The notes beneath the pieces were generated by a model. The model was not told the DNA's origin. It saw nothing but the letters and a program-made list of their open reading frames with translations, and did not search any database. The translations under genes were made by a program, and so were the position numbers. 64,000 bases of DNA from positions 1-64,000 of the forward strand of contig JAUIMC010000011.1 in the NCBI GenBank assembly GCA_030433215.1, given 5' to 3'. Each line of letters opens with the position of its first letter. Position 1 is the first letter of the stretch. Below, in pieces: positions 1-64,000 of the stretch. This DNA comes from Alphaproteobacteria bacterium. Its GTDB lineage: Bacteria > Pseudomonadota > Alphaproteobacteria > Caulobacterales > Parvularculaceae.

Positions 1-177
1 TCACCCGGAGGTCGTATACGGTATTACACCCAGTTTCCCGGGGCTATTCCGTACCGAAGGGCATGTTCCCACGCGTTACTCACCCGTCTGCCGCTCCCTC
101 CGAAGAGGGCGCTCGACTTGCATGTGTTAAGCCTGCCGCCAGCGTTCGTCCTGAGCCAGGATCAAACTCTCAAGTTG
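1..177 (-). rRNA. rrs: 16S ribosomal RNA, 5' end (partial)
   Basis: The reverse complement carries the universal 16S 5' region: AGAGTTTGATCCTGGCTCAG at about 170-151, followed by the ACGAACGCTGGCGGC segment and the AACACATGCAAGTCGA segment. The mature 5' end is placed at 177 by analogy with E. coli, where it lies seven bases before AGAGTTTG. Only about 177 bases of roughly 1.5 kb are in the window; the rest of the rRNA operon lies beyond base 1. Confidence 0.97.
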
Positions 178-373
178 AGTTTGAAAACTGACCGGTAGGA
201 GGAAAATCCTACCAAAATCACTGACAAGTAGTTCGTCACAAAACAAAACCTCGAATAAACGAAGTTTGGTTTGTAAACAGAAAAACGTCAGTGACAGTCA
301 GTCCAATTCGAACCCCTAAAAGGGGTTCAGAGCCAGGACGCCGCCGCCCACGTTTCTCTTCCTCGATATTCAA

Positions 374-385
374 TTTTCAAAGAGC
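374..385 (-). promoter_or_regulatory. boxA-like rRNA antitermination element
   Basis: The minus strand reads GCTCTTTGAAAA, close to the bacterial boxA core (GCTCTTTAACA type) that recruits NusB and S10 for rRNA antitermination. It lies about 200 bases upstream of the 16S 5' end and about 140 bases downstream of the proximal promoter, which is a normal position. Confidence 0.6.
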
Positions 386-422
386 CTGGCCCGCCGCCCT
401 TTTGAGGCTTTGAGCCGCCGAC

Positions 423-438
423 TTAACCTCGTGTTAAC
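423..438. promoter_or_regulatory. CtrA-type box TTAA-N7-TTAAC in the rRNA leader
   Basis: The sequence TTAACCTCGTGTTAAC matches the TTAA-N7-TTAA(C) consensus of the alphaproteobacterial cell-cycle regulator CtrA exactly. It is almost palindromic, so it reads on both strands. It lies about 100 bases downstream of the proximal rRNA promoter. I saw no second exact match on scanning the other TTAA-containing spots of the window. Function is inferred. Confidence 0.4.
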
Positions 439-534
439 GACGTTAGGCCGACAAAAAACCGACACTCCCGAGACCGCCCCTGGAACCCGTCTTCGGTTCC
501 TGGCGGCCCGTCCCGGCCGCGTCGGTGAGCGGCG

Positions 535-563
535 GATTTAGCCACCCGTTCCCGCTCTGTCAA
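535..563 (-). promoter_or_regulatory. rRNA promoter, proximal (P2)
   Basis: On the minus strand a perfect -35 TTGACA (563-558) is followed by a 17-base spacer and a -10 TAAATC (540-535). An A/T-rich run (AAAAAAGTTTGAAAAATGC) lies directly upstream of the -35 and resembles an UP element. Position and direction fit transcription into the 16S gene. Confidence 0.75.
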
Positions 564-681
564 CGCATTTTTCAAACTTTTTTCGCGGAATTTCCGGGGG
601 TTATTTTCCCCAAATTTTCCACAGAGGAATCGCCGCGCAAACCTGATGGTCAAGGAAGGGCTTTGATGTCCGGGGAACCGA

Positions 682-710
682 TATTTATAGACGTGTTTGC
701 GAAGTTTCAA
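682..710 (-). promoter_or_regulatory. rRNA promoter, distal (P1)
   Basis: On the minus strand TTGAAA (710-705), a 17-base spacer and TAAATA (687-682) form a sigma70-like promoter about 147 bases upstream of the proximal one. Tandem promoters are usual for rRNA operons. The remaining bases up to the divergent gene at 831 hold nothing else I can support. Confidence 0.55.
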
Positions 711-830
711 GCGCCTTTTCGCGTTTTCCGCGAATTGGCCTGCGGCCTTTGGCGGCCCTCGAAAATGAGCCCGATTTAAGCGGTTCTTTTCAAGGATTTC
801 TCACAGAATCCGGCGATAATCGGGGATAAA

Positions 831-1826
831 ATGAGCGTTCCCATGAGCGAAAAACCGCCAGCCCCCGCCGAAACGGCCCCCGAAAACAGCGCAGCGCCCG
901 CGCCGCAGGACCAATCCGCCCCCAAGACGGCGCCCCCGCCTCGCGCCCGGCTTGGGCTTGCGCTCGGCGGCGGCGTCGCGCGGGGCTGGGCCCATATCGG
1001 CGCGGTGCGCCGGCTCGAAGAGCTCGGAATCAAGCCGGACATCCTGGCCGGCACCTCGGTCGGGGCGCTCGTCGGGGGCTTCTGGCTCGCCGGCAAGCTC
1101 GACGCGCTGGAAGACTGGGCCCTCAGCCTCTCGCCCACCCGCATGCTTTCCTATGTGGACGTCGTCCTGAACGGGGCCGGCCTGATGGGCGGCAAGCGCC
1201 TGGAGCGGGCGATGATGAAATATCTTCCGCCCACGGATATAAAAGATCTGCCTCAGGATTATGTGGCGGTGACGGCGGAGCTCGCCACCGGTCACGAAGT
1301 CTGGCTGCGCGAAGGCGATCTCGCCGAGGCCATGCAGGCGGCCTACGCCCTGCCCGGCGTTTTTCCGCCGCACGCCGTCGACGGGCGCTGGCTGATCGAC
1401 GGCGCGCTCGTCAATCCCCTTCCCGTTTCCGCCTGCCGCGCGCTCGGCGCGCGCGTCGTGATCGCCGTCGGTCTGCATGCGGACGCTTTCAATCTCGGCG
1501 TTGCGCAACGCCGGGCGCGCTTCGGCGAAATGCATCCGGCGCTGACGCCCGATAAAGGCTCGAAAGCCGGCTGGGGCAGGCTGTTTCAGGGAACCGCAGC
1601 CGCGCCGGGCGTCGGCTCGGTGATGCTCGCCTCGTTCAATATCCTGATGGACCGCATCACGCGCTCACGCCTTGCCGGCGATCCGCCGGACGTGCTCGTC
1701 ACGCCGCAGGTCGGGCATATTTCGCTTCTTGAGTTCGATAAAGCGCAAGAACTGATCGCCCTTGGCCGCAAGGCGGTCGATGACGTCCGCCCGCAAATCG
1801 ACAGCGCGCTTGACTATCTCAGCTAG
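831..1826 (+). CDS. patatin-like phospholipase family protein
   Basis: This 331-residue protein is a probable serine lipid hydrolase of the patatin/RssA type. After a Pro/Ala-rich N-terminal stretch (about 1-38) it shows the glycine-rich oxyanion loop GGGVARG at 46-52, the nucleophile elbow G-T-S-V-G with Ser76, and the catalytic Asp of the DGA motif at Asp190, so the Ser-Asp dyad is intact. No signal peptide is seen, so it is likely cytoplasmic or membrane-associated. A second in-frame ATG at 843 could be the true start. It stands alone, divergent from the rRNA operon. The family is sure; the substrate is unknown. Confidence 0.9.
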   Translation: MSVPMSEKPPAPAETAPENSAAPAPQDQSAPKTAPPPRARLGLALGGGVARGWAHIGAVRRLEELGIKPDILAGTSVGALVGGFWLAGKLDALEDWALSLSPTRMLSYVDVVLNGAGLMGGKRLERAMMKYLPPTDIKDLPQDYVAVTAELATGHEVWLREGDLAEAMQAAYALPGVFPPHAVDGRWLIDGALVNPLPVSACRALGARVVIAVGLHADAFNLGVAQRRARFGEMHPALTPDKGSKAGWGRLFQGTAAAPGVGSVMLASFNILMDRITRSRLAGDPPDVLVTPQVGHISLLEFDKAQELIALGRKAVDDVRPQIDSALDYLS

Positions 1827-1840
1827 AGACAGGCCCCGCC

Positions 1841-2269
1841 CTAGCCGGCGATATATTCCTTCAGCGCCGCGGCTTCCTGTTCGGCTTCTTCGATCTTGCG
1901 CTTGACGACATCGCCGATGGAGACAACGCCGACGATCTGGCCGCCATTGGTCACCGGCAGGTGGCGAATGCGTTTATTCGTCATCATCGCCATGAGTTCG
2001 TCTACGGACGATTCCGCGCTGCAAGTGTAAACATCGCCGGTCATGCACTCGCTGACGCGCATGTCCATGGCGGCGACCCCGTGCTTTCCGAGCCTGCGGA
2101 CCACGTCCCGCTCCGAAAGAATGCCGACAACGCCGCCATTATCGTCAAGCACCAGAACGGCGCCGATATTCCTGTCATTGAGAACGCCCACCGCCTGAGC
2201 GATGCTGTCGTCCGGCCGGACGGCAAAGATATCCGTCCCCTTGGCCCGAAGGATCTGATCGACTTTCAT
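1841..2269 (-). CDS. CBS domain-containing protein
   Basis: This 142-residue protein consists of two tandem CBS motifs (about 1-60 and 70-130) with little else: LSERDVVRRL closes the first and VSIGDVVKRKIEE the second. CBS pairs (Bateman modules) typically bind adenosyl ligands and regulate a partner. The start at 2269 is chosen because GGAGG lies six bases upstream, while the upstream in-frame start has no such site. A short acidic helix follows the second CBS motif. Stand-alone CBS pairs are common in alphaproteobacteria; the partner is not evident here. Confidence 0.9.
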   Translation of the reverse strand: MKVDQILRAKGTDIFAVRPDDSIAQAVGVLNDRNIGAVLVLDDNGGVVGILSERDVVRRLGKHGVAAMDMRVSECMTGDVYTCSAESSVDELMAMMTNKRIRHLPVTNGGQIVGVVSIGDVVKRKIEEAEQEAAALKEYIAG

Positions 2270-2376
2270 GCCAAGCCTCCTTCCCGAATAAGGCAATCAT
2301 GCCCGCCGAATGGCGACGGGGCAAGATAGGCCAAAGGCCAAAGCGCGCCTTGCCGGCAGCGCGCTTCGCACCTGCG

Positions 2377-2397
2377 GAAACCGCCGCCTGCGGTTTC
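2377..2397 (-). terminator. hairpin overlapping the rhomboid stop codon
   Basis: GAAACCGC (2377-2384) and GCGGTTTC (2390-2397) form a perfect 8-base-pair stem with a 5-base loop, ending inside the stop codon of the rhomboid gene. No T-run follows on the minus strand, so it may be only a weak or Rho-assisted terminator or an mRNA 3' stabiliser. Confidence 0.35.
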
Positions 2398-3121
2398 AGC
2401 GCGCCGCAGCCCCGGAAAGGCGCTCGAACAAGGGATAGGCGATGACGCCGAACACATAGCCGCCCACATGCGCCTGCCAGGCGCTGACGGTCCCGAACAG
2501 CTTCAGGCTTAGCGGCGAGGTGTCGAGATAGACGCTGCCGGCGATCAGCACCGCCGAGACCAGAATGAGAATGACGATATTGAGCAGGTCGCCGACAAAA
2601 CCGCCGCCCTCCGCCGTGCGGGTCGTAAACAGCCAGGCGCAGGCCCCGGCAAGCCCCGCCGCGCCCCCCGACGCGCCGATCATGGGCTGAAACGAATCAG
2701 GCCGCGCCAGCACATAAACCGCCGCCGCCGCCATGCCCGAAATCAGGAAAAAGGCGATAAACGCGGCCGCCGCATCGCTTTTGCGCGCATGGGCCCGCGC
2801 CTCCATCTCACGATAGACAACGCCGCCAAGGACTAGGACCGCCGTAAGATTGATCAGGAGATGGCCGACATTCACATGAAAGAACATGTGGCCGAGAAAG
2901 GCTCTGGCCGCCCGCGCATACTCCCCGCGGTCAAGCCCGATCAGGATGAGCTTGGGCGACACCTCGAACAAGCGCCACATGGCGTAAGCCAGCCGTCCCG
3001 GCGCGAAAGCGAGCGCCACATGCACAACCGCCATCAGCGCGCAAAGCCCCGCGATCGCATTCGGCGGATCGACGATCATGGCGAGCAGGCTGCGCTGGTC
3101 GTCGTCTTCAGGCGTCTTCAT
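2396..3121 (-). CDS. rhomboid family intramembrane serine protease
   Basis: This 241-residue polytopic membrane protein has the rhomboid signature: H-x-x-x-H-x-x-x-x-H in the helix starting at His78 (HMFFHVNVGH), the nucleophile Ser151 in GASGG, and the general base His218 in AHVGGY of the last helix. About six membrane segments are visible, the usual core number. Rhomboids cleave substrate transmembrane helices in the inner membrane. The catalytic pair is complete, so it should be active. It precedes the CBS gene by about 125 bases and is probably transcribed separately. Confidence 0.9.
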   Translation of the reverse strand: MKTPEDDDQRSLLAMIVDPPNAIAGLCALMAVVHVALAFAPGRLAYAMWRLFEVSPKLILIGLDRGEYARAARAFLGHMFFHVNVGHLLINLTAVLVLGGVVYREMEARAHARKSDAAAAFIAFFLISGMAAAAVYVLARPDSFQPMIGASGGAAGLAGACAWLFTTRTAEGGGFVGDLLNIVILILVSAVLIAGSVYLDTSPLSLKLFGTVSAWQAHVGGYVFGVIAYPLFERLSGAAAR

Positions 3122-3238
3122 TCCGTACTCGCAAAATATGGATAAGAATGATTAACGATGGCGGCTTTCCGGCGCAAACCTTTGTTCACCAAAGCCCGAT
3201 AGTGTCCTAAACAGGCATAACAAGGCGACAAAACCATC

Positions 3239-3940
3239 ATGGTTGACCCCAAGCAGGAAAACCAGCCCGGTCCCATCGACGGCGAACAAAGCGCCGAGAA
3301 TATGGACGATCGGCGCAAACATCACCGCGTGGATCTGCCCTTGCGGGCGCGTTATCTGACCGAAGCCGGCGAAGAACAGTCCGGGGTCGTCTTAAACATT
3401 TCCGCAGGCGGCGCCATGGTGCGCGCGAAATTTCCGCCCGCCTTCGGCCAGACCGTCGTGCTTTACATCGACCGGATCGGCCGCGTCGAAGGCAAGGTCG
3501 TCCGCTCCGGAGACAATTGTTTCGCGGTTAACTATTCCAAACGCCGCAAAAAACAGGCGAAGATCGCCGACGAACTGACCTCCGTGCTCAACAACCGGCG
3601 CCGCGGCGCAGACCGCCGCAATAATCCGCGCATCCGCCAGGACACGGCCGCCACCGTCTATCTTGAAGACGGACGCCAGCTCGATTGTTCGATTCTGGAT
3701 ATTTCGCTCACCGGCGCGTCGATCGAAGTCAGCCCCCGCCCGCCCCTCGGCACCCATCTCATTTTGGGACGCATGACCGCCAAGGTTGTGCGCCGGCACG
3801 AAAAAGGCGTTGGGATTGTATTCACCGGCGGCGCCGAACGCATGGACGAAGTCGTTGAAGAAACAGCAGCTGACGAGCCTTTCGATGCTTCTGGCCCGGG
3901 ATTTGCTCAACCTTTCGGCAAGAAGGGCGTACGCGCCTAG
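3239..3940 (+). CDS. tandem PilZ domain protein (probable c-di-GMP receptor)
   Basis: This 233-residue soluble protein has two PilZ domains. The first (about 24-105) has RKHHR (26-30) and NISAGG (53-58). The second (about 125-200) has RNNPR (127-131) and DISLTG (154-159). Both agree with the RxxxR...[DN]xSxxG motif that binds cyclic di-GMP, so each half looks competent. The linker is very basic (RRRGADRR). It is followed after 19 bases by a GYF-domain gene, probably in one transcript. Known PilZ proteins control motility, polysaccharide or cell cycle; the target here is unknown. Confidence 0.85.
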   Translation: MVDPKQENQPGPIDGEQSAENMDDRRKHHRVDLPLRARYLTEAGEEQSGVVLNISAGGAMVRAKFPPAFGQTVVLYIDRIGRVEGKVVRSGDNCFAVNYSKRRKKQAKIADELTSVLNNRRRGADRRNNPRIRQDTAATVYLEDGRQLDCSILDISLTGASIEVSPRPPLGTHLILGRMTAKVVRRHEKGVGIVFTGGAERMDEVVEETAADEPFDASGPGFAQPFGKKGVRA

Positions 3941-3959
3941 AAGCAAATGAGGCAAGCCG

Positions 3960-4613
3960 ATGCTCGCGGCGGAAAACTGGTGCGTTAAGGTCCAGGATAA
4001 GGTTTACGGACCTTACACGACCGAACAGATGCGGAAGTTCGCTCATGAAGGGCGTCTCGCCCGCTGGTCGCTTGTTGCGCCGGCCGGCGGACAAACCTGG
4101 CGCGAAGCGCGCAGCGAACTCGTCTTCGCAAGTGTCTTTACGCCGCCGCTTGAAACCGTCGACGCGCCTTCCGCGTCCGCCGGCCGCGCCTTTGGCAAAC
4201 GCCACGATTGCGACAACACGGTCAGCGAAGACACGAAGCCAAACACCAAGTATGATTTCGTGCCGGCCAACACCGTTAAAGCCAAACGCGCCGAGCGCGC
4301 CGACAAAAGCGCGGCTTCGGAAACCGGCACGGCGAATTTCGTCGTCATCTTCGACGTTGTCAGCGCTGCTGCGAGCCGCGTCGAAGCGGCGATGCTGTCG
4401 CTCGGTCACGCCTTCCGCATCGCGGACAATGTCTGGCATGTGAGCTGTGAACTGACCGCGGTCGGCGTGCGCAACGCCATCACGCCATACTTGCGCGGCA
4501 GTGAATCGATTTTCGTTGTCGACGCCTCGCGCGGGCGCACCTCCTGGGCCAATTACGCGCCGGAGCCGAACGCGAAAATCACGGCGGCCCATTTCAAATC
4601 CAAGCAGGCCTGA
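3960..4613 (+). CDS. GYF-like (DUF4339-type) domain protein
   Basis: This 217-residue protein has an N-terminal GYF_2/DUF4339-like module (about 5-55) recognisable from W-x-V-x-x-x-D-x-V-Y-G-P-Y-T-x-E-Q-M and a following conserved Trp (LARWSLV, TWREA). Such modules are thought to bind proline-rich peptides. The C-terminal half (about 120-217) contains FVVIFDVVSA and a segment ending ISPYLRG-like; I do not recognise it. No membrane segment is seen. It is probably co-transcribed with the tandem PilZ gene, which suggests a shared signalling role; that is inference. Confidence 0.65.
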   Translation: MLAAENWCVKVQDKVYGPYTTEQMRKFAHEGRLARWSLVAPAGGQTWREARSELVFASVFTPPLETVDAPSASAGRAFGKRHDCDNTVSEDTKPNTKYDFVPANTVKAKRAERADKSAASETGTANFVVIFDVVSAAASRVEAAMLSLGHAFRIADNVWHVSCELTAVGVRNAITPYLRGSESIFVVDASRGRTSWANYAPEPNAKITAAHFKSKQA

Positions 4614-4904
4614 CAGCGCCCCGATGCGCGCACGCCGTTAACACTTAAGAATTTTTTCTAACGCCGGAAAAAGCTTTCGGCGCGCGCCCGAAAAGGCGTT
4701 ATAGTGAATTCGGTGACTGATTCGCGTAAAGCGCCTTTTATAGGAGTGCGGGCGTCGGAATGCAGTGTAGCGGTCCAGCGGGAAGCGGAAAAAGCGCAGC
4801 GAGCGCCCTGTCCCCTTCACGCAGCCTTTGCCGCCCGCAAGCCTTGAAAGACCCGCTTTTCCCTTCAGCGCCAGTTTTTTTCCTCACATTATCTGGAGGC
4901 GTAG
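4614..4904 (+). other. intergenic region upstream of phoH
   Basis: These 291 bases hold no convincing gene. The first half is AT-richer and includes TATAGT at about 4700-4705, a possible -10 element without a good -35. A GGAGG ribosome-binding site precedes the phoH start. The length leaves room for a 5' untranslated leader of about 190 bases. Confidence 0.4.
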
Positions 4905-5678
4905 ATGGCCAAACGCACGGCGCGCCGCGCGGCGCGGCGCATGCAAGAACTTGCGCAATATGATGAAGAGAGCAATGTCCGCCGGCTTTTCGATGAACCA
5001 CGGTGGTCTCCCCTGGAGGATCAGAAATACGTCCAGAAAGACGAAAGCGCTCAGAAATACCGCAAGAACATCCGTGCACAGAATGAATCCCAGCAAAAGA
5101 TGCTGGACGCCATCGACGAAGTCCCGCTCGTCTTCGCCTGCGGCGCGGCAGGCACCGGCAAAACCTATCTCGCCATCGCCAAGGCCGTCGAAGCGCTCGA
5201 TTCCGGCGCCGTGCGGCGCATCATCCTGTCGCGTCCCGCGGTTGAGGCCGGGGAGAGCCTCGGCTTCCTGCCGGGCGACATGGAGGAAAAACTCTCGCCT
5301 TACCTGCGCCCGCTTTACGACGCGCTCTGCGACCGGATTTCCTCAAAGCGCTTGAAGGCGCTGATGGCCGAGGGCGTCATCGAGATCGCGCCCATCGCCT
5401 ATATGCGCGGGCGCACGCTCAACAACGCCTATATCGTCATCGACGAGGCGCAGAACTGCACCTACGGCCAGCTCAAGATGCTCCTGACCCGCCTCGGCTG
5501 GAACTCCTCCATGGTGGTCACGGGCGACCCGGCCCAATCGGACCTCCTGCCCGGCATGTCGGGGCTGGCGGACGTCGCGGCCAAGCTCGAACAGCTGGAA
5601 AACGTCCAAGCGATCCATTTCAGCCGCGAGGACGTGGTGCGCCACCCCCTGGTCGCGGAGATGATCGACGCCCTTTGA
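4905..5678 (+). CDS. PhoH family protein (ATPase)
   Basis: This 257-residue P-loop protein has a Walker A motif GAAGTGKT (80-87), a Walker B segment IVIDEAQN with Asp180-Glu181, and the PhoH hallmarks LSRPAVEAGESLGFLPGD and TGDPAQSD. PhoH proteins resemble superfamily I helicase cores and are linked to phosphate starvation or RNA metabolism. The basic N-terminus (about 1-15) is unusual for the ybeZ branch, and no ybeY follows, so this is more likely the free-standing PhoH branch. The start has GGAGG five bases upstream. Confidence 0.9.
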   Translation: MAKRTARRAARRMQELAQYDEESNVRRLFDEPRWSPLEDQKYVQKDESAQKYRKNIRAQNESQQKMLDAIDEVPLVFACGAAGTGKTYLAIAKAVEALDSGAVRRIILSRPAVEAGESLGFLPGDMEEKLSPYLRPLYDALCDRISSKRLKALMAEGVIEIAPIAYMRGRTLNNAYIVIDEAQNCTYGQLKMLLTRLGWNSSMVVTGDPAQSDLLPGMSGLADVAAKLEQLENVQAIHFSREDVVRHPLVAEMIDAL

Positions 5679-5802
5679 TTTCAGCGCCTTGCCCACACTT
5701 CACCAGGGGCGGCCGGCGCGCCCCGGCCTCGGGATTTTACTCCCCGGCCGCCCATGGTAAGGACGACCTCCCGTTTATCGGTGCGTATGAGGGACGGAAG
5801 TA

Positions 5803-6567
5803 ATGAGCAATGGCGGCTACGGCTTCGGGGGCGAAGAGGTCAAACAGGAATCGAGCTGGCGGTATCCGCTCGGCATCTTCATGGCGACGCTCGTTCTGTG
5901 CGCCATCTTCCTTTACTACTATGTTGGCCCGAGCGTTGAGGATTTTTCCGGCAACACGCCGAGCCCCGCCATCACCGAAGAGCCGGTGCGCGTCGAGATC
6001 GGCGGCGTGGTCTTCGCCCCGGCCGCCAATTACACCGTCTTTCCCCGCGCCCGGCGCGGCGGCGCCCGCGACGAGGTCGTGCTGTACGCCCTGTGGCCGA
6101 CCATGAACGGCTATACGCCGGCCCAGCGCCGCGAGTTCATCGAGAACGCGCCGGACACGCGCCGCATCGACATCGTGATTTCCAAACGCTCATCCGCCTT
6201 CACCGAAGCCGAACGCTTCGAGCAGCTTTACCTGCCCCAGACCGTGGACGCGCGCGGCGTCAGGACGCCCTATCAGCTCACCAAATTCACCTTCAAGGAC
6301 CAGCGCTCCAACGTGCCCACCAACGGCTATGCGGACACCGAGCTCTTTGTCGGCCCCGACGCCGCCGGCGCCACGGCGGCGATCTTCTGCTTCAAGGAAA
6401 AGGAAGACATCCAGAGCCCGGAATGCTGGCGCGAATATGAATATGGCGACACCATCGAAGTGAGCTATCGCTTCAAGCGGCCCTACCTGCCCGAATGGCA
6501 GACCCTCGACAAATCGGTGCGCGATTTCGTGGCCGGTCTCGACCGCTCCCGCCTCGCCGGCGAGTAA
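5803..6567 (+). CDS. hypothetical single-pass membrane protein
   Basis: I do not recognise this 254-residue protein. A single transmembrane segment spans about 22-41, preceded by a short cytoplasmic tail, so the remaining 210 residues are probably periplasmic. That part is rich in charged and aromatic residues and contains two cysteines (in IFCFKE and PECWRE) that could pair. The stop codon abuts the stop of the convergent gene with no base between. It follows phoH by 124 bases and could share its transcript. Confidence 0.75.
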   Translation: MSNGGYGFGGEEVKQESSWRYPLGIFMATLVLCAIFLYYYVGPSVEDFSGNTPSPAITEEPVRVEIGGVVFAPAANYTVFPRARRGGARDEVVLYALWPTMNGYTPAQRREFIENAPDTRRIDIVISKRSSAFTEAERFEQLYLPQTVDARGVRTPYQLTKFTFKDQRSNVPTNGYADTELFVGPDAAGATAAIFCFKEKEDIQSPECWREYEYGDTIEVSYRFKRPYLPEWQTLDKSVRDFVAGLDRSRLAGE

Positions 6568-7992
6568 TCAGTAGCGCTGGAACTGCGCGCTCAAGGCCAC
6601 CATCAGAAACGGCGCGAGGAAAAGCCCGATCCCGGCGTGGATCGCGAAATAGGCTGCGGCGCCGACGCCCGCCTCCCATGAAAACGCATAGGCCGAAGCC
6701 ACTGTCGCAGCGCCGCCGACCCCGTAAGCGATAGCGAAGCGGCGCAGGCCGTCTGACATGGCGTTCTGGGCGATGTCGCGGGCGTTGCGCCAGATGTCGC
6801 TGGCGTTGCGCCAGCTCACGGTCAGTTGCGACAGCGCAATGGCGGAAAGCGCCAGCCCCGCGAAGCGTTCCGGCGCGGCGGGCGATGCAAGGCCGAACAC
6901 GGCGTAAAGATACTGCGTAAAGACCGTGCTCAGGAACAAGATGACGACAATCAACAGGCTGGTGCGCACCGACACGAAGGTCAGCCCGGCCGCGATGAGA
7001 ATGAACAGAAGAAAGACAGCGAGGCTCGCCGCTTCCGGCACGCCGGTCTCGAACGCCGCAATGACTGTCAGGACCCCGGCGATAGCGCTCGCCGCCATCG
7101 CGGTGGTCGCCGGCAGGCGCTTGCGGAAGGGCCGCCAGCTTTCCGCGAAACGCTGGCGCCGGCGGTTCTCGTCGACCGCAACCTGCTCGCTGGGCTTGAA
7201 GATCGAGAGCACGCCCGTCGCCACCGTCAGCGCCGCCGCCGCGCCGATCAGCGCCGCCGCCGCCGCGGCAACCAGAACGCGCCAGTCGACGGCGCCGAAA
7301 TTCGCCTTGAAGGTGACGATTGTCATATAGGCGGCCGCGGCGAGAATGCAGAAGGCCGCCGGCGCCGCCGCCCCATGGCCCGCCGCCGCCGCCGCTTCTT
7401 TCGGCGAGAGCCCGCGCGCGAAATGCCGGGCGAAGTCGGCCCCGACGCCGACGCCCACACAGGCCCCGCCCATCAGCGCAATCGCCGCCGCCGCCGCGCT
7501 GAAAGGCGAAAGAACGATGTTTTCAAGCGCGAAATAGCCGACGCCGCCGGCGACGCCGATCACCGCCGCAGCCGGGCCGACAAGGCCGAGCCGCAGGGTG
7601 CTGCGCGTCAGCGGCGCAAGCGCGGCGAGAAAGATGAACAGCCCGAACCCCGCCCCGGTCGCCGCCTGCGGCGGTGCAAAATCCGACTGGCCGAGCGGCG
7701 TCGCGCCGAAGGCGGCGGCAACGAGCCCCGCCCCGAGCGCGGTGATCAGCACCAGGAAGAAAAGGCGGAAAACCAGCTTTTCGGGCGTCAGCGCCGCCAG
7801 GGCCAGCGGCGCGAAGACGATCGCCGTCCCCGCCGCGAGGAATTTCAGGATCAGGAAGCCGCTTCCCGGATCGGCGCTATGACGCACGCCAAGCACGCAC
7901 AGAGCCGCCACCCCGAGCGCAAGAACGCTCGTGACCAGGAATGGACGTTCAGCCGAAAGCTTCCCGAGAAAACCCGTTGGCGCGCTCGGCAA
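6568..7992 (-). CDS. hypothetical polytopic membrane protein
   Basis: This 474-residue protein is extremely hydrophobic, with roughly twelve transmembrane segments and a basic cytoplasmic loop in the middle (about 275-300, RRRQRFAESWRPFRKR), suggesting two halves of about six helices. I recognise no family motif; a transporter or flippase role is possible but unsupported. The start is TTG, with GAGG six bases upstream. The gene lies ten bases after the DUF3126 gene and is probably co-transcribed with it. Confidence 0.7.
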   Translation of the reverse strand: MPSAPTGFLGKLSAERPFLVTSVLALGVAALCVLGVRHSADPGSGFLILKFLAAGTAIVFAPLALAALTPEKLVFRLFFLVLITALGAGLVAAAFGATPLGQSDFAPPQAATGAGFGLFIFLAALAPLTRSTLRLGLVGPAAAVIGVAGGVGYFALENIVLSPFSAAAAAIALMGGACVGVGVGADFARHFARGLSPKEAAAAAGHGAAAPAAFCILAAAAYMTIVTFKANFGAVDWRVLVAAAAAALIGAAAALTVATGVLSIFKPSEQVAVDENRRRQRFAESWRPFRKRLPATTAMAASAIAGVLTVIAAFETGVPEAASLAVFLLFILIAAGLTFVSVRTSLLIVVILFLSTVFTQYLYAVFGLASPAAPERFAGLALSAIALSQLTVSWRNASDIWRNARDIAQNAMSDGLRRFAIAYGVGGAATVASAYAFSWEAGVGAAAYFAIHAGIGLFLAPFLMVALSAQFQRY

Positions 7993-8002
7993 GGATCACC
8001 TC

Positions 8003-8227
8003 TCAGCTGGCCGGCCGCTCCGGCAGGTCTATTTCAAGAATCGCCATATTGAAGTCATAGGAAACGTCGCCTTCCTCATCGTCGCGGAAGATGACCCCGA
8101 TGAATTCCTCGCCCATATAGACTTCCGCCGAGTCGTCCTTGTTCGCGCGGGCGCGAATGGTGAGCGTCGGAACGCCGAATTTGGTCTGCAGATATTGCTG
8201 CAGGCGAGCGATTTCGATGGAGTCCAT
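8003..8227 (-). CDS. DUF3126 family protein
   Basis: This 74-residue protein matches the alphaproteobacterial DUF3126 family as I remember it: KKDDSAEVY-like (NKDDSAEVYMGEEFIGV) followed by DDEEGD and FNMAILEIDL. The role of the family is unknown. The internal ATG at 8227 is chosen because it gives the usual family length (about 70 residues) and has AAGGAC upstream; a longer in-frame start at 8341 would run through the divergent lipoprotein start. It is followed after ten bases by the large membrane protein. Confidence 0.85.
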   Translation of the reverse strand: MDSIEIARLQQYLQTKFGVPTLTIRARANKDDSAEVYMGEEFIGVIFRDDEEGDVSYDFNMAILEIDLPERPAS

Positions 8228-8323
8228 AACGTCTTGTCCTTTGCGTGCGTCCGTCTTAACCGTATCCGCCCCGGGCGCCAACCGCCGCCAGCCATCCCTT
8301 TTGGGGCCTTCAGGAGCCACGCC

Positions 8324-8803
8324 ATGCAGATTCTCCGCCACTTCCCGCTCGCCTTCCTATTCGCGCTCGCCGCCTGCGGCGAACCGGCGCCGTCCGCCTG
8401 CGGGGATGAGGGAATCACAGTCTCCGGCGCCTGGCTGCGCGCCGCCGGCGAGGGACAACCCATGAGCGCGGCCTATATGGAGCTGTGCAACGGCGCGGAT
8501 GCGCCGGACCGGCTCGTCGCCGCGCGCTTCGCGGGCGCTGAGACCGCCGAGATCCATATCACGAGCATGAGCGATGACGGCATGGCCAGCATGGCCCCGG
8601 CCGAGGGCGGTCTTGCGCTGGCGCCCCACGAAAAAACCGCCCTCGCCCCCGGCGGCGCCCATATCATGCTAATCGGGCTTTCCGCACCCATCGCTGCGGG
8701 CGAGGACGCAACGATCATTCTCGAATTCGAAAACGCCGAGCCTATGACCGTGACGGCGAAAGCCATGAGCCCCGCCGAGGCGGCGGCGCATCAAGGGCAC
8801 TGA
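8324..8803 (+). CDS. PCuAC family copper chaperone lipoprotein
   Basis: This 159-residue exported protein has a lipoprotein signal (LFALAAC, Cys18) and a PCuAC/DUF461 domain (about 30-150). The copper ligands of the family motif are visible: His78 and Met82/Met87/Met90 (EIHITSMSDDGMASM), then His113-x-Met115 (AHIM). PCuAC proteins deliver Cu(I) to cytochrome c oxidase in the periplasm. The start at 8324 is chosen for the signal peptide and the AGGAG eight bases upstream. No Sco or cox gene is adjacent, so the partner lies elsewhere. Confidence 0.9.
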   Translation: MQILRHFPLAFLFALAACGEPAPSACGDEGITVSGAWLRAAGEGQPMSAAYMELCNGADAPDRLVAARFAGAETAEIHITSMSDDGMASMAPAEGGLALAPHEKTALAPGGAHIMLIGLSAPIAAGEDATIILEFENAEPMTVTAKAMSPAEAAAHQGH

Positions 8804-8815
8804 GAGCGCGCGGCT

Positions 8816-10018
8816 CTATTCCATCCGGTTGCGGTCGCGGAAAGTGACGATCTGCAACTTGTCCTCGCCCACATGGTCGCGGATCGTCGCATCGAGATCG
8901 ACGATATGGAAGCGGCTCCATTCGTTGGACTCGACGACGCGGAACATCATGCCCGTGGCGCCGCGCATCACCGCCCCGATCAGCGCCAGATAGACGAGCG
9001 AGGCGCCGGCGAAGAGACCGAGCGTTTGCACGCTTGCGCCTTTCGCGAAAAGCAGCGCCGCGAGCCCGACAATCGCAAGACCGGTGAAAGCAAGCCCGCC
9101 GACCCAGTATAAAGTCGTGTTGCGGCGCACCTGATAGAACTTGTTGCGCAGGGCAAGCTCGCACAGGAAAAGCCGCATGGCGAACCAGTGATAGGCCAGC
9201 GTCCACGAGCCCGCCTCGTCGATGAGTTCCGCGCGTTCGGCCATGCGCTTGTCGCGCTCCACATTGAGCGCGCGCCGTTTCGCCACCTGAAAGTTGTTGT
9301 TGATGCGCGCAAACTTCGACGTGATGTAATTGTCGAGATTCATCAAATTGCGCTGCTGCACGACCTTGTAGGGCCAGGAATAGACGAGAAACGCGAAGAA
9401 AACGCCTGCAAGCGCCGCCGCCGCGAAAATAAGCGCGGGCAAGCCGCCGATTTGCGCCGCTCTCTCCGACACTGATGCCCCGGCGCCCGATTGCAGCAGG
9501 AGAACGCCCGCACCGAAAACAAGCAGGTAAAGCGCCGGCGTCCAGATCATGAGCATGTTGCGGGTATTGTCGTTCAAGGTGCGCCGGAACAGCGTCGTCA
9601 CCTCAAGAAAGCGCCGGTCGATGCTGTTCTCGTTAAAACCGAGCGCGGCGTTCAGGTAATCCTGCTCGACTTCTTCGTAAAAGAAATCGCCCCGTGCGAA
9701 AATCGGAAAGCCGTAACGGTAAAACGCTTTCGCGTCGGCGGCGTAACCGACCGCCTGTTCCAGCGTGAGTTCCGACGCCGCGCGTTCCGTCAGGCGCGGG
9801 CGCGGCAATTGCATGAAGAGAATTGTCTCAACGCCCGAAGGCGGCTCTTCGCGGTATTCCTCTTCAAGAAGATCGGCGCCCGCCGCGCTCGCGACAATCG
9901 ACCCGCCCGCATTCGCCGCCGTGCGGCCCGCGCTTTTCGCGTCACCGGCGCCGCGTTTGGCGAGCCGTCCCAATACACGGAACGGCGCAGTCAGCACTCT
10001 GATGAACTGTTGAAACAT
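8816..10018 (-). CDS. hypothetical membrane protein with four helices
   Basis: I do not recognise this 400-residue protein. Residues 1-150 are soluble and mixed, with an Ala/Gly-rich stretch near 30-50. Transmembrane pairs lie at about 155-178 and 195-217, and at about 305-328 and 335-353. The loop between the pairs is strongly charged and aromatic (QQRNLMNLDNYITSKFARIN; RRALNVERDKRMAERAEL) and probably cytoplasmic. AGGAGG lies seven bases before the ATG at 10018 and only four before a GTG at 10021, so the ATG is preferred. It is convergent with the PCuAC gene, 12 bases away. Confidence 0.7.
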   Translation of the reverse strand: MFQQFIRVLTAPFRVLGRLAKRGAGDAKSAGRTAANAGGSIVASAAGADLLEEEYREEPPSGVETILFMQLPRPRLTERAASELTLEQAVGYAADAKAFYRYGFPIFARGDFFYEEVEQDYLNAALGFNENSIDRRFLEVTTLFRRTLNDNTRNMLMIWTPALYLLVFGAGVLLLQSGAGASVSERAAQIGGLPALIFAAAALAGVFFAFLVYSWPYKVVQQRNLMNLDNYITSKFARINNNFQVAKRRALNVERDKRMAERAELIDEAGSWTLAYHWFAMRLFLCELALRNKFYQVRRNTTLYWVGGLAFTGLAIVGLAALLFAKGASVQTLGLFAGASLVYLALIGAVMRGATGMMFRVVESNEWSRFHIVDLDATIRDHVGEDKLQIVTFRDRNRME

Positions 10019-10266
10019 CACCCGCCCTCCTCTCTCTTTTTCCTTAAAAAGATGGGAAGCGCTTGAGTTTTTTCAATAATGACAACTGCTTTTAGGACAT
10101 TGCGGAGAATGAAACTGTGATGCGAAAATCATGGCTGCTGAACAATATCTGAACTGTTCAGGGATTTGTCTTTAAGCTGGAAGATGCTTTCTGCCCGCAC
10201 GCCGTGCAGCCGATTCCCGCGAGGGCCCCTTTCCCTCCCCGAAAGGCGAGGCTACAAGCCCCCGCC

Positions 10267-12147
10267 ATGCTGCATGTCAACGATCTCACCTACGCCATTG
10301 AAGGCCGCGTCCTGTTCGATCAGGCGACGGCGGCGATCTCTGATGGCTGGAAGGCGGGTTTTGTCGGCGCCAATGGCGCCGGCAAGTCGACGCTGTTGAA
10401 GATCATCAAGGGCGAGATCCACACGGGCGGCGACGAGATTTCGATCCGCAAGGGCCGCCGCCTCGGCTCCGTGGACCAGGAGGCGCCCTCCTCCAACGTC
10501 TCGCTCCTCGATACAGTCCTGCGAGAAGACAAGGAGCGCGCGGCGCTGACCGCCGAGGCCGAAACCGCCACGGACCCCCACCGCATCGCGGAAATCCAGA
10601 CCCGCCTCGCGGATATCGACGCCTATTCCGCCGAAGCGCGCGCCGGGGCGATCCTTTCCGGCCTCGGCTTTTCGGCGGAAGACCAGAAACGCGCCTGTTC
10701 GGAATTTTCCGGCGGCTGGCGCATGCGCGTGGCGCTCGCCGGCGTCCTCTTCTCCGCGCCGGATCTCCTGCTGCTTGACGAGCCCACCAACTATCTCGAC
10801 CTTGAAGGCACGATCTGGCTCGAGACTTACTTGCGCCGCTATCCCTATACGACGCTGATCGTCTCCCACGACCGCTCTTTGCTGAACAACGCTGTCACCC
10901 ACATCATGGCGCTCGAGGGCGGCAAGCTGTCGGTGCATACGGGCGGCTTTGATTCCTACGAAAAGAAACGCGCCGAGGCGCGCGCCCAGGCCATCTCCTT
11001 CAAGGCCCGCCAGGATGCGCGCCGGCGCCATATGCAGGCCTTCGTGGACCGGTTCCGCGCCAAGGCGTCGAAAGCCAAACAGGCGCAAAGCCGCATCAAG
11101 ATGCTCGAAAAGATGGAAGAAGTCGCCGCGCCCATTTCCGAGCGCACGGTTCCCTTTCACTTTCCGAACCCGAAGCCCATGGCGCCGCCGATCATCCGCA
11201 TCGTCGACGGCGCGCTCGGCTATGATGAAGGAAAGCCGGTCCTCAACCACGTCAATCTGCGCCTCGACAATGACGACCGCATCGTGATCCTCGGGCCCAA
11301 TGGCGAAGGCAAATCGACCCTCGTCAAAACCATGTCCGGGCGCCTGCCGCTGCTCAGCGGCGACCTTTTCAAGCACAAGAAGCTTGAGGTCGCCTATTTC
11401 GCCCAGCACCAGCTCGACGAGTTAAAGCCGAAACAGTCGGCCTATGATCATGTGCGCGCTCTCCTTCCCGACGCGACGGAGGCAGAGACCCGCTCGGCGA
11501 CGGCCCGTCTAGGCTTCGGGCCCGACAAGGCCGATGTGAAGGTCGAAAAACTGTCGGGCGGAGAGAAGGCGCGGCTCCTGCTCGGGCTCATCACCTTTCA
11601 CGGCGCCCATCTTCTCATTCTCGACGAGCCGACGAACCATCTCGACATGGGTGCGCGCGAAGCGCTGATTGAGGCGCTGAACGATTTCGAGGGCGCGGTG
11701 ATGCTCATCACCCATGACGCGCATCTCGCCGCCGCCGTCGCGGACCGGCTATGGCTGGTCAACAAGGGCAAGGCCGGGCCCTATGACGGCGATCTTTCCG
11801 ATTATCGCGAGCTCATCCTCGCCGCGAACCGGACCGCCGCCAGGGACGGGCCGGCGAAGCCCGCAATCAGCGGAAGAGACATGGCGCGCAGAAGCGCCGC
11901 CGAAACGCGGCTTGCCTTGCAGCCACTGAAGAAGAAGGCCGACGACGCCGAAGCCCGTCTCGACACGCTCAACGACACGCTCCGCCGCCTCGACGAAGCG
12001 CTGGCCGAACCGGGCCTTTACGAAAACAACCTCGCCCGCGCCACGAAACTGCAAAAGGAGCGCGCGGCGCTGGTCGCCGCCATCGAGCAAACGGAGACGG
12101 ACTGGCTCGCCGCGCTCGAGGCCTATGAAGAGGCGAAAGCCCTCTAG
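10267..12147 (+). CDS. ABC-F family ATP-binding protein
   Basis: This 626-residue soluble protein has two ABC ATPase cassettes and no membrane segment. The first has Walker A GANGAGKST (34-42), signature FSGGW near 148 and Walker B LLLDEPTNYLD near 172. The second has GPNGEGKST near 343, LSGGEKAR near 432 and ILDEPTNHLD near 452. The charged linker between cassettes and a C-terminal helical region (about 560-626) fit the Uup/EttA-like ABC-F group, which acts on the ribosome or on DNA structures. The start at 10267 begins directly with the first cassette. The stop overlaps that of the convergent lipoprotein gene. Confidence 0.92.
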   Translation: MLHVNDLTYAIEGRVLFDQATAAISDGWKAGFVGANGAGKSTLLKIIKGEIHTGGDEISIRKGRRLGSVDQEAPSSNVSLLDTVLREDKERAALTAEAETATDPHRIAEIQTRLADIDAYSAEARAGAILSGLGFSAEDQKRACSEFSGGWRMRVALAGVLFSAPDLLLLDEPTNYLDLEGTIWLETYLRRYPYTTLIVSHDRSLLNNAVTHIMALEGGKLSVHTGGFDSYEKKRAEARAQAISFKARQDARRRHMQAFVDRFRAKASKAKQAQSRIKMLEKMEEVAAPISERTVPFHFPNPKPMAPPIIRIVDGALGYDEGKPVLNHVNLRLDNDDRIVILGPNGEGKSTLVKTMSGRLPLLSGDLFKHKKLEVAYFAQHQLDELKPKQSAYDHVRALLPDATEAETRSATARLGFGPDKADVKVEKLSGGEKARLLLGLITFHGAHLLILDEPTNHLDMGAREALIEALNDFEGAVMLITHDAHLAAAVADRLWLVNKGKAGPYDGDLSDYRELILAANRTAARDGPAKPAISGRDMARRSAAETRLALQPLKKKADDAEARLDTLNDTLRRLDEALAEPGLYENNLARATKLQKERAALVAAIEQTETDWLAALEAYEEAKAL

Positions 12148-12560
12148 CTTTCGTCTTCAGGCGCTTCTTCTTCGGCGTCCGGGTCCCATTCATAAATGTT
12201 CTGGATGACGCAGGCGCCGGTGACGCCGAAACCGCTGCTGAACGCTTCGACCCTTTCGCCGCGCCGCCGGCAATTGTCGCCATAATCGTAAAACACCGGA
12301 ACCGAAGCCCCGGGCCCCAGACTTCCGCAGCCCGCTGAAAACACCAGCAGATATTTCTGACGCATGGAGCCTGTCACAAAGGCGTCCCTGCCGCCGACGC
12401 GCACATAGCCGCCGGAAGACGACGCCAGGGATGTGAAACAGGCCCTTTCCACTTCCGCGCCGATACGCGGATCGCTTTCGGGGTCGAACGCCGCGCGTTC
12501 TGCCGTCGCGCATCCGGCCAAGACCAGCGCCATGGCGCAAAGAGTGGCTATCTTGTACAT
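12144..12560 (-). CDS. lipoprotein, DUF6491-like
   Basis: This 138-residue protein has a clear lipoprotein signal ending LVLAGC (Cys17). The mature part has four further cysteines and segments (ACFTSL, KYLLVFSAGC, NCRRRGERVEAF) that resemble the DUF6491 family from memory; that assignment is moderate. The acidic C-terminal tail ends in EEEAPEDES. Start ATG has GAGGCG upstream. The role is unknown; it is probably anchored in the outer or inner membrane facing the periplasm. Confidence 0.7.
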   Translation of the reverse strand: MYKIATLCAMALVLAGCATAERAAFDPESDPRIGAEVERACFTSLASSSGGYVRVGGRDAFVTGSMRQKYLLVFSAGCGSLGPGASVPVFYDYGDNCRRRGERVEAFSSGFGVTGACVIQNIYEWDPDAEEEAPEDES

Positions 12561-12701
12561 ATTCGCCTCGCTGCATGACCCCGCTGCATGCTAGCTTGCG
12601 CGCGCATATGCGCCAAGTTAAGCAGCGATCACCTTGTGTTGAGCGCCGCGGCTGTGAAGGCGGCGTGTTGATTGCTTTGGGGGCAAAAAAGGATTTCAGG
12701 G

Positions 12702-12995
12702 ATGAAAAAAGCCGAAGACTGCCAGAACATGGACGACGTCCGGGCGGAGATCGATCGCGTGGACCGGGCGCTGGTCGATCTTCTCGCTGAACGCTGGACC
12801 TATGTGGACCGGGCCTGGGTGTTCAAGCGCTCCCCCGACGAGGCCTCCGTGCCCTGGCGCAACCGCGACGTCATCGAAAAGGTGCGCGCCCGCGCCGACA
12901 CCGCCGGCATGCCGGCGGAAATGGCCGAGGCCTTGTGGCGGCTCATCATCGGCTGGGGCATCCAATACGAAGAAGAACGGTTAAAAGAAAAATAA
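12702..12995 (+). CDS. chorismate mutase (AroQ type)
   Basis: This 97-residue all-helical protein matches the AroQ fold: it would convert chorismate to prephenate on the route to phenylalanine and tyrosine. By analogy with E. coli residues, Arg14, Arg31, Lys42, the R-D-x-I-E segment near 55-59 and Gln88 line the active site. The length is that of monofunctional AroQ enzymes. The ATG at 12702 has AAGGA eight bases upstream; an upstream TTG frame extension is not needed. A pyruvate-lyase role (PchB-like) cannot be fully excluded. Confidence 0.88.
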   Translation: MKKAEDCQNMDDVRAEIDRVDRALVDLLAERWTYVDRAWVFKRSPDEASVPWRNRDVIEKVRARADTAGMPAEMAEALWRLIIGWGIQYEEERLKEK

Positions 12996-13097
12996 CCGCC
13001 ATCATCCCAAAAAAATAATTTCCATACGGCCTTTTCGCCTATGGCGGGCGGGCCGAAACCGCTTACATGCCTCGCTCGCATCAGGGGCGTTTTTCAC

Positions 13098-14033
13098 ATG
13101 ATCTGGCTTTTCATTGTCGCGGGGCTCGTTCTCCTTACGCTTGGGGCGGAAGCCCTCGTCAGGGGCGCCTCGGCGCTGGCGCGGCGTTTCGGCCTGTCGG
13201 AACTGTTGATCGGCATCACGCTGGTCGGCTTCGGCACTTCCTCGCCGGAACTCGTGTCGAGTCTCGCCGCCGCCTTTGCCGGTTCGCCGGGCGTCGCCGT
13301 GGGCAATGTGGTCGGCTCGAACATCGCCAATATTTTGCTGATCCTCGGCGTCTCGGCCCTGATCGCCCCCATCGCCGTTCAGGGCGACGGGTTTCGCCGG
13401 GACGCGCCGGCCCTCGCCCTCGCCACGCTCGCCGTAATCGGCGTGGCTCTCACCGGCGGTTATGGCCGGATCGCAGGCGGGGTCTTCCTGTTCGGCCTCG
13501 CGGTCTATCTGGCGCTCGCCTATGTCACCGAAAAACGCGCCGCCGACGCAGGGCTCCTCGACATTCCCCATGAAGCGCCCCAGCCGCTCCTGCCCGCGCT
13601 CGGCTTCGCCGTCGCCGGGCTTGGGCTTCTGGCGCTGGGCGCAAAGCTTCTGGTGTCGGGGGCGATCGGCGTCGCCACCGCACTCGGCGTTTCGGAAACC
13701 CTGATCGGCCTCACCGTGGTGGCGGTCGGCACCTCCCTGCCGGAGCTCGTCACCTCGGTGGTCGCGGCTCTGCGCGGCAAGAGCGATCTTGCGCTGGGCA
13801 ATGTCGTCGGCTCGAACATCTACAACAGTTTCGGGATTCTCGGCGCTACGGCGCTTGTCCATCCGCTGGCGGCGCCCGCCGCCATCGTCCGGTTCGACAA
13901 CTGGGTGATGCTGGCTGCGACAACGGCGCTCATTCTTTTCGGACTCACCCGCGCGCGCATCCAGCGCTGGGAAGGCGCGCTGCTGACCGTCAGCTACGCC
14001 GCCTATATCGCCTGGCTTGCAATGAACGCCTAA
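13098..14033 (+). CDS. calcium/sodium antiporter (CaCA family, YrbG-like)
   Basis: This 311-residue inner-membrane protein has about ten helices arranged as two inverted repeats. Each repeat carries the CaCA alpha motif: GFGTSSPELVSS near 44-55 and AVGTSLPELVTS near 210-221, each followed by GNVVGSNI. The two glutamates are the expected cation ligands. It exchanges Na+ for Ca2+ or a similar cation. The start at 13098 places the first helix at the N-terminus as usual for the family. Its stop overlaps the stop of the convergent DksA-like gene. Confidence 0.93.
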   Translation: MIWLFIVAGLVLLTLGAEALVRGASALARRFGLSELLIGITLVGFGTSSPELVSSLAAAFAGSPGVAVGNVVGSNIANILLILGVSALIAPIAVQGDGFRRDAPALALATLAVIGVALTGGYGRIAGGVFLFGLAVYLALAYVTEKRAADAGLLDIPHEAPQPLLPALGFAVAGLGLLALGAKLLVSGAIGVATALGVSETLIGLTVVAVGTSLPELVTSVVAALRGKSDLALGNVVGSNIYNSFGILGATALVHPLAAPAAIVRFDNWVMLAATTALILFGLTRARIQRWEGALLTVSYAAYIAWLAMNA

Positions 14034-14371
14034 ACGCCGCCAGCGCAAGGCGCGCAGCGCGTCGCGGTCAGATCGATCTCGAGGCGTTTGGGCGCAATCT
14101 CTTCGCCGCATTCGGCGCAATAGCCATACTCGCCTTCCTCAAGGCGCGCGAGCGCGGCATCGATCCGGCGCAGCTCGCCGGCACGGCGCGCCTCCTGCGC
14201 ATTGGCCATGGCCTGCTGTTGCAACGCATCCTGGCGCGACAGGCGCCCCACCGACTGCTGGTCGAGCTCCACGGGCTTGCGCGAGTCTTTCGCGCCCGCC
14301 GAAAGCCATTGCAGCTCTTCCCGGCGCGCCTCGAGCTTTGCGCGAAACTGATCCAGCGTCGGCCGATCCAT
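14030..14371 (-). CDS. TraR/DksA family zinc-finger protein
   Basis: This 113-residue protein has a coiled-coil N-terminal half (about 5-80) and a C4 zinc finger C85-x2-C88...C106-x2-C109 (YCAECGEEI, RCAPCAGG). The family binds the RNA polymerase secondary channel. It is shorter than canonical DksA (about 150), as in many alphaproteobacterial paralogues. The tip of the coiled coil reads KDSRKPVELDQQSVGR, so the DxxDxA motif of true DksA is not clear, and ppGpp-linked function is uncertain. It starts four bases after the holC stop and is likely co-transcribed. Confidence 0.88.
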   Translation of the reverse strand: MDRPTLDQFRAKLEARREELQWLSAGAKDSRKPVELDQQSVGRLSRQDALQQQAMANAQEARRAGELRRIDAALARLEEGEYGYCAECGEEIAPKRLEIDLTATRCAPCAGGV

Positions 14372-14375
14372 GGCC

Positions 14376-14825
14376 CTAATTCTGCTTTTCCCAGCGCCCT
14401 TCGGGCGACTGTTTCCAGTAGGCGACATCATGGCCCGCCGCCTTCGCTTCTTTCCAGAAGCCGCGCGCATCGGCGAGCGCGTCTTCGTCGCGACCGTCGA
14501 AGATCGTCACGCAGCGCGTGAAGCCGCCGATCGAGGTCGCCTCGGTCTTTGCATTGTCGGTCAGGAACAGGATGTCCGCGCCGTTGGGCGCGTCTTCCCC
14601 GTCGGTCAGCCAGACGGGCTGGCGCTCGCCGTCCCCCGCCGCGGCGTGAGGCAGAAAAGAGTCTTCGCGATAAGTCCACAGATATGTGTCGAGCGCTTCA
14701 ACGCGCTCGCGCGATCCGGCGCGCACCACCGCTTTCCAGCCGCGCTCCAGCGTCTTTTCAAGAAGCCCCGGAAGCACGTCTTCAAGCCGTCCGCGCTCGA
14801 GATGGTAGAACATGACTTCGGTCAT
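14376..14825 (-). CDS. holC: DNA polymerase III subunit chi
   Basis: This 149-residue protein matches HolC: it starts with a V-x-F-Y-H-L segment (MTEVMFYHLERG), has LPGLLEKTLERGWKAVVRAGS, LDTYLWTYREDSFLPH and ends with WKEAKAAGHDVAYWKQ. Chi links the clamp loader to SSB. The gene lies between a DUF1499 gene, whose stop overlaps its start by four bases (ATGA), and the DksA-like gene. Together with pepA further upstream this pepA-...-holC order is common in alphaproteobacteria. Confidence 0.92.
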   Translation of the reverse strand: MTEVMFYHLERGRLEDVLPGLLEKTLERGWKAVVRAGSRERVEALDTYLWTYREDSFLPHAAAGDGERQPVWLTDGEDAPNGADILFLTDNAKTEATSIGGFTRCVTIFDGRDEDALADARGFWKEAKAAGHDVAYWKQSPEGRWEKQN

Positions 14826-15265
14826 GACGCCGCGCCTGTCAGCGCCGCCCGCAAGGTCTCGACGCGTTTGCGGTTCGCGCCCAGATCGCTGTGACCGACG
14901 CGCGAGGCGGAGCGCACATGCACCGCATCGTCGCCTTTGCGGAACTCGACGTCGTCAACGAAGCCCAGGAGCTTGGAGGAAAACTCCGCAGCCAGGTAAT
15001 TGTCGCGCAAATCGACAATGCGCGCGTCCTGCGCCTGAACGAGATCGGGCAGGCTTTCCCATGCGGAAAGCGGCAAAGACGCAACGCGATGGCTTTCATC
15101 CGTTCCGTCCTCGCTCGACACGCAATTGGGCGAGGACGGGCACGGCGCCAGCCGGCCATCGACGAGACCGGGCGAGGCGCCGCTTTTCGATTTCTGAGCC
15201 AGCATGAAGAACGCGCCGGCGCCGGCGATCAGCAAAAGAAGAACGATGACGCCGGCGATTTTCAT
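14822..15265 (-). CDS. DUF1499 domain-containing protein
   Basis: This 147-residue protein has an N-terminal membrane segment (about 4-22) and a DUF1499 domain with the typical C-P-x-S-P-N-C-V-S-S segment (PCPSSPNCVSSEDG) and DDVEFRKGDDAVHVRSASRVGHSDLGANRKRV-type ending. The function of DUF1499 is unknown. The ATG at 15265 with CGGAG upstream is preferred over an upstream in-frame start because it begins at the signal anchor. The gene sits between pepA and holC on one transcript. Confidence 0.88.
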   Translation of the reverse strand: MKIAGVIVLLLLIAGAGAFFMLAQKSKSGASPGLVDGRLAPCPSSPNCVSSEDGTDESHRVASLPLSAWESLPDLVQAQDARIVDLRDNYLAAEFSSKLLGFVDDVEFRKGDDAVHVRSASRVGHSDLGANRKRVETLRAALTGAAS

Positions 15266-15281
15266 GATCTGGCTCCGCTGC

Positions 15282-16772
15282 TTATTTCTCGAAATTGGCG
15301 CGCACATATTCGTCGAGCAGGCGCACGCCGAAACCGGTCCCGCCCTTCGGACAGGTCGGCTTGTCCTTGGTGCTCCACGCCACGCCGGCGATGTCGAGAT
15401 GCGCCCAGGAAACGCCGTCCTTGATGAACCGCCCCAGGAACGCCGCCGCCGAGGAAGAGCCGCCGCCCTTGCCGCCGATATTCTGCATGTCGGCGATCTC
15501 GGACTTGATCATCTCGTCATGAGCCTTGGTCAGCGGCATGCGCCACAGCTTGTCGCCGCTCGTCTCGCTCGCTTCATCCAGGGCCTTGGCGAGCTTGTCA
15601 TCCTTGGTGAACATGCCGCCGAATTCATTGGCGAGCGCGATGATGATGGCGCCGGTCAGCGTCGCAAGGTCGATCACGGTTTTCGGCTTGTAGGTTTCCT
15701 GCGTCCACCACAGCGCGTCCGCAAGCACAAGCCGGCCTTCAGCGTCGGTGTTCAGAACCTCGATGGTCTGGCCCGACATGGATTTGACGACATCGCCGGG
15801 GCGCTGGGCGTTGCCGTCCGGCATGTTCTCGACAAGACCGACAACGCCGATGACATTGGCCTTGGCTTTCCGGCCCGCAATCGCCGCCATGGCGCCCGTC
15901 ACGGCGCCGGCGCCGCCCATGTCCCATTTCATGTCTTCCATGCCGCCGGCGGGTTTCAGCGAAATGCCGCCGGTGTCGAAGGTGACGCCCTTGCCCACAA
16001 AGGCGACCGGCGCATCTCCCTTCTTGCCGCCCATCCATTCCATGGCGACCATTTTAGGCGGACGCGAAGAGCCTTGCGCGACGCCGAGCAGCGAGCCCAT
16101 GCCGAGCTTCTTCATCTGCGCCTCGGTGAGCACGGTGACCTTCACGCCGAGCGCGGTCAGCTCCTGGCAGCGCTTCGCAAAACTTTCCGGATAAAGAATA
16201 TTCGCCGGTTCGGAGACGAGATCGCGCGTCAGGAACACGCCATCGCCGATTTTTTCATAGTCGGCGTAAACATCTTTCGCCTTTGTGGAGGTTGTTACAA
16301 CCGTGACCTTGTTGAGGACCGGCTTGTCCTCTTTCTTTTCCTTGGTGCGATATTTGTCGAAACGATAGGCCTTCATCCGCGCGCCAAACGCGATCCGCGC
16401 GGCGAGTTCGTCGGCGGCCGGTTTTTTCACCGAGAGGCCGGACAGCGCGATAACCGCGCTCTTGTCGCGCCCCGCCAGAAGCTTGCCGGCTGCGCCGCCG
16501 CCGAGCGCTTCAGCGTCGAGCGCCGTGAAATCTTTCGACGGGCCCGCGCCAATCAGGAGGATGCGGCTGTTGGCGATCCCGGCCGGCGCGACGATCTCGA
16601 GCATCTTGCCTTTCTGGGCTTTATACTCCGCCGCCTTCACCGCGCGCTCGACCGCCCCGTCAGTCGCTTTGTCGAGATCGTCATAGGCCTTCGGCTTCGC
16701 GCCATCCTCGAAAACGGGAATGACGATCGCGCCGCTTTTAGGGAGGGCGGCTGCGGAAAAGTTAATTTGCAT
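15282..16772 (-). CDS. pepA: leucyl aminopeptidase (M17)
   Basis: This 496-residue cytosolic metallopeptidase has the M17 catalytic domain after an N-terminal macro-like domain (about 1-160). Metal-ligand segments are intact: GKGVTFDTGG around 259-268 and the signature NTDAEGRL around 340-347, plus MKWDMGGAG. It removes N-terminal amino acids and in some bacteria binds DNA. The length is normal for the family. GAGGA lies just upstream of the start. It is divergent from lptF, a conserved arrangement in alphaproteobacteria. Confidence 0.95.
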   Translation of the reverse strand: MQINFSAAALPKSGAIVIPVFEDGAKPKAYDDLDKATDGAVERAVKAAEYKAQKGKMLEIVAPAGIANSRILLIGAGPSKDFTALDAEALGGGAAGKLLAGRDKSAVIALSGLSVKKPAADELAARIAFGARMKAYRFDKYRTKEKKEDKPVLNKVTVVTTSTKAKDVYADYEKIGDGVFLTRDLVSEPANILYPESFAKRCQELTALGVKVTVLTEAQMKKLGMGSLLGVAQGSSRPPKMVAMEWMGGKKGDAPVAFVGKGVTFDTGGISLKPAGGMEDMKWDMGGAGAVTGAMAAIAGRKAKANVIGVVGLVENMPDGNAQRPGDVVKSMSGQTIEVLNTDAEGRLVLADALWWTQETYKPKTVIDLATLTGAIIIALANEFGGMFTKDDKLAKALDEASETSGDKLWRMPLTKAHDEMIKSEIADMQNIGGKGGGSSSAAAFLGRFIKDGVSWAHLDIAGVAWSTKDKPTCPKGGTGFGVRLLDEYVRANFEK

Positions 16773-16928
16773 GAAAGTCCTCTTTTCGTGTCTTTGTCCG
16801 GCCTGGGTTCCGCCCTGCGGGGGCCGGCCTTCGGGCGCTTTCAGCGCCGGGCCGGATCGTGCTAGGCCGGGGTCGGTTTTGGCGGCGCTACTCTAACGGC
16901 GTCGCGCAATAAGGGAAGACGCCATTCC

Positions 16929-18053
16929 GTGAAGAGCCTGGACAAATATATCCTGCGCCAATGCGTCGTCCCCCTGCTCCTGATCCTCGTGGCGGTGACC
17001 ACCATCGTCTGGATGACCCAGAGCCTTCAGCGCATCGAGATCATTGTCGAGCATGGCCAGGGCTTCGGGGTTTTTCTTTATCTGAGCCTTTTGATCATCC
17101 CGAGCCTGCTTGCGGTGATCATCCCCTTCGCGCTCTTCGGAGCAGTCGTCTACACCCTCTACAGGCTGCATTCCGACAGCGAAATCGCCGTGATGTTCGC
17201 CGCCGGGGTGAGCCGCGCGCGCCTCGCCGCGCCGCTCTTCGCCATCACGGCCCTGGCGGCGCTGACGACGCTCTATGTAAATGTCGACCTGATGCCGCGC
17301 ACCTATCGCGTGATGAAGCAACAAGTCGCCAATATCCGCGCCGACTTCGCCAGCTCTCTCCTCAGAAGCGGTGAATTCGTCGACGCCGGCGACGGCTTCA
17401 CGGTCTATGTCGATGAGGTCCGCCCGGGCGGACAGCTTCTCGGGCTGTTGATCAATGACTACCGCAACGCCGAGGACCGCACCACCTATCTGGCGGAGCG
17501 CGCCATCATCCAGGAGACCTCGGCGGGGCCGCTCCTGCGGCTAAACAATGGCAGCCGGCAAAGCATCGCCGACTATACGGGCGATGTGGAGATCATCCGC
17601 TTCGATGACTGGGCGATCAACCTGTCTATGCTTCAGAGCGGGGCCGGCGAATTGCAGCTTGAAATGACCGAACGCTATCTTGGCGAGCTTTTGAACCCCG
17701 ACATGTCCGAGCCATATGACCGCGCCAATGCAACAAAGCTCATTGCGGAGGGCCATTCCCGCCTCGTCTCGCCGGTTTACGCCTTCGCCTATGTCTTTAT
17801 CGGGCTTTATGCGCTGATCGGCGGCGCCTATACGCGGCGCAGCTATTTCATGCGCGTCGCCCTCGCCGGGGCCAGCATCTTCGCCTTGCGCGTAATCGGC
17901 TATGTGGCGCAGGGCGCGGCCGGCGAAACCGGCGCCTACTGGATGGTCTACGCCCCGCCCGTGGCGGCGGCCGGCGCCGCGGCCTTCCTTCTCTTCGTCC
18001 CGCCCCCCACCGGCCAGCCTCTGGGCCGGCGCTTCGCCAAGGAAGCCTCCTGA
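16929..18053 (+). CDS. lptF: LPS export ABC transporter permease LptF
   Basis: This 374-residue inner-membrane protein has the LptF/LptG layout: three N-terminal helices (about 12-120), a periplasmic beta-jellyroll domain (about 130-270) and three C-terminal helices (about 275-360). The N-terminal segment YILRQCVVPLLLILV is typical. With LptG and LptB it extracts lipopolysaccharide from the inner membrane. The start codon is GTG. It opens an operon with lptG, whose ATG overlaps its stop by one base. Confidence 0.93.
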   Translation: MKSLDKYILRQCVVPLLLILVAVTTIVWMTQSLQRIEIIVEHGQGFGVFLYLSLLIIPSLLAVIIPFALFGAVVYTLYRLHSDSEIAVMFAAGVSRARLAAPLFAITALAALTTLYVNVDLMPRTYRVMKQQVANIRADFASSLLRSGEFVDAGDGFTVYVDEVRPGGQLLGLLINDYRNAEDRTTYLAERAIIQETSAGPLLRLNNGSRQSIADYTGDVEIIRFDDWAINLSMLQSGAGELQLEMTERYLGELLNPDMSEPYDRANATKLIAEGHSRLVSPVYAFAYVFIGLYALIGGAYTRRSYFMRVALAGASIFALRVIGYVAQGAAGETGAYWMVYAPPVAAAGAAAFLLFVPPPTGQPLGRRFAKEAS

Positions 18054-19147
18054 TGCCTCCGGGGACGCTTTTCCGCTATATCGCCGGGCGCACGCTGACC
18101 GCCATAGGCGCTCTTTTCGCGATTTTGTCGGCGCTGGTGCTGCTGGTCGATTTCATCGAAAATCTGCGCTTCGCCTCGAAAGTGCCCGACGGCGGGTTCG
18201 CCATGGCGGCGAGCATGACATTCCTGCGGGCGCCTTCGCTGACGCAACTGCTCATCCCTTTCGTGTTCCTGTTCGCCTCGATCTGGATGTTCTTTCAGTT
18301 GAACAAACGCTCGGAAATTTCCGTCATGCGCTCGGCGGGGCTGTCGGTATGGCGTCTTCTCGCCCCGGCCGCGCTGATCGCCGCGCTATCGGGCGTCGTC
18401 ATCATCACCACGCTCGACCCGCTCTCCTCCAATCTCTACGCCCAGGCCGAAAGCCTCAAACAGCGCAAACAGGACAGCGAGCATAATCTGGTGCAGATTT
18501 TCGGCGACGGCATCTGGCTGCGCCAGCGCAACGCTGACGGCCAGCTGATTATCAATGCGTCCAATTACGACGACGAACGCGCCGCCCTGGAAAGAGTGAC
18601 GCTCTGGCGGTTCAACACCGAGAGCGAGCTGCTGGAGCGGATCGACGCGGCCGAAGCGTTCCTGTCCGGGCGCACGCTGGAGCTCCACGATGCAAGCCTG
18701 CGCTCGCCGGAAAGCGAGCAAAGCACCTATACCCCGATCTACGCCGTGCGCACCTCGCTCAGCGCCGCAAACTTGCGCGAACGCGTCGCGCCCCCGGAAA
18801 CGCTCTCGATCTGGCAGCTGCCGCGCTTCATCCTGCTCGCCGAAGCGGCGGGGCTTCCCACCGTCAGATACAATATGCGCTTCCACGATCTTTGTTCGAC
18901 GCCGTTGAAACTGCTGGCCATGGTGCTGATCGCCGCCGCCTGCTCCATGCGGCCCGTGCGGTCCGGGGGGGCGATGCGGCTCGGGATCGTCTCGGTGGGC
19001 GCCGGTTTCGCCCTTTATATTCTGTCGGAGGTGTCCGCGGCCATGGGCGAATCAGGCTTTGCGCCGGAAGCGCTGGCCGCCTGGATCCCGGCGCTGGTGG
19101 CGAGCCTGGCCGCCGTGACGGCGCTTCTCCATTATGAAGACGGGTAG
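18053..19147 (+). CDS. lptG: LPS export ABC transporter permease LptG
   Basis: This 364-residue protein has the same six-helix plus periplasmic domain plan as LptF, starting YIAGRTLTAIGALFAILSAL and containing MRSAGLSVWRLL, the coupling-helix region that contacts LptB. The start overlaps the lptF stop (TGATG), giving translational coupling. No lptB or lptC is in the window. The pair forms the permease of the LptBFGC exporter. Confidence 0.93.
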   Translation: MPPGTLFRYIAGRTLTAIGALFAILSALVLLVDFIENLRFASKVPDGGFAMAASMTFLRAPSLTQLLIPFVFLFASIWMFFQLNKRSEISVMRSAGLSVWRLLAPAALIAALSGVVIITTLDPLSSNLYAQAESLKQRKQDSEHNLVQIFGDGIWLRQRNADGQLIINASNYDDERAALERVTLWRFNTESELLERIDAAEAFLSGRTLELHDASLRSPESEQSTYTPIYAVRTSLSAANLRERVAPPETLSIWQLPRFILLAEAAGLPTVRYNMRFHDLCSTPLKLLAMVLIAAACSMRPVRSGGAMRLGIVSVGAGFALYILSEVSAAMGESGFAPEALAAWIPALVASLAAVTALLHYEDG

Positions 19148-19214
19148 TCTCCGCCGCCCGCCTTGTCTGGACCTCGCTGACGGCCTCATATAACCCTAGC
19201 CCATTACCAACCGC

Positions 19215-21518
19215 ATGATTCGCGCCGCGAAGGGCCCTTCTCCCGTGTCGACCTGTACCCGCCTTATTGCGCGCCTGCTGATGACCACGGTGCTGGCGGG
19301 CGCGGCCGGCGGCCTGGGTCCGGCCGCCCTTGCGCAAGACAGCGCGCCGGCCGGCGCGGCCGCCGACGAGGACCAGCCCGAGCAGGTCCTTTTCGAGGCG
19401 GACAGCGTCACGCGCGAATATGAAGACGGCCCGATCGTCGCCGAGGGCGACGTCAAAGCCTATTTCGGCGAACGCTATCTGCGCGCCGACAAACTGATCT
19501 ACAACCCCGCCACCGACATCGTCATCGCCGAAGGCAATGTCTCGATCACCGACGTCAACATGGAAACCGCCTTCGCGGGCCGGGTCGAGCTTTCCGGCGA
19601 TTTGCGAGACGGCGTCGCGGAGAACTTCAGCGCCCTCCTCGAGGATAATGCGCGTCTCGCCGCCGACAGCGCCATTCAGGAGCGCGGAGCCAAAACGCGG
19701 CTGAGCCGCGCGGTCTATACGTCCTGCAATGTCTGCGACGACGACGGCGATCCGAAGACCCCGACCTGGCGGATCAAGTCGCTGCGCGTAACACGGGACA
19801 AGGAGCGCAAGGTCGTGCGCTTCAACCACGCGTTCCTCGAGATCAAAGGCGTGCCGATCGTCTATGCGCCCTATCTACAGGTGCCGGACCCGTCGGTGGA
19901 GCGCCAGTCGGGATTCCTGCCGCCCGATATCGGCATTTCCAGCCGCCTCGGCTTCAATATCGAACTGCCTTACTATCTTGCGATCTCGAACCATCAGGAC
20001 GCGACCTTCTTTCCGAAATTCACCGCGGAGGACGGCGTCTTGTGGCAAGGCGAATGGCGCCGCCGGGGCCGCGACGGCTATCACGTCCTGAGCGGCGGCG
20101 TGATCGACTACGACAATCAGAACGAGCAGGAAGAAGACGTGCCCGGCGTGCGCTGGCACATGTTCGGGCGAGGCTATCGCAATTTCGGCGACGACTGGCG
20201 CGTCAGCTACGATATCGAACGGATTTCCGACAAGGACTATCTGCGCCAGTATGACGTCGAGCGCCGGGGCGAACTCAGGCAGGAGCTCGACCGCGCAAAA
20301 ACCAATCAGCTGCGCTCAAACGCCCGCGTCGCATGGACGCCCGGCAATTCGCGCCTCATCATGGACACCTATCTGTTCCAGGGACTGCGGGCGAGCGACG
20401 ATTCCGACACCATCCCTTACGTGTTGCCGCTGATCGATTTCCAGCACCGGTTCGATTCGAAGGTCGCCGGCGGCAAGGCGGCGATAAAGGCCAACATGGC
20501 CTCGCTTTTCCGCACCGAAGGGATCGACTCACAGCGCCTCACCCTGTCCGCCGAATGGGAGCGCGACATCATCACCAGAGGCGGGCATCGCTTCAATATT
20601 TTCGCCAAGGCGCGCGGCGACATCTTCAATTATCGCGATCTCGATCTCGGCACCGAGGTCTGCACCAATCCGGCAAGCCTGTGCGCCGACGGGTTCCCGG
20701 GCTTTTCAACCGATGAAACGAACGACGTCACGGCGCGCTTCGCCCCGACGGCGGGGCTTGAATGGTCCTATCCGCTGACCCGGACGGTCGGCGATACGCG
20801 GCTTTTCATCGAACCGCGCGTGCAGGTTCTCGCCAGTATGGAAAACCGCAACCATGCGGACATCATCAACGAGGATTCCCAAAGCATCGAGTTCGACTAT
20901 GCGGGGCTCTTCGACTTCAACAAGGCGACCGGCTATGACGCTTTCGAGGACGGACAGCGGGTAAACGCCGGCGTCACCGCATCCGCCGTCTTTCCCAACG
21001 GCATTTCCATCGAAGGCTCGATCGGGCAGCAGTTCCGCCTGCAGGAGACCAACGCCTTCGATACGTCTTCCGGCCTCGGAGAAAAACGGTCCGACATTGT
21101 CGGCTCGCTCAATGTGCGGCTCGGCAGCCGGGTCGGCATCGAGAACCGTTTCCGGCTCGACAACGACACTGGCGGCATCCAGCGCGCCGAATCCATCGCC
21201 TTTTATACCGACAGCCGTTTCCGGGCGAATGTCAGCTATGTGCGTCTCAATGAAGAGAACGTCGCCAACAATCTGGTGCGGCGCGAAGAGCTGACCGCGC
21301 GCGGCACGGTGAAACTCACCGACCACTGGTCCGTGGGCGGCGCCTGGCGGCTGGACCTGGAACGCGACCGCACCATCCGGCAGGATTTCACGGTCGGCTA
21401 TGAGGACGAATGCTCCACTTTCGGCGTCACCTATCGCCGGGACCGCACCCGCACCAGCAATCTCCAGCCCGACAACGCCATCCTCCTCACCTTCACCCTG
21501 AAATCCCTGGTCGAGTGA
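19215..21518 (+). CDS. lptD: LPS assembly protein LptD
   Basis: This 767-residue outer-membrane protein has a signal peptide ending near AALAQ (about 41), an OstA-like beta-taco domain (about 58-170, EADSVTREYEDGPIVAEGDV...RADKLIYN) and a C-terminal beta-barrel (about 230-767). The cysteine pair in SCNVCDDDG near residues 172-175 may play the disulfide role. LptD with LptE inserts LPS in the outer leaflet. No good ribosome-binding site precedes the ATG at 19215; an internal ATG 22 codons on would leave a very short signal peptide, so the first is kept. Confidence 0.93.
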   Translation: MIRAAKGPSPVSTCTRLIARLLMTTVLAGAAGGLGPAALAQDSAPAGAAADEDQPEQVLFEADSVTREYEDGPIVAEGDVKAYFGERYLRADKLIYNPATDIVIAEGNVSITDVNMETAFAGRVELSGDLRDGVAENFSALLEDNARLAADSAIQERGAKTRLSRAVYTSCNVCDDDGDPKTPTWRIKSLRVTRDKERKVVRFNHAFLEIKGVPIVYAPYLQVPDPSVERQSGFLPPDIGISSRLGFNIELPYYLAISNHQDATFFPKFTAEDGVLWQGEWRRRGRDGYHVLSGGVIDYDNQNEQEEDVPGVRWHMFGRGYRNFGDDWRVSYDIERISDKDYLRQYDVERRGELRQELDRAKTNQLRSNARVAWTPGNSRLIMDTYLFQGLRASDDSDTIPYVLPLIDFQHRFDSKVAGGKAAIKANMASLFRTEGIDSQRLTLSAEWERDIITRGGHRFNIFAKARGDIFNYRDLDLGTEVCTNPASLCADGFPGFSTDETNDVTARFAPTAGLEWSYPLTRTVGDTRLFIEPRVQVLASMENRNHADIINEDSQSIEFDYAGLFDFNKATGYDAFEDGQRVNAGVTASAVFPNGISIEGSIGQQFRLQETNAFDTSSGLGEKRSDIVGSLNVRLGSRVGIENRFRLDNDTGGIQRAESIAFYTDSRFRANVSYVRLNEENVANNLVRREELTARGTVKLTDHWSVGGAWRLDLERDRTIRQDFTVGYEDECSTFGVTYRRDRTRTSNLQPDNAILLTFTLKSLVE

Positions 21519-21597
21519 GCGCTTGCACGGCTGGCAATTCCGTCTATTTTCCCCCTTTGCGGGGCGTGGCGGCTAGAGACAGGAAAAACCCGATCAC

Positions 21598-22917
21598 ATG
21601 CGATTTTCCCTAATTAGTACAGTAGCTTGCACTCTTTTGGCTTGCCTTTCGACGGCCGCCGCACAGCAGGAAATATCGCCGGACGGCCTGACCAGCGAGG
21701 AAGTCATCGCGCGCTCCGGCGTGCCTTCGAGCGCGGTCGCCGCCGTGGTTAACGACGCCGTGGTCACCACTTTCGACGTGCGCCAGCGCGTCAAGCTGAT
21801 GCTGATCTCCGCAGGGGGGCAGATCCCGCAGGAAGCGCTGCCCCAGGTTCAGGCGCAAGCGCTGCGCGACCTGATTGAAGAGCGCCTGAAGCTCCAGGAG
21901 ACCGAAGAATTCGACATGGAGATCAGCGAAGCTGAAATCATGGAGGAACTCTCCTTGATGGCGGGGCAGTCTAATCTGAGCCCCGAACAGCTGATCGAAA
22001 CGCTGGAAAGCGCGGGCATCTCCGTCAATTCGCTGAAACAGCAGATCGAAGCGCAGATCGCCTGGCCGCAACTGGTGCAGGGGCGCTATCGCGATCGCGT
22101 GCGCGTCAACGAAGACGAAATCGAAAACACGCTCGAGCGCATGCGCGAGGACGCCAGCAAGGAGCAGTTCCTCGTTTCGGAAATCTGCATTCCCGTCGAC
22201 AACCCGTCGCAGGCCCAGCAATATTATCAGGGCGCCATGCAGCTCATCGAACAGATGCGCCGCGGCGTTCCTTTCGCCGTCGTCGCGCAGCAGTTTTCCG
22301 CCTGCACCACCGCCGCCGTGGGCGGCGATCTCGGCTGGGTGCGCTCCGGCGAACTTCCCGAAGAGCTCGACACCGCCATCCGCGAACTGCCGGCCGGCTC
22401 CGTCACCAACCCGATCCCGTCGGAAGGCGCGTTCATGATCCTCGCGGTTCGGGATAAACGGCCCGCTGTGGTGAAAGGCGAACCGAGCTTCACCCTCGCC
22501 TATGCATCCGCCGATGAATCCCTCGGCAATGCGTCGGCTCATGCGGCGCTGGAAAACATCAAGTCGGCGGAAGTCTGTTCCGGCCGCGCCTTGCGCATCG
22601 ATCTCGGTCCGGGCGTCGGTTACAGCCTCTTGGAAAATGTGACCCTCGACCAGATCGACGAACGCTTCCGCACCTTTGTCGAAGACCTTGACCGCGAAGA
22701 ACAGTCGATCGTCATCGAGGCGGACGGCGCCTATCATTCCGCTTATGTTTGCGACAAGGACGAAGGACTTGGCCTGCCGTCCCGGGACGCCATCGAAAAC
22801 CGGATCTATTCGCGCCAGCTTGGGCGGATCAGCCAGCAATATCTGCGCGATATCGAGCGCGAATCCATGGTCGACATCCGCATCAACCCCGCTCAGCAGC
22901 AACAGAACAACGGGTAA
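21598..22917 (+). CDS. surA: SurA-like periplasmic peptidylprolyl isomerase
   Basis: This 439-residue protein has a signal peptide (cleavage near AAAQQ, about 22-24), a SurA N-terminal chaperone domain (AAVVNDAVVTTFDVRQRVKL) and a parvulin PPIase region (about 170-285, with GGDLGWVRSGELPEEL). A second, degenerate parvulin-like region follows. SurA escorts outer-membrane proteins such as LptD, and its place between lptD and pdxA is conserved. It starts 79 bases after lptD and probably belongs to the same transcript. Confidence 0.9.
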   Translation: MRFSLISTVACTLLACLSTAAAQQEISPDGLTSEEVIARSGVPSSAVAAVVNDAVVTTFDVRQRVKLMLISAGGQIPQEALPQVQAQALRDLIEERLKLQETEEFDMEISEAEIMEELSLMAGQSNLSPEQLIETLESAGISVNSLKQQIEAQIAWPQLVQGRYRDRVRVNEDEIENTLERMREDASKEQFLVSEICIPVDNPSQAQQYYQGAMQLIEQMRRGVPFAVVAQQFSACTTAAVGGDLGWVRSGELPEELDTAIRELPAGSVTNPIPSEGAFMILAVRDKRPAVVKGEPSFTLAYASADESLGNASAHAALENIKSAEVCSGRALRIDLGPGVGYSLLENVTLDQIDERFRTFVEDLDREEQSIVIEADGAYHSAYVCDKDEGLGLPSRDAIENRIYSRQLGRISQQYLRDIERESMVDIRINPAQQQQNNG

Positions 22918-22924
22918 CTTCGCG

Positions 22925-23944
22925 ATGACGGCGATCCCCGCCCCGGCTCCCCTGGCCTTGACCATGGGCGAGCCCGGCGGCGTCGGCCCGGAAATCTCGC
23001 TCGCCGCGTGGCGGACCTTGCGCGCCGGAGGCCCGGTTTTCTTTCTCATCGCAGATCCCGCGCTGTTCGAGGCTGGAAGCATCCAAGAGATCGAAAGCCC
23101 CGGCGAAGCAGCCGCGGTCTTCCCCTCCGCGCTGCCGGTCATGGCGCTTAACGCCAAGGTCGAGGCGAAAACCGGCGAGGCGTCGCCGGCCACTGCGCCG
23201 GCGGTGATCGAAAGCATCGAACGCGCCGTCGCTTTCGCGCTCTCCGGCGACGCCTCGGGCGTCGTCACCAACCCGATCCAGAAATCCTCGCTGATGGCGG
23301 CGGGCTTCAAATTTCCGGGGCACACGGAATTTCTCGCTGACCTGACGGCGGCGGCGGCACTGCCCGAGGGGCGGACGCGCGGGCCGGTCATGATGCTCGC
23401 CGGACCGGACTTGAAAACCGTCCCTGTCACCATTCACCAGTCCGTGGTGTCGGCGGCGAATTTCCTGACCGCGCAACTGATCGAACAGACCGCCCATGTC
23501 GCGGCGGAAGCCTTGCGCCATGATTTCGGCGTCGAGAAACCCCGCATCGCCGTTTCTGGCCTCAATCCCCATGCCGGCGAAGGCGGCGCCATCGGCCGGG
23601 AAGACGAGACGATCATCGCGCCCGCCATCGCCGCGCTGAACGCCGCCGGGATTGACGCGCGCGGCCCCCTGCCCGCCGACACCATGTTCCACGCCGAAGC
23701 GCGCGAAACCTATGATGCGGCGCTGTGCATGCTGCATGACCAAGCGCTGATCCCGGCGAAGACCCTCGCTTTCCACGAGGCGGTGAACGTCACGCTGGGC
23801 CTCCCGGTGGTTCGCACCTCGCCCGATCACGGCACTGCGCTCGACATTGCAGGGCAAGGCAAGGCGCGCGCCGACAGCCTTGTCGCCGCCATTCGCCTCG
23901 CCGCCGCGATGGCAAAAAAACGGACGGAGACCCGCGCCGCATGA
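22925..23944 (+). CDS. pdxA: 4-hydroxythreonine-4-phosphate dehydrogenase
   Basis: This 339-residue enzyme belongs to the DXP-dependent pyridoxal 5'-phosphate pathway, oxidising 4-phosphohydroxy-L-threonine. Family segments are GEPGGVGPEI near the N-terminus, GHTEFLADL, GLNPHAGEGG (metal ligand His) and YDAALCMLHDQALIPAKTL. It starts seven bases after the surA stop; an upstream in-frame extension overlapping surA is rejected. Its last codons overlap the rsmA start by four bases. Confidence 0.94.
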   Translation: MTAIPAPAPLALTMGEPGGVGPEISLAAWRTLRAGGPVFFLIADPALFEAGSIQEIESPGEAAAVFPSALPVMALNAKVEAKTGEASPATAPAVIESIERAVAFALSGDASGVVTNPIQKSSLMAAGFKFPGHTEFLADLTAAAALPEGRTRGPVMMLAGPDLKTVPVTIHQSVVSAANFLTAQLIEQTAHVAAEALRHDFGVEKPRIAVSGLNPHAGEGGAIGREDETIIAPAIAALNAAGIDARGPLPADTMFHAEARETYDAALCMLHDQALIPAKTLAFHEAVNVTLGLPVVRTSPDHGTALDIAGQGKARADSLVAAIRLAAAMAKKRTETRAA

Positions 23945-24777
23945 GCGAGCTCCCTCCTTTACGCGACGTGATCGAGCAATACGGTCTTGGCGCGAAAAAA
24001 TCCCTCGGCCAGCATTTCCTTCTCGACCTCAACATGACGCGCAAGATCGCGCGCGCCGCGCATGTGGGCGAAGGCGACACGGCCCTTGAAATCGGACCGG
24101 GGCCCGGCGGCCTGACCCGCGCGCTTCTGGAAACCGGCGCCCATGTCATCGCCATCGAACGCGACCATCGCTGCATCGAGGCGCTTGGCGATGTGGCCGC
24201 GGCTTTCGATAACCGCCTTCAGGTAATTGAAGCCGACGCGCTCGCGGCCGACGAGCCTGCGCTTGTCGGGACCCGCGCGCCGGTCAAGATCGTCGCCAAC
24301 CTGCCCTACAACATCTCGACCGAACTCCTGATCAAATGGCTGAAGGCCGGATCGGCGCTGTGGTCGGTTATGGCGCTGATGTTCCAAAGGGAAGTCGCCG
24401 ACCGCATTCTCGCCGCGCCCGGCTCCAAAGCCTATGGAAGATTGTCGGTCATGGCGCAGGCGGCGTCTCTTCCCTCGCGCGCCTTCAACCTGCCGGCGCG
24501 CGCGTTCACGCCGCCGCCGAAAGTCGAGTCCACGGTTGTCCTGTTCGAACCGGCGGCGAAGCCTTTCGCGCATATCGCATCGCTCGAAAAGGTAACGCAG
24601 GCCGCTTTTTCCCAGCGGCGCAAGATGCTGCGCTCCAGCCTGAAATCCGTTTTTGGCGACGGTCTCGCCGCGGCGCTGGAACAGGCGGGCGTCAAGGAAA
24701 CCCAGCGCGCCGAAGAGCTGAGCGTCGCGCAGTTCAAAACCCTGGCCGAAATCCTGTCGGAGAAAACCGCCGTTTAG
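23941..24777 (+). CDS. rsmA: 16S rRNA (adenine1518/1519-N6)-dimethyltransferase
   Basis: This 278-residue Rossmann methyltransferase is RsmA/KsgA. It has GLGAKKSLGQHFL at the N-terminus, the SAM-binding motif EIGPGPGGLT (50-59) and the catalytic motif NLPYNIS starting at Asn120. It dimethylates two adenines in helix 45 of 16S rRNA late in 30S assembly. The start overlaps the pdxA stop (ATGA). The stop overlaps that of the convergent thioesterase gene. Confidence 0.95.
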   Translation: MSELPPLRDVIEQYGLGAKKSLGQHFLLDLNMTRKIARAAHVGEGDTALEIGPGPGGLTRALLETGAHVIAIERDHRCIEALGDVAAAFDNRLQVIEADALAADEPALVGTRAPVKIVANLPYNISTELLIKWLKAGSALWSVMALMFQREVADRILAAPGSKAYGRLSVMAQAASLPSRAFNLPARAFTPPPKVESTVVLFEPAAKPFAHIASLEKVTQAAFSQRRKMLRSSLKSVFGDGLAAALEQAGVKETQRAEELSVAQFKTLAEILSEKTAV

Positions 24778-25193
24778 CCCTCTTTCGCGGGCCGGATCAT
24801 CTGGGTCTGCGTCACCACGGCGGCGAGCTTTCCATCCTGGCGAAAAAGCTCGGTCTTCCAGACCTGCAAGGTGCGCCCGAGATGCACCGGCGTCGTCACG
24901 GCCTTCGCCGTCTCGCCTTGCGGAACGGCGCGCAGGAAATTCGTCTTGCTTTCGACCGTCGTCGTCGCCGATCCCGGCGGCATGTTCATGAAGGCGCCGA
25001 TGCCGCCCATATTGTCGGCCATCGCCATGATCGCCCCGCCATGCAAGGTCGCGGGTATGGAGCAATGATCCGCCGTCACCGCAAGCTCGCCTTCGAGGCG
25101 GTCCTTGGTGACCAGGGTCATCTTCACGCCCATCATCTTCGCGAAGGGCGTGTTGTTTTCGTTGAAGGCGGCGGCAAGGTTTTCTTCACTCAT
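24774..25193 (-). CDS. PaaI family thioesterase (hotdog fold)
   Basis: This 139-residue hotdog-fold protein has the family signature LHGGAIMAMADNMGGIGAF, with the catalytic-type Asp/Asn on the central helix, and ESKTNFLRAVPQGETAKAV. Such enzymes hydrolyse acyl- or aryl-CoA thioesters. The ATG at 25193 is chosen because it lies four bases after the cupin gene stop and gives a normal family length; the upstream in-frame extension would run inside the cupin gene. Substrate unknown. Confidence 0.87.
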   Translation of the reverse strand: MSEENLAAAFNENNTPFAKMMGVKMTLVTKDRLEGELAVTADHCSIPATLHGGAIMAMADNMGGIGAFMNMPPGSATTTVESKTNFLRAVPQGETAKAVTTPVHLGRTLQVWKTELFRQDGKLAAVVTQTQMIRPAKEG

Positions 25194-25197
25194 GGCG

Positions 25198-25734
25198 CTA
25201 TTCGGCGTGAAGCAGAACCGCGACAAGCAATGCGGTTTCGGCGCCCTTGTTGACCCAGCCGTGATTGGTCGCCCGCTGGATGACGACGTCGCCGGGTTTG
25301 AGGGCCGTCGCCTCGCCGTCATCGAGCAAGAGATCGACCTCGCCCTTGACGAGAATGATGACGTCGAGCGAGGCGGTCTTGTGCATCATCGGATGGCGCG
25401 CCGTATCGACCCGGCAATGGGCGGCGCCCACCGCATTGAAGGCGAAAGCCGCAGCCGCATCGAGTTCTTCCGCCGATTTCGATTTGTCTTCCGGCGCCAC
25501 CGTGAACCAGCGCACCTTGACCGAACCGGCATCGGGTTCGAGTTTCAGATCGGCGTCCGCGAGTTTGTCGGTCGCATCGAGAAGCTTGCCGGCTTCGAGC
25601 TCCGCCGACCAGATTTCCGCAAGCCCCGCCTCTTCCACGGCGATCAGTTTCGCCGCCGCGCCGTCGATTAAAACGCGCGAGCGGCCGTCCTTGTTGTTGT
25701 CGGTGATAACACGGCGCAGCGACTGCCAGTCCAT
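25198..25734 (-). CDS. cupin domain-containing protein
   Basis: This 178-residue protein has a C-terminal cupin_2 barrel (about 95-175): RHPMMHKTASLDVIILVKGEVDLLLDDGE and LKPGDVVIQRATNHGWVNKG. His, His, Asp and His in these segments could bind a metal, although the first motif is not the standard HxH. The N-terminal third (about 1-95) includes RRVITDNNKDGRSRVLIDG, seen in small cupins next to acyl-CoA genes as I recall. It is followed four bases later by the thioesterase gene and preceded by a lipoprotein gene. Confidence 0.82.
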   Translation of the reverse strand: MDWQSLRRVITDNNKDGRSRVLIDGAAAKLIAVEEAGLAEIWSAELEAGKLLDATDKLADADLKLEPDAGSVKVRWFTVAPEDKSKSAEELDAAAAFAFNAVGAAHCRVDTARHPMMHKTASLDVIILVKGEVDLLLDDGEATALKPGDVVIQRATNHGWVNKGAETALLVAVLLHAE

Positions 25735-25739
25735 GCGCC

Positions 25740-26228
25740 CTACTCCGCGACCGGCGCAATGCTCGCGACAACCTCGCGCGCGTCGAAATAGTCTCCGTCT
25801 TCCGGCGGCGCGCCGCTGCCCATCAGCACTTCAAGGCGCACGGTGAAATAATCGCGCGCCCCGATGGTGCCGAGATCGCCGCCCACGCCAACGCCGACGC
25901 CGCTCGACCGCCCGTAAGAGCCGCCGCCGCCGCCCGCCCCGATGCCGACGCCGCCGCGCTGTTCGCCGGAGATCGCGCGGCCGACAACACGGAACCAGTC
26001 ATAACCGTTTTCGAGCGCTACTTCGGCGGCGCGCAGGCGCGCGTAATCCTCAACCATTTCCGGGGGCATGTCGCCCGAGCCGCCATAAACGATCCGGTAT
26101 CGGTCGGATTCGATGCGCGTTTCTTCATAGCCGAAGCCTTTTGAGTCGGCGGGACCGTAAGTCGCCGGTCCGACGCTGGCGCAGGCGGCGATGGAAAGCG
26201 CGGCGGCGAAAGCCAGAACATGTTTCAT
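25740..26228 (-). CDS. CC0125/CC1285-type lipoprotein
   Basis: This 162-residue protein has a lipoprotein-like signal (LSIAACAS, Cys16) and the segment YRIVYGGSGDMPPEMVEDYARLRAAEV followed by GYDWFRVV, which I recall as the hallmark of the CC0125/CC1285 lipoprotein family. A long Gly/Ser-rich linker (about 95-120) separates it from a C-terminal strand region. Function unknown. It lies six bases before the cupin gene on the same strand. Confidence 0.75.
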   Translation of the reverse strand: MKHVLAFAAALSIAACASVGPATYGPADSKGFGYEETRIESDRYRIVYGGSGDMPPEMVEDYARLRAAEVALENGYDWFRVVGRAISGEQRGGVGIGAGGGGGSYGRSSGVGVGVGGDLGTIGARDYFTVRLEVLMGSGAPPEDGDYFDAREVVASIAPVAE

Positions 26229-26332
26229 GGAACGAAGCCTCCGGTGTTTTTTTGCAGGCTAGCACCGCCCGCTCCGGCGCGCAAAATCAGGGGCCCCGGG
26301 CGCCTGGAAACGCCCGATCGGTAAACTTGTCT

Positions 26333-27370
26333 CTAAAGCGTGTCCGGCCCGACGCGCACCACCGCCTTGCCGAAATTCTCGCCCTTGAAAAGGCCGATAA
26401 AGGCCTCGGGCGCCCTGGCGAGCCCTTCATAAACGGACTCGTTGAACTTGATCTTTCCCTGGGCAAGCAACGGCGCCACCTCCATGGCGAATTCCATGGT
26501 CTTGTCCATGAATTCCGACACGATGAATCCGCGGATCATGACGCCGCGCCCGACCACATTGATAAGATTGGGCGGACCGGGTTCGGGCTCCTGATTGTTG
26601 TAGCTTGCGATCATGCCGCACCAGGCCATGCGGCCGCCGAGCGCGATGCAGTTCAACGCCGCCTCGAGATGCATGCCGCCGACATTTTCAAAATAGCAGT
26701 CAACGCCCTTGGGCGCGGCTTCGGCGAGCGCCTTCGTAAGCTCGCCGGCGTTCTTGTAATCCTTATAGTTGAGCGCAACGTCGACGCCCGCCTGCTGCTC
26801 GAGCCAGTCGCATTTGGCTTTCGACCCGGCCGAGCCGATGACGCGGCAGCCCTTGGCCTTGCCGAGCTGGCAGACGACGGAGCCCACCGCGCCCGCCGCG
26901 CCTGAAACGAAGATCGTCTCGCCTTCTTTCGGTTTCAGGATCTGCGTCAGGCCCGACCAGGCCGTAAGACCCGGCATGCCGAGGACGCCGAGATAGGCCG
27001 ACAAGGGCGCCATGTTCGGATCGACCTTTTGGGAGCGCTCGCCTTTCGAGACGTAATATTCTTTCCAGCCGCCAAGGAAATCGACCAGATAATCGCCGGG
27101 CGCATAGCCCTCGATGTTCGATTCGACGACTTGCGACACCGCGCCGCCTTCGAGCGGCTGGTCGAGGGTGAAAGGCGGAATGTAGCTTTTGACGTCCGGG
27201 CGCATGCGCCCGCGCATGTAAGGATCGACCGACATCCACACCGTGCGGCAGAGCATCTCGCCCGGTCCCGGCGCCGGAACCTCGATCTCCTTTTCCGTGA
27301 AATCGCTTTCACCGGGCATGCCGGCCGGAAACTGCTTCAGGAAAATCGCTTTCGATGTTTGGGCGCCCAT
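26333..27370 (-). CDS. NADP-dependent oxidoreductase (MDR family, leukotriene B4 dehydrogenase-like)
   Basis: This 345-residue medium-chain reductase has the zinc-free layout: VDPYMRGRM near the N-terminus, LGMPGLTAWSGL, the nucleotide-binding GAAGAVGSVVCQLGK and FENVGGMHLEAAL. Members such as CurA and PtgR reduce the C=C bond of enones with NADPH. The internal ATG at 27370 with GGGAG upstream gives the standard length; a longer reading frame upstream lacks family sequence. It is a single gene. Exact substrate unknown. Confidence 0.9.
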   Translation of the reverse strand: MGAQTSKAIFLKQFPAGMPGESDFTEKEIEVPAPGPGEMLCRTVWMSVDPYMRGRMRPDVKSYIPPFTLDQPLEGGAVSQVVESNIEGYAPGDYLVDFLGGWKEYYVSKGERSQKVDPNMAPLSAYLGVLGMPGLTAWSGLTQILKPKEGETIFVSGAAGAVGSVVCQLGKAKGCRVIGSAGSKAKCDWLEQQAGVDVALNYKDYKNAGELTKALAEAAPKGVDCYFENVGGMHLEAALNCIALGGRMAWCGMIASYNNQEPEPGPPNLINVVGRGVMIRGFIVSEFMDKTMEFAMEVAPLLAQGKIKFNESVYEGLARAPEAFIGLFKGENFGKAVVRVGPDTL

Positions 27371-27612
27371 GGCCGTCTCCCTTGTTTTTACCAGGCGAAA
27401 GCCGCCCGCGGGGGTTGCTAGGACCCTATGGCATTCCGGCGTCCTCGCAAGAGCGTGATGCAGCCGGGCGGATTTAGGCAAGGCCCGCCCTCTCGCCGCC
27501 TCATTCTCGCCTTGCGGAAGGTTAATCTTGGGCAAGACAAAGCGGCAGGAACCGCATGTGGTTGAGTAGCAAAAAGAATTTCACGCATACCCCCATGCGA
27601 AGGAGCGGGATT

Positions 27613-27981
27613 ATGAAGAATTTGATCATGGCCTCCGGCGCGCTGATGCTCGCCGTAACGGGATGCCAGTCCACCGGCGAAGGCGCTTTTACGGGCGCGG
27701 CGCTGGGCGCGGCTGGCGGCGCGGTGGCCGGCGAGATTTTCGCCGGACGCCCCGGCAAGGGCGCAGCCTATGGCGCGCTGATCGGTGCGGCGCTGGGCGC
27801 CTATGAAGGCTGTTCGCGCGCCGGCACCTGCTGGGGCCGCGCCCGCGAACACGGCTATCGCCGCTACGACCGCTATTCCGGCCGGTATTATTACGAAGAT
27901 CCGGAATATGGCGACACCTATTGGGAAAACGGCGAGTTCCGCAACTATGGCCGCAACCCGCCGCGGCGCGGCCGGTACTAG
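27613..27981 (+). CDS. glycine-zipper lipoprotein (copy 1)
   Basis: This 122-residue protein has a lipoprotein signal (LAVTGC, Cys17) and a glycine-zipper hairpin (about 27-62: GAALGAAGGAVAGEI, then GAAYGALIGAALGA) that could span or insert into a membrane. The C-terminus is Tyr/Arg-rich (RYDRYSGRYYYEDPEYGDTY). AGGAG lies seven bases before the ATG. A paralogue with the same layout follows at 28163, and each copy has its own terminator. Role unknown, perhaps envelope integrity. Confidence 0.8.
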   Translation: MKNLIMASGALMLAVTGCQSTGEGAFTGAALGAAGGAVAGEIFAGRPGKGAAYGALIGAALGAYEGCSRAGTCWGRAREHGYRRYDRYSGRYYYEDPEYGDTYWENGEFRNYGRNPPRRGRY

Positions 27982-28019
27982 TCAACATCTTTCAGTTGCG
28001 CCTTTGCGTTGCGTAAGCG

Positions 28020-28053
28020 AACGGTCCGCTCCTCAAAAGAGCGGGCCGTTTTG
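28020..28053 (+). terminator. Rho-independent terminator
   Basis: AACGGTCCGCTC (28020-28031) pairs with GAGCGGGCCGTT (28039-28050) in a 12-base-pair stem with one G-U pair and a 7-base loop, followed by TTTT. It lies 39 bases after the first glycine-zipper gene. Confidence 0.85.
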
Positions 28054-28162
28054 CTGTTGCAGCATTGCGGTTTGGCAATGCGGCGGAACGCTGGCGCGCA
28101 ATTCAGTGTTTCCGGGGCATACGCGCTCCGAAAAAGCGGGGCGGCAAATAGGGAGCAGCCCC

Positions 28163-28525
28163 ATGAGACTTCTTCTTTCTTCCGCAATCAGTGGTTTGAT
28201 GCTCGTTTCCGCCTGCACGCAGTCGGGCACGGCCGAACGCAACGCCGCTTACGGCGCGGCGGCCGGCGCCGCCGCCGGCGCCGTTGCGGGCGAAGTTATC
28301 GCCGGCAAGCCGGGCCGCGGCGCGGCCTATGGCGCGGCGATCGGCGCCGTCGGCGGCGCGATCGTCGGTTGCGAACGCTCGAACGAATGCTGGAACCGCG
28401 CACGCAATAACGACCGGCGTTATTACGACGAACGCGCGGGCCGCTATTACTATGTGGACCCGCAATATGGCGACACATGGTGGGAGAACGGCGAGTTCCG
28501 CTCTTATGGACGCGGCCGTCCGTAA
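28163..28525 (+). CDS. glycine-zipper lipoprotein (copy 2)
   Basis: This 120-residue protein repeats the layout of its neighbour: lipoprotein-type signal (MLVSAC, Cys18), glycine zipper (AAAGAAAGAVAGEVIAGKPG, GAAYGAAIGAVGGAIVGC) and a tail RYYYVDPQYGDTWWENGEF nearly identical to copy 1. It is clearly a tandem duplication. GGGAG lies seven bases before the ATG at 28163; a longer in-frame frame starting within copy 1 is rejected. It is separated from copy 1 by a terminator, so it should have its own promoter in 28054-28150. Confidence 0.8.
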   Translation: MRLLLSSAISGLMLVSACTQSGTAERNAAYGAAAGAAAGAVAGEVIAGKPGRGAAYGAAIGAVGGAIVGCERSNECWNRARNNDRRYYDERAGRYYYVDPQYGDTWWENGEFRSYGRGRP

Positions 28526-28565
28526 TCTAATGTCTCTAAGCTGACGTCACAGAGCAAGCTTCAAG

Positions 28566-28606
28566 CGCCCGCGCGGGGATCATTCCTCGCGCGGGCGTTT
28601 GTTTTT
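28566..28606 (+). terminator. Rho-independent terminator after copy 2
   Basis: CGCCCGCGCGGGG (28566-28578) pairs with CCTCGCGCGGGCG (28585-28597) in a 13-base-pair stem with one G-U pair, followed by TTTGTTTTT. It serves the glycine-zipper gene and overlaps the last codons of the convergent membrane-protein gene. Confidence 0.88.
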
Positions 28607-28843
28607 GTTCCGGCGCATCTGGCTGATCGCAATCAGCGTCAGCGTCGGCACGAAGGCGTCGACCTGCCCCGTCGGGTCGGCGAGCTCCCAGAAGGCGAAT
28701 GCGCCGGCCCAGCCGAAAAGGCCGATGGCGGCGACGCCGAGCGCCGCATCGACAAAAATCTCCGCGCCCGGAATGCGCCCGATCGTGAAATCCACAAGAT
28801 CGAGCATGATCGCAATGACGAGTTTCGCCATGTCGCTGCGCAT
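28580..28843 (-). CDS. small two-helix membrane protein
   Basis: This 87-residue protein has two hydrophobic stretches (about 28-50 and 60-76) with a basic tail (RRNKNKRPREE), so both ends are probably cytoplasmic. I do not recognise the family. The ATG overlaps the stop of the upstream alpha/beta hydrolase by one base (TAATG), so the two are translationally coupled. The 3' end lies within the terminator of the opposite-strand gene. Confidence 0.65.
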   Translation of the reverse strand: MRSDMAKLVIAIMLDLVDFTIGRIPGAEIFVDAALGVAAIGLFGWAGAFAFWELADPTGQVDAFVPTLTLIAISQMRRNKNKRPREE

Positions 28844-29748
28844 TAGGCGGCCTCTGTTTTCGTGCGATCCTCAATAAAGGCGGCGGCCTCGCGGATCGCT
28901 TTCATGGCTTCCGGGAACCGCCCGGGAAAGATCGGCCAGACATGGATCAGCCCCTTCTCCATCAACAGCGTCGCCTCAACGCCCGCCTGGTCGAGCTTTT
29001 CCTTTAGTCTCGTGGAATCGTCGCGCAGGACTTCGCTTTCGCTCGCGAAGATCAGCATGGGCGGCAGGCCGGCGAGATCGCCGTAAAGGGGCGAGGCCAG
29101 CGGCGCTTTCGGGTCGGCTTGCCCAAGATAGCGCTTGGCGCCTTCGACAATATGCACTTTCCGGAACATGGCGTCGGATTTCTCGTTCTCATCGAGCGAG
29201 GCGCCGGTGGTCGCCAGATCCGTCCAGGGCGAGAGCAGCAGCGCGCCCGCCGGCATAGGCAAGCCGCGCGCCTTGATCGACAAGAGAAGCGCCAGGGTCA
29301 GCCCGCCGCCCGCCGAATCGCCGCCGATAACCGTCTTTGCCGGATCGCGTCCCTGCGACAGCAGCCATTCATAGGCCTCGACCGCATCGTCAACCGCCGC
29401 CGGAAAGCGGTGTTCCGAAGCCATGCGGTAATCGAGGGAAAAGATTTCGGCTTTGGCTTCTTTCGCCAGAGCATAGGTGAAGGCGCTGTGGGATTTCGGC
29501 GAGCCGAACACATAGCCGCCGCCATGGAGATAAAGCACGGTGCGGCCCGGCTCGGCGGCCTCGGCGCGGTGCCACTCCCCTTTGACCGGCCCTTCCAGAA
29601 CCTCACGCGTCACGCCTTGGGGCGGATGTTTAGGAGCCAGCGCGTCGGCGCCGTCGCGCAGGGTCTTTTCATCCATCTTGTGAATGGGTTTCGACCGGAA
29701 TGTGGCCCGCATCACCCAATTGAACAAGCTCGCCCGCAAACTCGGCAT
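28843..29748 (-). CDS. alpha/beta hydrolase, hormone-sensitive lipase family
   Basis: This 301-residue esterase has the HSL oxyanion motif HGGGY (75-79), the nucleophile elbow G-D-S-A-G-G with Ser145, and downstream FASESEVLRDDS and LIHVWPIF supplying Asp and His. The triad is complete. It probably hydrolyses short-chain or aromatic esters. The start at 29748 is chosen for GGGAGG four bases upstream; an earlier in-frame ATG adds an unlikely basic stretch. Confidence 0.92.
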   Translation of the reverse strand: MPSLRASLFNWVMRATFRSKPIHKMDEKTLRDGADALAPKHPPQGVTREVLEGPVKGEWHRAEAAEPGRTVLYLHGGGYVFGSPKSHSAFTYALAKEAKAEIFSLDYRMASEHRFPAAVDDAVEAYEWLLSQGRDPAKTVIGGDSAGGGLTLALLLSIKARGLPMPAGALLLSPWTDLATTGASLDENEKSDAMFRKVHIVEGAKRYLGQADPKAPLASPLYGDLAGLPPMLIFASESEVLRDDSTRLKEKLDQAGVEATLLMEKGLIHVWPIFPGRFPEAMKAIREAAAFIEDRTKTEAA

Positions 29749-29832
29749 GCCGCCTCCCTTTTTCCCGCAGGCTAGACGTTTCAAGGCGCCGGGAAAAGGC
29801 TCCGCCGCACAGAAGGCCGCAGGAACGAACCT

Positions 29833-31899
29833 CTAGCGACGGTAGCGCAGGCCGAAACCGAAGGTGCGCGTCTCGCCAGGGAAGTAACGGTCCTCCCCGA
29901 AGGCGAAGTCCGCCCGCTCGGCGTAAAGCTCGTTGGTGACGTTCCGCACGGTGACAAATGCGGCGAGCTTTTCAGTGAGGCCCGCTTCCGCGCGCAGATT
30001 CATCAGGATGTGACCATCATAGTCATTATCGTTCGCAGCGTCGGTGTAATAGGAGCCCATTTTAATCCATTCCGCCTCGGCGGTGATCCGGTCGGTGGGT
30101 TTCCAGAGCAGCCGCGCATTCGCGATGACGCGCGGCGCGGTGTCCACATCGTCGCCGAAGGAAATGTCCTCGCTGACGACGCCGGGCGTATCAGCCGGGT
30201 TTCTGTCGAACCGATAGGTATGCTCGGCATAGGTAACCGCGCTCGCCAATGTCAGCGTTTCGTGGATTGCAATGCGGACATCCGCCTCGACGCCCACATG
30301 GCGGGTCTTGCCGTCAATGACGTTAAACCCGTCGGCGTCGCGGAAGAAGAAATTCCTCTTGTCCATGAAAAAGCCCGCAAGCCCGAGATTGATCCGCTCG
30401 CCGAGACTCGTGCGCAAACCAAGCTCAAAGGAGTCGATCTTCTCCGGCTTCGCCTGCGCGCCGGTCTGGTTGATCTGGAGGCGATAAAGGTCGGTGGTCT
30501 GGGGCGGACGCGCGCCGCGCGCATAGGCTGCGTAAATGGACGTTACATCGCTCAGTTCATGGCGCAGGGAGAATTTCGGGCTTACCGTGACGAAATCGTC
30601 AGACTGATCGGGCAAGCGCAAAAACCGGCCCACTATGCCGTCATCGGTCTTGTTGTTGTAATCGTAGATGACGCCGTCAACGCGCAGGCCCGCGCTTGCC
30701 GTGGTGCGCGGCGTCAGGGCGTATTCGCCCTGCACGAAGCCGGACGCGTTTACCGCCTTGACGTCGTAATCGTAATGCACCCCCGGCGTATAGGAAAAGA
30801 TCCGCGGCATAGACTGAAATTCGTAAAGAAACCCGTCCGTATATTCCGCATCGACGCCGGCGATCAGAGATAACGGCCCTGCGTCATGATAAACGGCGCT
30901 TTGCACGCCGACGCTCCAGTGCCCGTTTTCCTCAAGAGAGTTTGACGGCAGGAAGTGCTGCAGGAAGTCCATGTCGTTCCAGCGGGCGTAAGGCGTGATC
31001 TGAACGCGCGTGCCCTCGCCTACGTCGAACTCGATCGTCGATTGCAGCCGCGCGGATTTGGCGTCTCGAAAGGCCTGCGGAAAATCATTGGTCTTGCGCA
31101 AGCGCTTGTCGTTGAGCGCCGCCCGGCCGAAAATGAAGCCGGCGGTTTCCTGTTCGAGATTGTCGAAGGAAAAGATCGTGTCGATGCTGACCCCGCCACC
31201 GTCATAGAGATGGCGCAGGGTGAGCTTTTGCTGGTCGAGACCGGCGTCCTCGCGATAGCCCGCTTCCGTCGTGACCGAAGCGCCGGCGTAAAACCCGTGA
31301 GCGCCTTGCGTCCCCGAAACGCTGCCCTTGAATTTATAGCGGTCCTGAGTGTCGCCGAAGACTTCGCCGAAAACCGAAAGCTCTTCCGACGGCGTCGGCG
31401 CGATCACATTGATGACGCCGTGAATGGCGTTGGCGCCGTAGAGCGCGCCGGAGGGTCCGCGCACGACCTCGATACGCTCGGCCAGTTCGTATTGCGCGTT
31501 GAAAAGGCCGTTGATATTCGCAAATCCCGCCGACCGGATCGGCACGCCGTTTTCGAGAAACAGGAACGAGCCCGCGCCCGCGCCGCCGGTCAGCACGGGC
31601 GAGCGGATCGCTGTCAGGTGCTCCGCGCCGGAGCCGCGATTAAGCGAGACGCCCGGCACACGAGCCAGCGCCTCGGAGATGTGATCGGCGTCGATGAGGC
31701 GCAGCTCTTCGGCGGGCAGAACGCTGATGCTCTGGGGCACGTCGGAAAGCGCCTCCGCGCGGCGTTCGGCGGTGACGACTATCGCATCCTCGGCGAAAAC
31801 AGGGGTCAGGGAAGACGCGGCGGCAAGGCTGGCGAACCAGAGGGACAAACGGGACAAAACACGCTCTCTTTTTGCGGCTCTTAACAGGCCGCAAGCCAT
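29833..31899 (-). CDS. TonB-dependent receptor
   Basis: This 688-residue outer-membrane protein has a signal peptide (cleavage near FAEDA, about 36), a plug domain (about 45-165, with DAIVVTAERRAEALSDVP, VPGVSLNRGSG and ERIEVVRGPSGALYGANAIHG) and a 22-strand-type barrel ending in the aromatic-terminal pattern GFGLRYRR. The C-terminal residue is Arg rather than Phe, which is slightly unusual. Its ATG lies one base after the stop of the fumarylacetoacetate hydrolase family gene, so the two are one transcript. The ligand is unknown; an aromatic compound is an inference from context. Confidence 0.92.
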   Translation of the reverse strand: MACGLLRAAKRERVLSRLSLWFASLAAASSLTPVFAEDAIVVTAERRAEALSDVPQSISVLPAEELRLIDADHISEALARVPGVSLNRGSGAEHLTAIRSPVLTGGAGAGSFLFLENGVPIRSAGFANINGLFNAQYELAERIEVVRGPSGALYGANAIHGVINVIAPTPSEELSVFGEVFGDTQDRYKFKGSVSGTQGAHGFYAGASVTTEAGYREDAGLDQQKLTLRHLYDGGGVSIDTIFSFDNLEQETAGFIFGRAALNDKRLRKTNDFPQAFRDAKSARLQSTIEFDVGEGTRVQITPYARWNDMDFLQHFLPSNSLEENGHWSVGVQSAVYHDAGPLSLIAGVDAEYTDGFLYEFQSMPRIFSYTPGVHYDYDVKAVNASGFVQGEYALTPRTTASAGLRVDGVIYDYNNKTDDGIVGRFLRLPDQSDDFVTVSPKFSLRHELSDVTSIYAAYARGARPPQTTDLYRLQINQTGAQAKPEKIDSFELGLRTSLGERINLGLAGFFMDKRNFFFRDADGFNVIDGKTRHVGVEADVRIAIHETLTLASAVTYAEHTYRFDRNPADTPGVVSEDISFGDDVDTAPRVIANARLLWKPTDRITAEAEWIKMGSYYTDAANDNDYDGHILMNLRAEAGLTEKLAAFVTVRNVTNELYAERADFAFGEDRYFPGETRTFGFGLRYRR

Positions 31900-31900
31900 A

Positions 31901-32917
31901 CTATTTTCTCTCGTATTTCGCCACCGTCTGAGAAATCGCACCGAATATGGAGCGTCCCTCCCCGTCCTTCATCTTGATCTCGACTTTATCGCCGAATTTC
32001 ATGAAGGGGGTCTTGGCTGCGCCCTCGTAAATCGTCTCAATCATGCGGATTTCCGCAATGCAGGAATAGCCGTCGCCGCCTTCCGCGACCGCCTTACCCG
32101 GCCCGCCGTCAAGCTTGTTCGACACCGTGCCCGAGCCGATGACCGTCCCGGCGCACAAGGGGCGCGTTTTCGCCGCATGGGCGATCAGTTGCGGGAAATT
32201 GAAGGTGAGATCCTTGCCGGCATTGGCCTGGCCGAAGGGCTCGCCATTATAGCGCACGAGGAGCGGCAGATGGATCGCGCCGCCGTCCCAGGCGTCGCCC
32301 AGCGAATCCGGGGTCACCGCCACGGGGCTGAAAGCGCTCGACGGTTTCGACTGGAAGAAGCCGAAGCCCTTGGCGAGTTCGCCGGGGATCAGGCCGCGTA
32401 AGGAAACGTCGTTCACCAGCATGACGAGGCGGATGCAGTCCTTCGCCTCCTCCGGCGTCACGCCCATGGGCACGTCGCCGGTGATGACGGCGATCTCCGC
32501 CTCCATGTCGATTCCCCAGCCGTCGTCCTGCGCCATCACGATGTCGTCGCGGGGACCGAGAAAGGAATCCGAGCCGCCCTGATACATCAGCGGGTCTTCG
32601 TAAAAGCTTTCGGGCACCTCCGCGCCGCGCGCTTTCCGGACAAGCTCCACATGGTTGATATAAGCCGAACCATCCGCCCACTGATAAGCGCGCGGCAGGG
32701 GCGAGGCGCATTCTCGCTCGTGGAAGCGCTCGACCGGCACCGAGCCGGTCTCAATGCCTTGCGCCAGTTCGCGCAGGCCCGGCTCGCATTTCGCCCAGTC
32801 GTCCAGCGCCGCCTGCAAGGTCGGCGCGACGCGCCCGGCGTCGGTGTAACGGGTCAGATCGTTCGACACGACGACAAGGCGTCCGTCGCGTCCGCCTTTC
32901 AAAGATGCGAGTTTCAT
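31901..32917 (-). CDS. fumarylacetoacetate hydrolase family protein
   Basis: This 338-residue enzyme has the FAH catalytic domain (about 100-335): MEAEIAVITGDVP provides acidic metal ligands, followed by LVNDVSLRGLIPGELAKGFGFFQSKPSS and GTVIGSGTVSN. With homogentisate dioxygenase nearby it is a candidate fumarylacetoacetase, the last step of tyrosine breakdown, giving fumarate and acetoacetate. The length (338) is shorter than animal fumarylacetoacetase (about 420) but usual for this bacterial branch. AGGAG lies upstream of the start. The TonB receptor follows directly. Confidence 0.88.
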   Translation of the reverse strand: MKLASLKGGRDGRLVVVSNDLTRYTDAGRVAPTLQAALDDWAKCEPGLRELAQGIETGSVPVERFHERECASPLPRAYQWADGSAYINHVELVRKARGAEVPESFYEDPLMYQGGSDSFLGPRDDIVMAQDDGWGIDMEAEIAVITGDVPMGVTPEEAKDCIRLVMLVNDVSLRGLIPGELAKGFGFFQSKPSSAFSPVAVTPDSLGDAWDGGAIHLPLLVRYNGEPFGQANAGKDLTFNFPQLIAHAAKTRPLCAGTVIGSGTVSNKLDGGPGKAVAEGGDGYSCIAEIRMIETIYEGAAKTPFMKFGDKVEIKMKDGEGRSIFGAISQTVAKYERK

Positions 32918-32968
32918 AACCGCTCCTGATGGGTTGATGTTGCGTGAGGATGTAAGGGATCAACGCAG

Positions 32969-33008
32969 AAAAAGCAAAACCCGCCGGCGTCAATCCGGCG
33001 GGCTTTGC
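32969..33008 (-). terminator. Rho-independent terminator
   Basis: On the minus strand GCAAAGCCCGCCGG pairs with CCGGCGGGTTTTGC across a short loop, followed by TTTTT (32973-32969). It lies 24 bases after the stop of the small secreted protein gene and separates it from the hydrolase operon. Confidence 0.88.
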
Positions 33009-33031
33009 GTGACCGATAATGGGCGTAAAGC

Positions 33032-33388
33032 CTAGCGGACTCGCACGACTGCGCGGGTGCGCTCGACTTCATATTTGCGGCCGCCATCATCGTAGCACCA
33101 ATAGGATTCGTATTTGGCGCGATGGCCGTCGACCCAGGTGTATTGAAAAGCCCTGTAGCAGTCATAGCCGCCATATTGATCGTAATAGACATTGCGACGA
33201 CGCGGATCTTCATAAGGGTACCAGCGGCCTGACCGATAGCCGCGATAAGTATAAGGTTCGCCGACGCGCACATCGACGCCAAGATCCACATCGGCGCCCG
33301 CGCCAAGGTCGAGATCGACCTGCGCCGCAGCGGGCGTGCTAACAAACAATGCCCCCGAAAGAGCAGCGATGGAAATCGTCTTCAACAT
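33032..33388 (-). CDS. small secreted Tyr-rich protein
   Basis: This 118-residue protein has a Sec signal peptide (cleavage near AAAQ, about 22) and a mature part rich in Tyr, Asp and Arg (GEPYTYRGYRSGRWYPYEDP, YDCYRAFQYTWVDGHRAKYE, YWCYDDGGRKYEVER). Two cysteines could form a disulfide. The family is not recognised. The ATG at 33388 is chosen for the signal peptide and GGAG upstream. It has its own terminator. Confidence 0.72.
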   Translation of the reverse strand: MLKTISIAALSGALFVSTPAAAQVDLDLGAGADVDLGVDVRVGEPYTYRGYRSGRWYPYEDPRRRNVYYDQYGGYDCYRAFQYTWVDGHRAKYESYWCYDDGGRKYEVERTRAVVRVR

Positions 33389-33569
33389 TGTCCGTCTCCG
33401 TTTTCTGCCTATGACAGCAAACGCGGGGATGGCGACAATTGTTCCCATACCCCCCACGGACCAATCAGTTTACCCGCTTAACCCTGCAAAACGGCGCAAA
33501 GACGGGGCCCTTCCGGCCTATACGAAACAGTAACCCTGCTGACGGATCCCTCCTTATTTTCGGCTTATT

Positions 33570-33797
33570 CTAAGCTCCCGACAATGACGCGCCACACCAC
33601 GGACAATGACGGATCAGCACCACGTCGCGCCCGCCGTCATGCACGATCAGCGCGAACTGGTTCAGCCCTTCATTATAAGCGATGAGGCTATCCGGACAGT
33701 CGAACGGATCGTCGTGTTCGGAACAGTTCATTTCGAGCGCCGCCTGCATGGACTCGCAGCAAAGCGCACCCGGGTTGGGGTGTTGCGTTCGGCTCAT
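33570..33797 (-). CDS. small zinc-ribbon-like protein (DUF6980-like)
   Basis: This 75-residue protein has CCESM near residue 13, NC-x-EHDDPFDCPDSLIAY, FALIVHDGG and a final C-P-W-C-G, a pattern I recall as DUF6980. The cysteines and histidine could hold one zinc. The start is one base after the homogentisate dioxygenase stop, so it is translated from the same message. Function unknown. Confidence 0.75.
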   Translation of the reverse strand: MSRTQHPNPGALCCESMQAALEMNCSEHDDPFDCPDSLIAYNEGLNQFALIVHDGGRDVVLIRHCPWCGASLSGA

Positions 33798-33798
33798 G

Positions 33799-34932
33799 TC
33801 AGTCCCGCATCCGCCAGCTGTTGACGTAATCGGGATTTTCCACCGCGCCGGCGCTTTCGCCGATATCGAGCGGGTCGCGCGTGTCGATCATCACCGCATA
33901 TTCGTCCGTGGCCGGCTTTTTCTGCTCCAGCATGTTTTTGAGCGCTTTTGGATGCGGCCCATGCGTAAAGCCAGACGGGTGAAAGGTCATCATGCCTGCG
34001 TCGATATTGTCGCGGCTGAAGAAATCGCCGGCGTGATAGAAAAGCACCTCATCGTAATCGTCATTATTGTGAAAGAACGGCACTTTCAGCGCGCCGGGAT
34101 CGGTCTCGAACGGCCTCGGCGCAAAGGTGCAGACGACAAACCGGTCCGAGAGAAAGGTCGTATGCGCCGAAGGCGGCACATGATAGCGATGCGACATGAT
34201 CGGGCGGATGTCGCGCACATTAAGGCGCACCGGCGACAGCTCGCCATGCCAGCCGACGACATCGAGGGGATTGTAGGGATAGGTGGCGACGGAAACCTCG
34301 CCGCGCTTTTTAATTTCGACGCGGGTCTCGCCGTCTTCCTTCTGATGCGCCTTGAAGGCGTCGTCGATTTTCGGCGCGTCCATGACCGCCGGATCGAAAA
34401 TCGCATGGGGGCCGAGAAGCCCCTTGTCGGGCAGCGTGTAATGGCTGTTCGTCGCCTCGACCATCAGGATCGACGCCGCGCCCTTCGGCGCCAGCCGCCA
34501 CATGGTCCCGCGCGGCAGCATGATGTAATCGCCCGCCTCGAAGACGAGATGACCGTAATCGCAGAAGAGATCGCCCTCCCCTTCGTGCACGAACAGGAGC
34601 TGATCGCCGTCGCCATTGCGCGCAAGCGCCGGCATCGGCGCATCGAGCTTCCAGAAGCGCAACTCCGTCGCCGCGTTATGAAGGATGCGCGGGCTCGCCC
34701 AGGGCGACGTGCTGGCGCCTTTCATGGCCGCGAGATCAAAGGCGCGCGGGCGCAAGGGGCCCTCGAAATTCACCCAGCCCGTAGGCGGGCGTTTGTGATG
34801 CATGAAGGCGGCGGGGCCGAAAAAGCCCTCCTTGGAGATTTCCCGCTCATAGGTGCCGTCGGGCATGTCGGCATGGGCCTGGCGCGAGGCCTCGCCTTCA
34901 ATCCGGCTCGGGGTGATCCATTTGCGCGTCAT
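33799..34932 (-). CDS. hmgA: homogentisate 1,2-dioxygenase
   Basis: This 377-residue enzyme opens the ring of homogentisate to maleylacetoacetate in tyrosine and phenylalanine degradation. Family segments include GPAAFMHHKRPPTGW, a cupin-like core with MLPRGTMWRL, and the iron-site region FFHNNDDYDEVLFYHAG followed by TFHPSGFTHGPHP. It is shorter than the Pseudomonas enzyme (about 430), as in a known bacterial branch. The ATG at 34932 has AAGGAGG upstream. A palindrome at 34971-34984 lies in its promoter region. No maleylacetoacetate isomerase is recognised nearby. Confidence 0.9.
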   Translation of the reverse strand: MTRKWITPSRIEGEASRQAHADMPDGTYEREISKEGFFGPAAFMHHKRPPTGWVNFEGPLRPRAFDLAAMKGASTSPWASPRILHNAATELRFWKLDAPMPALARNGDGDQLLFVHEGEGDLFCDYGHLVFEAGDYIMLPRGTMWRLAPKGAASILMVEATNSHYTLPDKGLLGPHAIFDPAVMDAPKIDDAFKAHQKEDGETRVEIKKRGEVSVATYPYNPLDVVGWHGELSPVRLNVRDIRPIMSHRYHVPPSAHTTFLSDRFVVCTFAPRPFETDPGALKVPFFHNNDDYDEVLFYHAGDFFSRDNIDAGMMTFHPSGFTHGPHPKALKNMLEQKKPATDEYAVMIDTRDPLDIGESAGAVENPDYVNSWRMRD

Positions 34933-34970
34933 GAGCGCCTCCTTCGCGCGATTCGGGGATCGCAAAATTA

Positions 34971-34984
34971 GTAACATTTGTTAC
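34971..34984. promoter_or_regulatory. inverted repeat GTAAC-N4-GTTAC upstream of hmgA
   Basis: GTAAC (34971-34975) and GTTAC (34980-34984) are perfect inverted arms separated by ATTT, in an AT-rich island about 39 bases upstream of the hmgA start. Size and place fit the operator of a dimeric MarR- or IclR-type repressor, which often control homogentisate genes. No such regulator gene is in the neighbourhood. Function is inferred. Confidence 0.5.
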
Positions 34985-35151
34985 CATTTTGCCGCCCCGG
35001 CTGCAAGGCCCGCTTTGACCATGGGGAAACAGGCGCGTCCATTCGCCAAAACAAGAGCCGCGTTCACGGCCTTATGAACTCCGCTCATGTCTCGTAAATC
35101 GAGCGCAGGCGCCTTATGTCACCCCTTGGCTGAGATTCGAGGACAGTTCCG

Positions 35152-36108
35152 ATGAAAATGACCCGCTTGTTGATCCTGGGCTCCGGGCCCGCCGGCCTGA
35201 CGGCCGCCATCTACGCCGCGCGCGCGGGGCTAAAGCCCCTGCTTGTGCACGGGCTGCAGCCCGGCGGCCAGATGACCATCACCACGGATGTCGAGAACTA
35301 TCCCGGCTTCGCCGACGTCATCCAGGGCCCCTGGCTGATGGAGCAAATGCAAAAGCAGGCCGAGCATGTGGGCACGGAATTCGCCAACGACCTCATCACC
35401 GATGTGGACCTCACGAAGCGGCCCTTCACCCTGACCGGCGACAGCGGCGAAACCTATGTCGCCGACGCCCTCGTCATCGCCACCGGCGCCCAGGCGAAAT
35501 GGCTCGGCCTTCCCACCGAGGAAAAGTTTCAGGGCTTCGGCGTTTCCGCCTGCGCTACCTGCGACGGGTTTTTCTATCGCGGCAAGGACGTGATCGTGGT
35601 CGGCGGCGGCAACACCGCCGTCGAGGAAGCGCTCTATCTCGCGGGCCTCGCCAAAAAGGTCACGCTCGTTCACCGCCGCGACGAGCTGCGCGCGGAAAAG
35701 ATTTTGCAAAAACGTCTCTTCAATACCGAGAATATCGACGTGATCTGGGATCACACGCTCGATGAAATTCTCGGCGATGAAAACCCGCTTGGCGTTACGG
35801 GCGCGCGCCTGAAACACATGCAGACCGGCGAAACACAAGACATAAAAGTCGACGGCGTCTTCATCGCCATCGGCCACAAGCCCTCGACCGAGCTCTTCCA
35901 GGGCAAGCTCGCCATGAAAGATCACGGCTATCTCGTCACCACGCCGGACTCGACCGCCACCGAAATCCCCGGCGTTTACGCCGCGGGCGACGTCACCGAC
36001 GATATCTACCGCCAGGCGGTGACGGCGGCGGGCATGGGCTGCATGGCCGCGCTCGAAGCGGAGAAGTTCCTCGCCGAAAGCGAAGTCGGGCTCGAAGCGG
36101 CGGAGTAA
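35152..36108 (+). CDS. trxB: thioredoxin-disulfide reductase
   Basis: This 318-residue FAD/NADPH enzyme has the FAD motif GSGPAG (10-15), the redox-active C-A-T-C at 134-137 in the NADPH domain, the NADPH motif GGGNTAVEEAL and a C-terminal FAD segment AAGDVTDD. It keeps thioredoxin reduced in the cytoplasm. The length is standard. It is a single gene whose stop abuts the stop of the convergent VOC gene. Confidence 0.95.
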   Translation: MKMTRLLILGSGPAGLTAAIYAARAGLKPLLVHGLQPGGQMTITTDVENYPGFADVIQGPWLMEQMQKQAEHVGTEFANDLITDVDLTKRPFTLTGDSGETYVADALVIATGAQAKWLGLPTEEKFQGFGVSACATCDGFFYRGKDVIVVGGGNTAVEEALYLAGLAKKVTLVHRRDELRAEKILQKRLFNTENIDVIWDHTLDEILGDENPLGVTGARLKHMQTGETQDIKVDGVFIAIGHKPSTELFQGKLAMKDHGYLVTTPDSTATEIPGVYAAGDVTDDIYRQAVTAAGMGCMAALEAEKFLAESEVGLEAAE

Positions 36109-36546
36109 TCAGGCCGCGGCAGCGCCGTCTTCCAGGCTGCAATTGATCATCCACTGCACGCCGAAGCGGTCCGTCGCCATGCCGAAATAGGAACCCCAGA
36201 AAGTTTCCTGCATCGGCATGGTCACGGCCCCGCCCTCGCTCAGTTTTGCAAAAGCGGCGTCGGCGTCCGCCGGCGAGGGCGGCGAATAGGAAATCGAAAA
36301 ATTATTGCCTTTGACGAGCGGGCCCGCATGACCTTGCGCCGTGTCGGAGCCCTGCAGCATGCCGCCTTCGAACGCCAAAGTCACATGCATGATGCGATCT
36401 TTTTCGTCTCCGGCGACTTGCGCCATCTCCGGCGGACCGTCGGAAAAGCGCTGCATAACGGCGAACTCACCGCCGAGAACTGATTTGTAAAACTCAAACG
36501 CCTCTTCGCAGTCGCCGTCAAAAGTCAGATAGATATTAAGACTCAT
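36109..36546 (-). CDS. VOC family protein (PhnB-like)
   Basis: This 145-residue protein belongs to the PhnB/glyoxalase-like branch: it starts LNIYLTFDGDCEEAFEFYKSVLGGE, has MHVTLAFEGGMLQGSD and ends WGSYFGMATDRFGVQWMINC. These small proteins are often annotated as PhnB, but few have a known activity. It stands 21 bases downstream of the BKACE gene on the same strand and may share its transcript. Confidence 0.87.
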   Translation of the reverse strand: MSLNIYLTFDGDCEEAFEFYKSVLGGEFAVMQRFSDGPPEMAQVAGDEKDRIMHVTLAFEGGMLQGSDTAQGHAGPLVKGNNFSISYSPPSPADADAAFAKLSEGGAVTMPMQETFWGSYFGMATDRFGVQWMINCSLEDGAAAA

Positions 36547-36567
36547 GCCCGTCTCCCCAGTCTGACG

Positions 36568-37428
36568 TCAGGAAAGGCCGAGCCTAGCACGGGTTTCCGC
36601 CGCAGTCGTAATCTCCCGGCCCGCCTCGCGCGCCGCCGCCGCCAGCGCCTCGATCATCTGGCCGTTGGACGAGGCTTTCTCGCCATCCGGCAGGTAGAAA
36701 CAGTCCTCGAGCCCGGTGCGCAAATTGCCGCCAAGCTCCGCCGCGCGCCGGTGAACCGCCCAGACGTCGTCGCGCCCGATCACCGTCGCCTGCCAGGGCA
36801 TCCCTTCTTTTTTATATTTGATGAGCAGCGGCAGAAGATCGGGGTCGGCGGGCATGCCGCTGGCGACGCCCATGACGAAATTATAGTCGGCGTGATCGGT
36901 CATGCCGTTTTCCATATAAAGCCCGACCGAACGGACAATGCCGATATCGAAACATTCGAATTCGGGGATGATCCCCACTTCCTTCATGACGTCGATGAAG
37001 TCTTTCACTTTCGAAACCGGATTGTCGAAAGTCATGGGCGGCCAGGCCCAGGCGCCGTCCCTGCGCGTCTTCAGATAATTCAGCGTGCCGGCGTTGCAAG
37101 CGGCCATTTCCGGGCGGCAGACACGCAGATAATCGAGCACATAACCGTAATCCTGGCCGATGACGCCGGTGGTCATGTTGATGACGACGCCGGGACAGGC
37201 CGCGCGGATCGCGTCGTTGATCTCGGTGCAGATCGCCGGGTCCCAGGTCGGGAGATGACCCTTGCCCGCTTCCTGCTGGCGGTAATGCACATGCATGATC
37301 GTGGCGCCCGCGTCGAAAGCGCGCCTCGCTTCCGCGGCCATGTCTTCGGGCGTCACCGGCACGGGATGCTGTTCGGGATTGGTGAGAACGCCGGTCAGCG
37401 CGCAGGTGACGATGGCTTTTTCGGTCAT
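36568..37428 (-). CDS. BKACE (3-keto-5-aminohexanoate cleavage enzyme) family protein
   Basis: This 286-residue TIM-barrel protein is of the BKACE/DUF849 family. It has ITCALTG-like MTEKAIVTCALTGV at the N-terminus and the zinc ligands H46-V-H48 (TIMHVHYR), at the same positions as in the lysine-fermentation enzyme. Family members condense a beta-keto acid with acetyl-CoA and release acetoacetate plus a new CoA ester. It starts two bases after the biotin-carboxylase stop and so belongs to the acyl-CoA carboxylase operon. The true substrate cannot be read from sequence alone. Confidence 0.88.
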   Translation of the reverse strand: MTEKAIVTCALTGVLTNPEQHPVPVTPEDMAAEARRAFDAGATIMHVHYRQQEAGKGHLPTWDPAICTEINDAIRAACPGVVINMTTGVIGQDYGYVLDYLRVCRPEMAACNAGTLNYLKTRRDGAWAWPPMTFDNPVSKVKDFIDVMKEVGIIPEFECFDIGIVRSVGLYMENGMTDHADYNFVMGVASGMPADPDLLPLLIKYKKEGMPWQATVIGRDDVWAVHRRAAELGGNLRTGLEDCFYLPDGEKASSNGQMIEALAAAAREAGREITTAAETRARLGLS

Positions 37429-37430
37429 GT

Positions 37431-39389
37431 TTATTCCTCCGCCTTTAACGCGACGAGTTTCGCGCGGATCGCGACCTGATCGCCTTCCCTGGCGAACACC
37501 TCAGCGACAACGCCGTCGCGCGGGGCTTTTAGCTGATGCTCCATCTTCATCGCCTCGATGGTGGCGACCACGGTTCCCTTCGAGACAGGATCGCCGGTGC
37601 CGATGCGAAGGCTCGTCACAAGCCCCGCCATGGGCGCTTTCACCAGATCGTCGCCGCCCGCGCCTTCGCTCGCCGGCGCCAGGGTCAAATCCGTATAGCG
37701 CTCCCAGGCGCCGTCGCAGTCGATCTCAAGATGAGAGTGGTTGCGCGCATAACGCGCCTCGCCAATGCGGTTGGCATGGCGATAACGGATCGTGTCTTCC
37801 GTCTTTGACAGAACCTCTATCGTCGCTTCCGCGCCGCCATGAGAAGCCGTCACTTTCGCGCCGTCGAGCGCGATTTCGGCCTTGATGATCTCGCCGCTGC
37901 TATTGACGAGATGCAAGGGAAAGCCCGCTCCCCCGCGCGACCGCCAGCCGGTCAGAAGATCGCCAAAAGGCAGGTCAACCATTGCCGCGCCGGCAAGCGC
38001 CAACGCCGCGGCGCGGCCGGGGGCTTCGCGTTTTGTCAGGCGGTCAAGGTTGCGTTCGATATAGCCGGTGTCCGCCTCGCTTTTCGCAAAAGCGTCGTCT
38101 TCGAGAAGCGCAATCAGAAAGTCCCGGTTATGAGCAAAGCCGAGCAGCTTCGTCTGCCGCAGGGCGGCGGCGAGCTTCGCCCGCGCTTCATCCCGCGTTG
38201 CGCCATAGGCGATGACTTTCGCAATCATCGGATCATAAAAGGTCGTGACAATATCCCCGGCCTCGACGCCCGCATCGATGCGCACGTCCTCCATGTCGGG
38301 GAATTCGAGCAAGCGCACTTTCCCCGAATGTGGCATGAAGCCTTGCGCCGGGTCTTCGGCGTAAAGCCGCGTCTCGATGGCGTGCCCTTCGAAGTCGATG
38401 TCGTCCTGATCGAAGGGCAGCGCAGCGCCTTCGGCCACGCTGAGCTGAAGATCCACGAGGTCTAGCCCCGTCACCAGTTCCGTCACCGGATGCTCGACCT
38501 GAAGGCGCGTGTTCATTTCAAGGAAATAAAACTCGTCGCGTGCGGGGTCATAGAGAAACTCCACCGTCCCCGCGCCGACATAACCGACCGACTGCGCCGC
38601 CTTCACCGCGGCGGCGCCCATCTCCTCGCGTTTTTCCGCGCTGATCACCGGAGACGGCGCTTCCTCGATGACTTTCTGGTTTCGCCGCTGCGGGGAGCAA
38701 TCGCGCTCCCCAAGATGAACGCAGTTTCCGTGGGCGTCGGCGAAAACCTGAATCTCCACATGGCGCGCACCCGTGACCGCGCGTTCGATGATAAGCCGGT
38801 CGTCGCCGAAGGCGCTTTTCGCCTCCTTGCGCGCCGATTGAATCGCGTCGCTGAGCGCGGCCTTGTCTTCGACAATGCGCATGCCGCGCCCGCCGCCGCC
38901 GGCCGACGCCTTCACCATCACCGGGAAGCCGATCTTTTCGGCCTCCTGTACAAGCGTCTCTTCGGACTGGTCCTCGCCCTGATAGCCGGGCATGCACGGA
39001 ACGCCCGCCTCGATCATACGGGCCTTGGCTTCGGCCTTGTCGCCCATGGCGGCGATAGCCTGCGCCGGCGGGCCGACAAAAATCAGCCCCGCGTCGTTAC
39101 AGGCCCGCGCGAAATCCGCGCGTTCCGACAAGAAACCGTAGCCCGGATGCACCGCATCGGCGCCGGACGCTTTCGCCGCGCCGATCACCGCCTCGATATC
39201 GAGATAACTCTGCGCCGGCTCAGGCCCGCCAATGTGGACCGCTTCATCGGCCATGCGCACATGCAGCGCGTTCGCATCGGCGTCCGAAAAAACGGCGACG
39301 CTCGCGATCCCGCGCCCCCGCGCCGTCTTCATGATGCGGCAGGCGATTTCGCCGCGATTGGCGATGAGAAGTTTTCTGATGGCGCTCAT
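37431..39389 (-). CDS. acyl-CoA carboxylase alpha subunit (biotin carboxylase + BCCP)
   Basis: This 652-residue protein has a biotin carboxylase N-terminus (LIANRGEIACRIMKTARGRG, ATP grasp KASAGGGGRGMR, FLEMNTRLQVEHPVTE) and a C-terminal biotinyl domain with EAMKMEH, biotinylated Lys615. This is the domain plan of methylcrotonyl-, geranyl- or propionyl-CoA carboxylase alpha subunits. The ATG at 39389 overlaps the stop of the acyl-CoA dehydrogenase by four bases. It pairs with the carboxyltransferase at 40585-42195. Confidence 0.93.
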   Translation of the reverse strand: MSAIRKLLIANRGEIACRIMKTARGRGIASVAVFSDADANALHVRMADEAVHIGGPEPAQSYLDIEAVIGAAKASGADAVHPGYGFLSERADFARACNDAGLIFVGPPAQAIAAMGDKAEAKARMIEAGVPCMPGYQGEDQSEETLVQEAEKIGFPVMVKASAGGGGRGMRIVEDKAALSDAIQSARKEAKSAFGDDRLIIERAVTGARHVEIQVFADAHGNCVHLGERDCSPQRRNQKVIEEAPSPVISAEKREEMGAAAVKAAQSVGYVGAGTVEFLYDPARDEFYFLEMNTRLQVEHPVTELVTGLDLVDLQLSVAEGAALPFDQDDIDFEGHAIETRLYAEDPAQGFMPHSGKVRLLEFPDMEDVRIDAGVEAGDIVTTFYDPMIAKVIAYGATRDEARAKLAAALRQTKLLGFAHNRDFLIALLEDDAFAKSEADTGYIERNLDRLTKREAPGRAAALALAGAAMVDLPFGDLLTGWRSRGGAGFPLHLVNSSGEIIKAEIALDGAKVTASHGGAEATIEVLSKTEDTIRYRHANRIGEARYARNHSHLEIDCDGAWERYTDLTLAPASEGAGGDDLVKAPMAGLVTSLRIGTGDPVSKGTVVATIEAMKMEHQLKAPRDGVVAEVFAREGDQVAIRAKLVALKAEE

Positions 39390-40567
39390 GCCTTGTTCGA
39401 TTTGCCGGGCAGCGTGCCCATATATTTGCAGATGATGGAGAGCATCACCTCGTCGGCGCCGCCGCCAATGGAAGCAAGCCTCCCGTCGCGATAGGCGCGG
39501 CTGACCGGCGTTTCCTCCATAAAGCCCATGCCGCCCCAATATTGCAGGCACGCATCGTTCACTTCGCGCGCGACGCGTCCGGCTTTCAGCTTCGCCATGG
39601 AGGCGAGCATGACGGCGTCTTCGCCCGCCATCATTTTCTCCACCGCATCCCAGGTGAGCGAGCGCAGCATCTGCACTTCCGTTTTCAGTTCGGCGAGGCG
39701 GAAATGCACCACCTGATTGTCGAGAATGGACTTGCCGAAGGCCTTGCGCTGGCGCGCATAGTCGACGGTTTCGTCGATAGTTTCATCGAGACTGATGAGC
39801 ATCGACAGGGCGCACCAGAGCCGCTCCTCCTGAAACTGCATCATCTGATACATGAAGCCCGCGCCCTCCTCGCCGATGCGATAGCGCTGCGGGACGCGCA
39901 CATCCTCGAAGAAAAATTCCGCCGTATCGGAGGAGCGCATGCCAAGTTTCTTGAGCTTGCGCGCAACGGTAACGCCTTCGCGGTGCTTGCCGCTGTCGTC
40001 TTTCAATGGCAGACAGATCAGCGTCTTGTTCTGGTGCACCGGTCCGTCGCCGGTATTCGCGAGAAGGCACATCCAGTCGGCCTGCGTCCCGCTGGTGGTC
40101 CACATCTTGCCGCCGTTTATGACGTAGTCGTCGCCGTCTTTTTTCGCCGTCGTCTTGATCGAGGCGACGTCGGACCCGGCGCCGACCTCGGAGACGCCGA
40201 GACAGGCGACATACTCGCCGGAAATGGACGGCTTCAGAAAATCCTCTTTGGCGTCGTCCGTGCCGAAGCGCGCCAGCGCCGGCGTCGCCATGTCGGTCTG
40301 GACACCGATCGCCATGGGCACGCCGCCGCATTTGATATGACCCAGCGTTTCCGCAACGACCGCGCCGTATGACCAGTCGAGCCCCATGCCGCCATAGGCT
40401 TCCGGTTTGGTGACGCCCAAGAGGCCGAGATCGCCCAACCCCTTGAACACCTCATGGGCGGGAAAGACGCCCGCCTCTTCCCACTCCTCCACATGCGGAT
40501 TGATTTCCGCCTCGATAAAACTCTTCAGCGTCTTGCGGATCTGGTCGTGTTCTGTGGTGAGTTTCAT
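39386..40567 (-). CDS. acyl-CoA dehydrogenase
   Basis: This 393-residue flavoprotein has the family segments CLGVSEVGAGSDVASIKTTA, MWTTSGTQADW and the C-terminal QYWGGMGFMEETPVSRAYRDGR. It makes a 2,3-enoyl-CoA, passing electrons to ETF. In a carboxylase operon it could act like isovaleryl-CoA (liuA) or citronellyl-CoA (atuD) dehydrogenase. The ATG at 40567 is preferred over one seven codons upstream that overlaps the carboxyltransferase gene. GGAGAAGG lies just upstream. Confidence 0.92.
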   Translation of the reverse strand: MKLTTEHDQIRKTLKSFIEAEINPHVEEWEEAGVFPAHEVFKGLGDLGLLGVTKPEAYGGMGLDWSYGAVVAETLGHIKCGGVPMAIGVQTDMATPALARFGTDDAKEDFLKPSISGEYVACLGVSEVGAGSDVASIKTTAKKDGDDYVINGGKMWTTSGTQADWMCLLANTGDGPVHQNKTLICLPLKDDSGKHREGVTVARKLKKLGMRSSDTAEFFFEDVRVPQRYRIGEEGAGFMYQMMQFQEERLWCALSMLISLDETIDETVDYARQRKAFGKSILDNQVVHFRLAELKTEVQMLRSLTWDAVEKMMAGEDAVMLASMAKLKAGRVAREVNDACLQYWGGMGFMEETPVSRAYRDGRLASIGGGADEVMLSIICKYMGTLPGKSNKA

Positions 40568-40584
40568 GCTGTCACCTTCTCCTG

Positions 40585-42195
40585 TCACATCCTTGCGACG
40601 CCGAAGACATTCGGCCTCAGCGCGCGGCTTTCGCCCTCCGCCACAGTGTCGAGACAGAAGGCCAGCACTTTTCGCGAATCCCGCGGATCAATGAGCCCGT
40701 CATCCCAAAGGCGCGCCGTCGCGAAGAGCGCCGTAGACTCCGCGTCATATTGCTCGGTGATGTGCTTCGCCATGCCGTCGAGAAACTCGGCGTTTGGCTC
40801 CTCGCCCTTCTTGCGCGCGCCCTCTTCGGCGACGATGCGCATGGTTTTCGCCGCCTGTTCGCCGCCCATCACCGCGATGCGGTTATTGGGCCAGGCGAAG
40901 ATGAAGCGCGGATCGAAAGCGCGTCCGCACATGCCGTAATTCCCCGCGCCAAACGACGCGCCGATATGGAGCGTCAGCTTCGGCACGCGCATATTCGTCA
41001 CCGCCTGGATCATCTTCGAGCCATGCTTGACGATGCCATTCTGTTCGGCGTCGGTGCCGACGAGATAGCCGGTGGTGTTCTGCAAAAAGACGACCGGATT
41101 GCCCGCCTGCTCCATCAGCTGAATGAACTGCGCGACCTTCGCGGCGCCGTCGGCGTCGATGGGGCCGTTATTGGAGACGATCCCGACGTCATGGCCGGCA
41201 ATGGCGGCCTGCGTGCACAGCGTCGCGGGACCGTAACCATCCTTGAAGCCGAGCATGTCCGAGCCGTCGACGAGACGCGCGATCACCTCGCGGCTGTCAT
41301 AGGGTTGGCGGTAATCGACCGGAACGATGCCGAGCAAATCTTCGGCAGCGTAAAGCGGTTCGTCATAGCTCTTCGTTTCGCCCGCCTTGTTCCAGCCAAG
41401 CTTCGAGACGATCTCTCGCGCGATGCGCACGCCGTCGCCGTCGTCCTCGGCCATATATTCCGCTGTGCCGGAGACGTGGTAGTGCATTTCCGCGCCGCCG
41501 AGCTCTTCATCCGTGGCGATCTCGCCTGTGGCGGCTTTCAGGAGCGGCGGTCCGGCGAGGAAAACTTTCGACTTGCCGCGCACCGCGACCACATAATCGG
41601 AAAGCCCGGTCTGATAGGCGCCGCCCGCTGTTGACGATCCGTGCACCACGGAAATCACCGGACAGCCGGCGGCGGAAAGACGCGCCAGATTGGCGAAGGT
41701 GCGCCCGCCCGGCACAAACATCTCCGCCTGGCGCATCAGGTTCGCGCCGGCGCTTTCGATGAGCTGCACGAAGGGCAGTTTGTTTTCGAGCGCCAGCGCC
41801 TGCGCCCGCAGCGCCTTGTGAACGCCCATAGGCGTCGCGGCGCCGCCCTTGATGCCGCTGTCCGACGCCGACACGACGCAGCGGACACCGGAGATAAAAC
41901 CCAGCCCCGCAATCCCGCCGCCGCCGGAAATCGCCTTGTCGCCGTCATCGTCATGCATTTTATAGCCGCACAGCGTCGAGAGTTCGACGAAAGGCGCGCC
42001 GCGATCGAGGATGAGCGCCAGGCGTTCACGCGGCAGGAGCTGGCCCCGCTTTTCGAATTTCGGCCTGGCGCGCGCGGAGTTTTCGATGACCTTTTCTTCG
42101 AGCGCGCGAAACGCCCCGATCAGGTTCAAATGATCGGCGCGGTTCTTTGCGTAGCTTTCGCTGCGCGGATCGATGTCGCTTTCAAATACCGGCAT
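40585..42195 (-). CDS. acyl-CoA carboxylase beta subunit (carboxyltransferase)
   Basis: This 536-residue protein has the two carboxyltransferase halves of the MccB/GccB/PccB family: LLPRERLALILDRGAPFVELS, an N-terminal half with GVHKALRAQALALENKLPFVQLIESAGA, and a C-terminal half with VVFLQNTTGYLVG and IGASFGAGNYGMCGRAFDPRFIFAWPN-type sequence. It transfers CO2 from biotin to an acyl-CoA. It is the first gene of the operon carboxyltransferase, acyl-CoA dehydrogenase, alpha subunit, BKACE. The ATG at 42195 begins the family sequence; the upstream extension runs into the regulator. Confidence 0.93.
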   Translation of the reverse strand: MPVFESDIDPRSESYAKNRADHLNLIGAFRALEEKVIENSARARPKFEKRGQLLPRERLALILDRGAPFVELSTLCGYKMHDDDGDKAISGGGGIAGLGFISGVRCVVSASDSGIKGGAATPMGVHKALRAQALALENKLPFVQLIESAGANLMRQAEMFVPGGRTFANLARLSAAGCPVISVVHGSSTAGGAYQTGLSDYVVAVRGKSKVFLAGPPLLKAATGEIATDEELGGAEMHYHVSGTAEYMAEDDGDGVRIAREIVSKLGWNKAGETKSYDEPLYAAEDLLGIVPVDYRQPYDSREVIARLVDGSDMLGFKDGYGPATLCTQAAIAGHDVGIVSNNGPIDADGAAKVAQFIQLMEQAGNPVVFLQNTTGYLVGTDAEQNGIVKHGSKMIQAVTNMRVPKLTLHIGASFGAGNYGMCGRAFDPRFIFAWPNNRIAVMGGEQAAKTMRIVAEEGARKKGEEPNAEFLDGMAKHITEQYDAESTALFATARLWDDGLIDPRDSRKVLAFCLDTVAEGESRALRPNVFGVARM

Positions 42196-42219
42196 GGCCG
42201 CCGCCGCTCCGGGCTTGAC

Positions 42220-42243
42220 AAAACAATATGATCGTATTGTTTT
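42220..42243. promoter_or_regulatory. 24-base palindromic operator between divergent genes
   Basis: AAAACAATA (42220-42228) and TATTGTTTT (42235-42243) are perfect inverted arms around a central GATC, with one mismatch at the flanking position. The palindrome lies in the 48-base gap between the carboxylase operon and the TetR gene and ends at the base before the regulator's ATG. A TTGACA sits at 42215-42220. It is very probably the binding site of the TetR protein, controlling both directions. Confidence 0.75.
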
Positions 42244-42885
42244 ATGCTCATGAGCAACGCCCGTCAAGCCCCGGCTGCAGCCCCCGCCCTCAGCCGCCAG
42301 CAGGAAAAATCCGCCGCCATGCGCCTTCGGATCTGCAAGGCCGCGGCGAAACGGCTGGCGGCGAACGGCTATCACGGAACCTCCATCAAGCAGGTGGTGG
42401 AAGCGGCAAACGTCTCCCTCGGCGCGCTTCAGCACCACTTCCCGTCCAAGGACGATCTTGTGGAGGCGACGGCGGAATATCTTCTCGGCCGGTCGATCAC
42501 ATGGTTTCAGCGCATCAAGACCGAACTTGAAAAAGACAGAAGCGCTTTTGCGGAAGTGATGCGCCGGTCATGGGAAGAACAGTTCACAACGCCCGATTAC
42601 GGCGCGCTTCTTGAAATCCTCGTCGCGGCGCGCAGCGACGCGTCTTTGCGCAAACGCATCGCGCCGAAACTCGAAGACTGGCGCGACGGGATCGAAGCCG
42701 AAATGCGCGACCTCCTGACGCCCATCGCAAAGGACGCGGAAGAACTGAACGCCATCCTGACGATCGGCCGCTGCATGATGACGGGCCTCCTCGTTCATGA
42801 CGGTTTGCTCGGCGACGAGCAGCATATGCGCAACGTCATTGACGCCTGGGTCGGATTGGTCGCAGGCTCTGCGCGCAAGCAATAA
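42244..42885 (+). CDS. TetR/AcrR family transcriptional regulator
   Basis: This protein of up to 213 residues has a TetR helix-turn-helix (about 27-72: RLRICKAAAKRLAANGYHGTSIKQVVEAANVSLGALQHHFPSK-type) and a helical ligand domain. It probably represses the divergent carboxylase operon. The start is uncertain: ATG at 42244 or 42250 has no ribosome-binding site because the palindrome occupies that place, so the message may be leaderless; an internal ATG at 42319 has AGGAA upstream and would still keep the DNA-binding helix. It is followed 27 bases later by a thioesterase gene. Confidence 0.88.
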   Translation: MLMSNARQAPAAAPALSRQQEKSAAMRLRICKAAAKRLAANGYHGTSIKQVVEAANVSLGALQHHFPSKDDLVEATAEYLLGRSITWFQRIKTELEKDRSAFAEVMRRSWEEQFTTPDYGALLEILVAARSDASLRKRIAPKLEDWRDGIEAEMRDLLTPIAKDAEELNAILTIGRCMMTGLLVHDGLLGDEQHMRNVIDAWVGLVAGSARKQ

Positions 42886-42912
42886 CCCGCGTCCCGGCAC
42901 GACAGGTTCATC

Positions 42913-43341
42913 ATGACTAATATCGCAGACGATCTCGCGGCGCGCGCGCAGGAATCCGGCGCGGACTACCTCCCCGGCCTGTTAGGCCTTGAGTTCACGA
43001 ATTTCGGCGACGGCTGGGTTGAGGCGGAAGTGAAGGTGCGCAAAGCACTTATGGCGCCGAACGGCTTTCTTCACGCCGCGTCGGTGATCGGCCTTGCGGA
43101 TTCCGCCTGCGGCTATGGCTGCGTGCGCGCCCTCCCCGAAGGCGCGTCGGGCTTCACCACTATCGAATTGAAATCGAATTTTCTCGGCACGGCACGCGAC
43201 GGCGTCATTGAATGCCGCGCCGAGGCCAAACATCTCGGCCGCACAACGCAGCTCTGGGACGCAACGGTGAAACATCGCGAGTCGGAAAAAGTGATCGCCA
43301 TGTTCCGCTGCACGCAGATGGTGCTTTGGTCGAAACCCTAA
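42913..43341 (+). CDS. PaaI family thioesterase (hotdog fold)
   Basis: This 142-residue hotdog protein has FLHAASVIGLADSACGYGC on the central helix and TIELKSNFLGTARDGVIECRAEAKHLGRTTQLWDATV. His and Asp of the first segment match the PaaI-type site, with the usual HGG replaced by HAA. It likely hydrolyses a CoA thioester from the neighbouring acyl-CoA pathway. It follows the TetR gene on the same strand and is probably co-transcribed. Confidence 0.87.
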   Translation: MTNIADDLAARAQESGADYLPGLLGLEFTNFGDGWVEAEVKVRKALMAPNGFLHAASVIGLADSACGYGCVRALPEGASGFTTIELKSNFLGTARDGVIECRAEAKHLGRTTQLWDATVKHRESEKVIAMFRCTQMVLWSKP

Positions 43342-43349
43342 GCGACGCT

Positions 43350-43910
43350 CTAAAACTCTTCTTCATCCAGCCCCGGAATGCGCTCGCCGCGCTGGAGATA
43401 TTCCGTCCAGTCGTCGCTATGCCAATGGGGCGCATGCATGAACCAGTCACGCATTTCCGCGGGGATCGAATCCTCGGTCAGGAGCTTCTGCTCGTCCGGA
43501 CTAGCGGCGAAAGCGGCGAGATCGGCGATGTCCTGCGCGTCGAGATCGATGACATAGCCGAGCTCCACCGCCTGAAGGGCGGTCATCGCCGGCGCGCCCC
43601 GCCACATGCGCGCGGAAAAGTCGAGCGCATTGACCGTGGCCGGCGACGCCGTCGCGGATAGATCGGGCGCCGCCGTGCCGCCAACGCCGTTCACCTGGTG
43701 GCAGAGGACGCAGCCGCGCGTGATAAACTGGAGCCGGCCCCGGCGCGCATTCATTTCGGGCGTCTCGGCGACGACCGGCGCCGGCGGCTGGGCCAGTCCC
43801 TCGCGCACCTCGTCGGTTTTATCGGCGACCTGCGCTGCGTCTTCGCCGCAAGCCGCGGTCGCCGCGAGCGCAAGTGCGGGGAGGATCTTCAAAAGAACGG
43901 GCAATTTCAC
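43350..43910 (-). CDS. c-type cytochrome lipoprotein
   Basis: This 186-residue protein has a signal sequence ending TAAC (Cys21, likely lipoprotein) and a haem-binding C-V-L-C-H at 67-71 (ITRGCVLCHQVNGVGGTAAPDL). A Met in FSARMWRGAPAM is the probable sixth ligand. The C-terminal tail is rich in Trp and His (DWFMHAPHWHSDDWTEYL). The start is taken as GTG at 43910, which has GGAGG seven bases upstream and opens the signal peptide; the GTG at 43961 would add a polar extension. The redox partner is unknown. Confidence 0.8.
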   Translation of the reverse strand: MKLPVLLKILPALALAATAACGEDAAQVADKTDEVREGLAQPPAPVVAETPEMNARRGRLQFITRGCVLCHQVNGVGGTAAPDLSATASPATVNALDFSARMWRGAPAMTALQAVELGYVIDLDAQDIADLAAFAASPDEQKLLTEDSIPAEMRDWFMHAPHWHSDDWTEYLQRGERIPGLDEEEF

Positions 43911-43975
43911 GACATCGCCTCCGCTATCAGTTGCAGCTTCCTTATAAGGGATTTGCCCCACAGCGCCATCGGCGA

Positions 43976-44581
43976 TTACCGGGCGACAGCGCGTTTATAC
44001 CCGTCCCGCTCCGTCAGCCGCGCCCACCATTTCTCCACATTCGGCGTCATGGCTTCTTCAATGCCGAGCGTGTTCGCGAAATAGAGCGCATAGGCGACGC
44101 AGATATCCGCCATGGTGAACCGGTCGGCGCAGAGATAGTCGCGGGTCTCGAGCGCGGCTTCCACGGACCGCCAGCGGCCGAGAAACCATTTGCAGTAATC
44201 CTCCACGACTTGCGGCTGGCGGCGCTCTTCGGGCTCCAGCGCCGAATAGCGGAAGACCAGCGTCTGCGGAAAGGTGAGCGTCGCGTCGGAGCGGTGCAGC
44301 CAGTTGAGATAGGCGCCGTAATCCTTGTCGTCCGGCGTGACGGCGAGCGGCGTGGGCCCGTATTTAACGCCCAGATATTCGCAGATGCCGGCGCTTTCGG
44401 TCATCGTCACCTCGCCATCGATAAGACAGGGCACGGTGCCGAGCGGATTGACCTCCTTATAAGTCTTGTCGAATACCCGCGGCGGAAACGGCAGCGTGAC
44501 GAGCTCGTAATCGAGCCCCATTTCCTCCAGCGCCCAGACGCAGCGCAGCGACCGCGCGCCCTGACAGTGATAGAGTTTCAT
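43976..44581 (-). CDS. glutathione S-transferase family protein
   Basis: This 201-residue protein has a thioredoxin-like N-terminal domain (MKLYHCQGARSLRCVWALEEMGLDYELV, VNPLGTVPCLIDGEVTMTESAGICEYLG) and a helical C-terminal domain with FTMADICVAYAL. These match bacterial GSTs. The Ser/Arg near residues 10-13 could activate glutathione. It is not clearly a maleylacetoacetate isomerase, whose SSCSxRVRIAL signature is absent. Substrate unknown. Confidence 0.9.
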   Translation of the reverse strand: MKLYHCQGARSLRCVWALEEMGLDYELVTLPFPPRVFDKTYKEVNPLGTVPCLIDGEVTMTESAGICEYLGVKYGPTPLAVTPDDKDYGAYLNWLHRSDATLTFPQTLVFRYSALEPEERRQPQVVEDYCKWFLGRWRSVEAALETRDYLCADRFTMADICVAYALYFANTLGIEEAMTPNVEKWWARLTERDGYKRAVAR

Positions 44582-44595
44582 TCAAACCCCGCTCG

Positions 44596-44646
44596 CCCCC
44601 GCGAAGGCGGGGGTCCAGTATGGTGTGGATCCCCGCCTTCGCGGGG
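44596..44646. repeat. REP-like double hairpin
   Basis: CCCCCGC-GAAG-GCGGGGG (44596-44613) is followed 17 bases later by CCCCGC-CTTC-GCGGGG (44631-44646), so two hairpins face each other as inverted copies. The module lies between the glutathione transferase and the next acyl-CoA dehydrogenase. It resembles widespread alphaproteobacterial intergenic palindromes, and a hairpin with the same GAAG loop occurs at 52740-52771. Confidence 0.7.
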
Positions 44647-44742
44647 ATGACCGGAAGATAGGTCTTTCGAAAAACCAAGATCAAGCCTGCCGCACTGGCG
44701 TAAGCAGTTGACGCTGTTCGTCGGGCGAAACACCATCGCATC

Positions 44743-45918
44743 ATGACAGAGCCGCTTTCCTTTGATGCGACGCGCCTTCCCTCGCCGCATCTCGATGACA
44801 GCCATGAGGCGTGGCGCAAGAGCGTGCGCGCCTTTGTGGAGCGCGAGATCGCGCCGCATGTCAACGAATGGGACGAAGCCGGCGCTTTCCCGCGCGATTT
44901 GCACCGGAAGGCCGCGGCGGCGGGCCTGATCGGTCTTGGCTTTCCGGAGACCTATGGCGGGATCAGCGAGGGCGTCGACGTCTTTCACGCGCTGATCACC
45001 GCCGAGGAACTCGCGCGCGCCGGCGCCGGCGGTCTCGTCGCCGGCCTGATGACTCACGGCATTGGTCTGCCGCCGGTCATGGCGCTCGGTTCCGAAGACT
45101 TGAAACAGCGCATCGCTCCGCCCGTGCTTTCCGGCGACAAGCTGATCGTGCTCTGCGTCACCGAACCCTCGGGCGGCTCGGACGTCGCCAACATCAAAAC
45201 GAAAGCGACGCGCACCAATAGCGGCTATGTGGTCAAAGGCGAAAAGACCTTCATCACGACCGGCTGCCGCGCCGACTATCTGACCGTCGCCGTGAGAACC
45301 GGAGGAGACGGCGCGGGCGGACTCTCTTTCCTCCTGATCGAAGCGGACCGGCCCGGCGTCACGCGCACGCCCCTTAAGAAGATGGGCTGGTGGATGTCGG
45401 ACACCGCGTCGATCCATTTCGACGATGTCGCCGTGCCGGAAGACAATCTCATCGGCCAGGAGAATGGAGGCTTTGCGGGCATTGTCGCCAATTTCAACAT
45501 GGAGCGGCTCTCCATGGCGGCGCAGGCGATCGCCTTCGCGCGGGTTTGCATCGAGGACGCCGCAACATGGGCGCGCGAGCGACAGACCTTCGGCAAGCCG
45601 CTCGCGAAACACCAGGTCATCCGCCACAAATTCGCGGAGATGGTCCGCATGACCAACGCATCGCAAAGCTATCTCGACCATTGCGCCTGGCGCGTGAAGA
45701 ACGGCGAGTCGCCGGTCGCTGACCTGTCGCTCTTAAAGGTGCAGGCGACGCGCGCCATGGAGTTCTGCGCCCGCGAAGCGATGCAGATTCTCGGCGGCGC
45801 CGGCTTTATGCGCGGATGCCGCGTGGAACGCATCTATCGCGAAGTGCGCGTCATGGCCATCGGCGGCGGCTCTGAAGAGATCATGAACGATCTCGCCGCG
45901 CGGCAGATGGGGCTTTAG
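44743..45918 (+). CDS. acyl-CoA dehydrogenase
   Basis: This 391-residue flavoprotein has VLCVTEPSGGSDVANIKTKA, GEKTFITTGCRADY, GWWMSDTASIHFDDVAVP, the RERQTFGKPLAKHQ segment and a C-terminal ILGGAGFMRGCRVERIYREVR. It differs clearly from the operon copy at 39386, with a longer N-terminus (about 20 residues). It faces an acyl-CoA synthetase convergently; the two could act in one fatty- or branched-acid pathway. Confidence 0.92.
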   Translation: MTEPLSFDATRLPSPHLDDSHEAWRKSVRAFVEREIAPHVNEWDEAGAFPRDLHRKAAAAGLIGLGFPETYGGISEGVDVFHALITAEELARAGAGGLVAGLMTHGIGLPPVMALGSEDLKQRIAPPVLSGDKLIVLCVTEPSGGSDVANIKTKATRTNSGYVVKGEKTFITTGCRADYLTVAVRTGGDGAGGLSFLLIEADRPGVTRTPLKKMGWWMSDTASIHFDDVAVPEDNLIGQENGGFAGIVANFNMERLSMAAQAIAFARVCIEDAATWARERQTFGKPLAKHQVIRHKFAEMVRMTNASQSYLDHCAWRVKNGESPVADLSLLKVQATRAMEFCAREAMQILGGAGFMRGCRVERIYREVRVMAIGGGSEEIMNDLAARQMGL

Positions 45919-46017
45919 AGCGCCGGGCGAAAAAGTGGAATCCGGTTTTTCGCAACGACCGGCGCGACTGCTAAGAACCGGATCATCGGGCGTTTCAGCT
46001 TAAAACGCCCGATGATC
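45916..46017. repeat. dispersed palindromic intergenic element between convergent genes
   Basis: The element spans the gap between two convergent genes and includes both stop codons. It has one hairpin GCGAAAAA/TTTTTCGC (45927-45934 with 45946-45953) around GTGGAATCCGG, and a perfect 15-base-pair hairpin GATCATCGGGCGTTT/AAACGCCCGATGATC (45981-45995 with 46003-46017) with a 7-base loop. The core GAAAAAGTGGAATCCGG resembles a repeat I recall from many alphaproteobacterial genomes. The second hairpin could act as a two-way terminator. Confidence 0.65.
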
Positions 46018-47567
46018 TAGGCGGCAGCTTCCCCTCTCAGCGCCGTTTTCAAGATCTTGCCCGACGGATTGCGCGGCAGCGCGTCCATGAACGTCACATA
46101 TTTCGGCAGTTTGAAATCGGCGATCTTGCCTTTGAGAAAGGCCTTGATCCCCGCCTCATCGAGATCGGCGTCGGCGCGTTTGACGGCGACGACTTTGACG
46201 ACCTCCCCCCATTTCTCGTCCGGCGCGCCGATGACGGCGACTTCCGCGATGCCGGGACACCTGGCCAGCACGTTTTCGATTTCGGCAGGGTAAATGTTTT
46301 CGCCGCCGGAAATGATCATGTCCTTGATACGGTCGACCACATAAACGAATCCGTTCTCATCCATATAGCCGGCGTCGCCCGACCAGTACCAGCCGTCGCG
46401 GATGGCCTTGCCGGTGGCCTGCGGGTTCATCCAGTATCCGTCCATGACGAAGCGCGAGCGCGCAACGATCTCGCCGGTCTCGCCCGCCGGCAATTCTTCG
46501 CCTGTCGACGGATCGCGGATCGTCACATCGCATTGGGGCAGCGCCCGGCCAGCGGAAACGCGCTGGCGCGCGCCCTTCGCATGACCGTCATGGTTGAGCA
46601 CGGTGACGCCGCCCGTGGTCTCTGTCATGCCGTAAAACTGGGTGAAGACGGCATTGGGCATGGCCGCCATGGCGGCGTCGAGCAGCGGCTCGGGCATGGG
46701 CGCCGCGCCGTAGCTGACGCCGGCGAATTTATCGAGCGGGACGCCGGCGGCTTTCGCGGCCTCCACGATCATCATGATCATCGCCGGCACGAAGAAGGAG
46801 TTCAACGGCTTTTCCCCTTGCGCTTCCTTGACGATGGCGGCGGGATCGAACTGGCGGTGCTGGATGATCGGCATCGACCGGGCGATTCCCATGAATCCGA
46901 AATTGACGCCTGCGACGTGAAAATGCGGCAGGGCGTGAAGGATCGTCTCATCCTCCGTCTGCGGAATGATGACGCCCGCCCCCTCGCCGGAGACGCCCAC
47001 TTCATAATAACAGCGATGGGGCAGGATCACGCCCTTCGGCAGCCCGGTCGTGCCGCTGGTGTAGAGTTGCACCACCACGTCTTCCGGCGCCGGAGCGAAA
47101 TCAGGCTCGTCCGCGTCCTGCGCGTCCACCAGCGCGTCAAAACAGTCGGCGCCGCCGTTTTCCAGGGTCATGATTTTCACGTCGCCGGCGCCGCCCGCTT
47201 TTTCCAGCGCCTCGAGAAACATGGTTTCGCCGACAACAAGTGACGGTTTTGCATCGGCGATGATCTGCGCGACTTCGGCCGGGGCGAGACGCCAGTTCAC
47301 CGGCGTCATCACGGCGCCGATTTTCATGGCGCCGAACAAGGCGTCCCAGAAGGTTGCGACATTGCGCGCCAGCCAGACAATCCGGTCCCCGCGCTTGATC
47401 CCCAGCGACTTGAAGGCCTGAGCGGCGCGGTTGGCGCGCGCGTTCATCTCGCCATAGGTGAAAGAACGGCCCTCGAAGATGAGGCCGGTCTCGTCGGGCC
47501 GTCGGCGCGCCTGCTCGCGGATCAGGTCGGCGAGGATGGGCGGGTTCAAAATCTCGCGCTGGCTCAT
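46017..47567 (-). CDS. AMP-dependent acyl-CoA synthetase/ligase
   Basis: This 516-residue ANL-family enzyme has the P-loop-like motif [11 protein letters not shown] (about 168-178), [50 protein letters not shown]-type core and the C-terminal catalytic Lys in [14 protein letters not shown]. It activates a carboxylic acid to acyl-AMP and then acyl-CoA. The length fits medium-chain or aromatic acid ligases. A good GGGAG site precedes the start. Substrate unknown, though the neighbourhood is acyl-CoA oxidation. Confidence 0.93.
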
Positions 47568-47743
47568 GGGGCTCCCTGTGGTTTTTCTTTGCTTTCAGGA
47601 AAAGTACGCCGGGAAAGGACGCCAAGACAATCCACCTGATAGCCGGACCGCCCTCTCACTTTTGACAGTGGTTTTATGCCTTTGCCGCTTGCGGGAGGCG
47701 CCCCGTTTCCCTTAGCTAAACGCCGAGGCTCCAGGAGAATTTC

Positions 47744-48709
47744 ATGCCCTCTGTCAAAGAGATCAAAGCGAAACTGCGCCTGCCCGTGATCGGCGCGCCC
47801 ATGTTCATTGTTTCGACGCCAAAACTCGTCATCGCCCAGTGCAAAGCGGGCGTCATCGGCTCTTTCCCGGCGCTGAATGCGCGCCCCGCCGAGAAGCTCG
47901 ACGAATGGCTTGTGGAAATCAAGGACGCGCTGGCGCGCCATGAAGAGGAACAGCCGAATCTTCCCACCGCGCCTTACGCCGTCAATCAGATCGTGCACCG
48001 CACAAATGAAAGGCTGATGCATGACGTCGAGGCCTGCGTGAAGCACGAGGTCCCCGTGGTCATCACCTCGCTCGGCGCGCGCGAGGAAGTGTACGACGCG
48101 ATCCATTCCTATGGCGGCATCGTCTTGCACGACGTCATCAACAATACTTTCGCGAAAAAGGCGATCGAGAAAGGCGCCGATGGGCTGATCTGCGTCGCCG
48201 CCGGCGCCGGCGGTCATGCCGGCGTCATCTCGCCCTTCGCCCTGGTGCAGGAAATCCGCGAATGGTTCGACGGCCCGCTCGCCCTTTCCGGCTCCATCGC
48301 CCGGGGCCAGTCGGTGCTGGCGGCCGAAGCCATGGGCGCCGATTTCGGCTATGTGGGCTCGGCCTTCATCGCCACGGAAGAAGCCAACGCCGACGACGCC
48401 TACAAGCAGGGCATCGTTGAGGGACGCGCAGACGATATTGTCTACACGAATTATTTTTCGGGCGTGCACGGCAATTACCTGAAGCCTTCGATCCGCAACG
48501 CCGGTCTCGATCCAGACAACCTGCCCGAGAGCGATCCTTCCAAAATGGATTTCAAATCCGGCGGCGAAAACGCCAAGAAAGTCTGGAAAGACATCTGGGG
48601 CTGCGGCCAGGGCATTGGCGCGGTCACGGATGTGACCTCCACCGCCGCGCTCGTCGATCGTTTCGCGCGCGAATATGAAACGGCGAAGCTGGCGATCTGC
48701 GGGCGTTAA
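47744..48709 (+). CDS. nitronate monooxygenase family flavoprotein
   Basis: This 321-residue TIM-barrel flavoprotein has LPVIGAPMFIVSTPKLVIAQCKAGVIGSFPALNAR, GADGLICVAAGAGGHAG and LSGSIARGQSVLAAEAMGADFGYVGSAFIATEEA, typical of the 2-nitropropane dioxygenase/nitronate monooxygenase family that binds FMN. Physiological substrates may be nitronates such as propionate 3-nitronate, but many members have other roles. It is a single gene with GGAG upstream. Confidence 0.9.
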   Translation: MPSVKEIKAKLRLPVIGAPMFIVSTPKLVIAQCKAGVIGSFPALNARPAEKLDEWLVEIKDALARHEEEQPNLPTAPYAVNQIVHRTNERLMHDVEACVKHEVPVVITSLGAREEVYDAIHSYGGIVLHDVINNTFAKKAIEKGADGLICVAAGAGGHAGVISPFALVQEIREWFDGPLALSGSIARGQSVLAAEAMGADFGYVGSAFIATEEANADDAYKQGIVEGRADDIVYTNYFSGVHGNYLKPSIRNAGLDPDNLPESDPSKMDFKSGGENAKKVWKDIWGCGQGIGAVTDVTSTAALVDRFAREYETAKLAICGR

Positions 48710-48782
48710 ACCCTTCCAGGGAACCAATCCCGCCGCCGCCTGTTTGCCTCCCCGAGCAGCCAAAAGCGCGAGGGAGGCGCAC

Positions 48783-48965
48783 ATGTCGGCATTTGCAGCA
48801 TATCTTCTGGGCGCTGTCGTTCTGGCCGTCGGGCTCGGCGGCGGCGCGCATCTTCTCGGCGTCCCGCCGGTCTGGATCGGCGTCGGCGCGCTGATTGTTC
48901 TTGGCGGCGGCATCATGAGCGCCGCGGCGAAAACCAAGCGCAAGGACGCGCCGGACCCGTCCTGA
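48783..48965 (+). CDS. small two-helix membrane protein
   Basis: This 60-residue protein has two hydrophobic helices (about 4-24 and 27-45) with a short Pro turn and a basic-acidic tail (KTKRKDAPDPS). I do not recognise it. The start is the ATG at 48783 with GGAGG about seven bases upstream; the in-frame extension upstream overlaps the preceding gene. A strong terminator follows 27 bases after the stop, which supports it as a real gene. Confidence 0.65.
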   Translation: MSAFAAYLLGAVVLAVGLGGGAHLLGVPPVWIGVGALIVLGGGIMSAAAKTKRKDAPDPS

Positions 48966-48992
48966 AGAGGACGGCGCAGGCGCATCCCAGGA

Positions 48993-49021
48993 AAAGCCGG
49001 AGGCGCGCCTCTGGCTTTTTT
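48993..49021 (+). terminator. Rho-independent terminator
   Basis: AAAAGCCGGAGGCG pairs with CGCCTCTGGCTTTT (one G-U pair) with a minimal loop, followed by a run of T. It ends the transcript of the small membrane protein and the preceding flavoprotein. Confidence 0.85.
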
Positions 49022-49046
49022 CAGGTCCGGCCCCCACATATCCGCC

Positions 49047-49544
49047 ATGAAAACATCGCCCCTCACCCGCTTCGTCCTTCCCGCAGCTTTCTTGGCGCTG
49101 GCCGCCTGCGGGCGCGGCGAATCCGAAGTCGGGGAATTCAAGAACGACTGGATCGGCAACGAGATCAAGGTCCAGGCCCTTGCCGACCCCGAAGTCGAGG
49201 GCGTCACCTGCCACCTCTCCCATTTCGACCGCGGCTTCTGGGACCGGGTGGCCAAGGGCAACTGGTTCGAGGACCCGTCCAACGCCTCCATCGCCTGCCG
49301 CCAGACCGGTCCGATTCGCATCGGCGAGATCGACATGGGCAAGGACGGCGAAGAGGTCTTTTCCCAGCGCCTCAGCCTCGTCTTCAAATCCATGGCGGTC
49401 CGCCGGATCTACGACGCCGAGCACAACACCCTGATCTATGTGGCCTATAGCCGCCGGCCCGTGGAAGGCTCTGCGAAAATGGCGATTTCAACCATCTCGC
49501 TTTACGGCGAGGATGCGGTCATCGCACAGCAGGACCAGCCCTAA
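49047..49544 (+). CDS. creA: CreA family protein
   Basis: This 165-residue protein has a lipoprotein-like signal (LALAAC, Cys21) and the CreA domain: VGEFKNDWIGNEIKVQALADPEVEGVTCHL, RGFWDRVAKGNWFEDPSNASIACRQTGPI. CreA is a widespread periplasmic protein of unknown function. Most homologues have a cleaved signal rather than a lipidated Cys, so the anchoring is a small peculiarity. It precedes pyruvate kinase. Confidence 0.9.
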   Translation: MKTSPLTRFVLPAAFLALAACGRGESEVGEFKNDWIGNEIKVQALADPEVEGVTCHLSHFDRGFWDRVAKGNWFEDPSNASIACRQTGPIRIGEIDMGKDGEEVFSQRLSLVFKSMAVRRIYDAEHNTLIYVAYSRRPVEGSAKMAISTISLYGEDAVIAQQDQP

Positions 49545-49607
49545 GACCGGCGCCGGGCTCCGATTGGGTGTTCCAAGGCGCGGCGAAACCGCGTAGCGTC
49601 CGGCCTT

Positions 49608-51026
49608 ATGCGGAACCGTCTTTGTAAAATTGTCGCGACGATCGGCCCGGCGAGCGCCTCGCCTTCCATGCTGCGTCTCCTGTACAACGCCGGCGTTGAC
49701 GTCTTCCGGCTCAATATGAGCCATGGCGATCACGACAAGCTGACGGGCGTCGCCAAGGCGATCCGCGACATCGAAAAAGAGACCGGGACGCCGCTTTCGG
49801 TCTTCGCGGATTTGCAAGGCCCGAAAATCCGCACCGGCGCCTTCAGCGGCGACGGCATCAAGCTGCGCTACGGCGCGGAGTACAAACTCTCCCTCGCCGC
49901 GGAGTCGAATGACGAGAATGTCATACCGATCCCTCATAAAGAACTTCTCGACGTCCTCGAAGAGGGCGACATCCTGAAACTCGACGACGGCCGGTTGCAG
50001 CTCACTATTTCGGAACGCACCGATCGCAAGATCATCGCCAAGGCTGACACGCCGGGCGAGCTGAAAAACCGCAAGGGCATCAACCTGCCCGGCCGGCGCC
50101 TGCCGATTTCCGCGCTCACCGACAAGGACAGGACCGATCTCGATTTCGCGCTCTCCATCGGGGTCGATTATGTCGCCCTTTCCTTCGTGCAGCAGCCGGA
50201 CGACGTGCGCGAGGCGCGCGAGCTGATCGGCGAGCGCGCCGGGATCATCGCCAAGATCGAAAAACCGTCCGCGGTCGAGCATATCGAGGAGATCGTCGAT
50301 CTTTCCGACGCCATCATGGTGGCGCGCGGCGATCTCGGCGTCGAATGCGCGCCCGAAGACGTGCCGCTGATGCAGCGGCGCATCGTGCGCGCCTGCCGCT
50401 GGGCGGGCAAGCCGGTGATCGTCGCCACGCACATGCTGGAATCCATGGTGGAGTCGATCGCGCCGACCCGCGCTGAAGCCTCCGACGTGTCGACCGCGGT
50501 GTTTCAGGGCGCCGACGCGGTCATGCTCTCGGCGGAAACCGCGGTCGGGCGCCATCCGCCGACCGCCGTCGCGATCATGGACCGCATCATCGCCGCCACC
50601 GAACGCGACGACGAATCGGGCAGCTACAAAACCTTTCCCCGCGAGGAAAACGAATACACCACCGCCGACGCCATCACGCTCTCGGCGCGGCGCATCGCCG
50701 AGGTGCTCGACTGCAAATTCGCCGTCGCCTACACCAAGACCGGTTCGACGGCGCAGCGGCTGTCGCGCGACCGGCCCCAGTGCCCGGTGATCGCCGCGAC
50801 GCCGGACGAAGCCGTGGCGCGCAAGCTCGCGCTCTATTGGGGCGTGCGCTCTGTGGTGACCAGCGACATCTCGCATTTTCACGAAATGATCGAAAAAGCG
50901 GACGCCCTCGCCAAGGCCAATGGCGGCGCGGACGGCGACCGCATCATCATTCTGGCGGGCTATCCCTTTGGGCGGCCAGGCAAGACCAACACGCTGAAAA
51001 TCAGCCGCATCGGCGCGCTGGAATAA
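49608..51026 (+). CDS. pyk: pyruvate kinase
   Basis: This 472-residue glycolytic enzyme converts phosphoenolpyruvate and ADP to pyruvate and ATP. It has IVATIGPASASPSMLRLLYNAGVDVFRLNMSHG at the N-terminus, the signature IIAKIEKPSAVEHIEEI with the catalytic Lys, VARGDLGVE, and a C-terminal allosteric domain. The length is standard for the type found in alphaproteobacteria. It starts 63 bases after creA. Confidence 0.96.
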   Translation: MRNRLCKIVATIGPASASPSMLRLLYNAGVDVFRLNMSHGDHDKLTGVAKAIRDIEKETGTPLSVFADLQGPKIRTGAFSGDGIKLRYGAEYKLSLAAESNDENVIPIPHKELLDVLEEGDILKLDDGRLQLTISERTDRKIIAKADTPGELKNRKGINLPGRRLPISALTDKDRTDLDFALSIGVDYVALSFVQQPDDVREARELIGERAGIIAKIEKPSAVEHIEEIVDLSDAIMVARGDLGVECAPEDVPLMQRRIVRACRWAGKPVIVATHMLESMVESIAPTRAEASDVSTAVFQGADAVMLSAETAVGRHPPTAVAIMDRIIAATERDDESGSYKTFPREENEYTTADAITLSARRIAEVLDCKFAVAYTKTGSTAQRLSRDRPQCPVIAATPDEAVARKLALYWGVRSVVTSDISHFHEMIEKADALAKANGGADGDRIIILAGYPFGRPGKTNTLKISRIGALE

Positions 51027-51061
51027 TCTTTCCTTCACCATAATCCCCCATAGATATCCGT

Positions 51062-51260
51062 AACTTCGCCCCCTTTTGAGGGTGGAGGACAGGAGCTTCC
51101 CTGGTCATATCCATGCGGCGTGGCGCTGATCTTGCAGAAGACAGCTCCCGTGCGACGCCGGCCTTGAAACCGGCGAAAACCGCCGGACCGCCCTGAAAAG
51201 GGCGCATGGCGGCGCCAAAAGGGAACTTGTTGCGCCCGCCGGTTGTTTCTTCGGCGGAAT
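51062..51260 (+). other. structured non-coding leader upstream of a 67-residue gene
   Basis: No gene fits this stretch between pyruvate kinase and the small gene at 51277. It contains several possible hairpins, the clearest being CGCCCT-GAAA-AGGGCG (51189-51204), a perfect stem with a GNRA tetraloop. Others are GCCGG...CCGGC near 51158-51175, CCGCCG...CGGCGG near 51237-51258, and a long-range pairing GGAGCT/AGCTCC. I recognise no known riboswitch. Confidence 0.4.
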
Positions 51261-51276
51261 GAGGCTGGAGACGATC

Positions 51277-51480
51277 ATGCGTATTGTGACCAACGGCGAG
51301 CAGCAGCTTTTCATCATCACGTCAAACAACGACGTGTGCAGTTTCGTGGGCCGGCGCCCCGCGCAAAGAAATCCCTTGCGCGAAGCAGCCGAGGCGCCTG
51401 AACGCGCAACCATTGCGCAGTCTTTTCTCGCCGCCTGCTCCGGCGTCGCGGAAAGCTTTCAGCGCGCTGCGCGCCGCTAA
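51277..51480 (+). CDS. hypothetical 67-residue protein
   Basis: This small protein (MRIVTNGEQQLFIITSNNDV...) has a beta-like start and a helical C-terminal half ending FQRAARR. I do not recognise it. The ATG at 51277 has GGAG seven bases upstream; an ATG six codons earlier has a poorer site. The long structured leader and lack of obvious operon partner suggest independent control. Confidence 0.5.
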   Translation: MRIVTNGEQQLFIITSNNDVCSFVGRRPAQRNPLREAAEAPERATIAQSFLAACSGVAESFQRAARR

Positions 51481-51571
51481 TCGCGATCAATCGCTGAAAA
51501 CCGGAAGCGCGGGCTGACAAACGCCGCGCAGGCTGGCAAAACGTCTCTAACGCTGACGGAGGAGACAAGCC

Positions 51572-52282
51572 ATGACGGTGACGACACGCGCGCTGGATTA
51601 CACGATTGACGGCAAGGACTATGAAGGCTTCATCGCCGCGCCCAAGGGCGATCCCGCGCCGCTGGTGATCATCTGTCACGCCTGGGCCGGCCGCTCGCAA
51701 TTCGAAAACGACAAGGCGCACGCGCTTGCGGAGCTCGGCTTCACCGGCGCCGCCATCGATCTTTTCGGCAAGGGCGTTCTTGGTCAGTCCAAGGAAGAAA
51801 ACCAGGGCCTCATCAAGCCTTTCGTCGAGAACCGGGCGATGCTTCAGGATCTCCTGAAAGCCAATATCGACGTGATGAAAGACCAGCCGGAAGTCGACGC
51901 CAGCAAGGTCGCGGCCATCGGTTTTTGCTTCGGCGGGCTGTGCGTGCTCGACATCGCGCGGTCGGGCGCCGACATTGACGGCGTCGTCAGCTTCCACGGT
52001 CTTTTGAAAGCGCCGGGCAACACCGTCGACAAGATCGGCGCGAAAGTCCTCGCGCTTCATGGCTGGGACGACCCCATGGCGCCGCCCGAGGATGTCGAAG
52101 CCTTCGGCGCGGAAATGACCAAGGCGAACGCCGACTGGCAGCTTCACGCCTATGGCGGGACCATGCACGCTTTCACCAATCCGGCCGCGAACGATCCCGA
52201 TTTCGGCACCGTCTATGACGAGAAAGCCGACAAACGCTCCTGGGCGTCCATGCGGCTCTTCCTCAATGAGCTGTTCGCCTGA
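51572..52282 (+). CDS. dienelactone hydrolase family protein
   Basis: This 236-residue alpha/beta hydrolase has the Cys nucleophile of the dienelactone hydrolase family in G-F-C-F-G-G (Cys119), the acid in HGWDDPMAP and the catalytic His in GTMHAFTNP. It hydrolyses lactones or related esters; in chloroaromatic pathways the family opens dienelactone to maleylacetate. No other chlorocatechol gene is near. GGAGGAG precedes the start. Confidence 0.92.
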   Translation: MTVTTRALDYTIDGKDYEGFIAAPKGDPAPLVIICHAWAGRSQFENDKAHALAELGFTGAAIDLFGKGVLGQSKEENQGLIKPFVENRAMLQDLLKANIDVMKDQPEVDASKVAAIGFCFGGLCVLDIARSGADIDGVVSFHGLLKAPGNTVDKIGAKVLALHGWDDPMAPPEDVEAFGAEMTKANADWQLHAYGGTMHAFTNPAANDPDFGTVYDEKADKRSWASMRLFLNELFA

Positions 52283-52474
52283 GCGCCGTTCCCCTCCGCT
52301 GCGTTGCGTGAAACAATTTGCGTAAAACGGACTCCGCGTTTTCTTTGAATGGCGTCTTTGCTGGCTTTCAGCGAAGTTTGGCGCCATTTGCGTAAAACAC
52401 TGAATTCCGGGCACGGATCTCCTCCCATCCGCATAGGCAACATCTGCGGACGCTTTGATAGTGTTCGGTCATTG

Positions 52475-52576
52475 CGACTCCCCACGATTTAATCGTGGGG
52501 ACCATCATCCCCGATATGCCCATCAGTGAGGCAGTCGCGCGGGGGATGGGCGCCACGGTCAAGCCGTGGCGAGTCG
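52475..52576. other. folded multibranch element (candidate ncRNA or insertion-sequence end)
   Basis: A closing stem CGACT/AGTCG (52475-52479 with 52572-52576) encloses three hairpins. The first is CCCCACGAT-TTA-ATCGTGGGG (52480-52500, perfect 9 base pairs). The second pairs GCCCATC with GATGGGC (52518-52524 with 52545-52551). The third is GCCACGG-TCAAG-CCGTGGC (52552-52570). The second and third are directly adjacent, giving a compact junction. It could be a structured RNA or the decayed end of an IS200/IS605-like element, whose ends carry such hairpins. No transposase is visible. Confidence 0.45.
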
Positions 52577-52739
52577 GCGTCTCATCAGTCCCAAGGCGGA
52601 TTTTGCTGATAATAAGCCGTCTTAGATATCCGTGGATAACTACGCACCGAATGCGGGATTGAGTGAAGAATTCATCAGAAGTGATGAATTTTAAGCGCCG
52701 CCATGCGCGTTATTGGGGTGATGATCCCAACAACAAGAC

Positions 52740-52771
52740 CCGCTCATCCCGGCGAAGGCCGGGATGAGCGG
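52740..52771. repeat. REP-like hairpin
   Basis: CCGCTCATCCCGGC and GCCGGGATGAGCGG form a perfect 14-base-pair stem around GAAG. It lies 13 bases from the stop of the TfoX-like gene. The CCCGGCGAAGGCCGGG core resembles the palindrome at 44596-44646 and common alphaproteobacterial intergenic repeats. It may also act as a terminator for the minus-strand gene. Confidence 0.65.
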
Positions 52772-52784
52772 CGGATGGTAATGT

Positions 52785-53132
52785 CTAGGCTTTCTTCGCC
52801 AGCTTTTTCGCGCGCGCGGATGCGGCGAGCGCCAGCGTCGTCCAATGCCTCAACGCGTCTTCATCGTCGAAGATATCTTCGGGCGCGCTGTAATACGACA
52901 TGGTTCCGGTCTTGCCCTTCATCTCGACTTCGAAGGGATGCAATCCCGCCGCCTCGAATTCGGGCCGGGAGACGTCGTCGGCCTTGAACCAGATATCGTC
53001 ATCGCCGCAGATCGCGAAGATCGCGCCGTCGCAATAAACGCCCGCCCCGCCGAACATCTTGCGCACGCTGATGACGCCGAAAGGCGCGAACAGGTCTTTG
53101 ACGTAATCGAGATACGACGCAGAAGGAGCCAT
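52785..53132 (-). CDS. TfoX/Sxy family protein (N-terminal domain type)
   Basis: This 115-residue protein matches the TfoX N-terminal domain: LFAPFGVISVRKMFGGAGVYCDGAIFAICGDDDIWFKADD, and PFEVEMKGKTGTMSYYSAPEDIFDD. In gammaproteobacteria TfoX regulates competence, but single-domain proteins like this one are widespread and of unknown function. It is on the same strand as the suf operon, 27 bases after the small membrane protein gene, and could be at its tail. Confidence 0.88.
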   Translation of the reverse strand: MAPSASYLDYVKDLFAPFGVISVRKMFGGAGVYCDGAIFAICGDDDIWFKADDVSRPEFEAAGLHPFEVEMKGKTGTMSYYSAPEDIFDDEDALRHWTTLALAASARAKKLAKKA

Positions 53133-53159
53133 ATATCTGTTCGCGCCTGTTCCGCCCAG

Positions 53160-53426
53160 TTACCGGAATTTCCTTGGGATAAGGAATAAAATAATCCAGG
53201 GATAAATAGCGGTCCACATCAGAAGCACAATCACAAATTCCGGAATGCGCAGCAGCCAGCCGAAGAGATGCGGATTGCTTTCCACGCCTGCGATGCGAAC
53301 AAAGATCAAACCGACAACGATAAAAAAGTAAATGCGAAACCAGCGCGATTCACAAATACGCGCAGCAAACTGATAATTTTTCGAACGAAACCGGCTTAGC
53401 CAACCCTTATGGAGCTCGCGGCTCAC
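53160..53426 (-). CDS. small membrane protein downstream of sufA
   Basis: This 88-residue protein has two hydrophobic segments (about 31-49 and 60-83) and a basic N-terminus (HKGWLSRFRSKNYQF) and C-terminus. I do not recognise it. The start is GTG, overlapping the sufA stop by four bases (GTGA), so it is translationally coupled. Its codons are visibly AT-richer than the suf genes, which suggests a different origin. Confidence 0.62.
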   Translation of the reverse strand: MSRELHKGWLSRFRSKNYQFAARICESRWFRIYFFIVVGLIFVRIAGVESNPHLFGWLLRIPEFVIVLLMWTAIYPWIILFLIPRKFR

Positions 53427-53791
53427 GCGTCGGCTTTCGCCGGGACAATCGTCACGCTTTCGCCGCAGCCGCAGGCGTCGGTCTGGTTCGGATTGTTGAA
53501 GACGAAGCGCTGCGAAAGCTTTTCGGTGACGTAATCGACCTGCGTCCCGATGAGGAAGAGGATCGCCTTCGGGTCGATCAGGATCTTGATCCCGTTCTCT
53601 TCCACGACCTCGTCGAGCGCGCCCGCCTCGGTCGCGTAATCCATGGTGTATTCCATGCCGGCGCAGCCGCCGTTCTTCACGCCGATCTTGACGCCGATAT
53701 AATTCTCGTCGGTGGCGGACATGATTTCCTGCATCCGCTCGGCGGCGGCGTCAGTCAGGGTAATGACTTTCGGTCTCGGTCGTCTGGCCAT
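53423..53791 (-). CDS. sufA: A-type iron-sulfur carrier SufA
   Basis: This 122-residue A-type carrier takes Fe-S clusters from SufBCD to target proteins. The three ligand cysteines are present: Cys43 in NGGCAGMEY and Cys107/Cys109 in ACGCGES. The ATG at 53791 has GGAG six bases upstream; earlier in-frame starts lack one. The first 41 bases overlap the end of the upstream small gene in another frame, which is unusual for this operon. It could be called ErpA-like; the operon favours SufA. Confidence 0.92.
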   Translation of the reverse strand: MARRPRPKVITLTDAAAERMQEIMSATDENYIGVKIGVKNGGCAGMEYTMDYATEAGALDEVVEENGIKILIDPKAILFLIGTQVDYVTEKLSQRFVFNNPNQTDACGCGESVTIVPAKADA

Positions 53792-54149
53792 GTTTTTCTC
53801 CATAAATCGGACCGCGATCAGTCTTACAGTAGGCACATATACGGTTTGCCCAAGCCCCTCTGTAGAAAAAATCGTATTTAAAGGTCAAATCCAAAATTAA
53901 TAGTCGGCGGCATCCAAAACATTTAAAGCGGCAAATCATAATGCAAAGAATTATCGCAGTTATTGCAGGAACAACGACGCAAAACGCGACGGCAATCCAT
54001 ACAGCAAGATCTTCCGGCAACGCCCAAGCAATTAACGATACTACCAATACTGGCACAAAAATAATCGGCGCCAACGCTAAGCATAGAACTCCAAAATTCC
54101 ACCTTGCACGACGGCCTTCGAAAAACTCTTTGTCGAGCCTTACAACCAT
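53751..54149 (-). CDS. membrane protein with zinc-ribbon-like motif, inserted in the suf operon
   Basis: This 132-residue protein has two hydrophobic helices (about 20-44 and 48-72) and then C-x3-C-x2-C (CRFKCFGC) and C-x2-C (RICAYC), which could form a small zinc or cluster site in the cytoplasm. I do not recognise it. It overlaps the DUF59 gene by ten bases upstream and sufA by 41 bases downstream. The DNA is clearly AT-richer than its neighbours. No strong ribosome-binding site precedes the ATG, so translation may depend on coupling. Confidence 0.55.
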   Translation of the reverse strand: MVVRLDKEFFEGRRARWNFGVLCLALAPIIFVPVLVVSLIAWALPEDLAVWIAVAFCVVVPAITAIILCIMICRFKCFGCRRLLILDLTFKYDFFYRGAWANRICAYCKTDRGPIYGEKHGQTTETESHYPD

Positions 54150-54538
54150 CCCAACTCTAGTTTCGCCTCGTCGGACATCTTCTCCGGCGTCCAGGGCGGC
54201 TCGAAGGTCATGTTGACCTTCACATCTTCGACCCCTTCGACCCCGCGCACCGCGCCCTCGACCCAGCCGGGCATTTCGCCCGCCACCGGACAGCCCGGCG
54301 CGGTCAGCGTCATGTCGACGGTCAACAGACGGTCGTCGTCGAGATCCACCTTATAGATGAGGCCGAGCTCGTAAATATCAACCGGGATTTCCGGGTCATA
54401 AACGGTCTTCAACGACCGGATCACGTCGGCGGTGATCCGGTCCAGCTCCTCGGCCGGAATGGACGAGGCGCCCGAGGTTTCGGCCTGAGGCGCGGGCTCG
54501 GCCGGCGGGCTGACGTTAATGATGTCGCGATCTGTCAT
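54140..54538 (-). CDS. SUF system DUF59 (SufT/PaaD-like) protein
   Basis: This 132-residue protein has a low-complexity N-terminus (about 1-35) and a DUF59/MIP18 domain: VYDPEIPVDIYELGLIYKVDL and LTAPGCPVAGEMPGWVEGAV with the conserved Cys. Such proteins help mature Fe-S proteins and are regular members of alphaproteobacterial suf operons. The ATG at 54538 lies 13 bases after sufS; an upstream in-frame extension overlaps sufS and is rejected. Confidence 0.9.
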   Translation of the reverse strand: MTDRDIINVSPPAEPAPQAETSGASSIPAEELDRITADVIRSLKTVYDPEIPVDIYELGLIYKVDLDDDRLLTVDMTLTAPGCPVAGEMPGWVEGAVRGVEGVEDVKVNMTFEPPWTPEKMSDEAKLELGWL

Positions 54539-54551
54539 CTTCTCACTACTC

Positions 54552-55793
54552 TTAACCAAGCATCTGGTGCGTCTTGTGGAGCCCTGCAACCAGCGCCTCC
54601 ACGTCTTCATGGGTGTTGTAGGCGGCGAAACTCGCCCGCGCGGTCGCGGACACGCCGAGGCGCAGCATCAGCGGCTGGGCGCAATGGTGCCCGGCGCGCA
54701 CGGCGACCCCTGTACGATCCAGGATCGCGGAAATGTCGTGCGGGTGCGCGCCCTCCACCGTGAAGGCGATGATCGGCGCTTTGTTTTCCGCGCGTCCGAA
54801 GACGCGCACGAAATTGAGCTTCGCCAGTTCTTCGAGCACATGGGTCTTGAGGCGCGCTTCATGAGCAGCGATGGCCTCGACGCCTTTTTCGCGCATCCAG
54901 GTCAAGGACGCGCCGAGCCCGATGGCCTCGAGGATCGGCGGCGTGCCCGCTTCGAAGCGGTGCGGCGGGTCGTTATAGGTGACGGCATCCTGCGTCACCA
55001 TGTCGATCATTTCGCCGCCGCCCTTGAACGGCGGCAGGGCGTTGAGCGCGTCCATCTTGCCGTAGAGAACGCCCACGCCGGACGGCCCGTAAAGCTTGTG
55101 GCCGGTCATGACATAGAAGTCGCAGTCAATGTCCTGCACGTCGACGGCGCCGTGCACGCCCGCCTGGCAACCGTCGAAGAGGATCTTCGCGCCATGTTCG
55201 TGAGCAATGGCCGTCAACTCTTTCGCCGGCGTCTCGGCGCCCAAGACATTCGACATATGGGAGATCGCGACCAGCTTCGTCTTGTCCGTGAAGAGTGCGC
55301 GATAGGCGTCGAGGTCGATCTCGCCGTCATCGGAAACGTCGAGCCATTTCAGGACCGCGCCCTTGCGCTCGCGCAACAGATGCCAGGGCACGATATTGGA
55401 GTGGTGCTCGGCGACGGAGAGAATGATCTCGTCGCCCTCGCCTATCTCTTGCACCCCCATCGCATAAGAAACGAGATTGAACGCATCCGTGCCGCCCGAC
55501 GTAAAGACGATCTCATCCGCCGAGCGGGCGTTCAGAAACGCCGCAACCGTTTTGCGCGCCTCTTCATAGGCCGCCGTCGTCTCGTTCGAGAGGAGATGCA
55601 GCCCGCGATGCACATTCGCATAGGAGTGCTCCATTGAATGCGTCAGGGCGTCGATCACAGCGCGCGGCTTCTGCGCCGAGGCCGCGCTGTCGAGATAGAC
55701 GAGCCGCTTGCCATAGGCGTCGCGTTCAAGGATCGGAAACTCCTTGCGCAAAGCCTCGACATCGAGAGGGGTTATGGGCGCGCCGTCACTCAT
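54552..55793 (-). CDS. sufS: cysteine desulfurase SufS
   Basis: This 413-residue group II cysteine desulfurase uses pyridoxal phosphate bound to Lys233 (MTGHKLYGP) and carries the persulfide on Cys371 (RAGHHCAQP). The EAGTPPILEAIGLGASL segment is typical. It supplies sulfur to SufBCD, usually through SufE, and no sufE is in the window. Its ATG overlaps the sufD stop by four bases. Confidence 0.96.
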   Translation of the reverse strand: MSDGAPITPLDVEALRKEFPILERDAYGKRLVYLDSAASAQKPRAVIDALTHSMEHSYANVHRGLHLLSNETTAAYEEARKTVAAFLNARSADEIVFTSGGTDAFNLVSYAMGVQEIGEGDEIILSVAEHHSNIVPWHLLRERKGAVLKWLDVSDDGEIDLDAYRALFTDKTKLVAISHMSNVLGAETPAKELTAIAHEHGAKILFDGCQAGVHGAVDVQDIDCDFYVMTGHKLYGPSGVGVLYGKMDALNALPPFKGGGEMIDMVTQDAVTYNDPPHRFEAGTPPILEAIGLGASLTWMREKGVEAIAAHEARLKTHVLEELAKLNFVRVFGRAENKAPIIAFTVEGAHPHDISAILDRTGVAVRAGHHCAQPLMLRLGVSATARASFAAYNTHEDVEALVAGLHKTHQMLG

Positions 55794-57016
55794 GCTTTCT
55801 CCAGCCAGTCGGAAACGCGCGCGGCGAATATCGCGCGCAAGCCTTCGTCTTCTATGTTTTCCGTCACCTCGCCCACAAACGCCTCGACGAGCAGCGCGCG
55901 CGCAGAAGCCTCATCGAGCCCGCGCTGGCGCAGATAAAACAGCGCGTCGTCGTCGAGCGCGCCGACGGTCGAACCGTGGGCGCATTCGACATCGTCGGCG
56001 TAAATCTCAAGCTCGGGCTTGTGGTTCGCCTCAGCGCCGTCAGAAAGAAGCAGCGCATTGGCGGTCATTTTCGCGTCCGTCTTCTGCGCGGCGCGCAGGA
56101 CATTGAACTTGCCCTGGAACACATTGCGCGCGCGGTCCTTGGCGACGCCCTTGTGCAGCTGCGCCGCGGCGCAGTCCGGCGCGCGGAACAGCGCCTCGCT
56201 CGTGAAGTCCGCATGGCGTTCGCCCGACAGCAGCGACGCGCTGTTCATGGAGGCCGAGGAACCGGGCGCCCAGAAATGCACATGGGTCTCGTGCCGGGAC
56301 AGGCGCCCGCCGGTGGAAAGGCCGGTCTGGTAAAACTTTGCTTTTTCATCGAGCTTCGCGGCGCAAATTGCGTGCGTCACATTTTCCGCGCTCGTTTCGT
56401 TCAGGACGGCGCGGCGGAACTCGGCGCCGTCGCGCACCACCATGTGGCAGAGATGGGAATAAAACCCGGCGCCCTCGCCTTCATAGGTTTCGATGATCTG
56501 CACTTTTGCATTGTCCGCAATGCGCAGCATGGACTGGGCGAAGGAGAACCCGGCGCCGCCATTGATGTGACGAATGAGGATGGGCCGTTCGAAATCGACG
56601 CCGTCCAGCACTTCGATCCCCAGCGCCTTGCGCGTCATGGCGACGTTCAAGGTGGCGATGGGATGGTTTTCAAGCTCGTCGATCGTGCCGACCGGGTCCA
56701 TCACGCCGTAGCGCAAGCCTTCGGGCGCGTCTTCCTTCGGCAGGTCGATGCGGCCGTTGACGATGCGGAATTCAAGCGGCTCGAGCGCGGCGAAAGGCGA
56801 TGGTTCAATCTCCGGCGTTTCGACCTCGCCCGGCGCATCTTTACGCAGGACGGCGTTCACATCGCTCCATTTCCAGCCCTCGACGCGCCGGTGCGGCAGG
56901 CCGAGCTTCGCGAACCGGTCGAACGCCGCCGCCTGGCGCTCATTGGTTTTCGAGCGCGCTTCATATGCCGCCTCAATCGCGGCCTCGAAAGCAGATGGAT
57001 TGGCGAGAGCCGTCAT
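55790..57016 (-). CDS. sufD: Fe-S cluster assembly protein SufD
   Basis: This 408-residue SufD has a helical N-terminal region (about 1-70, PHRRVEGWKWSDV) and the beta-helix core, ending with HGSTVGALDDDALFYLRQRGLDEASARALLVEAF. The core residues around HGSTVG contain the His and nearby Cys (VECAHGSTVG) of the SufB-SufD cluster site. It is part of the SufBC2D scaffold. It starts five bases after sufC. Confidence 0.95.
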   Translation of the reverse strand: MTALANPSAFEAAIEAAYEARSKTNERQAAAFDRFAKLGLPHRRVEGWKWSDVNAVLRKDAPGEVETPEIEPSPFAALEPLEFRIVNGRIDLPKEDAPEGLRYGVMDPVGTIDELENHPIATLNVAMTRKALGIEVLDGVDFERPILIRHINGGAGFSFAQSMLRIADNAKVQIIETYEGEGAGFYSHLCHMVVRDGAEFRRAVLNETSAENVTHAICAAKLDEKAKFYQTGLSTGGRLSRHETHVHFWAPGSSASMNSASLLSGERHADFTSEALFRAPDCAAAQLHKGVAKDRARNVFQGKFNVLRAAQKTDAKMTANALLLSDGAEANHKPELEIYADDVECAHGSTVGALDDDALFYLRQRGLDEASARALLVEAFVGEVTENIEDEGLRAIFAARVSDWLEKA

Positions 57017-57021
57017 AATCT

Positions 57022-57783
57022 TTACGCCGCCTCGATAAACTGATCGTAGCCGGACTTCTCGAGCTCGACCGCAAGCTCCGGCCCGCCGGATTTGACGATG
57101 CGCCCGCCGGCGAGCACATGCACCGCGTCCGGCTTGATGTAGTCGAGAAGCCGCTGATAGTGGGTGATGACGAGGAAGCCGCGATCCGGACCCCGCAATT
57201 CGTTCACCACGGCGCCGACCATTTTCAACGCATCGATGTCGAGCCCGGAATCGGTCTCGTCCATGATCGCGAAACGCGGTTCGAACATCGCCATTTGCAG
57301 CATTTCCATGCGCTTCTTCTCGCCGCCGGAAAAACCGACATTGAACTGGCGCTTCAGCTTGGCGTCGTCGAGCCCGACGAGTTTGGCTTTTTCGCGAATG
57401 AGGCGGATGAAATCCGCCGCGGAAACTTCGCCCTCGCCCCGCGCCTTGCGCTGGGCGTTCAAGGCCGTGCGGATGAAATTCATGGTCTGCACGCCGGGGA
57501 TTTCCATGGGGTGCTGGAAGGACAGGAACAGCCCCTTCGCCGCGCGCTCGTCCGGGTCGAGGCCCATGACGCTTTGTCCGTCAAGCAAGACGTCGCCCGA
57601 CGTCGCCTCATAGCCGTCGCGTCCGGCGACGGTGTAAGACAGCGTCGACTTGCCGGAGCCGTTCGGCCCCATGATGGCGTGCACTTCGCCTTTCGGGACC
57701 TCAAGCGAGAGCCCTTTCAGGATTTCATTACCGTCGCCGTTTTCGTTTCCAACGGCGACATGGAGGTCTTCAATCTTCAACAT
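57022..57783 (-). CDS. sufC: Fe-S cluster assembly ATPase SufC
   Basis: This 253-residue ABC-type ATPase has Walker A GPNGSGKST (39-47), the SufC-type signature FSGGEKKRMEM and Walker B AIMDETDSGLDID. It drives conformational change of the SufBCD scaffold. The ATG overlaps the stop of the preceding RidA-like gene by one base (TAATG), so their translation is coupled. Confidence 0.96.
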   Translation of the reverse strand: MLKIEDLHVAVGNENGDGNEILKGLSLEVPKGEVHAIMGPNGSGKSTLSYTVAGRDGYEATSGDVLLDGQSVMGLDPDERAAKGLFLSFQHPMEIPGVQTMNFIRTALNAQRKARGEGEVSAADFIRLIREKAKLVGLDDAKLKRQFNVGFSGGEKKRMEMLQMAMFEPRFAIMDETDSGLDIDALKMVGAVVNELRGPDRGFLVITHYQRLLDYIKPDAVHVLAGGRIVKSGGPELAVELEKSGYDQFIEAA

Positions 57784-58217
57784 TAGTCCGTCTTTCTGAC
57801 TGCCAGGCATTCGATTTCGAGCGCGGCGCCGAGCGCCAGCCCGTTGACGCCGAAGGTGGAGCGCGCGGGCTTCGGGTCCGGCAACGCCGCGGCGTAAGCC
57901 GCATTCATCTCGCCATATGCCGCCATGTCGCCCAGAAACACCGTGCATTTGACGATGTCGGAAAGCTCCGCGCCGACCGCCGCAAGCGTCTTTTCGTAAT
58001 TCTTGAAAATCTGCGTCGTCTGCGGCCCGACGCCGCCTTCCGCAAGTTCGCCGTCCTCAGTCAGGCCGATCTCGCCGGAGAGATAGATCGTGTCGCCGAC
58101 CACCACCGCCGACGAGAAGGGATAGCCCTCCATGGACGGGTCCTTGTAATGCTCGCGTTCGCCCGCAAAAGCCGCGGTCGTCACAAATGCGCAAATCATC
58201 CCCAAGAAAAATTTCAT
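57783..58217 (-). CDS. exported RidA family protein
   Basis: This 144-residue protein is a RidA/YjgF homologue with a signal peptide (MKFFLGMICAFVTTAAFAG, cleavage near residue 18). The RidA active-site Arg119 (PARSTF) and the Glu 15 residues later (Glu134) are kept, so imine/enamine deaminase activity is possible. Canonical RidA is cytoplasmic and destroys 2-aminoacrylate from PLP enzymes; an exported form inside a suf operon is odd. It is coupled to sufC. Confidence 0.9.
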   Translation of the reverse strand: MKFFLGMICAFVTTAAFAGEREHYKDPSMEGYPFSSAVVVGDTIYLSGEIGLTEDGELAEGGVGPQTTQIFKNYEKTLAAVGAELSDIVKCTVFLGDMAAYGEMNAAYAAALPDPKPARSTFGVNGLALGAALEIECLAVRKTD

Positions 58218-58243
58218 CGTCGTTGTTCCCCTGATGAAGCCGG

Positions 58244-58483
58244 TCAGGCTTTTGATACGTGTTTGGCGGTAAAGGCGTGAAGCCGTTCGCGGGCTTTCAC
58301 GAACTCCTCGTGAGCCTTCATTTCCGCCACGAAGCCGTTCTGGTCGAACTTGTCGCGGTCGTAATGGCGCGCCATCTCCGAAAAGGCGCCGCCGATATGG
58401 CTGAGCGCGGCCTCATAGGCTTTGCGCTTTTCCTCATAATCCGCGTAGAGCTTTTCCCACTCTTTCCATTCTTTCTCGTTCAT
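58244..58483 (-). CDS. hypothetical 79-residue helical protein
   Basis: This small protein is highly charged and predicted all-helical (MNEKEWKEWEKLYADYEEKR; KAHEEFVKARERLHAFTAKH), with no membrane segment. I do not recognise it. GAGGAAAG precedes the ATG. It lies between the exported cupin and the exported RidA genes in the suf operon. A coiled-coil adaptor is one possibility, without further support. Confidence 0.65.
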   Translation of the reverse strand: MNEKEWKEWEKLYADYEEKRKAYEAALSHIGGAFSEMARHYDRDKFDQNGFVAEMKAHEEFVKARERLHAFTAKHVSKA

Positions 58484-58500
58484 GGCTCGCTTTCCTCTAC

Positions 58501-58956
58501 TTACTGCGCGGCCGATTTCGGCTCGAAGATCAGATAGACACTCTCCGTCTCGCCGACATTCACCGCCTCGTGCCATTCGACGCCGTCGCTCCACCAGGAA
58601 GCGCCGTCGCCGGTCTCCATGTCGCGCGTACCGTCCGCATCGGTGATGCGCATGGTCCCGCCTTTCAGGATGTAGCCGTAATGGGGCGGGTGATAATGGC
58701 GCTCATGGCCGACGCCCGGCGGGAATGTGCAGCGCGCGACGCGCGTTTCTTCGTTCTCGAACAGAAGTTCGCAGACTTTCTCGCCCTTCCAGCCGGCGTC
58801 GATGGCGTGCGGCAGCGCGGCATCGCCTTGCGTTTCCGCACTCGCCTTTTTCATCACCAGCGCGCCGCCGGAGGCCGGGATCGGGTTTTCCTCCGGCTGC
58901 GCCGAAGCGCTCGCCGTCAGGGCGACAAACGCCGTAAAACAACTGACCACTCTCAT
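58501..58956 (-). CDS. exported cupin domain protein
   Basis: This 151-residue protein has a signal peptide (cleavage near SASAQ, about 18) and a cupin domain (about 60-148) with GVGHERHYHPPHYGYILKGG, which supplies several His metal ligands, and DGVEWHEAVNVG for the second motif. A periplasmic metal-dependent function is likely but unknown. Its ATG overlaps the sufB stop by one base (TAATG), so it is translated with SufB. Confidence 0.85.
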   Translation of the reverse strand: MRVVSCFTAFVALTASASAQPEENPIPASGGALVMKKASAETQGDAALPHAIDAGWKGEKVCELLFENEETRVARCTFPPGVGHERHYHPPHYGYILKGGTMRITDADGTRDMETGDGASWWSDGVEWHEAVNVGETESVYLIFEPKSAAQ

Positions 58957-60494
58957 TACCCGACGCTCCCTTCGAGACTCACCGAGACAAGCTTCTGCGC
59001 TTCGACGGCGAATTCCATGGGCAGCTCCTGCAGGACTTCCTTGCAGAAGCCGTTGACGAGAAGCGCCACGGCTTCCTCTTCGGAAAGGCCGCGCTGCTGG
59101 CAATAGAAAAGCTGGTCTTCCGAAAGCCGCGAGGTCGTCGCCTCATGCTCGAGGATCGCGCGCGGATTTTTACTCTCCACGTAAGGCACGGTGTGAGCGC
59201 CGCATTGATCGCCGATGAGGAGCGAGTCGCATTGCGTGAAATTGCGCGCGCCTTCGGCCTTGCGGTGAATGCTGACAAGCCCGCGATAGGTGGAGTTCGA
59301 TTTGCCCGCCGAAATGCCTTTGGCAATGATCCGCGACCTAGTGTTCTTGCCCAAGTGAATCATCTTGGTGCCGGTGTCGGCCTGCTGGTAATTGTTGGTG
59401 ATGGCGATGGAGTAGAACTCGCCTTGCGAATTGTCGCCTTTCAGGACGCAGGAGGGATATTTCCACGTCACCGCGGAGCCGGTCTCGACCTGCGTCCAAG
59501 ACACCTTGGAATTCACCCCGCGGCAGTCGGCGCGCTTGGTGACGAAATTATAGATGCCGCCCTTGCCGTCCTTGTCGCCGGGATACCAGTTCTGGACCGT
59601 CGAATATTTGATCTCGGCGTCGTCTTCGACGACAAGCTCGACGACGGCGGCGTGAAGCTGGTTTTCGTCGCGCATGGGCGCAGTGCAGCCTTCGAGATAG
59701 CTCACATAAGAGCCCGGCGCAGCGACGATGAGCGTGCGCTCGAACTGGCCGGTGTTCGCCTCGTTGATGCGGAAATAAGTCGACAGCTCCATGGGGCAGC
59801 GAACGCCTTCCGGCACATAAACGAAAGTGCCGTCGGAAAAGACCGCCGTGTTCAGGGTCGCGAAGAAATTATCGGAGGCCGGCACCACGGTGCCGAGATA
59901 TTTCCGCACGAGGTCCGGATGCTCGCGCACGGCCTCTGAAATCGACATGAAGATGACGCCGGCTTTTTCGAGCTCTTTTTTAAACGTCGTGGCGACGGAA
60001 ACGGAATCGAAGACCGCGTCGACGGCGACCTTGCTCCCCGACCCGTTTGTCTCGCCATCGGGATGGGTGCGCGCTTCGCCGGGGCTCTGTCCCGCCCCTT
60101 CGACGCCGAGCAGGACCTCCGCTTCTTTCAGCGGGATGCCGAGCTTTTCGAAATCCTCAAGGATTTCCTTCGGCACGTCGTCGATGGATTCGTATTTCGC
60201 GCCCGAGGTGGGCTCGGAATAATAATAATGGTCCTGATAGTCGATGGGCGGATAATGCACCATCGCCCATTCCGGCTCTTTCATGGTGAGCCAGCGCCGG
60301 AACGCCTCGAGCCGCCATTCAAGGAGCCATTCCGGCTCTTCCTTTTTGGCGGAGATAAAGCGCACCGTGTCTTCATTGAGACCCTTCGGCGCCTTCACCG
60401 ACTCGATGTCGGTCGTGAAGCCGTATTTATAGGTCTCCAGCGCTTTCGCCGTGTCGACGGTTTCTTTCGAAATGGATTCTTTGACTTCTGACAT
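58956..60494 (-). CDS. sufB: Fe-S cluster assembly protein SufB
   Basis: This 512-residue protein is the core SufB scaffold. It has [18 protein letters not shown] at the N-terminus, the beta-helix with [22 protein letters not shown] and [21 protein letters not shown], and the C-terminal [31 protein letters not shown] with the Cys/Glu/His cluster-assembly region. The length (about 500) matches the family. The start directly abuts the stop of the second cysteine desulfurase. Confidence 0.96.
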
Positions 60495-61634
60495 TTAAGC
60501 AGCTTTCGCTTTGATGCGGTCGTAAGCTTTCGGCCATTCGCGGATGAAGGCGTCGGCGTCGTCTTGCGTGGAGTTCCAGCCGAGCGACACGCGGATCGCC
60601 GACGTCGCCTCGTCTTCGCCGGCGCCCATGGCGGTCAGGACATGGCTCGGTTTCGTCTTGCCGGAAGAACAGGCCGAGCCCGCCGAGATGGCGATCCCCG
60701 ACAGGTCCATGGTCATGAGCTGCGTCGCGCCGGGAAAGCCCGGCGCGGAGAGGCACAGCGTTCCCGGCAAACGCTCCGCGTTTGCCCCCCAGATTTTCGC
60801 GCCGGCGCGGACCGCCGCGTCCTGCATCGCATCGCGCAGCGCCGCGATCTCCTTGGCGCGCGCAAGGCTGTCTTTGGCGAGCGCGCAGGCTTTCCCAAGC
60901 CCGGCGACGCCCGCAACATTATGGGTGCCGGCGCGGCGATTGCTTTCATGACCGCCGCCGCGCAGTTGCGGTTCCAGCGGCAGATTGGAACCGGCGACAA
61001 GCGCGCCGACGCCCACCGGCCCGCCGAATTTGTGACCCGTGAAGGACATGATGTCCGCGCCCGACATCACGAAATTGACGGGGACTTTGCCCACCGCCTG
61101 CGCCGCATCGCAGAACAACAGCCCGCCCGCTTCATGGGCAATCGCCGCCGCCTCGTGCACCGGCTGGATGACGCCGGTCTCGTTATTGGCGAACATCAGG
61201 CACACCATGAAGCCGCCGTCGCGCTCCGCGTCGTAATTTTTAAGGCGCTCTTTCAGCCAGCCAAGATCGGCGACGCCCGAAGGAAGCGCCGGAATGGTTT
61301 CGATGTCCGCGCCCGTGGTCTCGGCGTTCGCGGGAACCGCCGTGTGTTCGATGGCGCTCACGAAAAAACGTTTAATGTTGTGCGGCTTCATCGCGCCATG
61401 CAGGGCGTAATGAATCGACTCCGTGCCGCCGCTCGTGAAGATGACGCCGTTCATGGGCGCGTTCACAAGCGCGCGCACCTGTTCGCGCGCATCCTCGAGA
61501 ATCTTGTGGGCGCGCCGCCCTTCTTCATGAACCGACAGCGAATTGCCGTCATGGCGCATGGTCTCCGCGACGATGTCGATCACTTCCGGGCGAATGGGCG
61601 CGGTCGCATTATGGTCGAGATAGTGACGGGTCAT
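60495..61634 (-). CDS. cysteine desulfurase, IscS/NifS type
   Basis: This 379-residue group I desulfurase has the PLP Lys202 (FTGHKFGGP), NNETGVIQPV and the active-site Cys322 in SAGSACSSG. A second desulfurase next to sufB, in addition to SufS, is typical of alphaproteobacterial suf operons. Its ATG overlaps the stop of the Rrf2 gene by four bases. Confidence 0.94.
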   Translation of the reverse strand: MTRHYLDHNATAPIRPEVIDIVAETMRHDGNSLSVHEEGRRAHKILEDAREQVRALVNAPMNGVIFTSGGTESIHYALHGAMKPHNIKRFFVSAIEHTAVPANAETTGADIETIPALPSGVADLGWLKERLKNYDAERDGGFMVCLMFANNETGVIQPVHEAAAIAHEAGGLLFCDAAQAVGKVPVNFVMSGADIMSFTGHKFGGPVGVGALVAGSNLPLEPQLRGGGHESNRRAGTHNVAGVAGLGKACALAKDSLARAKEIAALRDAMQDAAVRAGAKIWGANAERLPGTLCLSAPGFPGATQLMTMDLSGIAISAGSACSSGKTKPSHVLTAMGAGEDEATSAIRVSLGWNSTQDDADAFIREWPKAYDRIKAKAA

Positions 61635-62164
61635 TCCGCCGCTCCTGCGAAGCGGGTTTCATGGGCGAGGTCTTTGACGCCTGCATCCTCACGGGAAGAG
61701 TCTTCAATTTGCGCGCCTTCGCGCGCGGGGGCGTTGACCGCGGCCATGCCGAGAACGCGGCGCTCGATAATGTCTTCAAGCGTCACGGCGTTGAGAAAGA
61801 CTTCGATCTGGCGGCCGAGCTCGTCCCAGAGATCGTGGGTGAGACAGCGCGCGCTCGTGCCCTTGCAGCCGACGGTCGACCCCGCCGCGCAGGCCGTGGT
61901 GCGGATTTCCTCGTCCACCGCCGCGACGATGTCAGCGACGCGCATCTGCGAAGCGGGCGCAGTCAGCGCATAGCCGCCCGCCACCCCTCGGACGCTTTCC
62001 ACAAGCCCCGCCCGGCGCAGCTTGCCGAAAAGCTGCTCCAGATAGGACAGCGAAATCCCCTGCCTCAGGGCGATATCCGAAAGGGCCACCGGCGCTTCAC
62101 CGCCCGTCGCGGCGATATCGGCAAGCGCCGAAACCGCATATCTGCCTTTGGTCGTTAACTTCAC
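61631..62164 (-). CDS. iscR: Rrf2 family regulator, IscR type
   Basis: This 177-residue protein has the Rrf2 winged helix (MKLTTKGRYAVSALADIA..., GISLSYLEQLFGKLRRAGLVESVRG) and three cysteines at 92, 100 and 107 followed by His110, matching the [2Fe-2S] ligand pattern of IscR with slightly wider spacing. It probably represses the suf operon when holo. The start is GTG with AAGG seven bases upstream. The C-terminal 45 residues are a low-complexity tail. A type-I IscR-like box lies in its promoter. Confidence 0.9.
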   Translation of the reverse strand: MKLTTKGRYAVSALADIAATGGEAPVALSDIALRQGISLSYLEQLFGKLRRAGLVESVRGVAGGYALTAPASQMRVADIVAAVDEEIRTTACAAGSTVGCKGTSARCLTHDLWDELGRQIEVFLNAVTLEDIIERRVLGMAAVNAPAREGAQIEDSSREDAGVKDLAHETRFAGAAE

Positions 62165-62271
62165 GCGTCGCCTTTCTCTGACAAGGCTTTCTCACAGGGC
62201 TTTCCGGGGTTCGGCTGGCGCCGCCGTAAAAACGTGCTATACGCGCCCGCCGACCTTCCCGATGCGCAGCC

Positions 62272-62300
62272 GAGATAAGAATTCCGACCATTTTAGTCAA
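62272..62300 (-). promoter_or_regulatory. iscR-suf promoter with a type-I IscR-like box
   Basis: On the minus strand TTGACT (62300-62295), a 17-base spacer and TATCTC (62277-62272) form a promoter. The sequence TTGACTAAAATGGTCGGAA (62300-62282) overlaps it and matches the E. coli type-I IscR consensus YYGACTRWWWYAGTCRRS at 16 of 18 positions. This gives a leader of about 100 bases before the GTG. Autoregulation is inferred. Confidence 0.6.
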
Positions 62301-62440
62301 CATTAGCGCCGCAGAAAACTGGCGCAAAATGGGGTTTTCAGGCCCAGGCCGGCGCATTCGGACAGGGGATTGAGTAAACCGCTGGGAATTTTCTCCCGGC
62401 CCCGCAAGCCGTGAACACGCAGGGATCGAAAAGGTAGACA

Positions 62441-63115
62441 ATGCCAGAAGTGATTTTCGCCGGCCCGGAAGGGCGCCTGGAAGGCCGTTATCAAAAAGGG
62501 AAAGGCGAAAACCCGCCGGTGGCGCTGGTCCTGCACCCGCACCCCCTTTTCGGCGGCACCATGAACAACCGCGCCACCTATGAGCTCTATCAGATGTTCG
62601 TGCGCCGGGGCTTTTCGACCATGCGCTTCAATTTCCGCGGCGTCGGCCGCAGCCAGGGCGAATACGACCAGGGCCAGGGCGAACTCGCCGACGCGGCGAC
62701 GGCCCTCGACTATATGCAGCAGATGAACGCCAACGCGCCTTTCAGCTGGGTCGCCGGCTTTTCCTTCGGCTCCTGGATCGCCATGCAGCTTCTGATGCGC
62801 CGGCCGGAAATCGTCGGCTTCATCGCCGGCTCGACGCCCGCCAATCTCTACGATTTCTCCTTCCTCGCGCCCTGCCCGTCATCGGGCGTCGTCATTCACG
62901 GCGAGAACGACAAGATCTGCGCGCCGGACGAAACCCGCAGCATGGTCGAACGCACCCGCACCCAGAAAGGGCGCAAGATCGAGTTCAAGACCGTGCCCGG
63001 GGCGGACCATTTCTTCGAGTCGCATATGGATGCGTTTATCACCACGGCGGAAGAGTATCTCGACAACCGTCTCGCCCATGACGCGCCGGAAGGCGAATTT
63101 CACGGCGACGCCTAG
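62441..63115 (+). CDS. alpha/beta hydrolase (serine hydrolase fold)
   Basis: This 224-residue protein has LHPHPLFGGTMNNRATYELYQMF, FNFRGVGRSQGEYD, the nucleophile elbow G-F-S-F-G with Ser108, HGENDKICAP (acid) and ADHFFESH (His). It belongs to the small dienelactone-hydrolase-like group common in alphaproteobacteria near suf genes. AAGG precedes the start. It is divergent from iscR, with the shared promoter region between. Confidence 0.9.
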   Translation: MPEVIFAGPEGRLEGRYQKGKGENPPVALVLHPHPLFGGTMNNRATYELYQMFVRRGFSTMRFNFRGVGRSQGEYDQGQGELADAATALDYMQQMNANAPFSWVAGFSFGSWIAMQLLMRRPEIVGFIAGSTPANLYDFSFLAPCPSSGVVIHGENDKICAPDETRSMVERTRTQKGRKIEFKTVPGADHFFESHMDAFITTAEEYLDNRLAHDAPEGEFHGDA

Positions 63116-63181
63116 GTCTTCTGCCGGACATTTCCCAATTTAGGACAGCAACGGCTTTTCCCGCGGCTTAACTTTTGCGTT

Positions 63182-63196
63182 GCATTATTGTAATGC
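63182..63196. promoter_or_regulatory. inverted repeat GCATTA-TTG-TAATGC
   Basis: The perfect 6-base arms around TTG lie 24 bases upstream of the gene at 63221, at the place of a promoter or operator. It could bind a dimeric regulator or be a short hairpin in the leader. No regulator is adjacent. Confidence 0.35.
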
Positions 63197-63220
63197 GGAA
63201 AGTCTCTCGGGGGGGAAGTC

Positions 63221-63559
63221 ATGTTGCAAACACTATTAAGGCTGCTGCCGCCGCCGCGCGGCGCGCTCGCCGTGAAACTCTCCGGGGTCAGCGGTTTTAC
63301 GGGGCGCGGTTTCATCCGCTACGCGTCGGTGGAAAACGGCGGCGTCCTTTACGTCACCCTGATCGGAATCGCCGGACGGGAAGCAGAAGTTTTCGCGGAT
63401 GGCGAATGCGCCGCACGCATCGACATTATAAATGGCCGTGCAAGCGCAATTTTCTCCTCAGCAAAGGGTGATAAATTGCCTTCCATTGAGGAGGGCGCGC
63501 ATATCGACATTCGTCAGAATGGCGACATCGTGTTGAGCGGCGTCCTGACGCGCACATAA
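63221..63559 (+). CDS. hypothetical 112-residue beta-rich protein
   Basis: This protein appears rich in beta strands (AVKLSGVSGFTGRGFIRYAS, GVLYVTLIGIAGREAEVF, AHIDIRQNGDIVLSGVL) with no signal peptide or membrane segment. I do not recognise it. A GGGGGGAAG stretch lies upstream of the ATG. A weak stem ACGCA/TGCGT with a T-run follows about 10 bases after the stop (63569-63589). Confidence 0.6.
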   Translation: MLQTLLRLLPPPRGALAVKLSGVSGFTGRGFIRYASVENGGVLYVTLIGIAGREAEVFADGECAARIDIINGRASAIFSSAKGDKLPSIEEGAHIDIRQNGDIVLSGVLTRT

Positions 63560-63631
63560 CTCTACCCGACGCATATCCGGTGCGTTTTTCGCATGCCATG
63601 TTATGGTGCATGCAAAAGGGGCGAGCGCGCC

Positions 63632-63769
63632 GTGGCGATCCACGAACCCGAACAGAATGAAGACGATCTGCCCGTTCCCGAAAAAAAGGAACGCCGCCTG
63701 CCGCTCGGGTGGATAACGCTTGCGGGCGGATTGCTCGCCCTTGTCGCACTGCTTGCGCTTGCCTATTAG
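63632..63769 (+). CDS. small single-pass membrane protein (45 residues)
   Basis: A short frame from GTG at 63632 encodes an acidic head (MAIHEPEQNEDDLPVPE), a basic patch (KKERRL) and a C-terminal hydrophobic helix of about 20 residues (about 25-45) ending at TAG. The layout is that of a tail-anchored protein with its N-terminus inside. AAGGGG lies about 14 bases upstream of the GTG; an in-frame ATG at 63593 is an alternative start. It converges on accA, 11 bases apart. Confidence 0.5.
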   Translation: MAIHEPEQNEDDLPVPEKKERRLPLGWITLAGGLLALVALLALAY

Positions 63770-63780
63770 GCGCGCCGCGC

Positions 63781-64000
63781 TTAGGCGAGGCCGGTGCGGC
63801 CGATCGACAGAAACTTTTCCCGGCGCTGACGCTTTAATTCTTCCGGCGAGAGATGTTCAAGCTCGCGGATCGCGGATTCCACCGCATCGCCGAGCCGCTC
63901 CACCGTCAGACGCGCATCGCGATGCGCCCCGCCCACAGGCTCAGGGATGATGCTGTCGACAACGCCGAGTTCAAGCAGGTCCTGAGCGGAGATGCGCATC
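63781..64000 (-). CDS. accA: acetyl-CoA carboxylase carboxyltransferase subunit alpha (3' end)
   Basis: The visible C-terminal 72 residues read ISAQDLLELGVVDSIIPEPVGGAHRD, the conserved end of AccA, followed by a helical tail (LSPEELKRQRREKFLSIG). AccA with AccD transfers CO2 from biotin to acetyl-CoA for fatty acid synthesis. The start lies beyond base 64000, so the gene is partial. Confidence 0.93.
   Translation of the reverse strand, partial: MRISAQDLLELGVVDSIIPEPVGGAHRDARLTVERLGDAVESAIRELEHLSPEELKRQRREKFLSIGRTGLA

Follow-up and report, generated by a model that had tools for sequence, protein, structure and literature searches.

A gene slot of changing content between sufB and sufC in an alphaproteobacterial isc-suf operon, often holding proteins with export-type starts

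Genes of changing identity sit between sufB and sufC in the isc-suf operon of a Parvularculaceae genome and its relatives, while the next junction of the operon, sufC-sufD, stays closed and a ribosome-binding core lies ahead of the sufB stop codon in most loci of the order. With a probability of about 0.58, we read the sufB-sufC junction as a cargo slot in the isc-suf operon, which puts small, often exported proteins under Fe-S and iron control. Within the literature searched, both the slot and its tendency to hold exported cargo are new; the terms tried in the open-access literature returned no description of a sufB-sufC insertion slot across genomes.

Results

The suf locus of the window

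In the window, i.e., the whole 64,000-nucleotide stretch of DNA that was analysed, the minus strand carries an operon in the order iscR-like, nifS/iscS-like, sufB, cupin, 79-residue ORF, RidA, sufC, sufD, sufS-like and sufT-like, with the following features.

61631..62164, minus strand: IscR/Rrf2-like regulator, first gene of the operon, named by order and sequence
60495..61634, minus strand: NifS/IscS-like cysteine desulfurase, directly upstream of sufB, named by order and sequence
58956..60494, minus strand: sufB, left wall of the slot, NCBIfam TIGR01980 and NF008773 above cut-off
58501..58956, minus strand: cupin A, 151 aa, export-type start, Pfam Cupin_2 30.6 bits (cut-off 27.2)
58244..58483, minus strand: helical protein, 79 aa, charged hairpin, optional cargo, from AlphaFold helices
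57783..58217, minus strand: RidA-superfamily protein, 144 aa, SPI-type start, PF01042 108.3 bits (cut-off 27.3)
57022..57783, minus strand: sufC, right wall of the slot, TIGR01978 338.4 bits (cut-off 212.8)
55790..57016, minus strand: sufD, no insert ahead, by conserved order and match to SufB
54552..55793, minus strand: sufS-like, same operon, named by order and sequence

An earlier, sequence-only reading had described a cupin, a helical protein and a RidA homologue between sufB and sufC with TAATG at both ends, and this arrangement is directly visible: the sufB TAA shares one A with the cupin ATG, as does the RidA TAA with the sufC ATG. The final codons of sufB, GAA GGG AGC GTC GGG (EGSVG), embed a GGAG ribosome-binding core. 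The sufB-sufC interval has neither a promoter-like nor a terminator-like match on its minus strand, which is consistent with co-transcription with suf and says no more than that; inside sufB the same strand has a single promoter-like match (59896-59868; one found versus 2.0 expected).

The three slot proteins of the window

The window RidA reaches the gathering score of the RidA superfamily (108.3 vs 27.3 bits for PF01042) and misses the cut-off of TIGR00004, the Rid family detoxifying hydrolases (92.5 vs 106.25 bits), so that we file it under the superfamily only. Its Arg119 and Glu134, which the sequence-only reading had called intact, are both present and fall near residues 105 and 120 of 1qu9 by alignment offset (query 33-142 on 16-128); we take these Arg105/Glu120 equivalents to be the catalytic pair. 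In an alignment of 26 slot RidAs, each of the two is conserved in 90% of rows or more.

Cupin A belongs to Cupin_2 (PF07883) both by its gathering score (30.6 vs 27.2) and by a barrel fold (AlphaFold and Foldseek). In the AlphaFold model the barrel has 10-residue block means of 88-98 across residues 51-150, with the first 50 residues at low confidence, and the fold is nearest to BP2299 (2fqp; Foldseek E 4.3e-8) and TM1459. The top Foldseek matches are titled uncharacterised or engineered proteins. Across an alignment of 41 rows, H84, H87, H89, H92 and H129 as well as C62 and C76 are invariant, and the two cysteines would suit an oxidising compartment.

The helical protein is modelled by AlphaFold as helices 3-40 and 49-76 (mean pLDDT 80.9). 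It gave nothing above a cut-off in Pfam or NCBIfam, no match among PDB folds at E<=0.001 and no signal peptide in our heuristic. We had considered it as a part of the conserved core and rejected this, since it occurs in only 5 of 51 family loci; we regard it as optional cargo.

The sufB-sufC junction is the most open junction of the family operon

The family collection comprises 62 genomes, 56 of which have SufB matches; 57 loci were fetched, and both sufB and sufC were found in 51 of them. Between these two conserved genes the content varies, with an interval of at least 200 bp in 46 of the 51 loci (median 960, maximum 4340 bp). The same length is reached in 1/46 loci at sufC-sufD, 6/46 at sufD-sufS and 20/47 at nifS-sufB, which makes sufB-sufC the most open junction and not the sole open one.

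Counted by tblastn presence rather than from the mechanical ORF picks, which include wrong-frame ORFs, the family slots hold cupin A in 26/51, RidA in 25/51 and the helical protein in 5/51 loci. Cupin A and RidA occur together in 19/51, which disposes of the thought that the insert might be unique to one strain; in five of these 19 loci the RidA precedes the cupin. One relative, Marinicaulis flavus (L123), carries cupin, helical protein and RidA at this junction together with a second cupin. Cupin remnants are left in two further loci (G069 and G032). Strong cupin A matches (E<1e-30) occupy 21 places in 60 relatives, the window genome included, and on the fetched stretches sufB accompanies every one of the 21.

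Other repeated cargo comprises a second, signal-less cupin, a SnoaL/NTF2-like protein whose start is of lipobox type and whose Pfam match (SnoaL_3, E 0.0086) falls below cut-off, a further lipoprotein family, an SDR, a 4HBT thioesterase and an ORF termed J1, whereas a GIY-YIG protein and a carbonic anhydrase adjoining an ORF that by eye resembles a SulP transporter were seen in single cases. Since such unrelated cargo (SDR, thioesterase, GIY-YIG, carbonic anhydrase) shares the slot, position alone proves no role in Fe-S assembly. J1 matches occur in 15/160 genomes; they lie in the slot in G082, G029 and G078 and, by coordinates, directly downstream of sufB in G152 and 1.2 kb downstream in G184. 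By its label, the Caulobacter ORF named ADP-ribosylglycohydrolase may belong to the J1 family.

The cupin also occurs in fusions, with a SnoaL-like domain behind cupin A in the Parvularculaceae genome G001 and ahead of the cupin in the flavobacterial locus L141. Fusions in both orders argue for a joint action of the two. The cupin of L139 is immediately preceded by a RidA-family ORF.

Export-type starts among the slot proteins

The earlier reading predicted signal peptides for the cupin and the RidA of the window. Both starts do look like those of exported proteins, a call that comes from a home-made heuristic for RidA and from reading by eye for the cupin; the heuristic picks the best start codon and is lenient (it also flagged two of three SDRs). 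It flags all 27 family slot RidAs (14 SPI-like, 13 with a lipobox) and none of eight controls, each of which was given a single start, and the RidA count leaves out six cupin rows drawn in by a fusion query. The two types of RidA targeting, SPI-like and lipobox, were counted as comparative support for export.

Among 31 cupin A rows, remnants and fusions included, 22 are SPI-like, one is lipobox-like, seven are hydrophobic only and one has none of these. The lipobox-like row is the window cupin itself, where the lipobox is spurious, falling within the first six residues, and a signal ending ASA-Q is read by eye. An anchor-like segment opens cupin A of G023, G009 and G008, and in G014, G016 and G024 a cupin-type N-terminus with a linker precedes the RidA domain. 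Of 19 loci with cupin kin in other orders and in Bacteroidota, 17 have an export-type start as judged by eye, and the remaining picks (L133, L145) are over-long ORFs.

Lipobox-type RidA-family proteins are also encoded at a distance from suf in G036, G040 and G052, and on separate contigs in G010 and G026, so that a RidA with an export-type start is not confined to the slot. By eye, the RidA-like ORFs of G051, G055 and G120 have no obvious signal.

A ribosome-binding core in the last codons of sufB

SufB ends in EGSVG in all 96 readable loci of the order. The Gly codon of this motif is GGG in 49/56 family, 78/96 order and 6/40 rest-of-class loci, compared with 11-19% GGG among the other SufB Gly codons. 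The GGAG core, i.e., GGG followed by AGC or AGT, is present in 75/96 order loci versus 5/40 in the rest of the class, and in each of the five class loci with the core, an ORF of 45 codons or more begins at the sufB stop or close to it. Family f2 stands apart within the order, with the core in 2/10, an overlap ORF in 1/10 and some ORFs on the other strand.

Loci with a cargo ORF at the overlap number 70 with and 14 without GGG, those with no such ORF 14 and 38, a Fisher table that is strong and treats relatives as independent. Tree-aware pairs tests gave no significance, either for cargo against GGG (4.6 pairs for, 2.3 against, 8.0 undecided) or for intervals of at least 200 bp (5.7 for, 1.2 against, median p 0.125). 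The idea that slot opening is a simple correlate of the GGG codon was therefore dropped, as the tie is no longer significant once relatedness is controlled. We claim an excess of the core across the order and make no claim of per-genome coupling with cargo.

The slot in other families, the rest of the class and Bacteroidota

In four other families of the order (40 loci, sufC found in 39), an interval of 200 bp or more is seen in 32/39 (range 60 to 2396 bp), compared with 5/40 loci in the rest of the class. Cargo in these families includes a SnoaL_2 protein and a 2OG-Fe(II) oxygenase-like protein as well as a glyoxalase-like ORF and a small membrane ORF, the latter two below Pfam cut-offs. RidA-family slot ORFs were found in G051 (by Pfam), in G055 and G120 (by tree) and in G101, with cupins in G101 and G120.

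A sample of 20 genomes, chosen for carrying a relative of cupin A elsewhere, includes seven sphingomonad loci, all with 725 to 1387 bp between sufB and sufC. The 13 Bacteroidota-type loci of this sample have a lipobox-type ORF in nine and no room in three, and in one of the 13 (L247) a RidA-superfamily ORF (by Pfam) directly follows sufB, with sufC out of reach. Outside the order, the cupin kin are located away from suf.

Flavobacteriaceae, the family of G329, have a SufB match in 79/80 genomes. In the best-scoring 30 of these 79 loci, which are no random draw, a lipobox-type ORF lies between sufB and sufC in 24 (20 by pattern, four by eye); five of the remainder are short and one is without a sufC found. 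The ORF has 283 to 296 residues in six of the 24 lipobox loci. The one scanned among these six, L278, is a protein of the metallo-beta-lactamase fold, MomL's recorded family, and is likened to MomL by family alone. The GGGAG core was not seen in the flavobacterial junctions examined, which confines the socket idea to Alphaproteobacteria.

Gain, loss and replacement of cargo

On a SufB tree of 131 rows, the distribution of cargo needs 12 changes each for cupin A and RidA, and six each for the second cupin, the SnoaL-like protein and J1. Five family intervals between sufB and sufC are shorter than 80 bp. Of these, G010 and G026 retain just the final codons of the cupin behind a TGATG, and we read these leftovers as probable deletion scars.

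In a SufB tree the window genome (G000) groups with G023 and G009 (99/84). The cupins (81-82%) and helical proteins (71-78%) of the three genomes agree, and the G009 RidA is of lipoprotein type. Holding the three RidAs as one clade was rejected at p-AU 0.033, a value that flatters, because the group was chosen after an earlier tree had been seen; the tree behind it left out one cupin row (G023_613) and nine rows judged too distant. We read the differing G009 RidA as a replacement in place or as a loss from a pair. A wider RidA tree places the slot RidAs at several separate positions, with those of G051, G055 and G120 far off. As this tree has long branches and one wrong row (the cupin G023_613), we say only that slot RidAs appear to have been recruited more than once.

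Published genes at the same junction

The momL gene of Muricauda olearia is located between sufB and sufC and, judged from transcript levels, is reported to be co-transcribed with suf; the accessible part of that report gives a nearly 7-fold rise of the momL transcript in low iron with indole added, and increased MomL secretion in low iron (PMC5484670). For Caulobacter crescentus, the accessible parts of two papers give an ORF between sufB and sufC, CC_1863, that is 8.30-fold up in low iron, next to 7.81-fold for sufB and 7.89-fold for sufC, in an IscR-controlled isc-suf operon of which some junctions were amplified by RT-PCR (PMC11475020, PMC3751524). An IscR ChIP peak is recorded at the sufB end, its relevance being unknown to its authors, and the operon is described as without response to oxidative stress (PMC11475020, PMC3751524), for which reason we argue for no oxidative role.

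Discussion

The cargo-slot reading joins these observations as follows. In most loci of the order, the end of sufB offers a ribosome-binding core just ahead of the stop codon and, often, a stop/start overlap usable by the next gene. In the window the slot contains a cupin and a RidA, both with export-type starts, on either side of a small helical protein, and kin slots often hold the same cupin-RidA pair, at times with a SnoaL-like protein. Judging from the Caulobacter slot ORF and in part from momL, the cargo would be co-transcribed with suf and rise when iron or Fe-S clusters are short. In the envelope, the cupin, the RidA and the SnoaL-like protein may act jointly on a small imine, enamine, keto-type or related metabolite, giving a module that would protect or scavenge in connection with iron or Fe-S limitation and would be no step in cluster assembly; we infer this function of the cupin-RidA pair.

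A wider version of this proposal is put forward here as less probable than not. It would see an envelope arm of SUF, in which selection has repeatedly put exported enzymes and lipoproteins at sufB-sufC in at least two phyla, with the alphaproteobacterial sufB end as a plug-in socket. Cells short of Fe-S clusters would then change the chemistry of their periplasm or surroundings, e.g., by imine clearing or lactone degradation, and RidA, one class of cargo among several, would have been recruited on more than one occasion.

The junction might instead be a neutral hotspot, i.e., a translated and tolerated insertion point in a well-expressed operon, where inserts do little damage and the contents are unlinked to iron. 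This would fit the mixed contents with their 12 cupin A and 12 RidA changes on the SufB tree, the remnants in G069 and G032, the scars in G010 and G026 and the inserts at other junctions (nifS-sufB 20/47, sufD-sufS 6/46). It sits poorly, however, with the lipobox-type bias in Flavobacteriaceae (24 of the best 30 of 79 loci), the export-type starts in 27/27 family slot RidAs and the near-complete closure of sufC-sufD in the same operon (1/46). Furthermore, the slot repeatedly holds PF01042 members from more than one lineage, although each of 160 genomes has just one to eight of them, and conserved sites in both RidA and cupin point to selection on these proteins. We consider a neutral hotspot rather unlikely. 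Counted against the cargo-slot reading were family f2, the open nifS-sufB junction, signal-less or unrelated cargo, the lenient export heuristic, the cupin kin away from suf, the promoter-like match in sufB and the non-significant pairs test of cargo against GGG. The post-hoc choice of the p-AU group, family f2 and the openness of nifS-sufB slightly lowered our confidence in the cargo slot and raised that in the neutral hotspot.

The sequence-only reading had gone further and proposed a periplasmic branch linked to sulfur or iron supply. Parts of it are borne out, namely two proteins with export-type starts that lie within the suf operon and share its translational coupling, conserved Rid residues, and an association that returns in many genomes, another phylum included. 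In its specific form, with RidA clearing 2-aminoacrylate made by cysteine-handling PLP enzymes, the claim fares badly: SufS and the NifS-like protein are taken as cytosolic, and the RidA is predicted to lie outside. A dedicated periplasmic sulfur or Fe-S branch, in which the exported RidA and cupin would handle cysteine-derived or iron-related metabolites as partners of SUF, gains from the linkage of cupin A to suf (21/21 strong places in 60 relatives), from export-type proteins at sufB-sufC in two phyla and from RidA-superfamily genes of other lineages in the slot (G051, G055, G120, G101) or after sufB (L247). The unrelated cargo at the same junction, the related exported-type RidAs far from suf in G036 and G040 and the location of the cupin kin away from suf outside the order count against such a branch, and we hold it to be improbable. 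In Pseudomonas aeruginosa, the accessible text of one study has IscS as a damage target of 2-aminoacrylate that RidA protects (PMC9239102), and the RidA-like ORFs of G051, G055 and G120, without obvious signal by eye, would fit a similar guard for the operon's own cysteine desulfurases. This story does not transfer simply to the window, because the window RidA is predicted outside the cytoplasm; by the heuristic, it and all 27 family slot RidAs have export-type starts, away from the desulfurases. RidA as a desulfurase protector is accordingly disfavoured in the window genome, and as a general explanation of the slot we regard it as very improbable.

If the cargo-slot reading is true, the Caulobacter ORF and momL, two isolated published oddities, become one rule, that of a fixed junction in a key operon used as a swappable expression slot under Fe-S control, frequently for exported proteins. 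It would give exported RidA-family proteins a regulatory context and yield a list of orphan exported proteins whose role is to be sought in iron or Fe-S limitation. It would also describe a natural expression socket, consisting of GGGAG in the EGSVG codons and a stop/start overlap.

Comparison with known systems

The window RidA shares its superfamily (PF01042) and the conserved Arg and Glu with the RidA/YjgF/UK114 imine deaminases, and differs from them in its signal-type start and its TIGR00004 score below the cut-off. To our knowledge, the known RidA/YjgF/UK114 members are cytosolic or organellar. In the accessible text of a study matching the topic of RidA, signal peptide and periplasm, RidA is described as cytoplasmic. 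With the single-domain Cupin_2 proteins BP2299 (2fqp) and TM1459, the window cupin has in common the cupin barrel and conserved histidines, whereas its export-type start and low-confidence first 50 residues set it apart.

At the level of the operon, Caulobacter crescentus isc-suf has one ORF at the junction, labelled ADP-ribosylglycohydrolase, in place of exported proteins, and the accessible parts of the papers on it give no comparison of slot contents across genomes (PMC11475020, PMC3751524). The momL-suf locus of Muricauda olearia resembles the window in having a gene for a secreted enzyme at sufB-sufC. MomL, however, is an AHL lactonase from another phylum, and its authors, in the accessible text, describe no slot and call its location unique (PMC5484670).

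RidA-family ORFs with other partners and other open junctions of the operon

In locus L091 (genome G035), a RidA-type ORF shares a sufB-sufC interval of 4.3 kb with a SulP-like ORF, a carbonic anhydrase and short repeated ORFs such as 'CHSRVGGNP'. RidA-family ORFs were also observed away from the sufB-sufC interval. In genomes G010 and G026, where the interval contains only a cupin scar, i.e., the last cupin codons behind a TGATG, a RidA-family ORF with a lipobox-type start is encoded on a different contig (loci L029 and L030, respectively). In Tenacibaculum (locus L139, 5509-7764), consecutive ORFs encode a RidA-family protein, a lipoprotein-type cupin A and a protein that is aldehyde dehydrogenase-like in looks.

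Other junctions of the suf operon are open in the Parvularculaceae as well. The distance between the nifS-like gene and sufB amounts to at least 200 bp in 20 of the 47 family loci, and sufD-sufS intervals of 325 to 1156 bp were found in six (G075, G076, G077, G078, G028 and G068), five of which fall into one genus group.

The sufB-sufC interval outside the Parvularculaceae

Among the sphingomonads, six out of seven loci (L230-L234 and L248) carry a sufB-sufC ORF similar by eye to the DUF559 protein of genome G281. For the Flavobacteriaceae, the family of genome G329, we considered the best-scoring 30 of 79 SufB-matching genomes (L249-L278), and in 24 of these 30 loci (carriers within L250-L278) the interval contains an ORF with a lipobox-type start. 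The commonest kind of these ORFs is about 117-149 residues long, and the two members scanned against Pfam gave no match above the cut-off.

RidA-superfamily ORFs also occur beside sufB. In locus L247, sufB is directly followed by such an ORF, with no sufC within reach; the respective genome (G335) is labelled as a Saccharospirillaceae MAG, yet its sequence is flavobacterial in appearance. On contig C17 of genome G116, a match to PF01042 (RidA superfamily) is located, by coordinates, 140 bp downstream of sufB, and likely represents a further RidA of the sufB-sufC interval outside the family of the window.
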